Positions 1 to 33,828 of a stretch of DNA of 33,828 nucleotides are shown here, piece by piece; within the stretch, counting starts at the first letter, position 1; every line of letters starts with the position of its first letter. Both the position numbers and the translations under genes were made by a program. The notes beneath the pieces are model-generated. The model did not search any database. It had not been told where the DNA came from and saw nothing but the letters and a program-made list of their open reading frames with translations. Origin of the DNA: a virus; IMG/VR virus record IMGVR_UViG_3300035034_000370, positions 1 to 33,828 of that record, one strand, 5' to 3'.

Positions 1-219
1 AGATTATTGTTTAGATGGGGAATGACAAACGGAAAAAACGTAGTACAAACCGAAAAAGACGCTAAGCGATTATTCCCAGAAGAGATTTGGAATAAACTGC
101 ATTTACAAATTATCTTTTATGGGCGTGAATTCTCACAAGCCAGAGGATGGGATATGGAAAATGATACGATTCAGCAGAAAGTTGGGAGGAAGACGGATTT
201 GGAAGGGTATAGGTTGTAA
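1..219 (+). CDS. 3' end of endonuclease III-like HhH-GPD DNA glycosylase (partial, host)
   Basis: The frame is open from the first base and ends at 219, so only the C-terminal ~72 residues are present. The segment NGKNVVQTEKDAKRLFPEE followed by KLHLQIIFYGREFSQARGWD resembles the C-terminal part of endonuclease III-type glycosylases, where a 'T-x-VE-x-L...H-x-x-IFHGR-x-x-C-x-AR' block precedes the iron-sulfur cysteines. The four cysteines are absent here, so it would be a cluster-less relative. Base excision repair is the family role; the exact substrate cannot be told. Its CpG content is ordinary, unlike the prophage, which marks it as host DNA. The family call is from motif resemblance only. 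Confidence 0.55.
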   Translation, partial: RLLFRWGMTNGKNVVQTEKDAKRLFPEEIWNKLHLQIIFYGREFSQARGWDMENDTIQQKVGRKTDLEGYRL

Positions 220-234
220 ATTCACTTTAGTGTC

Positions 235-254
235 ATTCCCGCGAAGGCGGGAAT
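235..254. repeat. dRS3-like palindromic repeat (ATTCCC-N8-GGGAAT)
   Basis: A perfect 8-bp stem, attcccgc (235-242) and gcgggaat (247-254), encloses the loop gaag. The sequence fits the ATTCCC-N8-GGGAAT pattern known as dRS3 in Neisseria and seen as a dispersed palindrome in other bacteria. It lies 6 bp outside the proposed left end of the prophage and could also act as a terminator-like hairpin after the glycosylase gene, although no T-run follows. Confidence 0.6.
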
Positions 255-268
255 CTATAAACGCAAAA

Positions 269-280
269 TCGAACTGTACA
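269..280 (+). other. Transposase binding site L1 (TCGAACTGTACA)
   Basis: TCGAACTGTACA at 269-280 recurs as TCGAACTGTGCA exactly 22 bp later and in inverted orientation at the right end. Mu-family transposases bind repeated ~22-bp end sites, and two copies two helical turns apart at one end fit this. The role is inferred from position and repetition. Confidence 0.65.
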
Positions 281-290
281 GCGTTTTAAA

Positions 291-302
291 TCGAACTGTG
301 CA
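291..302 (+). other. Transposase binding site L2 (TCGAACTGTGCA)
   Basis: Second copy of the end motif, 22 bp inside L1. The bases after it (aaaaagtaaaaagcc) resemble those following the inverted right-end copy (taaaaaggcaaaaggc), so the two phage ends share more than the core motif. Confidence 0.65.
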
Positions 303-341
303 AAAAGTAAAAAGCCATCACACTAATGTATGATGGCTTTT
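303..341 (-). terminator. Terminator of the leftward late operon
   Basis: An 11-bp perfect stem, aaaagccatca (310-320) and tgatggctttt (331-341), with a 10-nt loop. Read leftward, it is followed by a T-rich tract (TTTTTACTTTTTG), as expected for intrinsic termination of the operon ending with the fibre gene at 400. The A/T arms make it potentially bidirectional, which would also block host transcription entering from the left. Confidence 0.75.
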
Positions 342-347
342 CCTTTG

Positions 348-385
348 GGCTAGAGGTCAAAAAAAAGAGAAAAAACACTCTAGCC
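348..385. repeat. Inverted repeat upstream of the left-end terminator
   Basis: ggctagag (348-355) pairs with ctctagcc (378-385) around a 22-nt A-rich loop. It sits between the last late gene and the terminator hairpin and may help termination or protect the 3' end of the late mRNA. Confidence 0.4.
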
Positions 386-399
386 TAATCAATTACTAT

Positions 400-1203
400 T
401 TACAGGCTGTATGCCTCATTAAACTTTAATATAGCTCCAGCTGGAGGATTAACCAGTGGCAGTGTGTTTGTGGTTGTGACTGCACCTGTGGATGAGATTG
501 TCATAAAGCCTCTAGCTATTGGATCTGATCCTGCTGTATAAAGATCATACGTTATCCTCCTAGTTTGTCCTGGAGTAAATGCTGAGCTTAGCTGTCCCAC
601 TGTGCCAACTCCATAGCCTCCTAGTGTTGTTTTTAACTCTCCTTTGATACTTACTGAGCCATCTGTATTTTTCCAGGCTCTAAGAGGACTATCTGTAGTC
701 TGATCAAAATTAGGCGAATTTAAAGAGCTAAATGGATTTACTTTATTTACATGAGTAAATGCAGCCATACCTGCTCTATAAAGCTCAAATATGTTTTTAG
801 TTAATGCAAATAGCACAGATCCTCCTGGAGGAGTACCTCCCTGTCTAGCCTCTACAGTTCTTATCTTATATGTATTATGTACTGATGAGCTACCAAATGT
901 CTTTAATCCAGCTGGATCATTCACCTCTACCATCTCCCATCTCACAGAGAAGTCATAAGTCATACCTGATACTGCTGGCACTTTGAAAATCTCATCATTC
1001 CAATACACAAAGCCTGTAGTCATGTTTAAAGTCCCTGCAAATAGAGCAGGAAAATCAATAACACATCCACTGATAATCACTACAGTAGTATCATCATGTC
1101 CTACTATACCCTTTAAAACTTCTTTTATTGAGTTATTTATAAACCCTAAATCATCCAATACTATTGGCATTCTACCAACTTGATTTGTAACTAAATTATT
1201 CAT
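400..1203 (-). CDS. Tail fibre / tail-tip protein
   Basis: A 267-aa product, last gene of the leftward late operon, directly downstream of the baseplate genes, the usual place for a host-contact fibre. The N-terminal ~60 residues (GRMPIVLDDLGFINNSIKEVL...) look like an attachment segment. The middle is rich in small and beta-prone residues, and the C-terminal third (GSVSIKGELKTTLGGYGVG..., then ITYDLYTAGSDPIARGFMTI) has the look of a beta-structured fibre tip. No collagen repeats, chaperone domain or fibre-assembly gene is visible. Function is inferred from position and composition; no family is recognised with certainty. Confidence 0.5.
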   Translation of the reverse strand: MNNLVTNQVGRMPIVLDDLGFINNSIKEVLKGIVGHDDTTVVIISGCVIDFPALFAGTLNMTTGFVYWNDEIFKVPAVSGMTYDFSVRWEMVEVNDPAGLKTFGSSSVHNTYKIRTVEARQGGTPPGGSVLFALTKNIFELYRAGMAAFTHVNKVNPFSSLNSPNFDQTTDSPLRAWKNTDGSVSIKGELKTTLGGYGVGTVGQLSSAFTPGQTRRITYDLYTAGSDPIARGFMTISSTGAVTTTNTLPLVNPPAGAILKFNEAYSL

Positions 1204-1205
1204 TT

Positions 1206-1688
1206 TTAATATGTTTGAATTGTGTAATTTTTCCCTGCTAACTTGTATTTATCTACTAACGTCCTCATTTTAATTGATGAGAAAGTAAGAGCTATAGGCA
1301 CTCTCACCTTAAAATGTATTTGATTGACCTGCTCAGATAAAGTCTCTAGATAAACCACAGGAGCTGTAGTCTCTGCTTTGGTAGCCAGGTAAAGAGTTAC
1401 AGATCCCTCAGCTTTAGTAGCTACATAGACATTATTAATAATACTGGTGTCCTCTATGTAAATCCTCCTAAGAGTTGGATCAAAAAGATCATTTAAAACA
1501 TGTTTTAAATACATTGTTTGTCCATTGAATTGTAGATCATAATCTATCACATCTTTGTGTGATTTAAAGGATGTATTAAGATCCTTTAAAGGCTTTATCA
1601 TTGCAAATAAAAGCTCTTTTATATTTGAGTTTCTAAATGCAGCTGGTAATAGCTTATTGATTATATCTTGAAAATCTATATTAAACAT
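1206..1688 (-). CDS. Tail protein, Mu gp48 / tail protein I-like position
   Basis: A 160-aa product that overlaps the upstream baseplate gene by 8 nt and lies 2 nt before the fibre gene. Mu places gp48, which links the baseplate to the fibres, after the J-like wedge protein, and this gene has the same position and a similar size. The N-terminus (FNIDFQDIINKLLPAAFRNS) is helical. The C-terminal half is beta-rich with the alternating pattern EGSVTLYLATKA. No catalytic motif is seen. The gp48-like call rests mainly on gene order. Confidence 0.45.
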   Translation of the reverse strand: MFNIDFQDIINKLLPAAFRNSNIKELLFAMIKPLKDLNTSFKSHKDVIDYDLQFNGQTMYLKHVLNDLFDPTLRRIYIEDTSIINNVYVATKAEGSVTLYLATKAETTAPVVYLETLSEQVNQIHFKVRVPIALTFSSIKMRTLVDKYKLAGKNYTIQTY

Positions 1689-2577
1689 TGTAAGTGATTG
1701 ATGTGCTTAATGGGAAAGCAGGATCTATAGCCATGTGACCAGCATCTGCATTGTAATTATTAACTATTGTAGAGTATGGTAATGTCCCATACTTTGCCTC
1801 AGCAACTCCTACCACAGGATCTATAACTCCCTGAGCTTTTTGGATCTCATCAGTTAACTGAGTTAAGTTTAAATTACCATCAAATGGTAAGTTTTGGATG
1901 TAGCTATTTATAGCATCCTGGACTGGATAAACTCCAGCAGTACTCAATAGCTCTCCTGATGCTGACAGCACTAATGGATCATATTTAACTGAGTAGTATA
2001 TTTTTAATAAATCTGCATCTCTACTAATCACAGATAAATTAGTCCCTGCAAATTTTACCATAGTTAAATATGCAGTAAAAGCATTTAGCTCTGTAGCTGT
2101 CAACTTTATAGGCAGCCCTGCTGATAGTTTAGCAACCTTTACAACTAATTGACCTGCCACCTCTGTCACTGAGGCTCTTTTAATTATTTGATTTGCTGGT
2201 GTGATTGTTGAATAGTTGTATTTTGTTCCATTCCAGGTGAGAGTGTCTCCAAATTGAAATAGAAAACACTGAGCATGATACCATATCACTGTACCCACAT
2301 ACAGCTCAGCTGCTCTCAACTCTATAGCTGCCTTATGAGTATCAAATATTTTCTCATGGATCCAAATACCTACAGCCATGATGTAAAATAAGAGCCTCCA
2401 CATAGCTACCTTACTACCTGAGGACAAATCACTCAATAAATTAGCAGCATTGTCTGAGGCAGGCTGTAATCCATTTAAGGAGGACATTGTAGCCTTTTCT
2501 GCTATCATCTCATTGTATATAGTTTTAATCTCTCTAGCCATCTCTTTTTTATTTTGTATTCCACTGAGTAAAGCCAA
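1681..2577 (-). CDS. Baseplate J-like wedge protein
   Basis: A 298-aa product. The N-terminal third has a membrane-like stretch (MWRLLFYIMAVGIWIHEKIF) that more likely forms a buried helix of a baseplate core. The C-terminal region (PVQDAINSYIQNLPFDGNLN, then LTQLTDEIQKAQGVIDPVVG) matches the J-like pattern 'v-x-aI-x-yl-x-x-l-x-F-x-g-x-l-x-x-x-L-x-x-x-I-x-x-x-x-GV-x-d'. In contractile phages J proteins form the wedge around the hub. The gene sits two genes before the fibre, as Mu gp47 does, and overlaps the DUF1353 gene by 29 nt at its start. The family call is moderately sure. Confidence 0.6.
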   Translation of the reverse strand: MALLSGIQNKKEMAREIKTIYNEMIAEKATMSSLNGLQPASDNAANLLSDLSSGSKVAMWRLLFYIMAVGIWIHEKIFDTHKAAIELRAAELYVGTVIWYHAQCFLFQFGDTLTWNGTKYNYSTITPANQIIKRASVTEVAGQLVVKVAKLSAGLPIKLTATELNAFTAYLTMVKFAGTNLSVISRDADLLKIYYSVKYDPLVLSASGELLSTAGVYPVQDAINSYIQNLPFDGNLNLTQLTDEIQKAQGVIDPVVGVAEAKYGTLPYSTIVNNYNADAGHMAIDPAFPLSTSITYNV

Positions 2578-3004
2578 AAGCCCTCACTCCATAAAATCTA
2601 GTATAGTTATCAATTCTTTGTAGTGACCATTTCATAGTCCCATTTACTGCCTGACTCCAGTGGAGCATTTCATAATCAGCAAATTTTTGTGCTGCCTTTT
2701 TGTCTCCAGCAAACCACTCATTTATCACTTTCTCTGAGTTTTGGTACAGATAGTCATGGATGAGAGCTGCTGCATCAAAATCTCCAGCAGGAGGTAGGAT
2801 AGCCCAAAATAATCTAGGCACTGATGAGAGATCATATCTAAATCCTTTAGGTATATTGATCACCTCACCATTAGAAAGTAAAAAACTGATTTTTTTCTCC
2901 AGCTTATATCTTTTCCATTTGTTGGACTCTCTCAATACTCTAGAGTACTTTACAGGATTATCCTCAAATGAGACCTCAAATATGTTATCTAATGTCAGAA
3001 CCAC
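2549..3004 (-). CDS. DUF1353 family protein
   Basis: A 151-aa product with the DUF1353 signature: GFRYDLSSVPRLFWAILPPAG (about residues 54-73), then AALIHDYLYQN and a later AD motif (KFADYEMLHW). The His-Asp pair in IHDYLY and the conserved D-x-SVPR suggest a metal-binding or hydrolase-like fold, but the biochemical role of this phage family is not established. It is embedded among baseplate and fibre genes, so it is probably carried in or assembled onto the tail. It overlaps the following J-like gene. Confidence 0.75.
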   Translation of the reverse strand: MVLTLDNIFEVSFEDNPVKYSRVLRESNKWKRYKLEKKISFLLSNGEVINIPKGFRYDLSSVPRLFWAILPPAGDFDAAALIHDYLYQNSEKVINEWFAGDKKAAQKFADYEMLHWSQAVNGTMKWSLQRIDNYTRFYGVRAFGFTQWNTK

Positions 3005-3005
3005 C

Positions 3006-3431
3006 TTAATCTACTTTAGGGTTAAACCCTGCTAAATCTTGAACTAATCTCAACGCTGGTATAAAAATGACTCTACCTAGCTGAGCATACCAGTTAGTCA
3101 CTGACAGATTCTCATCCTCATTTTTTTTGTAAGTCTCCATTTTAGGGTATCCATTAGTCTCATCTAGCTCTGCCTCTCCTCCCTCCTGAATGTCTCTCAC
3201 ATGAGCAGTCCTGATCACAGTACTTGCATCAATAAGATTATTATCCTCATCTAAAAACTCCTTAGACCAAAGTATTTGGATCTCATTATTTTCTACATCA
3301 ATGATCAACTTTGATATTTTGGCTCTTTGTCTTACATCTTTTATCTTAAATATAGCTGTTAACTGATCAGGGATCCCTGTCATTTTATCACTAAATTCTT
3401 TTGTTACTGGTACTGTCATTTTATCTGCCAT
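3006..3431 (-). CDS. Hypothetical tail-associated protein
   Basis: A 141-aa acidic protein of no recognised family. It starts inside the stop of the LamG-like gene (11-nt overlap) and ends 1 nt before the DUF1353 gene, so it is co-translated with the tail-tip genes. The N-terminal 60 residues contain a beta-rich stretch (ISKLIIDVENNEIQILWSKE); the C-terminus (WYAQLGRVIFIPALRLVQDL) is an amphipathic helix. A structural or fibre-linking role is inferred only from position. Confidence 0.6.
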   Translation of the reverse strand: MADKMTVPVTKEFSDKMTGIPDQLTAIFKIKDVRQRAKISKLIIDVENNEIQILWSKEFLDEDNNLIDASTVIRTAHVRDIQEGGEAELDETNGYPKMETYKKNEDENLSVTNWYAQLGRVIFIPALRLVQDLAGFNPKVD

Positions 3432-4092
3432 AATATGCTTTTTTGTGTTCGTAATTTTGTAAAATCTCTGTAGGACTTAAAGTCCTTTTGTACGCCTGTA
3501 TCCTGCTAAAATCTGCTCTAGGTCTCCTATTGTCGCTACTTCCAAAAATCCTAAAAGTACCACTCATTGTTCTCCCTATTGTACCAGTATAAACCTGTAA
3601 ACCATCCTTATAAAGTTTGAAATTTCTAGGAGAGTTTGTATAAACAAAATCTATCCTGTGCCACTCAGTATTAGGTGTCAAATAGACTCCTGTATTCCTC
3701 CATCCTCCATCATAAATATGCATTCTATCAGAGTGTATTACTAACTCCAATCTATATCCACTCATACCCCATAGCCTCTGATATTGTCTGTTTGATGCTG
3801 TATATTTAATCCAATAACCTACACTCCAATCTGTAGCAGACCAACTGCCTGTAGGATAAATAGTCTGCAACCCTGTAAAGGTTAATTTTGAAACTCCTGC
3901 CACATTTGAGAAAGCTGGTAGTGCTGACATACTAGCATTATGATTCCCTGTCAAATCTGTCAATGTTGCTCCCGAACCTGGATAACTTGCTGGATCAGTT
4001 ATATCAAAATCCAAATCCAATCCCAATGATATACCTGGAGGAGCTGTGATCACCTCCTGAGTTATTACTCCTATGTTTTTATTATAGCTCAT
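3421..4092 (-). CDS. LamG/concanavalin-like tail protein, possible receptor binder
   Basis: A 223-aa product with the features of a LamG-like jelly roll: DWSVGYWIKYTASN (~85-100), ELVIHSDRMHIYDGGW, EWHRIDFVYTNSPRNFKLYKDGLQVYTG (a typical 'W-x-x-i-x-f-v-y...KLYkDG' strand pair), and a final FSRIQAYKRTLSPTEILQNYE segment, the usual end of LamG domains. Such domains bind glycans and appear on phage tails and fibres. The gene contains more CpG than its neighbours (about four in 3421-3970), which may mark a swapped cassette. Receptor binding is an inference. Confidence 0.65.
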   Translation of the reverse strand: MSYNKNIGVITQEVITAPPGISLGLDLDFDITDPASYPGSGATLTDLTGNHNASMSALPAFSNVAGVSKLTFTGLQTIYPTGSWSATDWSVGYWIKYTASNRQYQRLWGMSGYRLELVIHSDRMHIYDGGWRNTGVYLTPNTEWHRIDFVYTNSPRNFKLYKDGLQVYTGTIGRTMSGTFRIFGSSDNRRPRADFSRIQAYKRTLSPTEILQNYEHKKAYYGR

Positions 4093-4096
4093 ATTT

Positions 4097-4510
4097 TTAT
4101 GATGTTCTACCCTCTACTCTCCATTGATTTAATCCTGTACATAGCACTAAAAAACTAGTGTACTGCACATCTGCCTTAGTTCCTACAACCTGTACAGGGT
4201 TTGATCCTGTCCAGTCTATAGATCCTGTACCTACATTTGCAACTACACACCACCATCCTTTATCATATCCATCAGGTAGATTGACAGTAGCTGCTGCATT
4301 CACATCTATAGTTTTCTCAAAGTAGCCAGGTAATAGCCCAAAGCTGGTACCCTTATACTCAAACTCTACTAGGTTGTTTTGAACCTTTAAAGTATCTACT
4401 ATATCTCCTAGAATAGCTCTCACTACTGCTGGAGTAACTGCTCCAGCATTGTTATCAGGTATCCCTGTAGCAATGTCTGATAAAAGCTGTATTTTTGTTT
4501 TTACTGCCAT
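4097..4510 (-). CDS. Tail fibre-related protein with conserved N-terminal anchor
   Basis: A 137-aa product. Its first ~40 residues (KIQLLSDIATGIPDNNAGAV followed by TPAVVRAILGDIVDTL) resemble a module often found at the start of Bacteroidetes phage tail and fibre proteins. The remainder is beta-rich (YFEKTIDVNAAATVNLPDGY...) and ends QWRVEGR. It lies between the LysM baseplate gene and the LamG gene and so probably forms part of the host-contact apparatus. Specific function unknown. Confidence 0.55.
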   Translation of the reverse strand: MAVKTKIQLLSDIATGIPDNNAGAVTPAVVRAILGDIVDTLKVQNNLVEFEYKGTSFGLLPGYFEKTIDVNAAATVNLPDGYDKGWWCVVANVGTGSIDWTGSNPVQVVGTKADVQYTSFLVLCTGLNQWRVEGRTS

Positions 4511-4516
4511 AATATT

Positions 4517-4795
4517 TTAACTAAATCCGTTACTAAATCCTGAGCTAAATGCTCTTAAAAGTATCCCATCAAATCCACTGTTTACTACTATTTCATTTTT
4601 AGTATAGTAATCTACTATTGATTGATTAATAGCTGCTGATTTTATTTTGAGTTTATCACCTACCTGTGGGTTATGATTTACAGAGGTGATAGAATTATCT
4701 GCCATTAACAGGAATAATCCCTCTACATCTCCATAATGCATGATAGCTAGATCAAACATTGTTTGTCCTCTTTGTATGATAATCTCTTTAATCAT
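4517..4795 (-). CDS. LysM-domain tail/baseplate protein
   Basis: A 92-aa product. Residues ~1-52 fit a LysM fold: IIIQRGQTMFDLAIMHYGDVE, then LFLLMADN and PQVGDKLKIK, with the terminal 'G-d-x-L-x-I'. In P2/Mu-type tails a small LysM protein (tail protein X class) stabilises the hub. The C-terminal 40 residues end in FSSGFSNGFS, a Gly/Ser/Phe tail of unknown role. It overlaps the gp25-like wedge gene by 8 nt. Confidence 0.7.
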   Translation of the reverse strand: MIKEIIIQRGQTMFDLAIMHYGDVEGLFLLMADNSITSVNHNPQVGDKLKIKSAAINQSIVDYYTKNEIVVNSGFDGILLRAFSSGFSNGFS

Positions 4796-5093
4796 TTATT
4801 TCTGCATCTATTATAATATTCTCAAAATTCTCTACTGCTACCTGTGTGATCTCAAAAGAGTCAGCTGATAATTGTAGCCTGATATCCTTTTCAAACTTTG
4901 TCTTTATTTCTCTAGTGAGTGGTGCATTTATGTAATTCATTACACCAATTCCTGTGAGAGGACTCTGCTTAAACTCACCTTTCTCAGATCTTACTAGAGT
5001 TTCAATGTGATGCCTATCTGAGTAGTCTATCACAAAATCTCCATCTTTGATGATTAAGTCAGCTGTATCTCCTGATATAAAATCTCTAACCAT
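4788..5093 (-). CDS. gp25/gpW-like baseplate wedge protein (Mu gp46-like)
   Basis: A 101-aa product of the usual size. It shows the Mu gp46-type pattern: ADLIIKDGDFVIDYSDRHHIETL, then RSEKGEFKQSPLTGIGVMNYIN, that is 'D-x-x-l-x-x-GD...Q-x-x-x-x-L-x-x-x-KGe-k-x-x-P-x-x-Gig-x-x-yi'. gp25-type proteins join sheath to baseplate in contractile injection systems. The gene overlaps the spike gene by 8 nt and the LysM gene by 8 nt, so translation is probably coupled. Confidence 0.75.
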   Translation of the reverse strand: MVRDFISGDTADLIIKDGDFVIDYSDRHHIETLVRSEKGEFKQSPLTGIGVMNYINAPLTREIKTKFEKDIRLQLSADSFEITQVAVENFENIIIDAEIND

Positions 5094-5667
5094 GTGTAAT
5101 ATCTTTATTTTCTATGTTACTCAGATCAGCTCTAGGTAAAGAGATCACTGATGTACTCAATCCTTTTAATACTGCTCCTCCATCTGATGGAGTTGGTGTC
5201 CAACCTTTAAACATTTGCTGTATTGCATTTAAAACTGCTGTATTTCTATCTATCTGAGTTTTTAGATCCTGGATCTTTATCAATCCTCCTAAAGCTCCTC
5301 CATTTAACTCAATTTTTTTAGCCTGTACTTTTAACTCTCCTGAGCTATTTATCTCCACACTTATATCCTTTGCCTCAATCATCATGCTGTCAAACTCACT
5401 GATTTGTGTCACATAAGTATCAGCTGCATTATTCTCTACTATTGCAAAATGAACTATAGAGCCTACTTTAGGATAAGTGACACATCTAGTATCAGTTTTT
5501 TTGATCACTGATTTTAGTTTCACATCTAAATAATTAGCTCCTGAGTTAAGTGGCTTTATCTCACACACATCCTCCTCCTTATCTACAGAGATAATCTCTC
5601 CTTTCATAGTCTGCACCTTTATTAGTGGTTTTACTATCTCCTCAATAAGTTCCTTTATATTAGGCAT
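5086..5667 (-). CDS. Baseplate spike / assembly protein V-like (Mu gp45-like)
   Basis: A 193-aa product. The N-terminal part (GEIISVDKEEDVCEIKPLNS, later PKVGSIVHFAIVENNAADTYV) is a typical OB-fold of gpV/gp45 spikes. The middle carries short beta repeats (DISVEINSSGELKVQAKKIE) and LNGGALGGLIKIQDL, a motif common at the end of the beta-helical shaft in related Bacteroidetes phages. The C-terminal ~50 residues are less ordered. The spike punctures the cell surface during sheath contraction. It lies between hub and wedge genes as in Mu. Confidence 0.7.
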   Translation of the reverse strand: MPNIKELIEEIVKPLIKVQTMKGEIISVDKEEDVCEIKPLNSGANYLDVKLKSVIKKTDTRCVTYPKVGSIVHFAIVENNAADTYVTQISEFDSMMIEAKDISVEINSSGELKVQAKKIELNGGALGGLIKIQDLKTQIDRNTAVLNAIQQMFKGWTPTPSDGGAVLKGLSTSVISLPRADLSNIENKDITHG

Positions 5668-6649
5668 TGGCTGCTTTTATTTGATCACTATTAGCCAGTT
5701 TCCCTAGCTCAATGTCTCTCTTAATTCCTGTATTGTATCCAAATCTTAAACTAACTCCATCAATGTAGTATGATCCATTTCTCTCCTTAAATAGATCATC
5801 CTGGATCTCTGTGATATCTCCATGCTCACAAATTGGTAAATGAAAACCTGTAAAGGATCCTCTAAATCCATCATACTTTAGATCATCTATCTCTCTATCT
5901 GCTATCTGCTGTAGCTCCATCTCTGACAGATTGTAGTAGTGTAATGTCCTCAAAGCTCCATCTGCATCTCCCAGCTTAATCTCAATTTTTGAGTTATCAG
6001 GTAAAATGCTGATAGCTCTTAACTGGATTTTGATATCCTCTTTAGTTCTATATTTCAAAGTTTCTAGCCTGTCTACTATATTTTTTTGAAAGTGATGTTT
6101 TACTTTCTTGTAAGTGTCCAGTGGATAAGCAAATCCTACATATAACTCTCTATTTTTGAAATAGGATTTTAAGCCATACATCTTTTTAAGTTCCTGGAGT
6201 ACTTGTGCTGAGTTTACATCATTTATTCTGAAAGCTCCCAGCTCCATGTCCAGTACATGAGTTTTTATTCCTGGTGCTATTGTGTCAATCACATCCTTTA
6301 GAGTTGCATTTCTCCAGCTCTCCTGGATATTACTGCTCTGCTTTAGCATCCACATCTCATCCTCACACTTAATGGTTAATGGTACTCCTGTAACTACCTC
6401 TGAGACATATCCCTCAAACTCTGTATTTAGATCTCCATCATAACCTACTTTTATAGTGACTTTATCTCCTTTTTTGATCACCTCTGAGATTGGCTGCTCA
6501 GTAAAATTCTTTAGTACCGTTACCTTTCTAGGGAGTTTTATCTCAGCTGTATCTGTTAGGTTTTTCCAGGAGGATTTAATAATCCCCTCCATCACAAATG
6601 GGATCTCTAAACTGCCTATTGTGATGTGTGTCCCTACTAAATAACTCAT
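5660..6649 (-). CDS. Baseplate hub protein (gpD / Mu gp44-like)
   Basis: A 329-aa product close in size to gpD-type hubs. Features: an N-terminal beta domain with GDKVTIKVGYDGDLNTEFEGYVSEV, the usual 'G-d-x-v-x-i-x-x-G-Y-x-g...F-x-G-x-v' signature, then LKDVIDTIAPGIKTHVLD and the ELKKMYGLKSYFKNRELYVG segment of the second barrel. The hub trimer carries the spike at the end of the tail tube. The gene overlaps the spike gene by 8 nt and the DUF6046-like gene by 4 nt. Confidence 0.7.
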   Translation of the reverse strand: MSYLVGTHITIGSLEIPFVMEGIIKSSWKNLTDTAEIKLPRKVTVLKNFTEQPISEVIKKGDKVTIKVGYDGDLNTEFEGYVSEVVTGVPLTIKCEDEMWMLKQSSNIQESWRNATLKDVIDTIAPGIKTHVLDMELGAFRINDVNSAQVLQELKKMYGLKSYFKNRELYVGFAYPLDTYKKVKHHFQKNIVDRLETLKYRTKEDIKIQLRAISILPDNSKIEIKLGDADGALRTLHYYNLSEMELQQIADREIDDLKYDGFRGSFTGFHLPICEHGDITEIQDDLFKERNGSYYIDGVSLRFGYNTGIKRDIELGKLANSDQIKAANA

Positions 6650-7221
6650 AGTATTATTAACTCTATTTCATTGTCACTAATACAGTCAATTACAAAAGGC
6701 TGCACATTTACTAATTTCTCAGATGCTGGAAAGTTGACTCTCCTAATGATCACATTATGGATCCCATGTAGATTTAAAAGTCTGCTCTCTACTTCTATAG
6801 ACTCATTATAATCTAGCCACTTTTTTAGCTCCTCTATTTTTGTATGAGGTAGATCATCCTCCTCCTCATTGATCAAAACTCCTCTTATTCTGATCACAAA
6901 ATCCTGCTCACCTATTACCTCATGGACACTGCCTGCAATACCTTGTACTTTTGATGATACAATGTGCTTAGATCTGTTTACATCCATTAGTGGAGCATCT
7001 GTAAACTTATACTGTCCATTGTTTTTGGTAAGAGTAAGACTCTCATAGATTGGAGTCCCAAATGTAGAGCTGAGTGATCCCTCTGCCACTCTTATTGTCT
7101 CTATTTTTGACTCATCATACTCAAAATCAGGATTAACTTTACCATTGATCTCAGGTACATATCCGTTTATCTTAAAGATTTGCCTGGTTAACTCGAATGC
7201 ATTAATTTGATATTGTGCCAT
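6646..7221 (-). CDS. DUF6046-like tail/baseplate protein
   Basis: A 191-aa product. It stands where Mu has gp43, between the tail chaperone and the hub. Features include SSTFGTPIYESLTLTKNNG (an 'S-x-x-G-t-P-v-x-d' segment), QDFVIRIRGVLI in the middle and ELKKWLDYNESIEVESRLLNLHGIHNVIIRRVNFP, where a local-to-baseplate beta domain is likely. Proteins of this kind are frequent in Bacteroidetes contractile phages. It begins 7 nt after the frameshifted chaperone extension ends. Confidence 0.5.
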   Translation of the reverse strand: MAQYQINAFELTRQIFKINGYVPEINGKVNPDFEYDESKIETIRVAEGSLSSTFGTPIYESLTLTKNNGQYKFTDAPLMDVNRSKHIVSSKVQGIAGSVHEVIGEQDFVIRIRGVLINEEEDDLPHTKIEELKKWLDYNESIEVESRLLNLHGIHNVIIRRVNFPASEKLVNVQPFVIDCISDNEIELIIL

Positions 7222-7227
7222 TTCTCT

Positions 7228-7407
7228 TTAGATTTTGTCCAGCTCTTTTAATTTCTGTAGCCACTTGGCTTGTGCCAGCTTTCTTGTGTATAACTTAATC
7301 CCCATTTTCTCAGGGAAAGGTATGTGTAAAAAGTGACTGATAAGAGCAGACGTATGCTCATACGTCTGCTGGTTATCTTTATCACTTATATGACAGCTGG
7401 CTAGTGC
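7228..7407 (-). CDS. -1 frameshift extension of the tail assembly chaperone (GT part)
   Basis: This frame has no stop from 7407 down to 7228 and lacks an early ATG. It is entered by slipping back one base on the A AAA AAG site, giving 59 extra residues that begin ALASCHISDKDNQQ and end KWLQKLKELDKI. The fusion would be 106+59 = 165 aa. Basic and aromatic content (LYTRKLAQAKWLQKLKELDK) suits the T part, which in other phages contacts the tape measure. An internal ATG at about codon 35 could also give a 25-aa peptide, which seems less likely. No other gene explains this 170-bp stretch. Confidence 0.7.
   Translation of the reverse strand, partial: ALASCHISDKDNQQTYEHTSALISHFLHIPFPEKMGIKLYTRKLAQAKWLQKLKELDKI
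7345..7370 (-). other. Hairpin downstream of the frameshift site
   Basis: Perfect 12-nt arms agcagacgtatg (7345-7356) and catacgtctgct (7359-7370). It lies about 36 nt past the slippery heptamer in the direction of translation, further than the usual 5-9 nt, and is not followed by a T-run, so it is not a terminator. It carries four CpG in an otherwise CpG-poor region, which suggests that the structure is selected. Confidence 0.6.
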
Positions 7408-7724
7408 TTTTTTGCCTCAGAGTCTAATATCTCAATAGTGTCATAAACCTGGATAGCTCCAGCTAATCTCACTTTTGTATTAGATTTAAACTCCTCATCA
7501 CCATCTATCATCAAATTGTCTAGAAAAAACAGTTTCCTAGTCATGATGCTAGACACATCCATCCCTGCTGAGAATAGATCCAAATTGCTCAAAGGATCTT
7601 TGATCAAACATCTAAATTTTTTGCCCTCTTTATTAGGCTTTTCATACACTGTGATCTCTGTCACTGTACCATGCTCATCTTTTAATTTCTTCATCTGAGC
7701 TGGATTAACTGTAAATTTTCCCAT
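7401..7724 (-). CDS. Tail assembly chaperone, zero-frame product (G part)
   Basis: A 107-aa acidic product located between the tail tube and baseplate genes, where Mu and lambdoid phages encode frameshifted tail chaperones. It ends LDSEAKKH at a TAG that follows the slippery heptamer by one codon. Residues 1-50 form a beta-rich N-terminus (TVTEITVYEKPNKEGKKFRCLI) and the C-terminus is mostly extended (VRLAGAIQVYDTIEILD). These chaperones coat the tape measure during tail assembly and are not in the virion. The identification rests on position, size and the frameshift signal. Confidence 0.7.
   Translation of the reverse strand: MGKFTVNPAQMKKLKDEHGTVTEITVYEKPNKEGKKFRCLIKDPLSNLDLFSAGMDVSSIMTRKLFFLDNLMIDGDEEFKSNTKVRLAGAIQVYDTIEILDSEAKKH
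7407..7413 (-). promoter_or_regulatory. Programmed -1 ribosomal frameshift site A AAA AAG
   Basis: In the zero frame the message reads GAG GCA AAA AAG CAC TAG. The heptamer A AAA AAG is the canonical X XXY YYZ slippery sequence used for example by dnaX of E. coli. A -1 slip bypasses the TAG and opens 59 more codons. Both reading and context fit the G/GT type of tail chaperone control. Confidence 0.75.
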
Positions 7725-7742
7725 TGTTCTTTTTTTTGTGGT

Positions 7743-8174
7743 TTATATTCCTTTAAAATTGATATCACCTATAATTAAAGTGATTTGTTTCTCTGCATTA
7801 GTAGTATCTGTAGACACATCTACTCCTCTGTTAGTAAATTCACAGTGCATTAATTTATGTACTGTAAAAGTTCCGTTTCTATTGAAACTTGCAACTATTG
7901 GAAAGGGCTTAATGTCAGTTATGTCCTTTCCTAATGGTAGTGCATTCTCAATAGCATTAAGCTCTGCCTCTGATAGAGTGATAGATCCTGAGTATTGTTT
8001 CTTACCTCTCCCTCTGCTCACTGGCTTTGCTCCTCTACCGTAGTGATTTGCTTTGTCTCTCTCTAGATCGTATGTAATTGCAGAGATCCCCTCCACAGTA
8101 CGTCCTAAAAGATTTACATCCAAACCTACCCAGTCATGAGCCTCTCCATTTATAAGTGCTGTATTATTTGCCAT
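7743..8174 (-). CDS. Tail tube protein-like
   Basis: A 143-aa product of the size of contractile tail tube subunits, placed directly after the sheath gene as tube genes usually are. The sequence (NGEAHDWVGLDVNLLGRTVE, then AITYDLERDKANHYGRG and KKQYSGSITLSEAELNAIEN) shows the 'y-x-G-s-i-t-L...E' pattern of tube proteins, and QITLIIGDINFKGI forms a terminal strand. The tube is packed with the tape measure before DNA ejection. The call comes from order, length and pattern. Confidence 0.6.
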   Translation of the reverse strand: MANNTALINGEAHDWVGLDVNLLGRTVEGISAITYDLERDKANHYGRGAKPVSRGRGKKQYSGSITLSEAELNAIENALPLGKDITDIKPFPIVASFNRNGTFTVHKLMHCEFTNRGVDVSTDTTNAEKQITLIIGDINFKGI

Positions 8175-8186
8175 TGTTTTTTAGTG

Positions 8187-9416
8187 TTAATTTAATTGTT
8201 TAGTCATTCCTATCTCAACCTCTAAAATCCTACCTGTAGCAATTTCTACCACAGCAATTTTAGTCATGATTACTCCTGTAGCCTGGACATCCTGATCAGG
8301 ATCTACAAATGCATCCATACCTGATATCTCATCAGACTGTAGCATCACACTCAAAGCCTCCTCTGCATCAGCCTCAAAAGATTTGGCTACTGCCATCTCT
8401 ATTTTACCTGTAGATGCATCCAATAAAATTGGTGAGTTTACTCTAGGTAACAATTTAGCATACACCTCTCTCACAGCTTTGTTAATTACTCTCCTGGTGT
8501 TCCCATAAGCGTAATCACTTGTAAGTGCTGCACAGGCAGGAAAATCATCAAAGTAAACCCCATTTTTTACAGTGTTTCCATTGTACTCTCTCCCAAATAA
8601 ATAACCTTTTAAAGTAAGATTACCATAGTCTGCCTCATAGTCTGCTACTGCTTTTTTAGAACTTAATCCAGGATTAAGGAAAGCACCCACCAAAGCATCT
8701 GCTAGGTTAAATTTAGCTACATACCCTATGCTCTCATGTACATTAGCCACAGATACTGTCCCTAAGGTAGTTCCCACTGCTGCATGTCCTGCATGTATTG
8801 CATGATTATCTGCTACATCTAAATCCTGTAGGATAGTCACATGCACATCAGGAGATAATAATGATCTAAGATCTCCAGCAGTTGCTACAGTACCACTAAA
8901 GCTCCTCCCTTCTATTACAACTTGTACAGGTCTCTTTAAATCGTACTCAGCATTAGCCAATAATTGTGCTTTTGCTACAGCAGTAGTCACATCTGCATCT
9001 ATTCCAGCAGTTATGGTAGCTGTATAAGATGTAAGTGGATTTAAAATCACACCTACCTGTCTGATCTCTCCCTTAGCATCTTTTAATAATTCTCTCAAAT
9101 GAGCATTAGCTAAATCACACATCTTAGTCAATGAATTGCTAGCCTGAGCTGTCAATCTGATGTATAATGATCCTGATGGATTCATCCTAAAAAACTCTTT
9201 AATGTGATAATAAACTAACACATTATTTGCAGTATCATAAGCCTGGTTAATACCTAAGTCCTCAGCATCTTCTACTCTGCTCAGCTTTGCTGATGTAGTC
9301 TCTAATGCTAGACCAGTAGCTGCTACTCCTCCAGCCATTAATCCTGACACCATGTCCTGTGATGGGTTACGTCTACCTAGACCTCCCTCACCTCTTTTAA
9401 TGATTAACTTTCCCAT
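8187..9416 (-). CDS. Contractile tail sheath protein (DUF2586-like)
   Basis: A 409-aa product resembling DUF2586 sheath proteins of Bacteroidetes phages. The N-terminus (KLIIKRGEGGLGRRNPSQDM, then VSGLMAGGVAATG) is typical. The C-terminal part has the sheath-like NTRRVINKAVREVYAKLLPRVN segment and a final beta strand exchange arm (VMTKIAVVEIATGRILEVEIG, interrupted here to stay short). This identifies a contractile, Mu-type tail. It is followed within 12 nt by the tube gene and preceded by a coiled-coil gene. Confidence 0.75.
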   Translation of the reverse strand: MGKLIIKRGEGGLGRRNPSQDMVSGLMAGGVAATGLALETTSAKLSRVEDAEDLGINQAYDTANNVLVYYHIKEFFRMNPSGSLYIRLTAQASNSLTKMCDLANAHLRELLKDAKGEIRQVGVILNPLTSYTATITAGIDADVTTAVAKAQLLANAEYDLKRPVQVVIEGRSFSGTVATAGDLRSLLSPDVHVTILQDLDVADNHAIHAGHAAVGTTLGTVSVANVHESIGYVAKFNLADALVGAFLNPGLSSKKAVADYEADYGNLTLKGYLFGREYNGNTVKNGVYFDDFPACAALTSDYAYGNTRRVINKAVREVYAKLLPRVNSPILLDASTGKIEMAVAKSFEADAEEALSVMLQSDEISGMDAFVDPDQDVQATGVIMTKIAVVEIATGRILEVEIGMTKQLN

Positions 9417-9418
9417 TC

Positions 9419-9961
9419 TTATTTAGATTTTTTGGCATCAGCTTGTGCTTTCACAAAAGTATCCTGATTGGTTTTTAATTCTGTTTGAGCTGCAATAATT
9501 TTAGCCTCAGTCTCTTTTTTATAGTCAGCAAATGCATCCACATCTGTCTTTAAACCATCCTGATCAGCTGCAAATGTTTTCTTATCAGCATTTAACTGCT
9601 TTCTCTCCTCAGCTATTTGATCCTCCAATCCTGCTGCTTTCTCTACAGTAGACAAAAACTCCTCTTTTTCAAGTTTTAAATTTGCCTTATCAGTTTGCAC
9701 AGTCTCCTGGTCTCCCTTTAAAGTTTCCTGTCCTTTGTGCAGCTCAGACATTTGTGAGTCATAATCCTCTTTGGATTTTAAATCTAAAGTAGATCCCTCT
9801 CCATCTCTGTTAAAAGATTTGATTTTGTCTGCATCCTCTCCATTACTCACACAGTGATTAATTGCTGCTGATTGTGATGGGAATGTGTTTTTATCAGGTG
9901 TGACAAAAACTATCTTTAAACTTGGATTGTTTTCTAATGCTTTTAGTGCTAATTTCTTCAT
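9419..9961 (-). CDS. Coiled-coil protein of unknown function
   Basis: A 180-aa product of no recognised family. Residues ~1-60 form a small domain (LKIVFVTPDKNTFPSQSAAI, then NHCVSNG) reminiscent of a short alpha/beta module. From ~65 to the end it is a charged coiled coil with repeated 'LK...DQ...V' units (LHKGQETLKGDQETVQTDKA, AEERKQLNADKKTFAADQDG). It sits between the spanin and the sheath genes. An assembly or head-tail-associated role is possible but unproven. Confidence 0.6.
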   Translation of the reverse strand: MKKLALKALENNPSLKIVFVTPDKNTFPSQSAAINHCVSNGEDADKIKSFNRDGEGSTLDLKSKEDYDSQMSELHKGQETLKGDQETVQTDKANLKLEKEEFLSTVEKAAGLEDQIAEERKQLNADKKTFAADQDGLKTDVDAFADYKKETEAKIIAAQTELKTNQDTFVKAQADAKKSK

Positions 9962-9971
9962 GGTTTATTAT

Positions 9972-10463
9972 TTATGATATTGGTTTTTTTACTATTTCAA
10001 ATTTTTTAAGGAATATACTAGCTACTATGTAGATCATGCAGGCTATTGATATCCACAGAGACCACTTATAATAGAATGGGATCCCCTTTGTTATTTTTTC
10101 TTTGCTAATCTCTATTAGCACCTCTCTCTCCACTTGTGATCTATAGAGGCTCTCCTCATAACTAAGCACTAATTTGCTCAGACTATCACATTTAGTGTCC
10201 AGTGTTAGCTTTCCATCTCTGTAGATTATTCTAGTGGATGCTCTGCCATTTCTGTACTGGATTACAGTATCTCTCTTAAAGATCCTGATAGGTATCTCCA
10301 CTCTTAATGTATCAGCAGGGATAGTCACAGTGTCAATTTTCATGATTTTGCTGTGGTATGTGCTATCAGATCTTACTGAGCTTTTGTCAGTTTTCTGTAT
10401 CAGTGATGATGTCCTACATGAGGAGATCAAAATGATTATTAATAAGTAGATTAAAATTCTCAT
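9972..10463 (-). CDS. Candidate unimolecular spanin (u-spanin)
   Basis: A 163-aa product that starts with a lipoprotein signal (LLIIILISSC; lipobox ISSC with the Cys at about residue 16) and ends with a transmembrane helix (WSLWISIACMIYIVASIFL, ~135-153) followed by a short basic tail. The central region is periplasmic, with beta and coiled-coil character. An outer-membrane lipid anchor plus an inner-membrane C-terminal helix in one chain is the hallmark of u-spanins such as T1 gp11, which fuse the two membranes in the last step of lysis. The ATG overlaps the holin stop as ATGA, which couples their translation. Confidence 0.75.
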   Translation of the reverse strand: MRILIYLLIIILISSCRTSSLIQKTDKSSVRSDSTYHSKIMKIDTVTIPADTLRVEIPIRIFKRDTVIQYRNGRASTRIIYRDGKLTLDTKCDSLSKLVLSYEESLYRSQVEREVLIEISKEKITKGIPFYYKWSLWISIACMIYIVASIFLKKFEIVKKPIS

Positions 10464-10807
10464 ATTTCGGGTTCGTTTTCTTCTTTGTTTTCTGATTCTG
10501 CATCACTGTTTGGCTTATCTTTTGATACCCATCCTATGATCACATCATCTGCTTTTTTTACCAAGCTCTCCAATAGATCCGTTAGCTCATTGGTTAAATA
10601 ACCAACTACATAAGAGACCAAAATAACAGCCTTTACATTGTAGGCTATCATAAAATAATCCAGTAGACCTATAGAGGTGTATCCTAAAATAACACCTACT
10701 ATCATGTCTAAAATCAAAACTTTTAACTTTCTTTTTCTCCTCCTACCTTTTATCAAGGCTCCAGCTCCACCAGCTAAAGCACTCAGGATGTCAATATTTT
10801 CTTTCAT
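10460..10807 (-). CDS. Holin-like membrane protein
   Basis: A 115-aa product with a basic stretch near the N-terminus (KGRRRKRKLK) and two or three hydrophobic segments: LIDMIVGVILGYTSIGLLDY-like (~30-50), VKAVILVSYVVGYLTN (~58-74), and a charged C-terminal tail rich in Glu (ENKEENEPEI). It lies between the amidase and the spanin, as expected for the holin that times inner-membrane permeabilisation. No specific holin family is claimed. Confidence 0.65.
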   Translation of the reverse strand: MKENIDILSALAGGAGALIKGRRRKRKLKVLILDMIVGVILGYTSIGLLDYFMIAYNVKAVILVSYVVGYLTNELTDLLESLVKKADDVIIGWVSKDKPNSDAESENKEENEPEI

Positions 10808-10836
10808 AAGTGCTTTAAATAGTGATTAATTGATGT

Positions 10837-11598
10837 TTAAACTAAATTTAAAAGCCCTTTTAAAAGCTCATCCTGTGGGTGACAATCAGACTTATCAGGT
10901 CTAAAACTGGTATGTGTCCACACTCCAGGCTTATTGCTTAATGCATCCTTATTAACTTCAAATAAATTGGGATTAAAATCTAGTGGTATATCATACCTAT
11001 TGCCTAAGTACCTGGTGAGAGTCATTGCTGAGTCTATCTGTGCATCAGTGTATCTCTCAAATCCATCATAACCTCTATAGCTATCCTCATAGGTGACTAC
11101 ATTATCATCAGGTATAATTACACTCCTATACTTTCCTTTTACAGTTCCAAATTTATTGGGACTAGCATACCAGGATCCATCCATCTTTTTAAGTCCTCCC
11201 CATGAGTCTAGCTCAATCCCAATGGAGCTGGCATTTAGATTCTGATAGTTTAATCCAAATTTATTGAAGTGCTTAGCTTTTAATCCTAAATGATATCCCC
11301 AGTATTTAGAGCTAAATAACTGGTGTATTGTTCCATCTCTAGCTATAATAAATGCTGTAGCAATTCTAGGAGTGTTTCTCATCCAGTGTCCTATATCTCC
11401 TCTTACTCCATCTCCACTCACAGTGTGGTGTAAAACTACCTGAGTCTTAGCTACTGCCTTTCTCACGTATTGTGATGCAGGAAAATCATGCTGCACTATT
11501 GCAGATATATCTAAATTTGGCATCTCTTTTGGTTTTTGCAAACTCATGCCTGAAAAGGCTATCAGCATGCTGATTAATAATGTGGTAAATTTTTTCAT
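10837..11598 (-). CDS. Endolysin: N-acetylmuramoyl-L-alanine amidase (Amidase_2) with signal peptide
   Basis: A 253-aa product with an Amidase_2/T7-lysozyme type fold. Candidate zinc ligands are in QVVLHHTVSG (first His pair, ~residue 58) and WTHTSFRPDKSDCHP (His and Cys, near 235), matching the H...H...C arrangement of the family. IATAFIIARDGTIHQLF and the long IGIELDSWGG segment are typical. The N-terminus KKFTTLLISMLIAFSGMS is a Sec-type signal or signal-anchor, so the enzyme may reach the periplasm without the holin. It opens the lysis cassette after the capsid gene. Confidence 0.85.
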   Translation of the reverse strand: MKKFTTLLISMLIAFSGMSLQKPKEMPNLDISAIVQHDFPASQYVRKAVAKTQVVLHHTVSGDGVRGDIGHWMRNTPRIATAFIIARDGTIHQLFSSKYWGYHLGLKAKHFNKFGLNYQNLNASSIGIELDSWGGLKKMDGSWYASPNKFGTVKGKYRSVIIPDDNVVTYEDSYRGYDGFERYTDAQIDSAMTLTRYLGNRYDIPLDFNPNLFEVNKDALSNKPGVWTHTSFRPDKSDCHPQDELLKGLLNLV

Positions 11599-11662
11599 TG
11601 TGTATAATTGGTTTTAATTAATGCTGTAGATGGTCTATCCAAATGCAGCCTCTTAGTACTAC

Positions 11663-11695
11663 CTAAAGCTCATACTGGTATGGTATGAGCTTTAG
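11663..11695. repeat. 13-bp hairpin between capsid and lysis genes
   Basis: ctaaagctcatac (11663-11675) and gtatgagctttag (11683-11695) form a perfect stem with a 7-nt loop. No T-run follows on the leftward strand. It could be a partial terminator or an RNA stabiliser that sets capsid mRNA above lysis mRNA. Confidence 0.55.
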
Positions 11696-11729
11696 ATAAT
11701 TTACTTATCCTTTAGTTTATTAGGTTATA

Positions 11730-12590
11730 CTATTGAGATACAATAGCTCCAATACCCTCCTGTTTTTTAGGTAGAGCAATGTGATACATTTGGTATCCTA
11801 TTACGTTCTCTCTCATTGTAGGATTATCCTCAGCCTTTATAGCTGTCATCAGGATCTTACCTTGTGCCTGGAACATTCTAGGAGTAAAAAATGCTACTGA
11901 TGAGTTTTTATCAGTTGCTGGTGCAGCTGTAGCTCCAAATGCTTTTTTAGTAGTTCCTGTGTAAACTGGATTTTTTGAGTACTCATACACATCAAATCCC
12001 ATGATTCTACCTACTTTCCCATTTACAGTATCTAATGAGTACTGTTTAGAAAATGCCTCACTCTCTCCTAAAAGAGCCTCAATATGCTCAGGACATAATA
12101 CTAATCTCCTCCCCATGCTAGGGATGTTAGCATCATCAAACTTTCTTTTCATTGCAATAATATCCTTTACTGCAAAAGTAGCTCCTACTGTAGCAAATAC
12201 TGGAGTTTTTGAAGTGTTTCCAGCTGGTGCAATGTTATAGATAGACTTTTCTCCAGTTTTCTCTACTAATGCATCCTTATGAGTTTGGTTCACTGACTTA
12301 ATTTTGTCAAATGAGATCCCATGTAACTCATCCCATGTTACTGTAGTGTTCTCAGTATCATATTTATCTAATGAGATAGAGATGTCAGCATCAGCCCTCC
12401 CTGCTTTTGGGATTGGGAAAGTACTGTTATTGATCAATACTGCTGGATCTACACCAACATCCACCAAGTGGATTGATTTATTACCCTGTACTCTATTTGA
12501 GTAGTTTGGGATTCCTGCCATGAAACTAGCCTCAGCTCTAAAAGCTGTCAATAGTTCACCTGTCCATATTTCTCTTAATATTCCTGCCAT
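11730..12590 (-). CDS. Major capsid (head) protein
   Basis: A 286-aa product located right after the protease/scaffold gene. The N-terminus (AGILREIWTGELLTAFRAEA, SFMAGIPNYSNRVQG) and the middle (SISLDKYDTENTTVTWDELHG, then LVLCPEHIEALLGESEAFS) resemble major capsid proteins of Bacteroidetes phages with a HK97-like fold. The 'd-x-x-t...v-d-e-L' and 'R-r-l-V-l-x-P-e-h' blocks are family features. No N-terminal delta domain is present, which agrees with a separate scaffold. It forms the icosahedral shell together with the portal at one vertex. Confidence 0.75.
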   Translation of the reverse strand: MAGILREIWTGELLTAFRAEASFMAGIPNYSNRVQGNKSIHLVDVGVDPAVLINNSTFPIPKAGRADADISISLDKYDTENTTVTWDELHGISFDKIKSVNQTHKDALVEKTGEKSIYNIAPAGNTSKTPVFATVGATFAVKDIIAMKRKFDDANIPSMGRRLVLCPEHIEALLGESEAFSKQYSLDTVNGKVGRIMGFDVYEYSKNPVYTGTTKKAFGATAAPATDKNSSVAFFTPRMFQAQGKILMTAIKAEDNPTMRENVIGYQMYHIALPKKQEGIGAIVSQ

Positions 12591-12621
12591 TGTATTTGTG
12601 GTTTTATTCGGTTTTTAAAAA

Positions 12622-13116
12622 TTAGTTTGAGTATGTTTTGTTTATTAAAGCCATATACTGCTCAGGCTTTTCTGCTTGCATGTTTTCTAATCCAGCATGA
12701 TCATTGTTAACCCACTCCTCTAGAGTCCATTTAGATTTATCTGTATTTACAGCTGCATCTCCTTTAGATCCATCAAAAGCTAATTTTTCTCTACCTGGCA
12801 TTGAGTTAATGACAGCTTTTGCATTGTCAAAATCATTGTTAGCCATTGTCTCAAATGCAGCTCTGCCCTCAGCTGTAAATTTACCAGCAGCCTGTGCTGT
12901 GTTTAGTAAACTGGACACTCTCTCAGCTCTTAAAGTTTTTAACTCATTAGCATCTGCCTCATTTACTGGAGCTGCTGCTGGAGTTGCTACTGGTGCAGCA
13001 GGTACTACTGGAGCTGGAGCTGCTGATTTGTTATTCAACTCAGTCAGCTTAGCTGTGATCTGATCTGCTGTAGCGTTCTCAGGTAAGCCAATCATGGCTA
13101 GTTGTTCTTTTGTCAT
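12622..13116 (-). CDS. Nested scaffold protein from an internal start (Mu Z-like), candidate
   Basis: An in-frame ATG at 13114-13116 (MTKEQLAMIGLPEN) stands exactly at the junction between protease and scaffold and would give a 164-aa protein of scaffold type, as Mu gpZ arises from gene I. The upstream bases AATAACAAA are A-rich, like the other start sites in this window. Helical segments and Ala/Pro linker fit a scaffold. Whether the internal start is used is inference. Confidence 0.4.
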   Translation of the reverse strand: MTKEQLAMIGLPENATADQITAKLTELNNKSAAPAPVVPAAPVATPAAAPVNEADANELKTLRAERVSSLLNTAQAAGKFTAEGRAAFETMANNDFDNAKAVINSMPGREKLAFDGSKGDAAVNTDKSKWTLEEWVNNDHAGLENMQAEKPEQYMALINKTYSN

Positions 13117-13764
13117 TTTGTTATTTGTTGGTTTATAATAATTATCTATTTGTGTTTGGTAGTGATTGTATAAATCATCTACATTTTCAATCTTTTTAGC
13201 TGGAGCTTTTTTGATAGAACCTTTTGCTATCTCATCTGCTAATCCATATTTTAGAGCATCTTTTGCAGAGATCCAGGTGTCTTTACCCTCCTGGAAAAAC
13301 TTAGCTTTAATCTCAGCCTCAGTCATTCCTGTCTTTTCAGCATAAAGGCTGTAAAGATCATCCTCCCAGCTGTCCATCATGTCAGCTCTATCTCTCATAG
13401 TTTTTGCAGATCCCCAAGCTCCTCCACTAATTTTGTGGAGCATTAATCTTGTGGCTTTACCCATAATAACATGATCAGCTGCCATACATATAAATGACAT
13501 AGCACTGGCTGCAATTCCCTCCACTATTATTGTGATATGTGCATCAGTACTCTGTATGATGTTATAGATAGCTATAGCCTCAGCCACATCTCCTCCTCCT
13601 GAGTTTACCCTTATAGTAATCTTAGAGTGTTTCTCTGCTAACTCAGTTAAAACTGTAGACAGTCTCCTAGAGTTTCCCTCACTTGCATAAGGATGTATAT
13701 ATCCATAAATTCTGATCTCAGCTGAGTCTGATTTATTAGATATTGTATAATAGGTTTTTTTCAT
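12622..13764 (-). CDS. ClpP-like prohead protease fused to scaffold (Mu I-like)
   Basis: The start at 13764 (MKKTYYTISN) is preferred; a further 14 residues would be possible from 13806 but look non-coding. The N-terminal ~190 residues are a ClpP/S14-type protease: IRVNSGGGDVAEA, the nucleophile in EGIAASAMSF (Ser ~87) and the base in RLMLHKISGG (His ~110). After a linker (KKAPAKKIENV), a scaffold-like part begins, with an Ala/Pro-rich segment (APAPVVPAAPVATPAAAP). This matches Mu gpI, which matures the prohead and degrades its own scaffold. It transcribes away from the terminase operon. Confidence 0.8.
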   Translation of the reverse strand: MKKTYYTISNKSDSAEIRIYGYIHPYASEGNSRRLSTVLTELAEKHSKITIRVNSGGGDVAEAIAIYNIIQSTDAHITIIVEGIAASAMSFICMAADHVIMGKATRLMLHKISGGAWGSAKTMRDRADMMDSWEDDLYSLYAEKTGMTEAEIKAKFFQEGKDTWISAKDALKYGLADEIAKGSIKKAPAKKIENVDDLYNHYQTQIDNYYKPTNNKMTKEQLAMIGLPENATADQITAKLTELNNKSAAPAPVVPAAPVATPAAAPVNEADANELKTLRAERVSSLLNTAQAAGKFTAEGRAAFETMANNDFDNAKAVINSMPGREKLAFDGSKGDAAVNTDKSKWTLEEWVNNDHAGLENMQAEKPEQYMALINKTYSN

Positions 13765-13940
13765 TCTTTGGCTATTTGCTGATACAAATATGGAGTAAAA
13801 AACCATAGCTTTAAAACCTCTTAATTTTTGTGATATAGGTGTTTGCAGTCAATAGTCAGATTAATGCAGTCAAAGATTTAAGCAGTTTAATATAGGTAGT
13901 ATTTGATGCATCTTTGTATAGAGCAAAACGAATAAAACAC
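13765..13940. promoter_or_regulatory. Divergent late control region with repeated motifs
   Basis: This 176-bp stretch separates the two late operons. ATATAGGT occurs at 13833-13840 and 13890-13897, each followed within 8 nt by a TTTG. GCAGTCAA occurs at 13845-13852 and 13866-13873 (21 bp apart), with a third GCAGT at 13882-13886. The repeats fit binding sites for a late activator serving both directions. No exact TAnnTTTG box was found, which also agrees with activator dependence. Confidence 0.5.
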
Positions 13941-14372
13941 ATGAAAAACTCAGAAAAAAAGGAGCTGGCTAAACAGTTATTTCTCAATACTAATCTTACA
14001 CAAAAAGAGATAGCAGAGAAAGTGCTAGTAATGCCTAAAACTATGGGCAAATGGTGTAAAGAATGGAGAGTTATCAAAGCAGCAAAATCCAGCACAAAAG
14101 AGCATACAGTAGCTAGATTATACTCAGGTATTGATTTGATTTTAAAGACAGCTGAGGATGAGAGCAGACCTATCACTGATAGCGAGGCTGACAAGATCTC
14201 TAAAATAAATAAAACTATAGGTACTATAGACAAAGATCTAGACCTAGCTATCTATATACAGGTTTTTGAGGAGTACAATAAATTTTTATTCCCATTAAAT
14301 GCTGATTTAACTAAAGAAAATAATAGTTATCAGGATAAATTTATAAATAATAAGGCAGGTGTCAGCAACTAA
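13941..14372 (+). CDS. Terminase small subunit-like HTH protein
   Basis: The ATG at 13941 (MKNSEKKELAKQLFLNTN) is preferred over an upstream TTG at 13914. The product is 143 aa. Residues ~10-40 form a helix-turn-helix (LNTNLTQKEIAEKVLVMP, then KTMGKWCKEW), as small terminase subunits carry for recognising phage DNA. The remainder is helical and probably oligomeric. The gene opens the rightward late operon and overlaps the large terminase start by 14 nt, which supports the assignment. Confidence 0.65.
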   Translation: MKNSEKKELAKQLFLNTNLTQKEIAEKVLVMPKTMGKWCKEWRVIKAAKSSTKEHTVARLYSGIDLILKTAEDESRPITDSEADKISKINKTIGTIDKDLDLAIYIQVFEEYNKFLFPLNADLTKENNSYQDKFINNKAGVSN

Positions 14373-15867
14373 AAGCAAAGCATTAAAGCAATGGGAGGAG
14401 CATTGCCAGTCAGTCCAGCAGGCTACCACTGCATCTATAGGAGAGTCTCCTGTGGATGTGGAGGAGAGGATAAAAAGAGCTAGGAGAGATTATGCTTTTT
14501 TTGTTGAGCATTATTTCCCACATTATGCAAAATCTAAAACTGCAAAATTTCAGATTAAAGCAGCAAATAAAGTCCTAAAATCTAAGAAAATTAGAGGACT
14601 ATTTGAGTGGGCTAGAGGGCATGCAAAATCTACACATTTTACCATATTTATCCCTATGTGGTTAATGATACAAGAGGATAGGGAGATAAATTTTATGTTG
14701 GTGATTGGTAAATCTGAAAAAAGTGCCCACAAACTACTAGGAGATCTACAGGCAGAGCTTCAGTACAATCACCGATTTATTAAAGATAACGGTAAGCAAT
14801 ATAATGCTGGATCATGGGAGGATGGACAATTTACAACTAAACAGGGGATAGCCTTTATGGCTCTAGGGAGAGGACAATCTCCTAGAGGGATAAGAGATAG
14901 ACAAAATAGACCTGATTACATTGTATTTGATGATATTGATGATGATCAAATGTGCAGGAATGAGGATAGAGTAAACAAAGTTTTTGACTGGCTCATGGAG
15001 GCTGTGCTAGGAGCTATGGATATGGGGAGAGGTAGATTTATAGGTGTAGGTAACAGGATCCACAAAAAATCTATTATAGCCAAATTTGCAGGACTAAAAG
15101 GCATTTATCACACAGTAGTAAATGCATTAAATAAAGATGGACAGCCCACCTGGACAGAAAAATACACCCTAGATGAGATCAATGAGCAGATAGCTCTGAT
15201 GGGATACAGGAGATCTCAAAAGGAGTATTTTAACAATCCTGTAGAGGAGGGGACAATCTTTAAAGGGCAGTGGATTAATTGGGGAAAAATCCCAAAGCTG
15301 GACACTATGGATGGACTTGTGCTGTATGGAGATCCATCATTTAAAGATGGTACCAAAAATGATTATAAAGCTGTGAGATTATGGGCTATAAAAGGCTCTA
15401 GATTATATCTGCTCAGATCATTTGTGAGGCAGACTACTGTGACAAATATGGTGAGCTTTTACTATGATGTACATCAGTCTCTACCTGAGGGAGTAAGCTG
15501 TCAGTATTGGATGGAGGCTAATTTCCTACAGGACATGCTCCTGGAGCAGTTTAAAGTAGAGGGAGAGATTAGAGGCTATCAGCTACCAATAAGAGGAGAC
15601 AAAAGAAAAAAGCCCAATAAATTTGCTAGGATTGAAAATCTAAGCCCATACTATGAGAGAGGAGTAATCACCTATGATGAGAAACTCAAAGAGGATGAGG
15701 ACACAAAAACTGGACTAGAGCAGCTGCTAGCTTTTGAGAAAGGATCTAAGGTGCATGATGATTGTCCTGATGCAGATGAGGGAGCTATTTATATGTTACA
15801 AAAAAACACTAGGACTACTGACTTTGTGCCAGTTTATGGAGAGAGAAAGCACAGCAGATCCTGGTAA
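14359..15867 (+). CDS. Terminase large subunit (TerL)
   Basis: A 502-aa product starting at GTG. The ATPase part has a Walker A variant WARGHAKSTH (~84-93) and Walker B YIVFDDIDDDQ (Asp 191-192). The nuclease part begins around LVLYGDPSFKDGT (Asp ~325), the usual first metal-binding Asp, with acidic residues in the C-terminus (DDCPDADEGA) as other candidates. It packages phage DNA; in Mu-like phages packaging is headful from the left end into host DNA. Only 1 of 32 Arg codons is CGN. Confidence 0.9.
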   Translation: MSATKSKALKQWEEHCQSVQQATTASIGESPVDVEERIKRARRDYAFFVEHYFPHYAKSKTAKFQIKAANKVLKSKKIRGLFEWARGHAKSTHFTIFIPMWLMIQEDREINFMLVIGKSEKSAHKLLGDLQAELQYNHRFIKDNGKQYNAGSWEDGQFTTKQGIAFMALGRGQSPRGIRDRQNRPDYIVFDDIDDDQMCRNEDRVNKVFDWLMEAVLGAMDMGRGRFIGVGNRIHKKSIIAKFAGLKGIYHTVVNALNKDGQPTWTEKYTLDEINEQIALMGYRRSQKEYFNNPVEEGTIFKGQWINWGKIPKLDTMDGLVLYGDPSFKDGTKNDYKAVRLWAIKGSRLYLLRSFVRQTTVTNMVSFYYDVHQSLPEGVSCQYWMEANFLQDMLLEQFKVEGEIRGYQLPIRGDKRKKPNKFARIENLSPYYERGVITYDEKLKEDEDTKTGLEQLLAFEKGSKVHDDCPDADEGAIYMLQKNTRTTDFVPVYGERKHSRSW

Positions 15868-15903
15868 TAAAATTACAAAAAATGATACTAAACTTTTAAT
15901 AAT

Positions 15904-16317
15904 ATGTACTTAACTGATATAGACTACGAAAGTCACCAAGCTACTAAAAATCTTAATATCCTTACAAAAAATGACACTCTCAGTGTGAGAGATTTTGCAG
16001 AGGCTGCTGCTGAGGAGCAAATGAGATCCTATCTAGCTAATAGATTTGATATCTCTGTGATATTTGCTCAGACTACAACTGACAGAAATCCACTATTAGT
16101 AATGTATTTAGTTGACATGTCAGTATATCACATGTTTGCAAAGATCCCAAATAGACAAACTCCTGAGGATGTTGGGCTACGATTTGAGGAGGCTATAAAC
16201 TGGCTTAAAGATGTAGCAAAAGGAAAAAACACTCCTACACTACCACTGAGAGAAATATCAGAGACTGTGCCTGCTGATATGCAGTATGGATCTGAGGCTA
16301 GGATCAATTTAAGATAA
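15904..16317 (+). CDS. DUF1320 head-tail connector (Mu gp36-like)
   Basis: A 137-aa helical product beginning YLTDIDYESH, followed by FAEAAAEEQMRSYLANRFDI and LLVMYLVDMSVYHMFAKIPN. These are the DUF1320 blocks ('a-x-x-e-x-x-sYL-x-x-ry-d' and 'd-i-a-x-Y-x-l'). Mu gp36 belongs to this family and is thought to join head and tail. Here it lies between the terminase and the portal rather than after the capsid gene as in Mu, which is a changed order. Confidence 0.75.
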   Translation: MYLTDIDYESHQATKNLNILTKNDTLSVRDFAEAAAEEQMRSYLANRFDISVIFAQTTTDRNPLLVMYLVDMSVYHMFAKIPNRQTPEDVGLRFEEAINWLKDVAKGKNTPTLPLREISETVPADMQYGSEARINLR

Positions 16318-16338
16318 CACTACAAAACTTTTTAACAC

Positions 16339-17622
16339 ATGAGCATATTTGATAAAATCACCTCTATCCCTACAGAGATAAGAGAGACAATACAAGCAAA
16401 AAGGAGACTGAGTAACCTGATGGATGGCATGAGTAGGCAAAAAGCCACCAGGCTAGTAGATAAATTAGTGAGAAAGTATGATGGATTAAAAGAGAATGAT
16501 GTAAGATCCTGGAGGAATGCACATGCTTTGGCTTTAAATCCTGAGAATCCTAATAGAGCTGAGCTATATAATGTTTACAGAGATGCATTGCTAGATGATC
16601 ACCTGATAAGTGTGATCCAGGTAAGGCTAGAGAAAATGCTTAAAAATGATTTTGAGATAGTTGACATTGAGAGTGGAGAGGTAGATAATGAGGCTACTGA
16701 ATTACTTAAAAAGAGATGGTTTTGGCAGTTCCTTACATTTGGATGGAATGCCAATTTATTTGGATATACTTTGATCCAATTTGGAGACCTGGTAGAGACA
16801 GCTGATGGCTTTAGGTTTAAAAATGTAGAGGAGGTAGATAGGAGGTTTTTAAAGCCTGAGTATGGAGTATATGTGGAGGATCCTAATGATGAGGTGAGCA
16901 GTGGATACTCTTATAGAAAGGGAGGTATTTCTAAATGGCTTATTGAGGTAGGGAGTCCTACTGATTTAGGTTTATTACTAGAGGCTACACCACTCACAAT
17001 CTCTAAAAAATACATGGGGATCTTTTGGGATGAGTTTGCTGAGATGTTTGCTGCTCCCATGAGAGTAGGTAAAGTAGACAGCAATAATACTGGAGAAAGG
17101 ACTAAGATGGCTAATATGCTAGCTAATATGGGACGTAATGCATGGGCTATGATTGATCAAAGCTCAGAGATTGAAATAGTAGAGACTAACAAAAAAGATG
17201 CTTTTCAAGTCTATGACAAAAGGATAGAGAGAGCTGAGAAAGGAATGAGTAAAAGAGTGCTAGGATCTACTATGATTGTAGATGATGGATCTAGCCACTC
17301 ACAGGCAGGTGTGCATGCAGATGTGACTAATGACATTGTGAGTGCAGATAAAAGAGAGCTGATGTTTACTATCAATGAGGATCTGATCCCTTTCCTAATA
17401 TCTCATGGATATCCTTTGGAGGGCAAAAAATTCAAATGGGATGATGATGAGAAACTATCTCTAAAAGATCAGGCAGAGATTGATAAGTGGCTGGTAGAGT
17501 TATTTGATATTGAGGCTGAGTATTTTAAAACCAAATATAACTCTAGTATTACTGACTATAAAAAAGCAGATCCTAATACCAAAGTAGAGGATAAGACTAA
17601 AGCTGGAGAGGAGGGAAAGTAA
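16339..17622 (+). CDS. Portal protein (DUF935, Mu gp29-like)
   Basis: A 427-aa product. DUF935 features: RAELYNVYRDALLDDHLIS, IQVRLEKMLKNDFEIVD, the wing segment RWFWQFLTFGWNANLFGYTL, and RVLGSTMIVDDGSSHSQAGV before a C-terminal clip region. The dodecameric portal is the DNA channel at the head vertex. It ends EDKTKAGEEGK with a TAA that is directly followed by an ATG (17623) in a different frame from MuF. An AGGAGGG stretch lies at the end of the gene. Confidence 0.85.
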   Translation: MSIFDKITSIPTEIRETIQAKRRLSNLMDGMSRQKATRLVDKLVRKYDGLKENDVRSWRNAHALALNPENPNRAELYNVYRDALLDDHLISVIQVRLEKMLKNDFEIVDIESGEVDNEATELLKKRWFWQFLTFGWNANLFGYTLIQFGDLVETADGFRFKNVEEVDRRFLKPEYGVYVEDPNDEVSSGYSYRKGGISKWLIEVGSPTDLGLLLEATPLTISKKYMGIFWDEFAEMFAAPMRVGKVDSNNTGERTKMANMLANMGRNAWAMIDQSSEIEIVETNKKDAFQVYDKRIERAEKGMSKRVLGSTMIVDDGSSHSQAGVHADVTNDIVSADKRELMFTINEDLIPFLISHGYPLEGKKFKWDDDEKLSLKDQAEIDKWLVELFDIEAEYFKTKYNSSITDYKKADPNTKVEDKTKAGEEGK

Positions 17623-17759
17623 ATGAGGCTGCTGCATCTAATAAGTACAGAGCTTTAGCAGTAGCCTTAAATCATTTTTACACTAGTGAAAACTGCACTA
17701 AGTGTGATCCTGTAGACTACTCTCTACTAAATATCACTTATCCCAAAATATCTGAGGGA

Positions 17760-18947
17760 TTGATCAAACGCTTTTTTAATAAGGAGGTGAAAGCTGGAGA
17801 GATAGATGCTGATTTATACCTGGAAACTGCTAGCCAATTTGAGGAGGCAGTAAATGAGGGGATAGGGCTAGATTTTGAGTACAATCATCCTGATAATGTG
17901 ATGAGATCTAAACTGAGGACTAATCTCCATGTGTTTAGTGGTGCAAAATCTCTCTCAATGTTTGAGCAAATAAGAGGAGAGCTGTCCAATGAGGATGGAT
18001 CTGTGAGGACTTTTGCTGAGTTTAAGGATAAGGTGCTAGATATTGATCTCCAGTATAATACCAACTGGCTAAAAACTGAATATAACCAGGCTATAGTACA
18101 GAGTCAACATGCTAAGAATTGGAATGCATTTAAAGAGGATGCAGATCTGTATCCTAATCTTAAATATGTGACTGTGGGAGATGATAGAGTGAGAAATGAT
18201 CATAAGGCACTAGATGGCATTATCAGACCTATTGAGGATGATTTTTGGAATACCTATGCACCACAAAATGGATGGGGATGCAGATGTACTCTAGAGCAAA
18301 TGGATGAGGATGCTGTGACTACTGATATAGAGGAGGCTAGAGGTCTAGGAAAGGGAGTGATAAAACAGAAAATGTTTAAGACAAATGTAGGTAAAACTGG
18401 AATTGTTATGCCTGATGATCATCCCTATTTTAAGAATGCCAAAGGATTTGATAAGCAGCTAAAAGCTGAGGATAATTATGGGATGAGAGGGATTGTGGAT
18501 ATATACAATAAACCTGCTAAGCTAGCCAAATACAAAGGAGGCATAAAAAGTAAAGAGGACTATACCAAATGGTATGATGATCAAATCAAAATAAGCCCAA
18601 ATAAAGACAGTACAGGGATTGTATTTGATAGTATCACTGGATCAAAAATTGAGTTTAGCAATAGGCTCCTAGAGAAAGACTCAATAAATAAAGGTAAAAG
18701 GTATTTATTTGCTGATGAGATAGAGGAGGTTTTATCTAAACCTGATGAAGTATGGAGCAGCAATAAAGGGACTAAGAGAAAGAGTGGAGCATTTATCACC
18801 ACATTTATAAAATACTATAAGGATTATCCTTTTGTGATTATTCTCAATCCATTAAAAGATAATGAGATTAGTATACAGAGCTTTTATAAATTGGATAAGC
18901 AGAAACCTAATGCTTTTAGATTGGGGATTTTAGAATATAGAAAATGA
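17760..18947 (+). CDS. MuF minor head protein with C-terminal PBECR-like nuclease domain
   Basis: The MuF part is clear: WLKTEYNQAIVQSQHAKNWN, then YVTVGDDRVRNDHKALDGII and WGCRCTLEQMDED (the 'R-x-x-H-x-x-l-dG...g-CrC' core). MuF proteins are head components of tailed phages. The C-terminal ~110 residues (LFADEIEEVLSKPDEVWSSN, FITTFIKYYKDYPFVIILNP, FRLGILEYRK) look like the PBECR/barnase-EndoU-RelE-type nuclease domains often fused to MuF. The stated start is a TTG at 17760; the frame is open upstream from 17601 with plausible coding (NEAAASNKYRALAVALNHFY) but no in-frame ATG, so the true start is uncertain. Confidence 0.75.
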   Translation: MIKRFFNKEVKAGEIDADLYLETASQFEEAVNEGIGLDFEYNHPDNVMRSKLRTNLHVFSGAKSLSMFEQIRGELSNEDGSVRTFAEFKDKVLDIDLQYNTNWLKTEYNQAIVQSQHAKNWNAFKEDADLYPNLKYVTVGDDRVRNDHKALDGIIRPIEDDFWNTYAPQNGWGCRCTLEQMDEDAVTTDIEEARGLGKGVIKQKMFKTNVGKTGIVMPDDHPYFKNAKGFDKQLKAEDNYGMRGIVDIYNKPAKLAKYKGGIKSKEDYTKWYDDQIKISPNKDSTGIVFDSITGSKIEFSNRLLEKDSINKGKRYLFADEIEEVLSKPDEVWSSNKGTKRKSGAFITTFIKYYKDYPFVIILNPLKDNEISIQSFYKLDKQKPNAFRLGILEYRK

Positions 18948-19006
18948 GTTTAAATGCTCCCACGCAAATTAAGGTGTAAAGGCTAAATAGCCACCATTTA
19001 AACTCA
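18945..19006 (+). other. Structured inverted repeat between MuF and tape measure
   Basis: TGAGTTTAAATG (18945-18956, containing the MuF stop TGA) pairs over 12 bp with CATTTAAACTCA (18995-19006). The 38-nt interior carries a second stem GGCT-AAAT-AGCC (18981-18992) flanked by GGT/ACC. No T-run follows, so it is not an ordinary terminator. It may set the ratio of head to tail mRNA, or be a protein or RNase target. Confidence 0.55.
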
Positions 19007-19031
19007 CTTAGACACAAATATAGTAAAAATT

Positions 19032-20933
19032 ATGAGTAATAGTACAGTATGGGAGTGGAGACTTAAAGATAAGAGTGATGCTGCTTTTGATAAACTTGGC
19101 AAAAAATTCAAAAAAACTGAGAAATCAGTAGATGATTTTGAGAAAAAAACAGGGGACTCATTTGACAAAGTAGATGGAAAATCTAAGAAATTCACAGGCA
19201 ATCTAAAAAAAGGATTAAAGGATGCTAGTGCAGAGATACCTGGATTAAATAGAGGACTCAGCCTGATCAAAAACCCTTTGGTTTTAGGAGCTGCTGCTGC
19301 CTTAGGTTTTGGAGCTGCAATGCTCAAAGGAGCTAGGGAGGCTAGAAAGTTTAATCATGAATTTTTAGAGCTTAAAAATCTTAATCTAAACAAATCCACT
19401 GAGGAGGTAGAGAACCTCAAAAAAAGCATTTTAGATCTTAGTTTTGACAAAGGACTTAATCCTGAGAAAACATCTAAGGCATTTTTTGATGTACAATCTG
19501 CTACAGGTAAATACGGTAAGGAGGTAGAGATCACTGTGGGAAAGGTTGGAAAATTTGCTCAAATAATGAAAGCAGATTTTAATGGATCTATAGAGGGAGC
19601 CAGTAAAGCTATGGGAATCTATGGATTTGGAGCTGAGAAAATGGATCAGTTTCTAGCCTCACAATTTAAGACTGTGCAGGTAGGTATCACCACATTTGAT
19701 CAATTGTCTAAAGTTCAGACTGAGTATGCCAAATCTGCTGCTGCATCTAATCAGGGATTTGATGAGGCTAACAAATTATTTGCTGTATTTAGTGCCAATG
19801 AGAAAAGTGTAGATATAGCTGCTACCAAAACTAGAGGAGCATTTGAGGATCTAACAAAAGCCAGGACTATAAAAGGTTTTAAAAAGTTAGGTGTAGAGAT
19901 TTTTGACACTCAGGGAAACACTAAGAAACTGGATGATATTGTGGCTGATCTTGTGCCAAAGTTAAAAGGCATGAGTGACACTAGATTTTCTGCATTAAAG
20001 GAGGAGATAGGAGGTAATGAGGGACTAAGAGGACTACTGGACACACTGAAAGGATCAGGAGACAAAGTGCTGGACACTTTCAAAGCATTTGATGAGACTG
20101 ATTTTAATATGGATAAAGCTCTAGCCAATGCAAATGGAGACCTGGAGATCATGAGTAATATAGTAGATAATAAACTGACAGCAGCCTGGATCAAATTTGG
20201 TGAAAAAAGCACACCAGTACTATTAAAATTAAAAGGACTGGTAATAGACATCCTAGATGGAGCTGGTAAATTTATGGACATTCTAGGTACATCAGCTGAT
20301 CAAAGAGCTGGCAAAATGGATGAGGAGAGAGCTGCAAAAGTAAAAGCAGCTGAGAGAGGCATAGGAGGAGACTCTGCTCTAGTTACTTTCCTGAGTAAGC
20401 AGGGCAAAGATTTTGATCATGATGCATTTATAAATAAATACAGCAATAATCCTCAAAATTTAGCTGTAAAGATGTCCCAGTCAGTATTTAGCAAAGAGGA
20501 GAGGCTGGCACTTTCAAATAATACGAAAAATGGCAATCCATTTACTGATAAATTTAGAGAGGATATTTATAATGAGTTAAATAGCATTGAGATCTCTAGA
20601 GGCAATGGGCTAAGCATGTCCAAAATTCTAGGATTTAGAAAGGATAAAGTCCTGAGTAAAGATGATTTGACTCCTAAAGTAGCTCCTCCACTTGTGCCAG
20701 GAGGATCAGGAGATGCTGGAGGATCACCAGGAGGATCTACCTCAGGAAACTTAACAGGAATAACTGGAGCAGCTAAACAGGTGAGAAATGTAACAGTAAA
20801 TATACAGAATTTAGTGAGAGAGCTGACTGTAAATAAAGAGGGAGGTGTACTATCTCCTGAGGATTTATCTAGACAAATAGAGGAGATTTTTATCAGAGCT
20901 GTGCATGATGGAGAGCTGGCTCTATCAAATTAA
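19032..20933 (+). CDS. Tail tape measure protein (TP901-like)
   Basis: A 633-aa product. N-terminal residues are charged and helical (WRLKDKSDAAFDKLGKKFKK). A hydrophobic segment follows at ~80-98 (NPLVLGAAAALGFGAAMLKG). The core has the TP901 tape measure pattern: VGKFAQIMKADFNGSIEGAS, then AMGIYGFGAEKMDQFLASQF and VQVGITTFDQLSKV. The C-terminus has a Gly/Ser-rich linker near GGSGDAGGSPGGSTSG. At about 1.5 A per residue it would predict a tail of roughly 95 nm. It is encoded in the rightward operon, far from the sheath, tube and chaperone genes on the other strand, which is unusual. Confidence 0.85.
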   Translation: MSNSTVWEWRLKDKSDAAFDKLGKKFKKTEKSVDDFEKKTGDSFDKVDGKSKKFTGNLKKGLKDASAEIPGLNRGLSLIKNPLVLGAAAALGFGAAMLKGAREARKFNHEFLELKNLNLNKSTEEVENLKKSILDLSFDKGLNPEKTSKAFFDVQSATGKYGKEVEITVGKVGKFAQIMKADFNGSIEGASKAMGIYGFGAEKMDQFLASQFKTVQVGITTFDQLSKVQTEYAKSAAASNQGFDEANKLFAVFSANEKSVDIAATKTRGAFEDLTKARTIKGFKKLGVEIFDTQGNTKKLDDIVADLVPKLKGMSDTRFSALKEEIGGNEGLRGLLDTLKGSGDKVLDTFKAFDETDFNMDKALANANGDLEIMSNIVDNKLTAAWIKFGEKSTPVLLKLKGLVIDILDGAGKFMDILGTSADQRAGKMDEERAAKVKAAERGIGGDSALVTFLSKQGKDFDHDAFINKYSNNPQNLAVKMSQSVFSKEERLALSNNTKNGNPFTDKFREDIYNELNSIEISRGNGLSMSKILGFRKDKVLSKDDLTPKVAPPLVPGGSGDAGGSPGGSTSGNLTGITGAAKQVRNVTVNIQNLVRELTVNKEGGVLSPEDLSRQIEEIFIRAVHDGELALSN

Positions 20934-20938
20934 TTGCC

Positions 20939-21445
20939 ATGCCAATAAAACACAGTAAATCACTAGATAAGCAGAGGAGAGATGTGAGACTTTTTATGGA
21001 GAGATCTGCTCCTAGAATTGTAGGTGTAGAGGCTAAAAAGCACATAGCTAGCAACTTTAAACAGGAGGGATTTGTAGATCTGCCATTTAAAAAGTGGGTA
21101 GATAGGAAAAAAAATGAGAAAACCAGGAGAGCTATCCTGGTAAAATCAGGGAGGTTAAAAAATTCCTTTCACTATAGAGCTATTTCAAAAGGTGTAAGAG
21201 TCTACTCTGCTGATGTACCGTATGCTGAGGCACATAATAATGGAGCTACAATAAAAGGAACGCAAAGAGTAAGAAGTCACAGGAGGACTAGCAGAAAAAC
21301 TGGTGAGAAATACAAAGTAGAGGCATTTACTAGAGAGATGGATCATAAAATCCCTCAGAGAAAATTTATAGGTAATAGTAAAGTCCTGGACTACAGGATT
21401 AACAAAAAATTAGCTAGAAAAATCTCAATAATAATGAATAAATAA
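20939..21445 (+). CDS. Virion morphogenesis / tail completion protein (Mu gpG-like)
   Basis: A 168-aa basic product with the phage virion morphogenesis pattern: HIASNFKQEGFVDLPFKKWV, then LVKSGRLKNSFHYRAISKGV and VYSADVPYAEAHNNGA. 'L-x-x-SG-x-L-x-x-S' followed by 'vy-S-x-v-p-YA-x-x-hn-G' is diagnostic of the gpG/P2 gpS group, which completes tails. It begins 5 nt after the tape measure gene. Confidence 0.8.
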   Translation: MPIKHSKSLDKQRRDVRLFMERSAPRIVGVEAKKHIASNFKQEGFVDLPFKKWVDRKKNEKTRRAILVKSGRLKNSFHYRAISKGVRVYSADVPYAEAHNNGATIKGTQRVRSHRRTSRKTGEKYKVEAFTREMDHKIPQRKFIGNSKVLDYRINKKLARKISIIMNK

Positions 21446-21453
21446 AGACAATT

Positions 21454-22014
21454 ATGTACGCAAATTTATACCTAAAAATAGCAGAGAAACTAGATCAGTA
21501 TCTCAATACTGCTCCAATTATAGCAGATCATGGTAAACTGGACTTTATAGCTAGATTTAACAATCAATTTACCTCTGATGATCAGGAGCTGGCTCTGTCT
21601 GATCCTGCTATCCTTATCCAGTTCCTGGATACTGAATGGCAAAGCAAAAGCAGAGGGATCCAGGAGGGAGATACTTTGATAGTGTTACATGTAGGAGTCA
21701 ACTCTATAGCTGATGATAACTATTTTAGTGACAATAAAGACAAAGCTCTTTTGATTGATGCCTACATGGATCTAGTGCATAAAGCTATGCAAGGTTTTCA
21801 AGCTGACTGCATTGGGAGCTTAGATAGGATCTCTAGTGCTGAGGATGCCAATCATGATGAGAAATTTGTACAAACTATGACATACAAAGCTACTATTACT
21901 GATAACAGTGCCAGTACAGCTGCAAAACTTACAGAGAAAAAAGTAGATGTAGAGGTAGTAAGAGAGAAAACTATAGTTACACCTGAGACATCTAGTCCTT
22001 ATGTGATTCCCTAG
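21454..22014 (+). CDS. Mu gp37-like tail terminator (DUF1834-like)
   Basis: A 186-aa product right after the gpG-like gene, the same neighbour relation as Mu G and gp37. Features: ILIQFLDTEWQSKSRGIQEG, DTLIVLHVGVNS and LLIDAYMDLVHKAMQGFQAD, with the later DEKFVQTMTYKATITD strand. Such proteins cap the tail tube and join it to the head connector. The DUF1834-like call is from pattern and position. Confidence 0.6.
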   Translation: MYANLYLKIAEKLDQYLNTAPIIADHGKLDFIARFNNQFTSDDQELALSDPAILIQFLDTEWQSKSRGIQEGDTLIVLHVGVNSIADDNYFSDNKDKALLIDAYMDLVHKAMQGFQADCIGSLDRISSAEDANHDEKFVQTMTYKATITDNSASTAAKLTEKKVDVEVVREKTIVTPETSSPYVIP

Positions 22015-22146
22015 AGTCCTCCTCATGAATTGGGAAAGCAATTAACCATAAATCCCACAGCCATGTTTTTTTAATAAATTCAGTTAGTTTTTTCATTTAG
22101 GTGAGTTTTTAGTACATTTAAACTTAATCAAAAAAACACTAATTAA
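22015..22146. other. Gap before the last rightward late gene
   Basis: A 132-bp stretch without a convincing rightward gene. A 34-codon frame (complement of 21992-22096, MKKLTEFIKKTWLWDLWLIA at its start) is open on the other strand but has no visible promoter. No terminator or promoter box was found. Confidence 0.4.
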
Positions 22147-22380
22147 ATGGACTTTAAACAGATATTAATCCTCATTGGAATATGTTTACTACTATTCCTG
22201 ATACTAAGAGAGGTGATGGTGTGGTATTTCAAAATAAATACCAGGCTAGATGAGGCAAAAAAGCAGACAAAGATCCTGGAGGATAATAACTCACTCCTAA
22301 GGAAAATGATCACACTGGAGCTGGATCACAAAGCCTGGAGAGATGTAAATAATGAGACACAAAAAAAACCTGATAATTAA
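22147..22380 (+). CDS. Small membrane protein with coiled-coil tail
   Basis: A 77-aa product. One N-terminal transmembrane helix (ILILIGICLLLFLILREVMV, ~6-25) followed by a charged helix (RLDEAKKQTKILEDNNSLLR). No lipobox is present. It is the last gene of the rightward late operon and its stop codon lies in the loop of the shared terminator. It could serve lysis or immunity, but the real lysis genes are on the other operon, so no function is assigned. Confidence 0.6.
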   Translation: MDFKQILILIGICLLLFLILREVMVWYFKINTRLDEAKKQTKILEDNNSLLRKMITLELDHKAWRDVNNETQKKPDN

Positions 22381-22398
22381 CTTATCAGGTTTTTTTTT
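22361..22398. terminator. Bidirectional terminator between convergent operons
   Basis: aaaaaaaacctgataa (22361-22376) pairs with ttatcaggtttttttt (22382-22397), a long perfect stem with a 5-nt loop. The A-tract and T-tract give U-runs in both directions. It ends the rightward late operon (last stop at 22380) and the leftward early operon (last stop at 22412). Confidence 0.9.
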
Positions 22399-22411
22399 GG
22401 TGTCAAGCACC

Positions 22412-22762
22412 TTAAATTCTTTGAGCATCCTCAATAATAGATACTATTAATCTCTCTTTAATATAATAATCTCTGTCACCTCTTTTGCAAAAATTAGCAA
22501 CCAATTTACCCACAGCAGCATCTCTCAAAACTCTTTTTTTTTGAGCTGCCATTTTATCAAAAGGTGTAGCCATTTCAGCCTCTTTTTTTAGCATCCCCAT
22601 CATCTCTCTAAAAGCCTCATAATAATTTGAGTGCTTTGGACTGCCTTGCTGAAAAGCTATAGCCCAATTCCTATCCACTGCATTTTTTAAACCAGTTTTA
22701 AGCTCATTTATTTTAAAATCTACCTGAGCCTGCACCTCTCTTTTTATTTCTTCTTTTGTCAT
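22412..22762 (-). CDS. Hypothetical early protein
   Basis: A 116-aa helical product of no known family, the last gene of the early operon. It begins TKEEIKREVQAQVDFKINEL and contains AVDRNWAIAFQQGSPKHSNY; a Lys-rich central part (AAQKKRVLRDAAVGKLVANF) may bind nucleic acid or a partner. Its place at the promoter-distal end would suit a middle-phase function, such as a late activator, but no helix-turn-helix is clear enough to claim it. Confidence 0.5.
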   Translation of the reverse strand: MTKEEIKREVQAQVDFKINELKTGLKNAVDRNWAIAFQQGSPKHSNYYEAFREMMGMLKKEAEMATPFDKMAAQKKRVLRDAAVGKLVANFCKRGDRDYYIKERLIVSIIEDAQRI

Positions 22763-22790
22763 TTTACTCTTTTTTTTGTAAATATATTAA

Positions 22791-23222
22791 TTATTGATCA
22801 AATAGTGTTTTAGTTGTTTGTGTCTCTGTGATGGGATTCCATTTAAAAGCTATTTTTTCAATGTAATTGGATCTGAGGTAAAACTCATTTTGTCCCAGCA
22901 GATCTATAGCATCATCAATCCTCATCCTTTTGTCATTGGTAAGGTGATTAAACCTCTCTACTAGCTTATTATTTCTAGCCTGTCCCAAACTGATCCCCAG
23001 CTCATGCTTTAGATCCAGCTGCTCTCTATATGGCAGATTTATTCCTCCCTTTCTTATGATCTGCTTTAGAGTCCTCTCCTTTAGGAAAAACTCCTCCCAC
23101 TTTAGAGCGTAGATAGTATCATCAAAACGCTTTCTTTTTACTTCATACAGGTACACAAAACGCTCCACTATCCTAGTGTCTCGCTTTCGTCTTAGTTCTA
23201 TGTCCCATGTGCTGCTGCTCAT
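22791..23222 (-). CDS. Hypothetical early protein with internal duplication
   Basis: A 143-aa basic product. Residues ~19-56 (VERFVYLYEVKRKRFDDTIY...) and ~88-125 (VERFNHLTNDKRMRIDDAID...) are two copies of one helical unit, sharing 'VERF...KR-x-R-x-DD-x-I-x-x-L-x-x-x-EF-x-L'. The 5' end of the gene holds five CpG within about 90 bp, far more than its surroundings, and several CGN Arg codons. It overlaps the DnaC-like gene by 4 nt. The repeated helix pair could be DNA-binding; no family is named. Confidence 0.55.
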   Translation of the reverse strand: MSSSTWDIELRRKRDTRIVERFVYLYEVKRKRFDDTIYALKWEEFFLKERTLKQIIRKGGINLPYREQLDLKHELGISLGQARNNKLVERFNHLTNDKRMRIDDAIDLLGQNEFYLRSNYIEKIAFKWNPITETQTTKTLFDQ

Positions 23223-23977
23223 TTTCTTCTATCCTTTCCTGATACTACAATTATATTAAACATCTCATCCAGCCTGGAGGCTATTCTAAATCCATACTCC
23301 TCCCTGATCTCATCAGGAGTTAAATTACTAGTGAGGTGAGTCAGTTTTTTATGATTAATAAATAAATCATATCTCCTCTCCAGGATCACCTTCATCACCT
23401 CCTCTGTCAATCCAAAAAATTTACCCTGTCCCTCAGTTCCAAAATCATCAAAAATCCAATTGCCTCCAGTGATATATTTCTCCAGTGTCTCAGTCCCTTT
23501 GATATTAAAGTCCATCACTATTTTATTACAGGATTGTATTTTTAGCTTTTTAGGATACTGCTCCAGGTTGTATGGTAAAAAGAGCTTTTGTATCACTCTA
23601 AATCCCATAGTTTTACCATAACCTGGCTTACCTGTGATCAGGAGTCCCTTTGTAAGGCTAGCCTCATTAGATACTATTTGTGATTTTGTAAACTTTGGAT
23701 CATCTGTAAAGTAGTACATTAACGTCTTTAAAAAATATTTGTTTTCTGCATCTACTACAAAATTTTTACCTGCTGGCATCACCTCATGAGCTTTATTTAA
23801 AAAGAGAGTATATAAATCTTTAGCCTCCATTTTTAACTTAGTTTTTTTCCACTCCTCCTGTCTTTTTATTTGCTCATAATACTCCTTAATTTCTTTGCTC
23901 TGCTCAGCACTCATCTCATTATCAGCAGGCACATCTCCCCACTGTTTTTTTATCAAATTTGATATTATTCCTGCCAT
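23219..23977 (-). CDS. DnaC-like AAA+ helicase loader
   Basis: A 252-aa product. Walker A GKPGYGKT (~116-123), Walker B WIFDDFG (Asp 177-178), a sensor-like stretch LTHLTSNLTPDEI and a C-terminal FRIASRLDEMFNIIVVSGKDRR with candidate arginine fingers follow the DnaC/DnaI plan ('...T-x-N-l-x-x-x-e-i...G-x-R-x-x-SRl'). DnaC-type proteins load the replicative helicase. In a Mu-like phage this would help assemble host forks on transposition intermediates. The upstream gene at 23981 is a likely partner. Confidence 0.75.
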   Translation of the reverse strand: MAGIISNLIKKQWGDVPADNEMSAEQSKEIKEYYEQIKRQEEWKKTKLKMEAKDLYTLFLNKAHEVMPAGKNFVVDAENKYFLKTLMYYFTDDPKFTKSQIVSNEASLTKGLLITGKPGYGKTMGFRVIQKLFLPYNLEQYPKKLKIQSCNKIVMDFNIKGTETLEKYITGGNWIFDDFGTEGQGKFFGLTEEVMKVILERRYDLFINHKKLTHLTSNLTPDEIREEYGFRIASRLDEMFNIIVVSGKDRRK

Positions 23978-23980
23978 GTG

Positions 23981-24556
23981 TTAAAATTTTTCATCTGTAG
24001 GCATTACAACATCATCAAATCCTTTTGATACTGCCTTTTTATTGCCTTTCATCTGTATTAATATATTACTTAAATTGCTGTAGATTTGGCTCAGCTTAAT
24101 CTGTGACTGATAAAACTTTGAGAGCTTATTCCAGTCTCTAAGAATTGCCTCCCAATCTAGCTGAGCCTGTTTATCATCCTTTGAGTTTTCCTGGAAATAG
24201 GCTACTATCTTTTTTAAGTTAGCTCCCTCAGATTTACTCATTACTGGCTTATTCCCATCACACTCTTTTATGTGTAGCTGCCAGTAAGATCTTAAAAAAT
24301 GAGTATAAAGAGTCACATCTTTATCTGTATCCTTTGTGACTCTCTCTATCTTCATTTTACCAGCAAACTTTACACTAAATGCTTTAATAGCACTCTCATC
24401 TCTAGGGATGGCTTTTGTGAGGCTTTGCCACAACTTATCAGCTATCTGTCCTTTATCATGTACAATCCTCTTAAAAGAGCCATTATAGTACACTACTGTA
24501 AACTCAGCAGGATAACTATTAAAAGTTACTTTGTATTTTCTTGTTAATTCTGCCAT
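23981..24556 (-). CDS. Putative replication protein preceding DnaC-like gene
   Basis: A 191-aa product of no certain family. The N-terminal half is beta/alpha (TRKYKVTFNSYPAEFTVVYY). The C-terminal half is helical (EGANLKKIVAYFQENSKDDK, then WEAILRDWNKLSKFYQSQIK), ending in a possible peptide tail (VMPTDEKF). It lies 3 nt before the DnaC-like gene, and phage helicase loaders are usually paired with an initiator or organiser protein. That pairing is the only support for a replication role. Confidence 0.5.
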   Translation of the reverse strand: MAELTRKYKVTFNSYPAEFTVVYYNGSFKRIVHDKGQIADKLWQSLTKAIPRDESAIKAFSVKFAGKMKIERVTKDTDKDVTLYTHFLRSYWQLHIKECDGNKPVMSKSEGANLKKIVAYFQENSKDDKQAQLDWEAILRDWNKLSKFYQSQIKLSQIYSNLSNILIQMKGNKKAVSKGFDDVVMPTDEKF

Positions 24557-24559
24557 TAT

Positions 24560-24793
24560 TTAAAATAATTGTGTTTGTATTAAATAAGCTGATCCAACTC
24601 CAAAAGCAAAAGCTGCTATTAATATTAAGACTGTAATCAATTTAGATGGATTGTGTGGTGCAGGATCTCCCTCTGTTACTTTCTGTCCTTTTGATCCAAT
24701 CATCCAGCCAAAAACTACAGGAGCAAACCTCCCTAATCCAAATCCTAGACACTCTGATGTGTTCCATATTAAAGCTCCTATTTTTCTTTTCAT
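24560..24793 (-). CDS. Small two-helix membrane protein
   Basis: The start is taken at 24793 (MKRKIGALIWNTSECLGFGL); the frame reaches 24847, but that would overlap the ASCH-like gene by 50 nt, whereas 24793 lies 4 nt after its stop. The product is 77 aa, with hydrophobic segments around GLGRFAPVVFGWMIG and ITVLILIAAFAFGVGSAYLI. Short early membrane proteins of phages often alter the host envelope or block superinfection, but nothing here proves that. Confidence 0.55.
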   Translation of the reverse strand: MKRKIGALIWNTSECLGFGLGRFAPVVFGWMIGSKGQKVTEGDPAPHNPSKLITVLILIAAFAFGVGSAYLIQTQLF

Positions 24794-24797
24794 AATC

Positions 24798-25169
24798 TTA
24801 ATATCTTTTATCTGTCCAGTGAATAATCCTACCTGAGTACAACTCATCAGGATGAGCCTCTATCTTTTTAAAAAACCACATATAAAAATCATCATAGCTC
24901 TCAAATCCACTATTAAAAGCTAAATCCTCCTGTTCTTTGTGAGTGATCTCTCTAGCACCTACTGAAATACTCAGATAATCACCCCACTGATAAGTCATAA
25001 ATACCCTCTGAGTACCTGTGCAGACAGTGTGAGCCATCTCTCTCTCTTTGTGCATCAGCTCTAGACCAGTGCCTTGTTTTATTTTACGTCCTTTACCTCT
25101 CCTAATAGTGTGGATTTTAGATCCATCCAATAGCTTACACTCAAAATGTGCTTTAAATTCTAATTTCAT
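24798..25169 (-). CDS. ASCH/PUA-like protein
   Basis: A 123-aa product of ASCH size. The early SKIHTIRRGKGRKIKQGTGL matches the ASCH/PUA opening 'K-x-HTIR...G-x-x-l', and AFNSGFESYDDFYMWFFKKI matches the closing 'd-G-f-x-s-x-x-d-x-x-x-w-f'. ASCH domains bind RNA or modified nucleotides and are common in phages and defence-related loci. The gene stands next to a DUF4406 gene. Substrate unknown. Confidence 0.65.
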   Translation of the reverse strand: MKLEFKAHFECKLLDGSKIHTIRRGKGRKIKQGTGLELMHKEREMAHTVCTGTQRVFMTYQWGDYLSISVGAREITHKEQEDLAFNSGFESYDDFYMWFFKKIEAHPDELYSGRIIHWTDKRY

Positions 25170-25177
25170 GATGATTA

Positions 25178-25690
25178 TTATTTTGATTGATACTGTTTGT
25201 CATACCTAAGCAGCCAGCTTAAAGTATGCTCTACCTTTGCTCCCTTGCTGTCTTTCCAGTCTGATAAAAAATAGATTTGCTCACATCCTAGCATAGCTCT
25301 TAAACATTTTTTCATAGCTGGTATCCAATCAGCAAAAGGATCACCCACAACCTCTAGAGGATTTATCACCTCATATCCCTGAGCCTCCAGCTTTCTCTGT
25401 ACTGATCCAAATTTCTCCTCACACTCCTCTGTTTTAGTTCCTGTGACTTTGCCTGCTATGTAAATTTTAGGTTTTTGAGAGGGAGCTTTATTAGCTATCA
25501 AAGCTGCTGCATTATCCATAGCTGTATCCATAATTTTATCCACATTGATTGTAACCTCTGTTTTTTCTCCTCTAAACTGATCAGCATACAGCTCCATAGC
25601 CTTAATGGCATCATCAGATGATACTAGTGTGGCAAATGGAGAGTTAGCCTCTATAAATTGATCTAATATTTGTTTTGATGTTTTAATCAT
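25178..25690 (-). CDS. DUF4406, nucleoside 2-deoxyribosyltransferase-like protein
   Basis: A 170-aa product. From about residue 74 the sequence fits DUF4406: PKIYIAGKVTGTKTEECEEK, GYEVINPLEVVGDP, DWIPAMKKCLRAMLGCEQIY and LSDWKDSKGAKVEHTLSWLL. The family is related to nucleoside 2-deoxyribosyltransferases; the Asp and Glu of 'dW-x-x-S-x-Ga-x-x-E' are the likely active residues. Residues 1-70 form a separate helical module. A nucleotide-salvage or base-related role is possible, and its direct neighbour is the ASCH-like gene. Confidence 0.7.
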   Translation of the reverse strand: MIKTSKQILDQFIEANSPFATLVSSDDAIKAMELYADQFRGEKTEVTINVDKIMDTAMDNAAALIANKAPSQKPKIYIAGKVTGTKTEECEEKFGSVQRKLEAQGYEVINPLEVVGDPFADWIPAMKKCLRAMLGCEQIYFLSDWKDSKGAKVEHTLSWLLRYDKQYQSK

Positions 25691-25694
25691 TCCT

Positions 25695-26126
25695 TTAATT
25701 TTTAGCTGTAAATGTATTTCTCTCAGTCACATAGGTAACTGTATCAATTGAGTAGAGGATCCTCTCCAGGATCAGCTTACTCTCCTCATAAAAAATCACA
25801 TAGACCAGTCCTCCTCCTATATTATAAGTGAGCTGATTACCTATGTAAGTTCCTACTGGTGTATAATTATTTGAGTCAATAGCTGACTGAGAGTAGACTC
25901 CAGCCTTTAGCTTATGATCATAATTAAATAGAAAACTAGTGACAGGTCTCCTAAAGGTGATAGCATTATCTGAGCTATTCCTGTTTACATACTCAGCACT
26001 CTCCAGTGTCCACTCACAGGTCTCTGCTTTTGGTGTGGTTTGGCACTGTGGCTCTAGTGTATTCTCTTTTTTACAGTTGGTAAATGCTAGTAATAATAGC
26101 AGTGTAATTGTTGTTAAATTTTTCAT
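25695..26126 (-). CDS. Secreted lipoprotein in the early operon
   Basis: A 143-aa product with a type II signal: NLTTITLLLLLAFTNCKKEN, lipid-attachment Cys at about residue 18 (FTNC, with Asn at -1, which is unusual but tolerated in Bacteroidetes). The mature part is beta-rich and resembles small lipocalin-like lipoproteins of Bacteroidetes (ETCEWTLESAEYVNR, VTSFLFNYDHKLKAGVYS, GTYIGNQLTYNIGGG). A lipoprotein expressed early, perhaps in lysogens, could act in superinfection exclusion or host fitness. This is inference. Confidence 0.65.
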   Translation of the reverse strand: MKNLTTITLLLLLAFTNCKKENTLEPQCQTTPKAETCEWTLESAEYVNRNSSDNAITFRRPVTSFLFNYDHKLKAGVYSQSAIDSNNYTPVGTYIGNQLTYNIGGGLVYVIFYEESKLILERILYSIDTVTYVTERNTFTAKN

Positions 26127-26212
26127 CTTTTTTGGTTTTTGTTGTTTTTTTATTGTCGGTTATACCAGTCATTAAGTGCCTTTTTTGCCCTTAATGATGG
26201 TTTTACTGTGCA

Positions 26213-26536
26213 TTAATGCTCCAGTCTCTTTATTGGTTTTTTTTGTGATTTTGGTTTTTTTAGCTTAGCAAATCTCTCCTCTAGTTTTGACTCTAGCCAT
26301 TTCAATCCTTTTTTTGAGATGGCATTTGTTTTGTTTAGAGTTTTTAAAGTCCTTTTTATTTGAGCTAGCTCATCCTGTAAATAACAGTTTAGAGTGTCTC
26401 CTGCTGGTAGGCAAATTCCTGCCCACATGATTGTCTGAGTGTAGACTGTGCAGTGCATGTTTCCAGCATCATCCTCTGTAACTTTAAGACTACAGGAGAC
26501 TGGATCATTATTTATCTCATATAAAACCTTATCCAT
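26213..26536 (-). CDS. Hypothetical early protein
   Basis: A 107-aa product of no recognised family. The N-terminal half is beta-like with three Cys (NDPVSCSLKVTEDDAGNMHC); the C-terminal half is a basic helix (IKRTLKTLNKTNAISKKGLK) ending in a Lys-rich tail (FAKLKKPKSQKKPIKRLEH) that might bind nucleic acid. It ends 86 bp before the lipoprotein start and begins 1 nt after the GemA-like gene ends. Confidence 0.5.
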   Translation of the reverse strand: MDKVLYEINNDPVSCSLKVTEDDAGNMHCTVYTQTIMWAGICLPAGDTLNCYLQDELAQIKRTLKTLNKTNAISKKGLKWLESKLEERFAKLKKPKSQKKPIKRLEH

Positions 26537-26537
26537 C

Positions 26538-26942
26538 CTAAAGTGATTTTATAAATGATTGATAAACTATCTCAGCCTGGCTCACCAGCTTAGGCAGTTC
26601 TTTCATGGTGTATTGATTAAGATCCTTTTTTAGGGATCCATATTTTAATACCCACGCTTTTACTCTCTCCATGTCTACAGCATCTCCATTGGTGTATCCC
26701 ATTTTTCTAAAAAACATGATGATTTTTCTCCTCATTTTGTTCTCAGGAGAGTCAGCTGTATTTATGTCATAGGTTTTCTCTATCCAGGCACAAAAATTGT
26801 CATAACTACCTGCCTTACCTAATGCCCTGAGTGATGTTAAACCTCCCTCAGTATATTGCCCTACTAAATCCTTTCTATCCACATCTATACCTCTGTCTTT
26901 TATGATTTTCTCTAGTGAGAAATACCTTTTAAAATGTGCCAT
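26538..26942 (-). CDS. GemA/Gp16-like protein
   Basis: A 134-aa product. The C-terminal half matches the Mu Gp16/GemA pattern: KMRRKIIMFFRKMGYTNGDA, VDMERVKAWVLKYGSLKK and LNQYTMKELPKLVSQAEIVY, that is 'r-x-k-i-x-x-l-x-r-x-lG...d-x-x-r-x-x-x-w-v-x-x-x-sg...l-x-x-l-t-x-x-eL-x-k-l-v-x-q'. The N-terminal 60 residues form a distinct helical part. In Mu this protein modulates host gene expression and replication. Moderate certainty. Confidence 0.6.
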   Translation of the reverse strand: MAHFKRYFSLEKIIKDRGIDVDRKDLVGQYTEGGLTSLRALGKAGSYDNFCAWIEKTYDINTADSPENKMRRKIIMFFRKMGYTNGDAVDMERVKAWVLKYGSLKKDLNQYTMKELPKLVSQAEIVYQSFIKSL

Positions 26943-26959
26943 TGTTCTTTTTTTATTGG

Positions 26960-27133
26960 TTAAATACTTGCTAAATCTGCCTTTAGCTTTTCGCTTAGAT
27001 TTAAAAAAGTGCCAGCTGCTCTAGTGACACTCCAATCTTTTTGGTAGAGCTTTATAGCCACACACAACATGATACCCATGCCGTGTGGAGCTAATAGCTC
27101 ATTAATTGATTTATAATACTGATTTAAAGTCAT
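26960..27133 (-). CDS. Small early ORF (57 aa)
   Basis: An ATG at 27131-27133 opens a 57-aa frame (MTLNQYYKSINELLAPHGMG at its start, ending LKADLASI). It starts 1 nt after the DUF3164 gene ends and fills the 190-bp gap before the GemA-like gene, as expected in this tightly packed operon. The product is helical with one Cys. No family is recognised. Confidence 0.55.
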   Translation of the reverse strand: MTLNQYYKSINELLAPHGMGIMLCVAIKLYQKDWSVTRAAGTFLNLSEKLKADLASI

Positions 27134-27134
27134 T

Positions 27135-27770
27135 TTAAATACTTGAAAAATTCATGTTTATAGTCTGCCACTTACCTTGTGCATCTTTGGACTTAAACTC
27201 ATAACCATATCCTCTCACGTGTACTGAGTAGCTCTCTTTGATCAGTTTTAATCCCTCACTCCATCTCTCATCAGCAAATTTATCCTCATGAGATAGTAAG
27301 TGCATCACTTTATCATACTCCAGGTCTCCCTTATCATTTTTCTGTATAAATGAGATCAGTATCTCATACAGATCCTGGTCTCTCTTTTTTACAGCATCAC
27401 CTAAAAAATCCTTTATTAGTTCTACTGCTTTTTGAGACCTCTCATCCCAATGAGGCTGAGTGGATCTAGTCCTAGTCACTCTCATACCTCCTGATGAGTG
27501 AGTGATAGAAAATCCTCCCTTACTTTTTTTGTTCATTGTACCATAAGACTTTAAACTCTCAGACTGGCTATCCATCTCAGTATGACAAGCTCCTTTAAAC
27601 TCCTCCATCTTTGATCCTAAAATCACAGCTTTCTCCATCATTGACAGCACTGACTGGTCTCTATCAGTCTCATAGACTTTCCTGGCTTTCTCTCTTTTAG
27701 CATTATCTGCTTTTTTCTTTTTGGCTAGAGCTATCTCTAGATCCTCTGTACTCATTTTACTTAAATCCAT
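27135..27770 (-). CDS. DUF3164 family protein
   Basis: A 211-aa product. DUF3164 features: a helical start (LAKKKKADNAKREKARKVYE), then AVILGSKMEEFKGACHTEMD, GGFSITHSSGGMRVTRTRST, a central AVELIKDFLGDAVKKRDQDL, and a C-terminal RWSEGLKLIKESYSVHVRGY followed by WQTINMNFSSI. The family is a steady companion of GemA and the transposition genes in Mu-like phages; its biochemical function is unknown. Confidence 0.8.
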   Translation of the reverse strand: MDLSKMSTEDLEIALAKKKKADNAKREKARKVYETDRDQSVLSMMEKAVILGSKMEEFKGACHTEMDSQSESLKSYGTMNKKSKGGFSITHSSGGMRVTRTRSTQPHWDERSQKAVELIKDFLGDAVKKRDQDLYEILISFIQKNDKGDLEYDKVMHLLSHEDKFADERWSEGLKLIKESYSVHVRGYGYEFKSKDAQGKWQTINMNFSSI

Positions 27771-27809
27771 TGTTTTTGGGTTTTTGTTGTTTTTATATGT
27801 TATTAATTA

Positions 27810-28082
27810 TTATCTAAAATATTGTAAATTAGCTTTTTGAGAGCTTACTACTGGAGACTCCTTATCCAGTCCTTTTATCCTGCTTTTTGCAGTGAGCCAG
27901 TTTAGCCTTGTTAGGTTTATCCTGTCTACCCTGTCCTCCCAATCAGGAGAGGACACTTTTATCTTATCATCTATATAACTTTGCTGAGCATCATCATAAA
28001 GTGCTTTGGTTAGGATTACTGCATCCTCTAAATCTTGTAGATAATTAGGATCTCCTTTGTTTTCATTGTTATAATCTCTCAT
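27810..28082 (-). CDS. Hypothetical early protein
   Basis: A 90-aa helical, acidic product (LQDLEDAVILTKALYDDAQQ, then DWEDRVDRINLTRLNWLTAK). It starts inside the end of the preceding gene (14-nt overlap) and is followed by 39 bp before DUF3164. No family is recognised. Confidence 0.5.
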   Translation of the reverse strand: MRDYNNENKGDPNYLQDLEDAVILTKALYDDAQQSYIDDKIKVSSPDWEDRVDRINLTRLNWLTAKSRIKGLDKESPVVSSQKANLQYFR

Positions 28083-28479
28083 TTCTAATAGATTTTAAGT
28101 AAATATTATAGTAGCTATCCTCCACATCTCCATCCATTATCATCTGCTCCATGTGTTCAGTCCAGCTATCTTTAGTTATCTCAGTGTTTGACTTTCTAGA
28201 ATGATGGATGTAGTTTGTCTCAAATAGCATCCACTCAGCTTTAAACCAGCTCCAAAATTTATCCTTTTCAGCTGTTTTAAAATAGTAATGAGAGAAAGGT
28301 GAGCCTGGAGGATATATCTCCTCTAAAAAGCTCAGGCAGGTATCAAAAAGAGCATTATTGTAATCTATTGTAGATAATCCTACTGCCCTCTCTAGAAAAT
28401 GTAGATTTAAGGAGTAAGCCTCTTTTACTGTTTGTATGTGGCTCTTTTGCTTTGGTTTTGTTTCTCTTTTTGTTTTCAT
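28069..28479 (-). CDS. Hypothetical early protein
   Basis: A 136-aa product with a basic N-terminus (KTKRETKPKQKSHIQTVKEA) and an aromatic, helical body (KFWSWFKAEWMLFETNYIHH). It lies 47 bp after the RecA-like ATPase gene. No family is recognised. A frame on the same strand at 28355-28597 overlaps it and the ATPase end and is judged non-coding. Confidence 0.5.
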   Translation of the reverse strand: MKTKRETKPKQKSHIQTVKEAYSLNLHFLERAVGLSTIDYNNALFDTCLSFLEEIYPPGSPFSHYYFKTAEKDKFWSWFKAEWMLFETNYIHHSRKSNTEITKDSWTEHMEQMIMDGDVEDSYYNIYLKSIRNERL

Positions 28480-28526
28480 AGGTACAGGTTAAATTATTTA
28501 TATAGTCAGTTTTCATGATGTTGTTA

Positions 28527-29156
28527 TTATTGTTCAATGTCAGTCCAGTAGTCAGCTGCTCCATCCTCCCAAATGGTAAAAGGAAAACCTCCTCCATTTA
28601 GTCTACCAGCTGGAAAGGCTTTAAATCCCTCCACTCTGATTTTAAGATCTGCATCATACCTCACAGAGTCTGCTAGTCTACCCTTAGGCAGTCTGCCCTG
28701 AGCATGGCTCACATAGACAAATAGCTTTTTAGGAAACAAAGATTTTAACTGTTTGTATTTCTTAATATCCATGCCTGAGTACTGTATGGAGTCAATGATA
28801 ATGATCTCAGGTGACCTCTTTTTACTTAGTCTCTCCACTAAATCATCATATTTCTCGCCATCCAGGATTATAAATTTTCCTTTTTTGCACTCCCACATCT
28901 TATTATCCTCTACTGCTTTCTGAAAGGATTTTCTAGCTCCCTCCTCCAGTGTGTTATAGGCTACTTTGCCAAAATTTGTGAGGTACTTTGAGAGCTGCAT
29001 GCTTAGCCTGGTTTTACCGTTTGATGATTGTCCCCAAATTATCCAAGTCCCACTCATCTCAGGCTTACCAAAACTAGCCTCATACTCTCCACTAAAGTCC
29101 ATTATATTAAATCTCATTTTCATGATATCATCTATTGATATAGCTCTTTTTGCCAT
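28527..29156 (-). CDS. RecA-like P-loop ATPase
   Basis: A 209-aa product. Walker A GQSSNGKT (42-49) follows a beta strand (GTWIIW), and Walker B is EIIIIDSIQYSG (Asp ~122), with LFVYVSHAQGRLPKG as a sensor-like strand. This is the compact RecA/DnaB-like architecture seen in phage recombinases and small helicase-like ATPases. It starts 4 nt after the MuB-like gene ends. In related Bacteroidetes Mu-like phages an ATPase of this kind is often next to MuB. Substrate is probably ssDNA, by inference. Confidence 0.7.
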   Translation of the reverse strand: MAKRAISIDDIMKMRFNIMDFSGEYEASFGKPEMSGTWIIWGQSSNGKTRLSMQLSKYLTNFGKVAYNTLEEGARKSFQKAVEDNKMWECKKGKFIILDGEKYDDLVERLSKKRSPEIIIIDSIQYSGMDIKKYKQLKSLFPKKLFVYVSHAQGRLPKGRLADSVRYDADLKIRVEGFKAFPAGRLNGGGFPFTIWEDGAADYWTDIEQ

Positions 29157-29160
29157 GTTT

Positions 29161-30027
29161 TTAAGCTATGTTTTGTTTTCTAATTTCAGTTTTTATCCTC
29201 CTTAATGACCCTCCAGTTTTAGAGTACATCACACTACTAGGTAGCTCAGACTTATTAGCCTTTGATATCATTGCCACCATTGTCTTTTTAAAATCCTGTA
29301 GCTCATCATTACCTGCTGGAGTAGCCCTCTGATACTTTGCTCCATACCTAGAGAAAATCTCAGTATATCCTACCTTTTGCTTATCAATGTTAGAGTTAAG
29401 TTTCTTTTTTAATCCATCAGCTCCCATCATGTACCATCCACAGGCTCCCTCTGTAGCATTCCACATAGCTTTTAGCTCCAAAAACGCTCCATAATCTAAA
29501 TCTCCAGCCTCATCCAATATGATAAGAGGATTATTTAGAGTCCTGATGTAGTAGACTAGATCCTCATACACATCTAAGTACTTTCCATAGTGATTTACTC
29601 CCAATCCTTTTGCTATTCTCTTAATCAGTTTCTGCTTATTTTTTACCTGTGAGCAGTCTATGTAAATAGCGTTTTTGTTTTTTCTGCTGTAGATCTTAGC
29701 TGTGTGAGTCTTACCTATATCTGCTATGTCACACATAATCCCTGATACTGATAAAGCCTGGCATGCCTCCAGCTGCTTATAAATCATTTTAAATACTGGA
29801 GTCTCAGCAGTCACCCACTTTTTAGACTCAGACAGATCTACATCTAATCTCCTAGCTATAGTTATCCAGCTATTCTCACCTAATGCATCAAAATCTCCTT
29901 TTTTTATCCTGCTCAGCTGTGAGGGATTGATCCCTAAATTTATTGCCTGTTTAGCAGCAGATGGGAACCTGTTAGCCTGGTGATTTACCTCATTTAAAAT
30001 CGTTTGTTTTTGCTCTTTTTTTAACAT
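29161..30027 (-). CDS. MuB-like transposition target-selection ATPase
   Basis: A 288-aa product. The N-terminal ~65 residues are a helix-turn-helix (AINLGINPSQLSRIKKGDFD), like MuB's DNA-binding domain. The ATPase has a degenerate Walker A DIADIGKT (~100-107, first Gly replaced by Asp) and Walker B PLIILDEAG (~147-155). MuB binds target DNA, activates MuA and gives target immunity. The gene lies 11 nt downstream of the transposase, as B follows A in Mu. Confidence 0.8.
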   Translation of the reverse strand: MLKKEQKQTILNEVNHQANRFPSAAKQAINLGINPSQLSRIKKGDFDALGENSWITIARRLDVDLSESKKWVTAETPVFKMIYKQLEACQALSVSGIMCDIADIGKTHTAKIYSRKNKNAIYIDCSQVKNKQKLIKRIAKGLGVNHYGKYLDVYEDLVYYIRTLNNPLIILDEAGDLDYGAFLELKAMWNATEGACGWYMMGADGLKKKLNSNIDKQKVGYTEIFSRYGAKYQRATPAGNDELQDFKKTMVAMISKANKSELPSSVMYSKTGGSLRRIKTEIRKQNIA

Positions 30028-30038
30028 TTTTATAGGTT

Positions 30039-32075
30039 TTATAGGCTATCAAAAGCCGATTGATTAATATCTTTTGTATCGTAATTTTCTACTATCTCAT
30101 CAAAATCATCCTCTATCACTCCATCATCCACTATCACCACATCAATCTCCTCCTTATAATCTGTATTTTTAATTATCTCCACTTTGTGCAGCCTGCTGCC
30201 ATCATCTTTTACCATCTTATCAAATCTGCTGATGTATGTCATAGCCTCCTTATATCCCTCTTTGTCCTCCTCAGTCCATTCTGAATTAGCTCTATTAAAA
30301 GTTGGTACTGGCTTGCAATTTGCTATATAAGACTCATTTTGATATAGATAAACATCCTTAATCTCTCCTTTTGCAGTTGGGATGTAATAAGCATCTACAG
30401 TAAAATCATTAGGAGCTAATCTAGACAGCACCTCAGGACTTTCTAACTGATATTTATCTCCTAAAATCTGCACATACTGAGATCTCCTGATAGATGTCTG
30501 AGTCCTCTCTCCAATATATCGAGCCAGTAAAGGCTTATCATATTCTGCTAAATTTGGATTTGTGTGATAGATAAATACATCCATCCTGCTCATCCCTTTG
30601 TACTTCTTTTGATTTGGATGTAAAGCATTGTTATACTCATTGATCTCCTGGATCTCATTAGCTACAATCTCATCATAACTAGCTCTAGCCTCTTTGTAAT
30701 TGTCATTTTGTGCATCAAAAATCTTTTGATTAATCACTCTATTACTATCTCTCCTAGAGTAGTGCCTCCCTACATTTTGGTTATTGTTTTTCTCAGCTCC
30801 GTATTTTTTGGATCCTATCAAACGCTCTGCATATTTCTCCTGAGAGTTTGTAGGATTACACCATCTCACAAATGGAAACACATTGCCAGCTTTCATCAGT
30901 CCATCTCTAAAATCTCTCACCAGGTGATGCTCTACCTCCATCTGCATTGGCATTCCTAAATTTTTGTTATTCAAAAAGAGAAACATGTTTTTAATGCAGT
31001 CAATAAATAACTGGTGATTTTTTTCTTTAGAGTGTGAGTAACCTATCATAGCCTGGCTCATATCATCAAAAGCATAGTAAGCCATCACCTTACCTCCATT
31101 TAAGAGTCTAGTGTGCATTATATCTCTATCATCCAGTGTTATTTTACTCAGTGAGTAATTTGGAGCAGTTCTATTTACATGAGGTCTCTGCTTATGGCTA
31201 AAGTCATAGTTACCATTCCTCTGCTTTTTGATTATCAGCTCATTTTTAGGATCTTTTAAATAGTTCCACACTGTAGCCTCAGATATTGTTACTGGCACTC
31301 CATCCTCATAAAACTCCTCTCTATCAAATAGCTCCCCACTTTTGATGTCCACTACATCTATAGCTCCTCCCAAAAATTGCAGATACAAATCATGTACTGA
31401 TGCTGAAAATGGTTTATTAGGTAAGCAGTAAAGGCTAAGTATTAAGCTCTCTATTTGAGTTGTGACCTTTCTCGAATTGTCATTACAGTATCCTTTATGG
31501 ATCAATCCTGTGTATCCATTTTTTACATACCTACTATAAGATCTAGTGTTTTTATCACCTTTCAATCTCCTAGCATTACTAGGTAAATTATGAGGATAAG
31601 TAGCTTTATCTAGCTGATTTACTATCTCACTTAATTTGCTCCACACATTGGACTTAGTACCTCCTAGTGATTTTCTTTTTGCAGATTTACCTATGATTAA
31701 TTTACAAGTATTTAAAATCTCAGCCTCACAGATATACTGCCTCTGTCTCTCAGGCTTTAAATTTCTACCATCAGCCAGCTTAAATGAGCTGTAATATTTT
31801 CTAGCCTCATCATCAGGCTTTATCATCTCAGTAAAGCTGTAATTTTTTTGAGTCCCTTTAGGATCTCCAAACTTTGCCACAATCAAATCCTTAAATCTTT
31901 GTGGTAAACTTGCATACTCTACTAGTGCTGGAGTATTTCTACATCCTCTCCTAAGTATATTTAATTTACCTCTGCTAGATAATGATTTATAGTTTGACTG
32001 TGACATGATCTCAGCATCCCCATAAAGCCATCCAGCCTCTACGCTCAAAATTGTATTATTATATAATTCAAACAT
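30039..32075 (-). CDS. Mu-type DDE transposase (MuA-like)
   Basis: A 678-aa product near MuA size (663). Residues 1-~230 form the DNA-binding part (KSLSSRGKLNILRRGCRNTP). The rve-type core carries YYAFDDMSQ (first Asp ~337), QMEVEHHLVR (~379-388) and NSQEKYAERLIGSKKYG (~410-426). Glu382 and Glu417 are 35 residues apart, the spacing expected between the second and third catalytic acids, so the triad appears to be D-E-E rather than D-D-E. The acidic C-terminus (VIVDDGVIEDDFDEIVENYD) resembles the MuB-contact region. It mediates integration and replicative transposition. Confidence 0.9.
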   Translation of the reverse strand: MFELYNNTILSVEAGWLYGDAEIMSQSNYKSLSSRGKLNILRRGCRNTPALVEYASLPQRFKDLIVAKFGDPKGTQKNYSFTEMIKPDDEARKYYSSFKLADGRNLKPERQRQYICEAEILNTCKLIIGKSAKRKSLGGTKSNVWSKLSEIVNQLDKATYPHNLPSNARRLKGDKNTRSYSRYVKNGYTGLIHKGYCNDNSRKVTTQIESLILSLYCLPNKPFSASVHDLYLQFLGGAIDVVDIKSGELFDREEFYEDGVPVTISEATVWNYLKDPKNELIIKKQRNGNYDFSHKQRPHVNRTAPNYSLSKITLDDRDIMHTRLLNGGKVMAYYAFDDMSQAMIGYSHSKEKNHQLFIDCIKNMFLFLNNKNLGMPMQMEVEHHLVRDFRDGLMKAGNVFPFVRWCNPTNSQEKYAERLIGSKKYGAEKNNNQNVGRHYSRRDSNRVINQKIFDAQNDNYKEARASYDEIVANEIQEINEYNNALHPNQKKYKGMSRMDVFIYHTNPNLAEYDKPLLARYIGERTQTSIRRSQYVQILGDKYQLESPEVLSRLAPNDFTVDAYYIPTAKGEIKDVYLYQNESYIANCKPVPTFNRANSEWTEEDKEGYKEAMTYISRFDKMVKDDGSRLHKVEIIKNTDYKEEIDVVIVDDGVIEDDFDEIVENYDTKDINQSAFDSL

Positions 32076-32087
32076 AATTTTTAGATT

Positions 32088-32321
32088 TTATGATTTAGCA
32101 CTCACTCTAATTGTCTCCAGTTTATCAATTTCTTTTTGTAGCATCTCACCTGCATCCTTTCTAATATTCTCAGCCGTAGGTGAATTACTTACAAAATTTA
32201 ATGCATCCCTTACAGCCTGTGCTGAGCAGTTATATTTTTTTCTTAGAGATCTTTTGTGTTTTGCTCCAATTTCTATTTTGAAGTCATTTAGATTTATTAC
32301 ATTTGCTTCCTTTCTTTGCAT
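32088..32321 (-). CDS. Small early regulator (Ner/Cro-like position)
   Basis: A 77-aa basic product, first gene of the early operon, directly opposite the repressor, the place of ner in Mu. A possible helix-turn-helix lies in RSLRKKYNCSAQAVRDALNF. Its start codon sits inside the left arm of the operator dyad, so occupation of that site would also cover its start. The gene may down-regulate early transcription. Regulator status is inferred from position and size. Confidence 0.55.
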   Translation of the reverse strand: MQRKEANVINLNDFKIEIGAKHKRSLRKKYNCSAQAVRDALNFVSNSPTAENIRKDAGEMLQKEIDKLETIRVSAKS

Positions 32322-32354
32322 TTAACAAGTAGTTTTGTAGTTGTTGAATGCAAA
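32315..32354. promoter_or_regulatory. Operator dyad in the lysis-lysogeny switch
   Basis: tttgcatttaacaa (32315-32328) and ttgttgaatgcaaa (32341-32354) are inverted with 13 of 14 matches around a 12-bp spacer. The left arm includes the start codon of the Ner-like gene, and the spacer holds the candidate -7 box of the repressor promoter. A dimeric repressor or Ner-like protein is the likely ligand. Confidence 0.6.
32330..32337 (+). promoter_or_regulatory. Candidate repressor promoter -7 box (TAGTTTTG)
   Basis: TAGTTTTG fits the Bacteroidetes TAnnTTTG box. A TTG at 32303-32305 lies 24 nt upstream, one more than the usual maximum. It would give a ~70-nt leader before the repressor ATG at 32414. 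Confidence 0.4.
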
Positions 32355-32383
32355 TGTAGTAAATAATCTAAATTAAAAAACAA
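32351..32383 (-). promoter_or_regulatory. Candidate early promoter (TTG-N22-TACATTTG)
   Basis: On the leftward strand TACATTTG (complement of 32351-32358) matches TAnnTTTG, with TTG (complement of 32381-32383) 22 nt upstream. It overlaps the dyad's right arm and the first 17-bp repeat, so a bound repressor would block it. Transcription would start near 32345, just ahead of the Ner-like gene. Confidence 0.5.
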
Positions 32384-32404
32384 AATATAGTAAATAATCT
32401 AAAT
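32357..32404. repeat. Two exact 17-bp direct repeats in the switch region
   Basis: tagtaaataatctaaat occurs at 32357-32373 and at 32388-32404, 31 bp apart, about three helical turns. A related inverted copy (GCAAATGTAATAAATCTAAATG, complement of 32285-32306) lies within the start of the Ner-like gene; that string is written from the complement and matches gcaaatgta plus the repeat tail. They are probable operators for the repressor or for the transposase N-terminus. Confidence 0.65.
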
Positions 32405-32413
32405 AAAATTATC

Positions 32414-33100
32414 ATGATAGTAGACAGAATACTGCAATACATTAGTTACAAGGGAATTAACAAGAGTAAATTTTATGCAAAAACTGGTCTATCAAATGGC
32501 TTTTTAGACAAAGTAAAGGATGTAGGAGTGAGTAAAATTGAGAAAATACTCTCATCTTATGGTGATATTAATCCTATTTGGCTCATCTGTGGAGATGGTG
32601 ATATGATTATAGATAAAGATCTAGATCCTGGACTCATAAAAGATGGAAAACCTGTGCCTCATGGTGATTTTATGCACACTCCTGTAGTTATCAATTATGC
32701 TAAAGCAGGATATCTAGCAGGATATGGTGATCAGGAGTTTATTGACTCACTACCTAAAATTTTACTACCTAAAGAGTATGAAAAAGGTAATTATTTAGTT
32801 TTTGAGATTGAGGGAGACAGTATGAATGATCAACTACAGGAGGGAGATAAAGTCCTGGCTAAGGAGTTGCCTAAAGAGTACTGGAGTAGTAAATTACAAA
32901 TAAATAAATACCTGTTTATCATAGTGTCTAGGGATGGAATAGTGATAAAACAAATAACTAAACATGATGTAGCTACAGGTAAAATCAGATGTCACTCACT
33001 AAATAACTCACCTGAGTATAGTGATTTTACCATGAGCTTAAATACGGTTTACAAACTGTTTTATATCAAAAAAATAATTGATAAGAAAGTCAATTTTTAA
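32414..33100 (+). CDS. LexA/CI-like repressor with S24 peptidase domain
   Basis: A 228-aa product. The N-terminal helix-turn-helix lies in GINKSKFYAKTGLSNGFLDK (~14-33). The C-terminal S24 domain has the nucleophile in EGDSMND (Ser 136) and the general base in DGIVIKQI (Lys 179). Cleavage candidates are Ala-Gly at 98-99 (YAKAGY) or 102-103 (LAGYGD). It keeps lysogeny by repressing the early operon and should be inactivated by RecA-stimulated self-cleavage, making the prophage SOS-inducible, unlike Mu with its ClpX-controlled repressor. Confidence 0.85.
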   Translation: MIVDRILQYISYKGINKSKFYAKTGLSNGFLDKVKDVGVSKIEKILSSYGDINPIWLICGDGDMIIDKDLDPGLIKDGKPVPHGDFMHTPVVINYAKAGYLAGYGDQEFIDSLPKILLPKEYEKGNYLVFEIEGDSMNDQLQEGDKVLAKELPKEYWSSKLQINKYLFIIVSRDGIVIKQITKHDVATGKIRCHSLNNSPEYSDFTMSLNTVYKLFYIKKIIDKKVNF

Positions 33101-33112
33101 CACTCTAAATCC

Positions 33113-33145
33113 TGCACAGTTCGTGCCTTTGTAGCTAACTGTACA
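33113..33145. other. Two internal transposase-type sites near the right end
   Basis: TGCACAGTTCG (33113-33123) is the exact inverse of the L2 core. AACTGTACA (33137-33145) lies 14 bp on in direct orientation. Mu-type ends carry several internal sites, so these may be distal binding sites of the right end, about 0.5 kb inside it. Confidence 0.5.
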
Positions 33146-33324
33146 CCCCATCACACACTTAAATAGGCTGTTTTGTGCTTTATATATTGTTTATCAATGC
33201 TTTATCTCTTTTTTAAACTTTATAAAACGTGCTTTAAGTATGGTTTATAGGTGTCTATTTGTGCATTTAGATGCTATTTTAAGGTGTTATGTATCTATTA
33301 AAAGTAGAGTATTTACTCATTTTT

Positions 33325-33360
33325 GCAACCCCAATTGCAACCCCAATTGCATCCCCAATA
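33325..33360. repeat. 12-bp tandem repeat, three units
   Basis: gcaaccccaatt (33325-33336), gcaaccccaatt (33337-33348) and gcatccccaata (33349-33360). Two units are identical and the third differs at two bases. Function unknown; a protein-binding array near the end is possible. Confidence 0.75.
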
Positions 33361-33454
33361 ACAAAAAAGCGTCTTTTAGTTGCAAAAAAATAGCCCTCAA
33401 AAAGAGAGCGTATTTAATAAATATCTTATAAATTACCTGTGTGATTAAATTATC

Positions 33455-33480
33455 AAAAGCCTAGTTATATGGGCTTTTTT
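33455..33480 (+). terminator. Terminator downstream of the repressor
   Basis: aaaagcc and ggctttt form a 7-bp stem around a tagttatatg loop, followed by T residues on the + strand. It would end the repressor transcript ~360 nt past its stop and keep it from running out of the prophage. Confidence 0.55.
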
Positions 33481-33560
33481 ATGTGACTAATGGTATTAAT
33501 CAGGATCAAATAGTATCTTTAGATGATTTAAAAAGTACTTAAACAGTATGTAAATGGTAT

Positions 33561-33572
33561 TTACACAGTTTG
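33561..33572 (-). other. Weak transposase-type site R2
   Basis: ttacacagtttg; the complement CAAACTGTGTAA shares AACTGTG with L2. It lies 94 bp inside R1. A degenerate match only. Confidence 0.35.
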
Positions 33573-33654
33573 TTTACTTTTAGGGATACAGAGCTTTTTA
33601 TCTCCAATCCCAATGGCAATGCCTTTTTTGAGCCTTTTTGCCTTTTGCCTTTTT

Positions 33655-33666
33655 AGTACAGTTCTA
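33655..33666 (-). other. Transposase binding site R1 at the right end
   Basis: agtacagttcta; the complement TAGAACTGTACT is preceded by AAA as in L2, so the shared block is AAATnGAACTGTnC. It is inverted relative to L1 and L2, as expected for transposon ends, and the A-rich stretch inside it resembles the left end. Confidence 0.6.
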
Positions 33667-33674
33667 TTTAACCC

Positions 33675-33828
33675 TTATATAATGCTACTTTCGCAAGCCA
33701 ATCCCATTTTTACGGCAAACCTCACAGCCTCTTTATTATAAAGCGGTAAGGTTCCCGGATGTCCCAAAGTTATCACACTCACATTGGTATTGGGAGTTGC
33801 CCCATATTCATTTCTGTCGGATGAATAG
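33675..33828 (-). pseudogene. gatB: 5' fragment of gatB (Asp/Glu-tRNA amidotransferase subunit B), truncated at the prophage border
   Basis: Read leftward from the window edge the frame gives SSDRNEYGATPNTNVSVITL, then GHPGTLPLYNKEAVRF and AVKMGLACESSII before TAA. This is the conserved N-terminal GatB block ('PNT-x-v-x-x-x-x-LGhPGtLP-x-x-N-x-x-a-v-x-x-a-x-k-mGLA'). GatB is ~480 aa and should continue with an 'F-a-R-K-nYfYpDLPKgYQ' segment, which is absent; the left flank does not supply it either. GatB takes part in Gln-tRNA or Asn-tRNA formation by transamidation. Confidence 0.75.

Follow-up and report, generated by a model that had tools for sequence, protein, structure and literature searches.

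Comparison with related genomes indicates that the tail assembly chaperone gene of a Mu-like Bacteroidota phage is expressed by -1 frameshifting, an event of a known kind that, at the level of this comparison, is real. In the phage studied here, the stimulator would be a long-range RNA stem which begins 5 nt downstream of the slippery site and encloses a strong hairpin as one arm of its domain; we regard this account, taken as a whole, as likely. The hairpin had been noticed in an earlier sequence-only reading, which judged it too far away for a standard stimulator. As such, the account shows how a seemingly too-distant hairpin can belong to a frameshift signal.

The window, meaning the whole analysed stretch of 33,828 nucleotides (IMG/VR record IMGVR_UViG_3300035034_000370), belongs to a Bacteroidota phage that is Mu-like, has a contractile tail and is related to Winoviridae. 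Its genes fit this type and include a transposase (phrog_310, E=6.7e-36). The sheath relatives with named records are Winoviridae such as Peternella_1, lotta8-1, FPSV-S1 and fF4, and human-gut phages are also found among the relatives.

The chaperone gene and its -1 frame

In the window, the chaperone gene comes directly after the tail-tube gene. The features of the locus and its surroundings are as follows.

8187-9416, minus strand: tail sheath (PF10758, E=2e-40), the query for finding relatives
7743-8174, minus strand: tail tube-like protein, upstream neighbour of the chaperone (phrog_4579 'tail protein', E=1.6e-18)
7401-7724, minus strand: 0-frame ORF for the tail assembly chaperone, 107 aa (phrog_19076, E=7e-5)
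7407-7413, minus strand: slippery heptamer A AAA AAG, in phase (the ORF ends GAG GCA AAA AAG CAC TAG)
7401-7403, minus strand: 0-frame stop TAG, one codon past the heptamer; the predicted long-range 5' arm starts on its final base
7228-7407, minus strand: -1 frame extension, 59 codons after the heptamer, ending in TAA at 7230-7228
6646-7221, minus strand: baseplate hub-like protein, downstream neighbour of the chaperone (PF19512)
19032-20933, plus strand: tape measure gene (PF10145)

The sequence-only reading had the zero frame ending one codon past a canonical heptamer at 7407-7413 and the -1 frame open for 59 codons. Both statements hold: the heptamer is in phase on the minus strand, and a -1 slip at A AAA AAG yields a product of 165 aa that terminates at the TAA. 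The extension corresponds to a conserved C-terminal domain (..LISHFLHIPFPE..LYTRKLAQAKWL..), and its -1 frame contains no ATG, GTG or TTG before about codon 31. Among the 104 in-frame X XXY YYZ heptamers in the 44 genes of the window, only this one and another at 17613-17619 are followed by a -1 frame that stays open for at least 15 codons beyond the stop of the gene.

We take the 0-frame protein to be a tail assembly chaperone because of its synteny; structural support is weak. A match to phrog_19076, a PHROG without assigned function, is common to 27 of 37 aligned relatives, and no Pfam model matches either the 0-frame part or the -1 part. The AlphaFold2 model of the 0-frame protein is confident (pLDDT 88). 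Its best Foldseek match in the PDB is the HK97 tail assembly chaperone 2ob9, which is not significant (E=0.54), and VIA-align gives Z scores of 4.1 for 2ob9, 4.8 for 3klu (YqbN) and 8.1 for the uncharacterised 3fgx. For a large group of Bacteroidota phages, the analysis suggests a function for phrog_19076 and puts a name to a C-terminal domain that had lacked annotation.

The tape measure gene of the window lies on the strand opposite to the chaperone, about 11 kb away. In Peternella_1, FPSV-S1 and BS-TP1 it comes after the chaperone, unlike in the window.

Conservation of the frameshift in relatives

Relatives were collected by sheath-based searches, and at each locus the tube gene and then the next ORF were located. 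Single-protein scans of viral contigs with the chaperone and with the hub had returned nothing, and the sheath was used instead; a broad sheath alignment gave no usable patterns. The survey of 318 related loci led to 167 distinct tail-chaperone genes with a -1 extension, of which 128 representatives are less than 70% identical to each other in the extension.

Across the 167 loci, the extension has a median length of 65 codons, as against 6 for the +1 frame, and 150 of them carry a canonical in-phase slippery heptamer in the overlap. Heptamer conservation was among the checks that the sequence-only reading had proposed; what it named as evidence against itself, homologues lacking the heptamer or two unrelated genes, is not the rule. 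The commonest heptamers among the representatives are AAAAAAG (37), AAAAAAA (35), TTTTTTA (12), AAAAAAC (9) and GGGAAAG (6). In 62 of the 128, A AAA AAN stands exactly one codon before the stop, and where a run of A or T is exactly 6 long, the slippery phase is kept in 60 of 62 runs. There is no ATG, GTG or TTG through codon 15 of the extension in 124 of the 167 loci. The extension evolves as a protein read in the -1 frame, usually without a nearby start codon: in 14 close pairs of relatives, the changed codons are 138 synonymous versus 65 non-synonymous in the -1 frame, and 26 synonymous versus 177 non-synonymous when the same stretch is read in the 0 frame. Because the heptamer and its phase are conserved, the -1 frame is coding and a start codon is usually absent, the programmed frameshift originally read from a single sequence can, on this comparison, be called solid.

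Several relatives depart from the common arrangement. In about 30 Flavobacterium prophages (within L016-L072), in which the chaperone ends in DHIQPKPVKVEIL, the 0-frame gene has no -1 extension, and a search around 15 of these loci did not turn up the C-terminal domain; the frameshift has apparently been lost there. Seven loci (L012, L045, L131, L218, L237, L268 and L301) keep a -1 extension although their site, one codon ahead of the stop, is only of the tetramer type (A AAG), and in L010, L210, L247 and L079 an extension is present without a canonical heptamer. In L079, only three -1 codons are open before the end of the stop (GAG AAT TTG TAA). Public annotation omits the extension of Peternella_1 (MT732475.1; L007 4501-4742), and in fF4 (MN850656.1; L006 4555-4698) it is annotated as a separate ORF of 47 aa.

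The distant hairpin and a predicted closing stem

Folding of the extension RNA places the hairpin within a larger predicted domain, with these elements.

7395-7401, minus strand: GCCAGCU, predicted 5' arm of the long-range stem; it shares a base with the stop codon and starts 5 nt past the heptamer
7274-7280, minus strand: 3' arm AGCUGGC of the predicted long-range stem, in the codons K-L-A of ..TRKLAQAKWL..
7331-7387, minus strand: strong inner stem-loop of 7+5+11 bp by folding, which includes the hairpin 7345-7370
7290-7323, minus strand: second, weaker inner stem-loop of the enclosed domain, by prediction only

The 12-bp hairpin at 7345-7370 is present as first described, about 36 nt downstream: it is a perfect 12-nt inverted repeat (7345-7356/7359-7370) that begins 36 nt after the heptamer. 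This distance stands for the core; the sequence-only reading missed the helices 7387-7381/7337-7331 and 7377-7373/7343-7339, which stack beneath the hairpin and bring its base to 19 nt from the heptamer. That reading had offered a pseudoknot, a long-range contact or another mechanism, and the long-range contact is the best supported of the three. Since the hairpin would lie inside a closing stem predicted 5 nt from the heptamer, it need not touch the ribosome directly. Neither the second stem nor the family of related loci was seen in the sequence-only reading.

The structure is unusually stable. The inner stem-loop 7331-7387 has a z score of -5.7 against dinucleotide shuffles, and the extension RNA has an MFE of -51.6 versus -28.2 +/- 4.2 (z -5.6), a value reached by none of 500 protein-preserving codon randomisations; a local hairpin as stable as that of the window arose in none of 300. 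The arms GCCAGCU/AGCUGGC pair with a probability of 0.74-1.0 in folding windows that hold both, and the stem appears in every such window tested once the fold spans more than 130 nt. It is predicted to close a branched domain around the hairpin and the second stem-loop. The long-range duplex (-15.9 kcal/mol) is better than expected from protein-preserving changes of its 3' side (p=0.022), and the arms' own pairing ranks at 0.008 against cross-locus pairings, and under a looser score, by which any stem close to the site counts, the window has p=0.18. A stable stem 5 nt after the heptamer falls, as a prediction, within the range of about 5-9 nt for a 3' stimulator. In silico, the stem survives when the first 5 nt after the heptamer are held single-stranded and is lost with 6, which places its base near the expected edge of the ribosome and makes its stability marginal.

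No close relative was found with which to test covariation of the window's own stem, and the nearest sheath relatives (L002, 46%) have T TTT TTG and an ordinary short hairpin. The formation of the stem in the window is predicted rather than proven, and quite likely.

Forbidding the core hairpin in silico leaves the probability of the long-range stem unchanged, and so a helper role of the hairpin is unproven. Unusually strong inner hairpins recur in several members with long-range stems (z -5.8 in L204, -5.3 in the window and -4.2 in L231), and strong ones lie inside the long-range stem of L226 as well. Two further ideas about the hairpin were rejected by eye. As a transcription terminator, it has no T run directly after it and lies inside coding sequence; for kissing by its GAGC loop or an H-type pseudoknot, no complementary stretch worth testing was seen near the heptamer. 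Rfam gave no match above chance on the minus strand.

Long-range and local stems in relatives

Similar long-range stems were first seen in L007, L008, L009, L073 and L088 of an initial set (L002-L113), from which the hypothesis was drawn that the 5' arm pairs with the codons around a conserved W/KLYAEL motif. In a cross-locus control, each 5' arm was paired with the 3' regions of other loci; for the initial set this gave p=0.0007 to 0.008, depending on the column range and set. A fresh set of 84 representatives, from loci fetched after the hypothesis was formed, again paired better with its own 3' side in the core columns 30-46 (z -7.6, p at most 5e-5, with kinship only partly corrected). For columns 8-20, where a local stem-loop would lie, z was -7.1, and for those between and beyond it was about -2. 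Because pairing peaks at these two places, the family has two preferred forms, one local and one long-range. In relatives, the equivalent long-range stems start 3-7 nt from the heptamer, and the base of the stem, local or long-range, lies 3-10 nt from it. In the proposed class of Bacteroidota phages with such a signal, the long-range stem would span about 95-128 nt.

Covariation documents such stems beside the slippery site in two clades. The T TTT TTA clade has a 5' arm GCRTARAG, stop codon included, that pairs with the codons L-Y-A, and RNAalifold, run on 20 sequences with no structure given, returned this stem as the only consensus helix. All 160 of 160 cells are paired (100%) and 18 are changed on both sides; no shuffle among 500 reached these values for pairing or double-changed cells, or the observed covariation score, and sliding the arms by 1-3 columns reduces pairing to 13-51%. 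At synonymous third positions, the leucine codon covaries with the stop TAG/TAA and the tyrosine codon with GCG/GCA. Where the T TTT TTA site lies 12 nt from the stop, the 5' arm still begins 6 nt after the heptamer. In the second clade, of 7 sequences, RNAalifold recovers a stem at the equivalent position, in which 3 pairs show compensatory changes. A 12-bp stem with a span of 66 and one compensatory change is common to Bacteroides phage BS-TP1 (L014) and L108.

The long-range form is not general. By partition function, 54 of the 128 representatives have a local stem, 25 a long-range stem and 49 neither, and the idea of a long-range stem common to most members was rejected, as only those 25 fold so; over all representatives, the count of long-range pairs is not above that of codon-shuffled controls (Wilcoxon p=0.56). 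A Shine-Dalgarno stimulator is not enriched in the family (7 observed versus 7.1 expected), and none lies at a usable distance in the window. Bacteroidota hosts are reported not to rely on Shine-Dalgarno pairing.

Proposed mechanism and alternative explanations

We infer that most ribosomes stop at the TAG, giving the 107-aa chaperone, and that some slip at A AAA AAG to make the 165-aa fusion with the conserved C-terminal domain. Slipping would occur as the mRNA entry side of the ribosome meets the domain closed by GCCAGCU (7401-7395) and AGCUGGC (7280-7274); that the stem stimulates by contact at the mRNA entry is suggested by known -1 signals. The hairpin at 7331-7387 would be an arm of this domain that probably helps its folding or resists unwinding, and it may compact or stiffen the domain, an effect to which the energy model lends no support. 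By analogy with lambda gpG/gpGT, the two products may act in a ratio, loading tail-tube subunits on the tape measure. For a widespread class of Bacteroidota phages, we lean towards a model in which a long-range stem, with its 5' arm close behind the slippery site and overlapping the stop, encloses a branched domain, sets the chaperone ratio without a Shine-Dalgarno element and interchanges in evolution with local stem-loops, and in which a second -1 frameshift fuses portal and head-morphogenesis proteins.

A reading in which the frameshifting is real but is stimulated by the hairpin itself, or by a small fold local to the spacer, and the long-range pairing arises by chance, is unlikely. In its favour, the hairpin far exceeds in strength what protein-preserving controls permit, and the window stem has only 7 bp and individual p values of 0.02 to 0.18; however, at 19 nt or more the hairpin lies beyond the usual reach of 5-9 nt, 0-frame ribosomes terminate before reaching it, and relatives keep the stem base, of either form, at 3-10 nt. 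That the stem base follows the heptamer, with the arm 6 nt on even where T TTT TTA is 12 nt from the stop, and that covariation constrains synonymous sites of the extension, also makes it quite improbable that the heptamer and nearby stop suffice for low-level frameshifting, with the RNA structure serving, for instance, mRNA stability or translation of the next gene. This reading would agree with the 49 of 128 representatives without a clear stem near the site and with the lack of enrichment of a Shine-Dalgarno stimulator (7 against 7.1 expected).

In favour of transcriptional rather than ribosomal slippage, the site often carries runs of 6-9 A or T. Polymerase slippage, however, needs no phase, which is kept in 60 of the 62 runs of exactly 6; GGGAAAG and AAATTTA sites occur without a run of 6, and the paired RNA domain downstream is conserved, so that this origin of the -1 product is very unlikely. 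We give almost no credence to two separate genes or a sequencing error in the A run, although public annotation has the 47-aa ORF in phage fF4 or leaves out the downstream part elsewhere: the same change occurs at one place in 167 distinct loci, isolates included, and most loci have no start codon before the conserved domain.

Relation to known frameshift signals

Xu, Hendrix and Duda (2004) reportedly described -1 frameshifting in the tail assembly chaperones of dsDNA phages. The present gene resembles these and lambda gpG/gpGT in adjoining the major tail gene, in giving a short product and a -1 fusion, in its X XXY YYZ site near the 0-frame end and, in relatives of the window, in the tape measure gene that comes next. 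It differs in that no Pfam model matches, only phrog_19076, the stop usually lies one codon past the heptamer, a strong RNA domain follows on the 3' side, and the window has its tape measure gene elsewhere and on the other strand.

A 2016 review of recoding describes lambda gpG/gpGT, simple stem-loops as in dnaX, a three-way junction for IS911, a long-distance pseudoknot for IS3411 and an unexplained long-range effect in T7 gene 10 (PMC5009743). The predicted domain shares with IS911 a closing stem near a slippery A AAA AAG, inner stem-loops and branching (PMC5009743), but it belongs to a phage gene rather than a transposase, its stem spans about 110-128 nt and takes in part or all of the stop codon, and the upstream Shine-Dalgarno stimulator of IS911 has no counterpart, whether at a usable distance in the window or enriched in the family. 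The window signal would thus work like that of IS911, and for want of a Shine-Dalgarno stimulator we do not file it as IS911-type. As in the apical-loop/internal-loop (ALIL) pseudoknot of IS3411 and other long-range stimulators (PMC5009743), a distant RNA segment would take part, but here as a strand of the primary, nested stem, with no pseudoknot needed. Escherichia coli dnaX likewise combines A AAA AAG with a stem at about 5-6 nt, and many relatives of the window have such local stem-loops, although the dnaX signal is a simple local hairpin together with a Shine-Dalgarno stimulator upstream.

A search of the openly accessible literature returned no account of Winoviridae frameshifting, nor any of tail chaperone genes with a long-range stem. 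The findings offer a candidate long-range stimulator, supported by covariation, for bacterial viruses, in which few are known, and a natural series of local stem, long-range stem and no stem that suits tests of stimulator evolution. The PRFect predictor works on windows of 50-100 nt (PMC10885494), and windows of this size would often miss such a long-range stem.

A second candidate frameshift

The other heptamer with an open -1 frame marks the portal/head-morphogenesis junction as a candidate for a second programmed -1 frameshift. The portal gene (16339-17622, plus strand) ends in G GGA AAG TAA, with the heptamer at 17613-17619. From there the -1 frame is open for 440 codons, to 18947, through an SPP1-gp7-like head-morphogenesis gene, and it has no ATG, GTG or TTG for 46 codons; a 12-bp stem starts 4 nt downstream of the heptamer. 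The ORF finder placed a TTG start at 17760, probably in error.

Relatives arrange portal and head-morphogenesis sequences as one continuous ORF, as separate ATG-started genes or with a -1 shift and a heptamer. A single ORF of about 690-880 aa is found in L326, L328, L337, L339, L349, L350, L352 and L354. In three human-gut phages (L320, L321 and L322), the junction reads T TTT TTC GAC stop and is followed by a covarying 7-bp stem, the sides of which are GCCCTTC/GAAGGGC, GCCCCGA/TCGGGGC and GCCCCGC/GCGGGGC.
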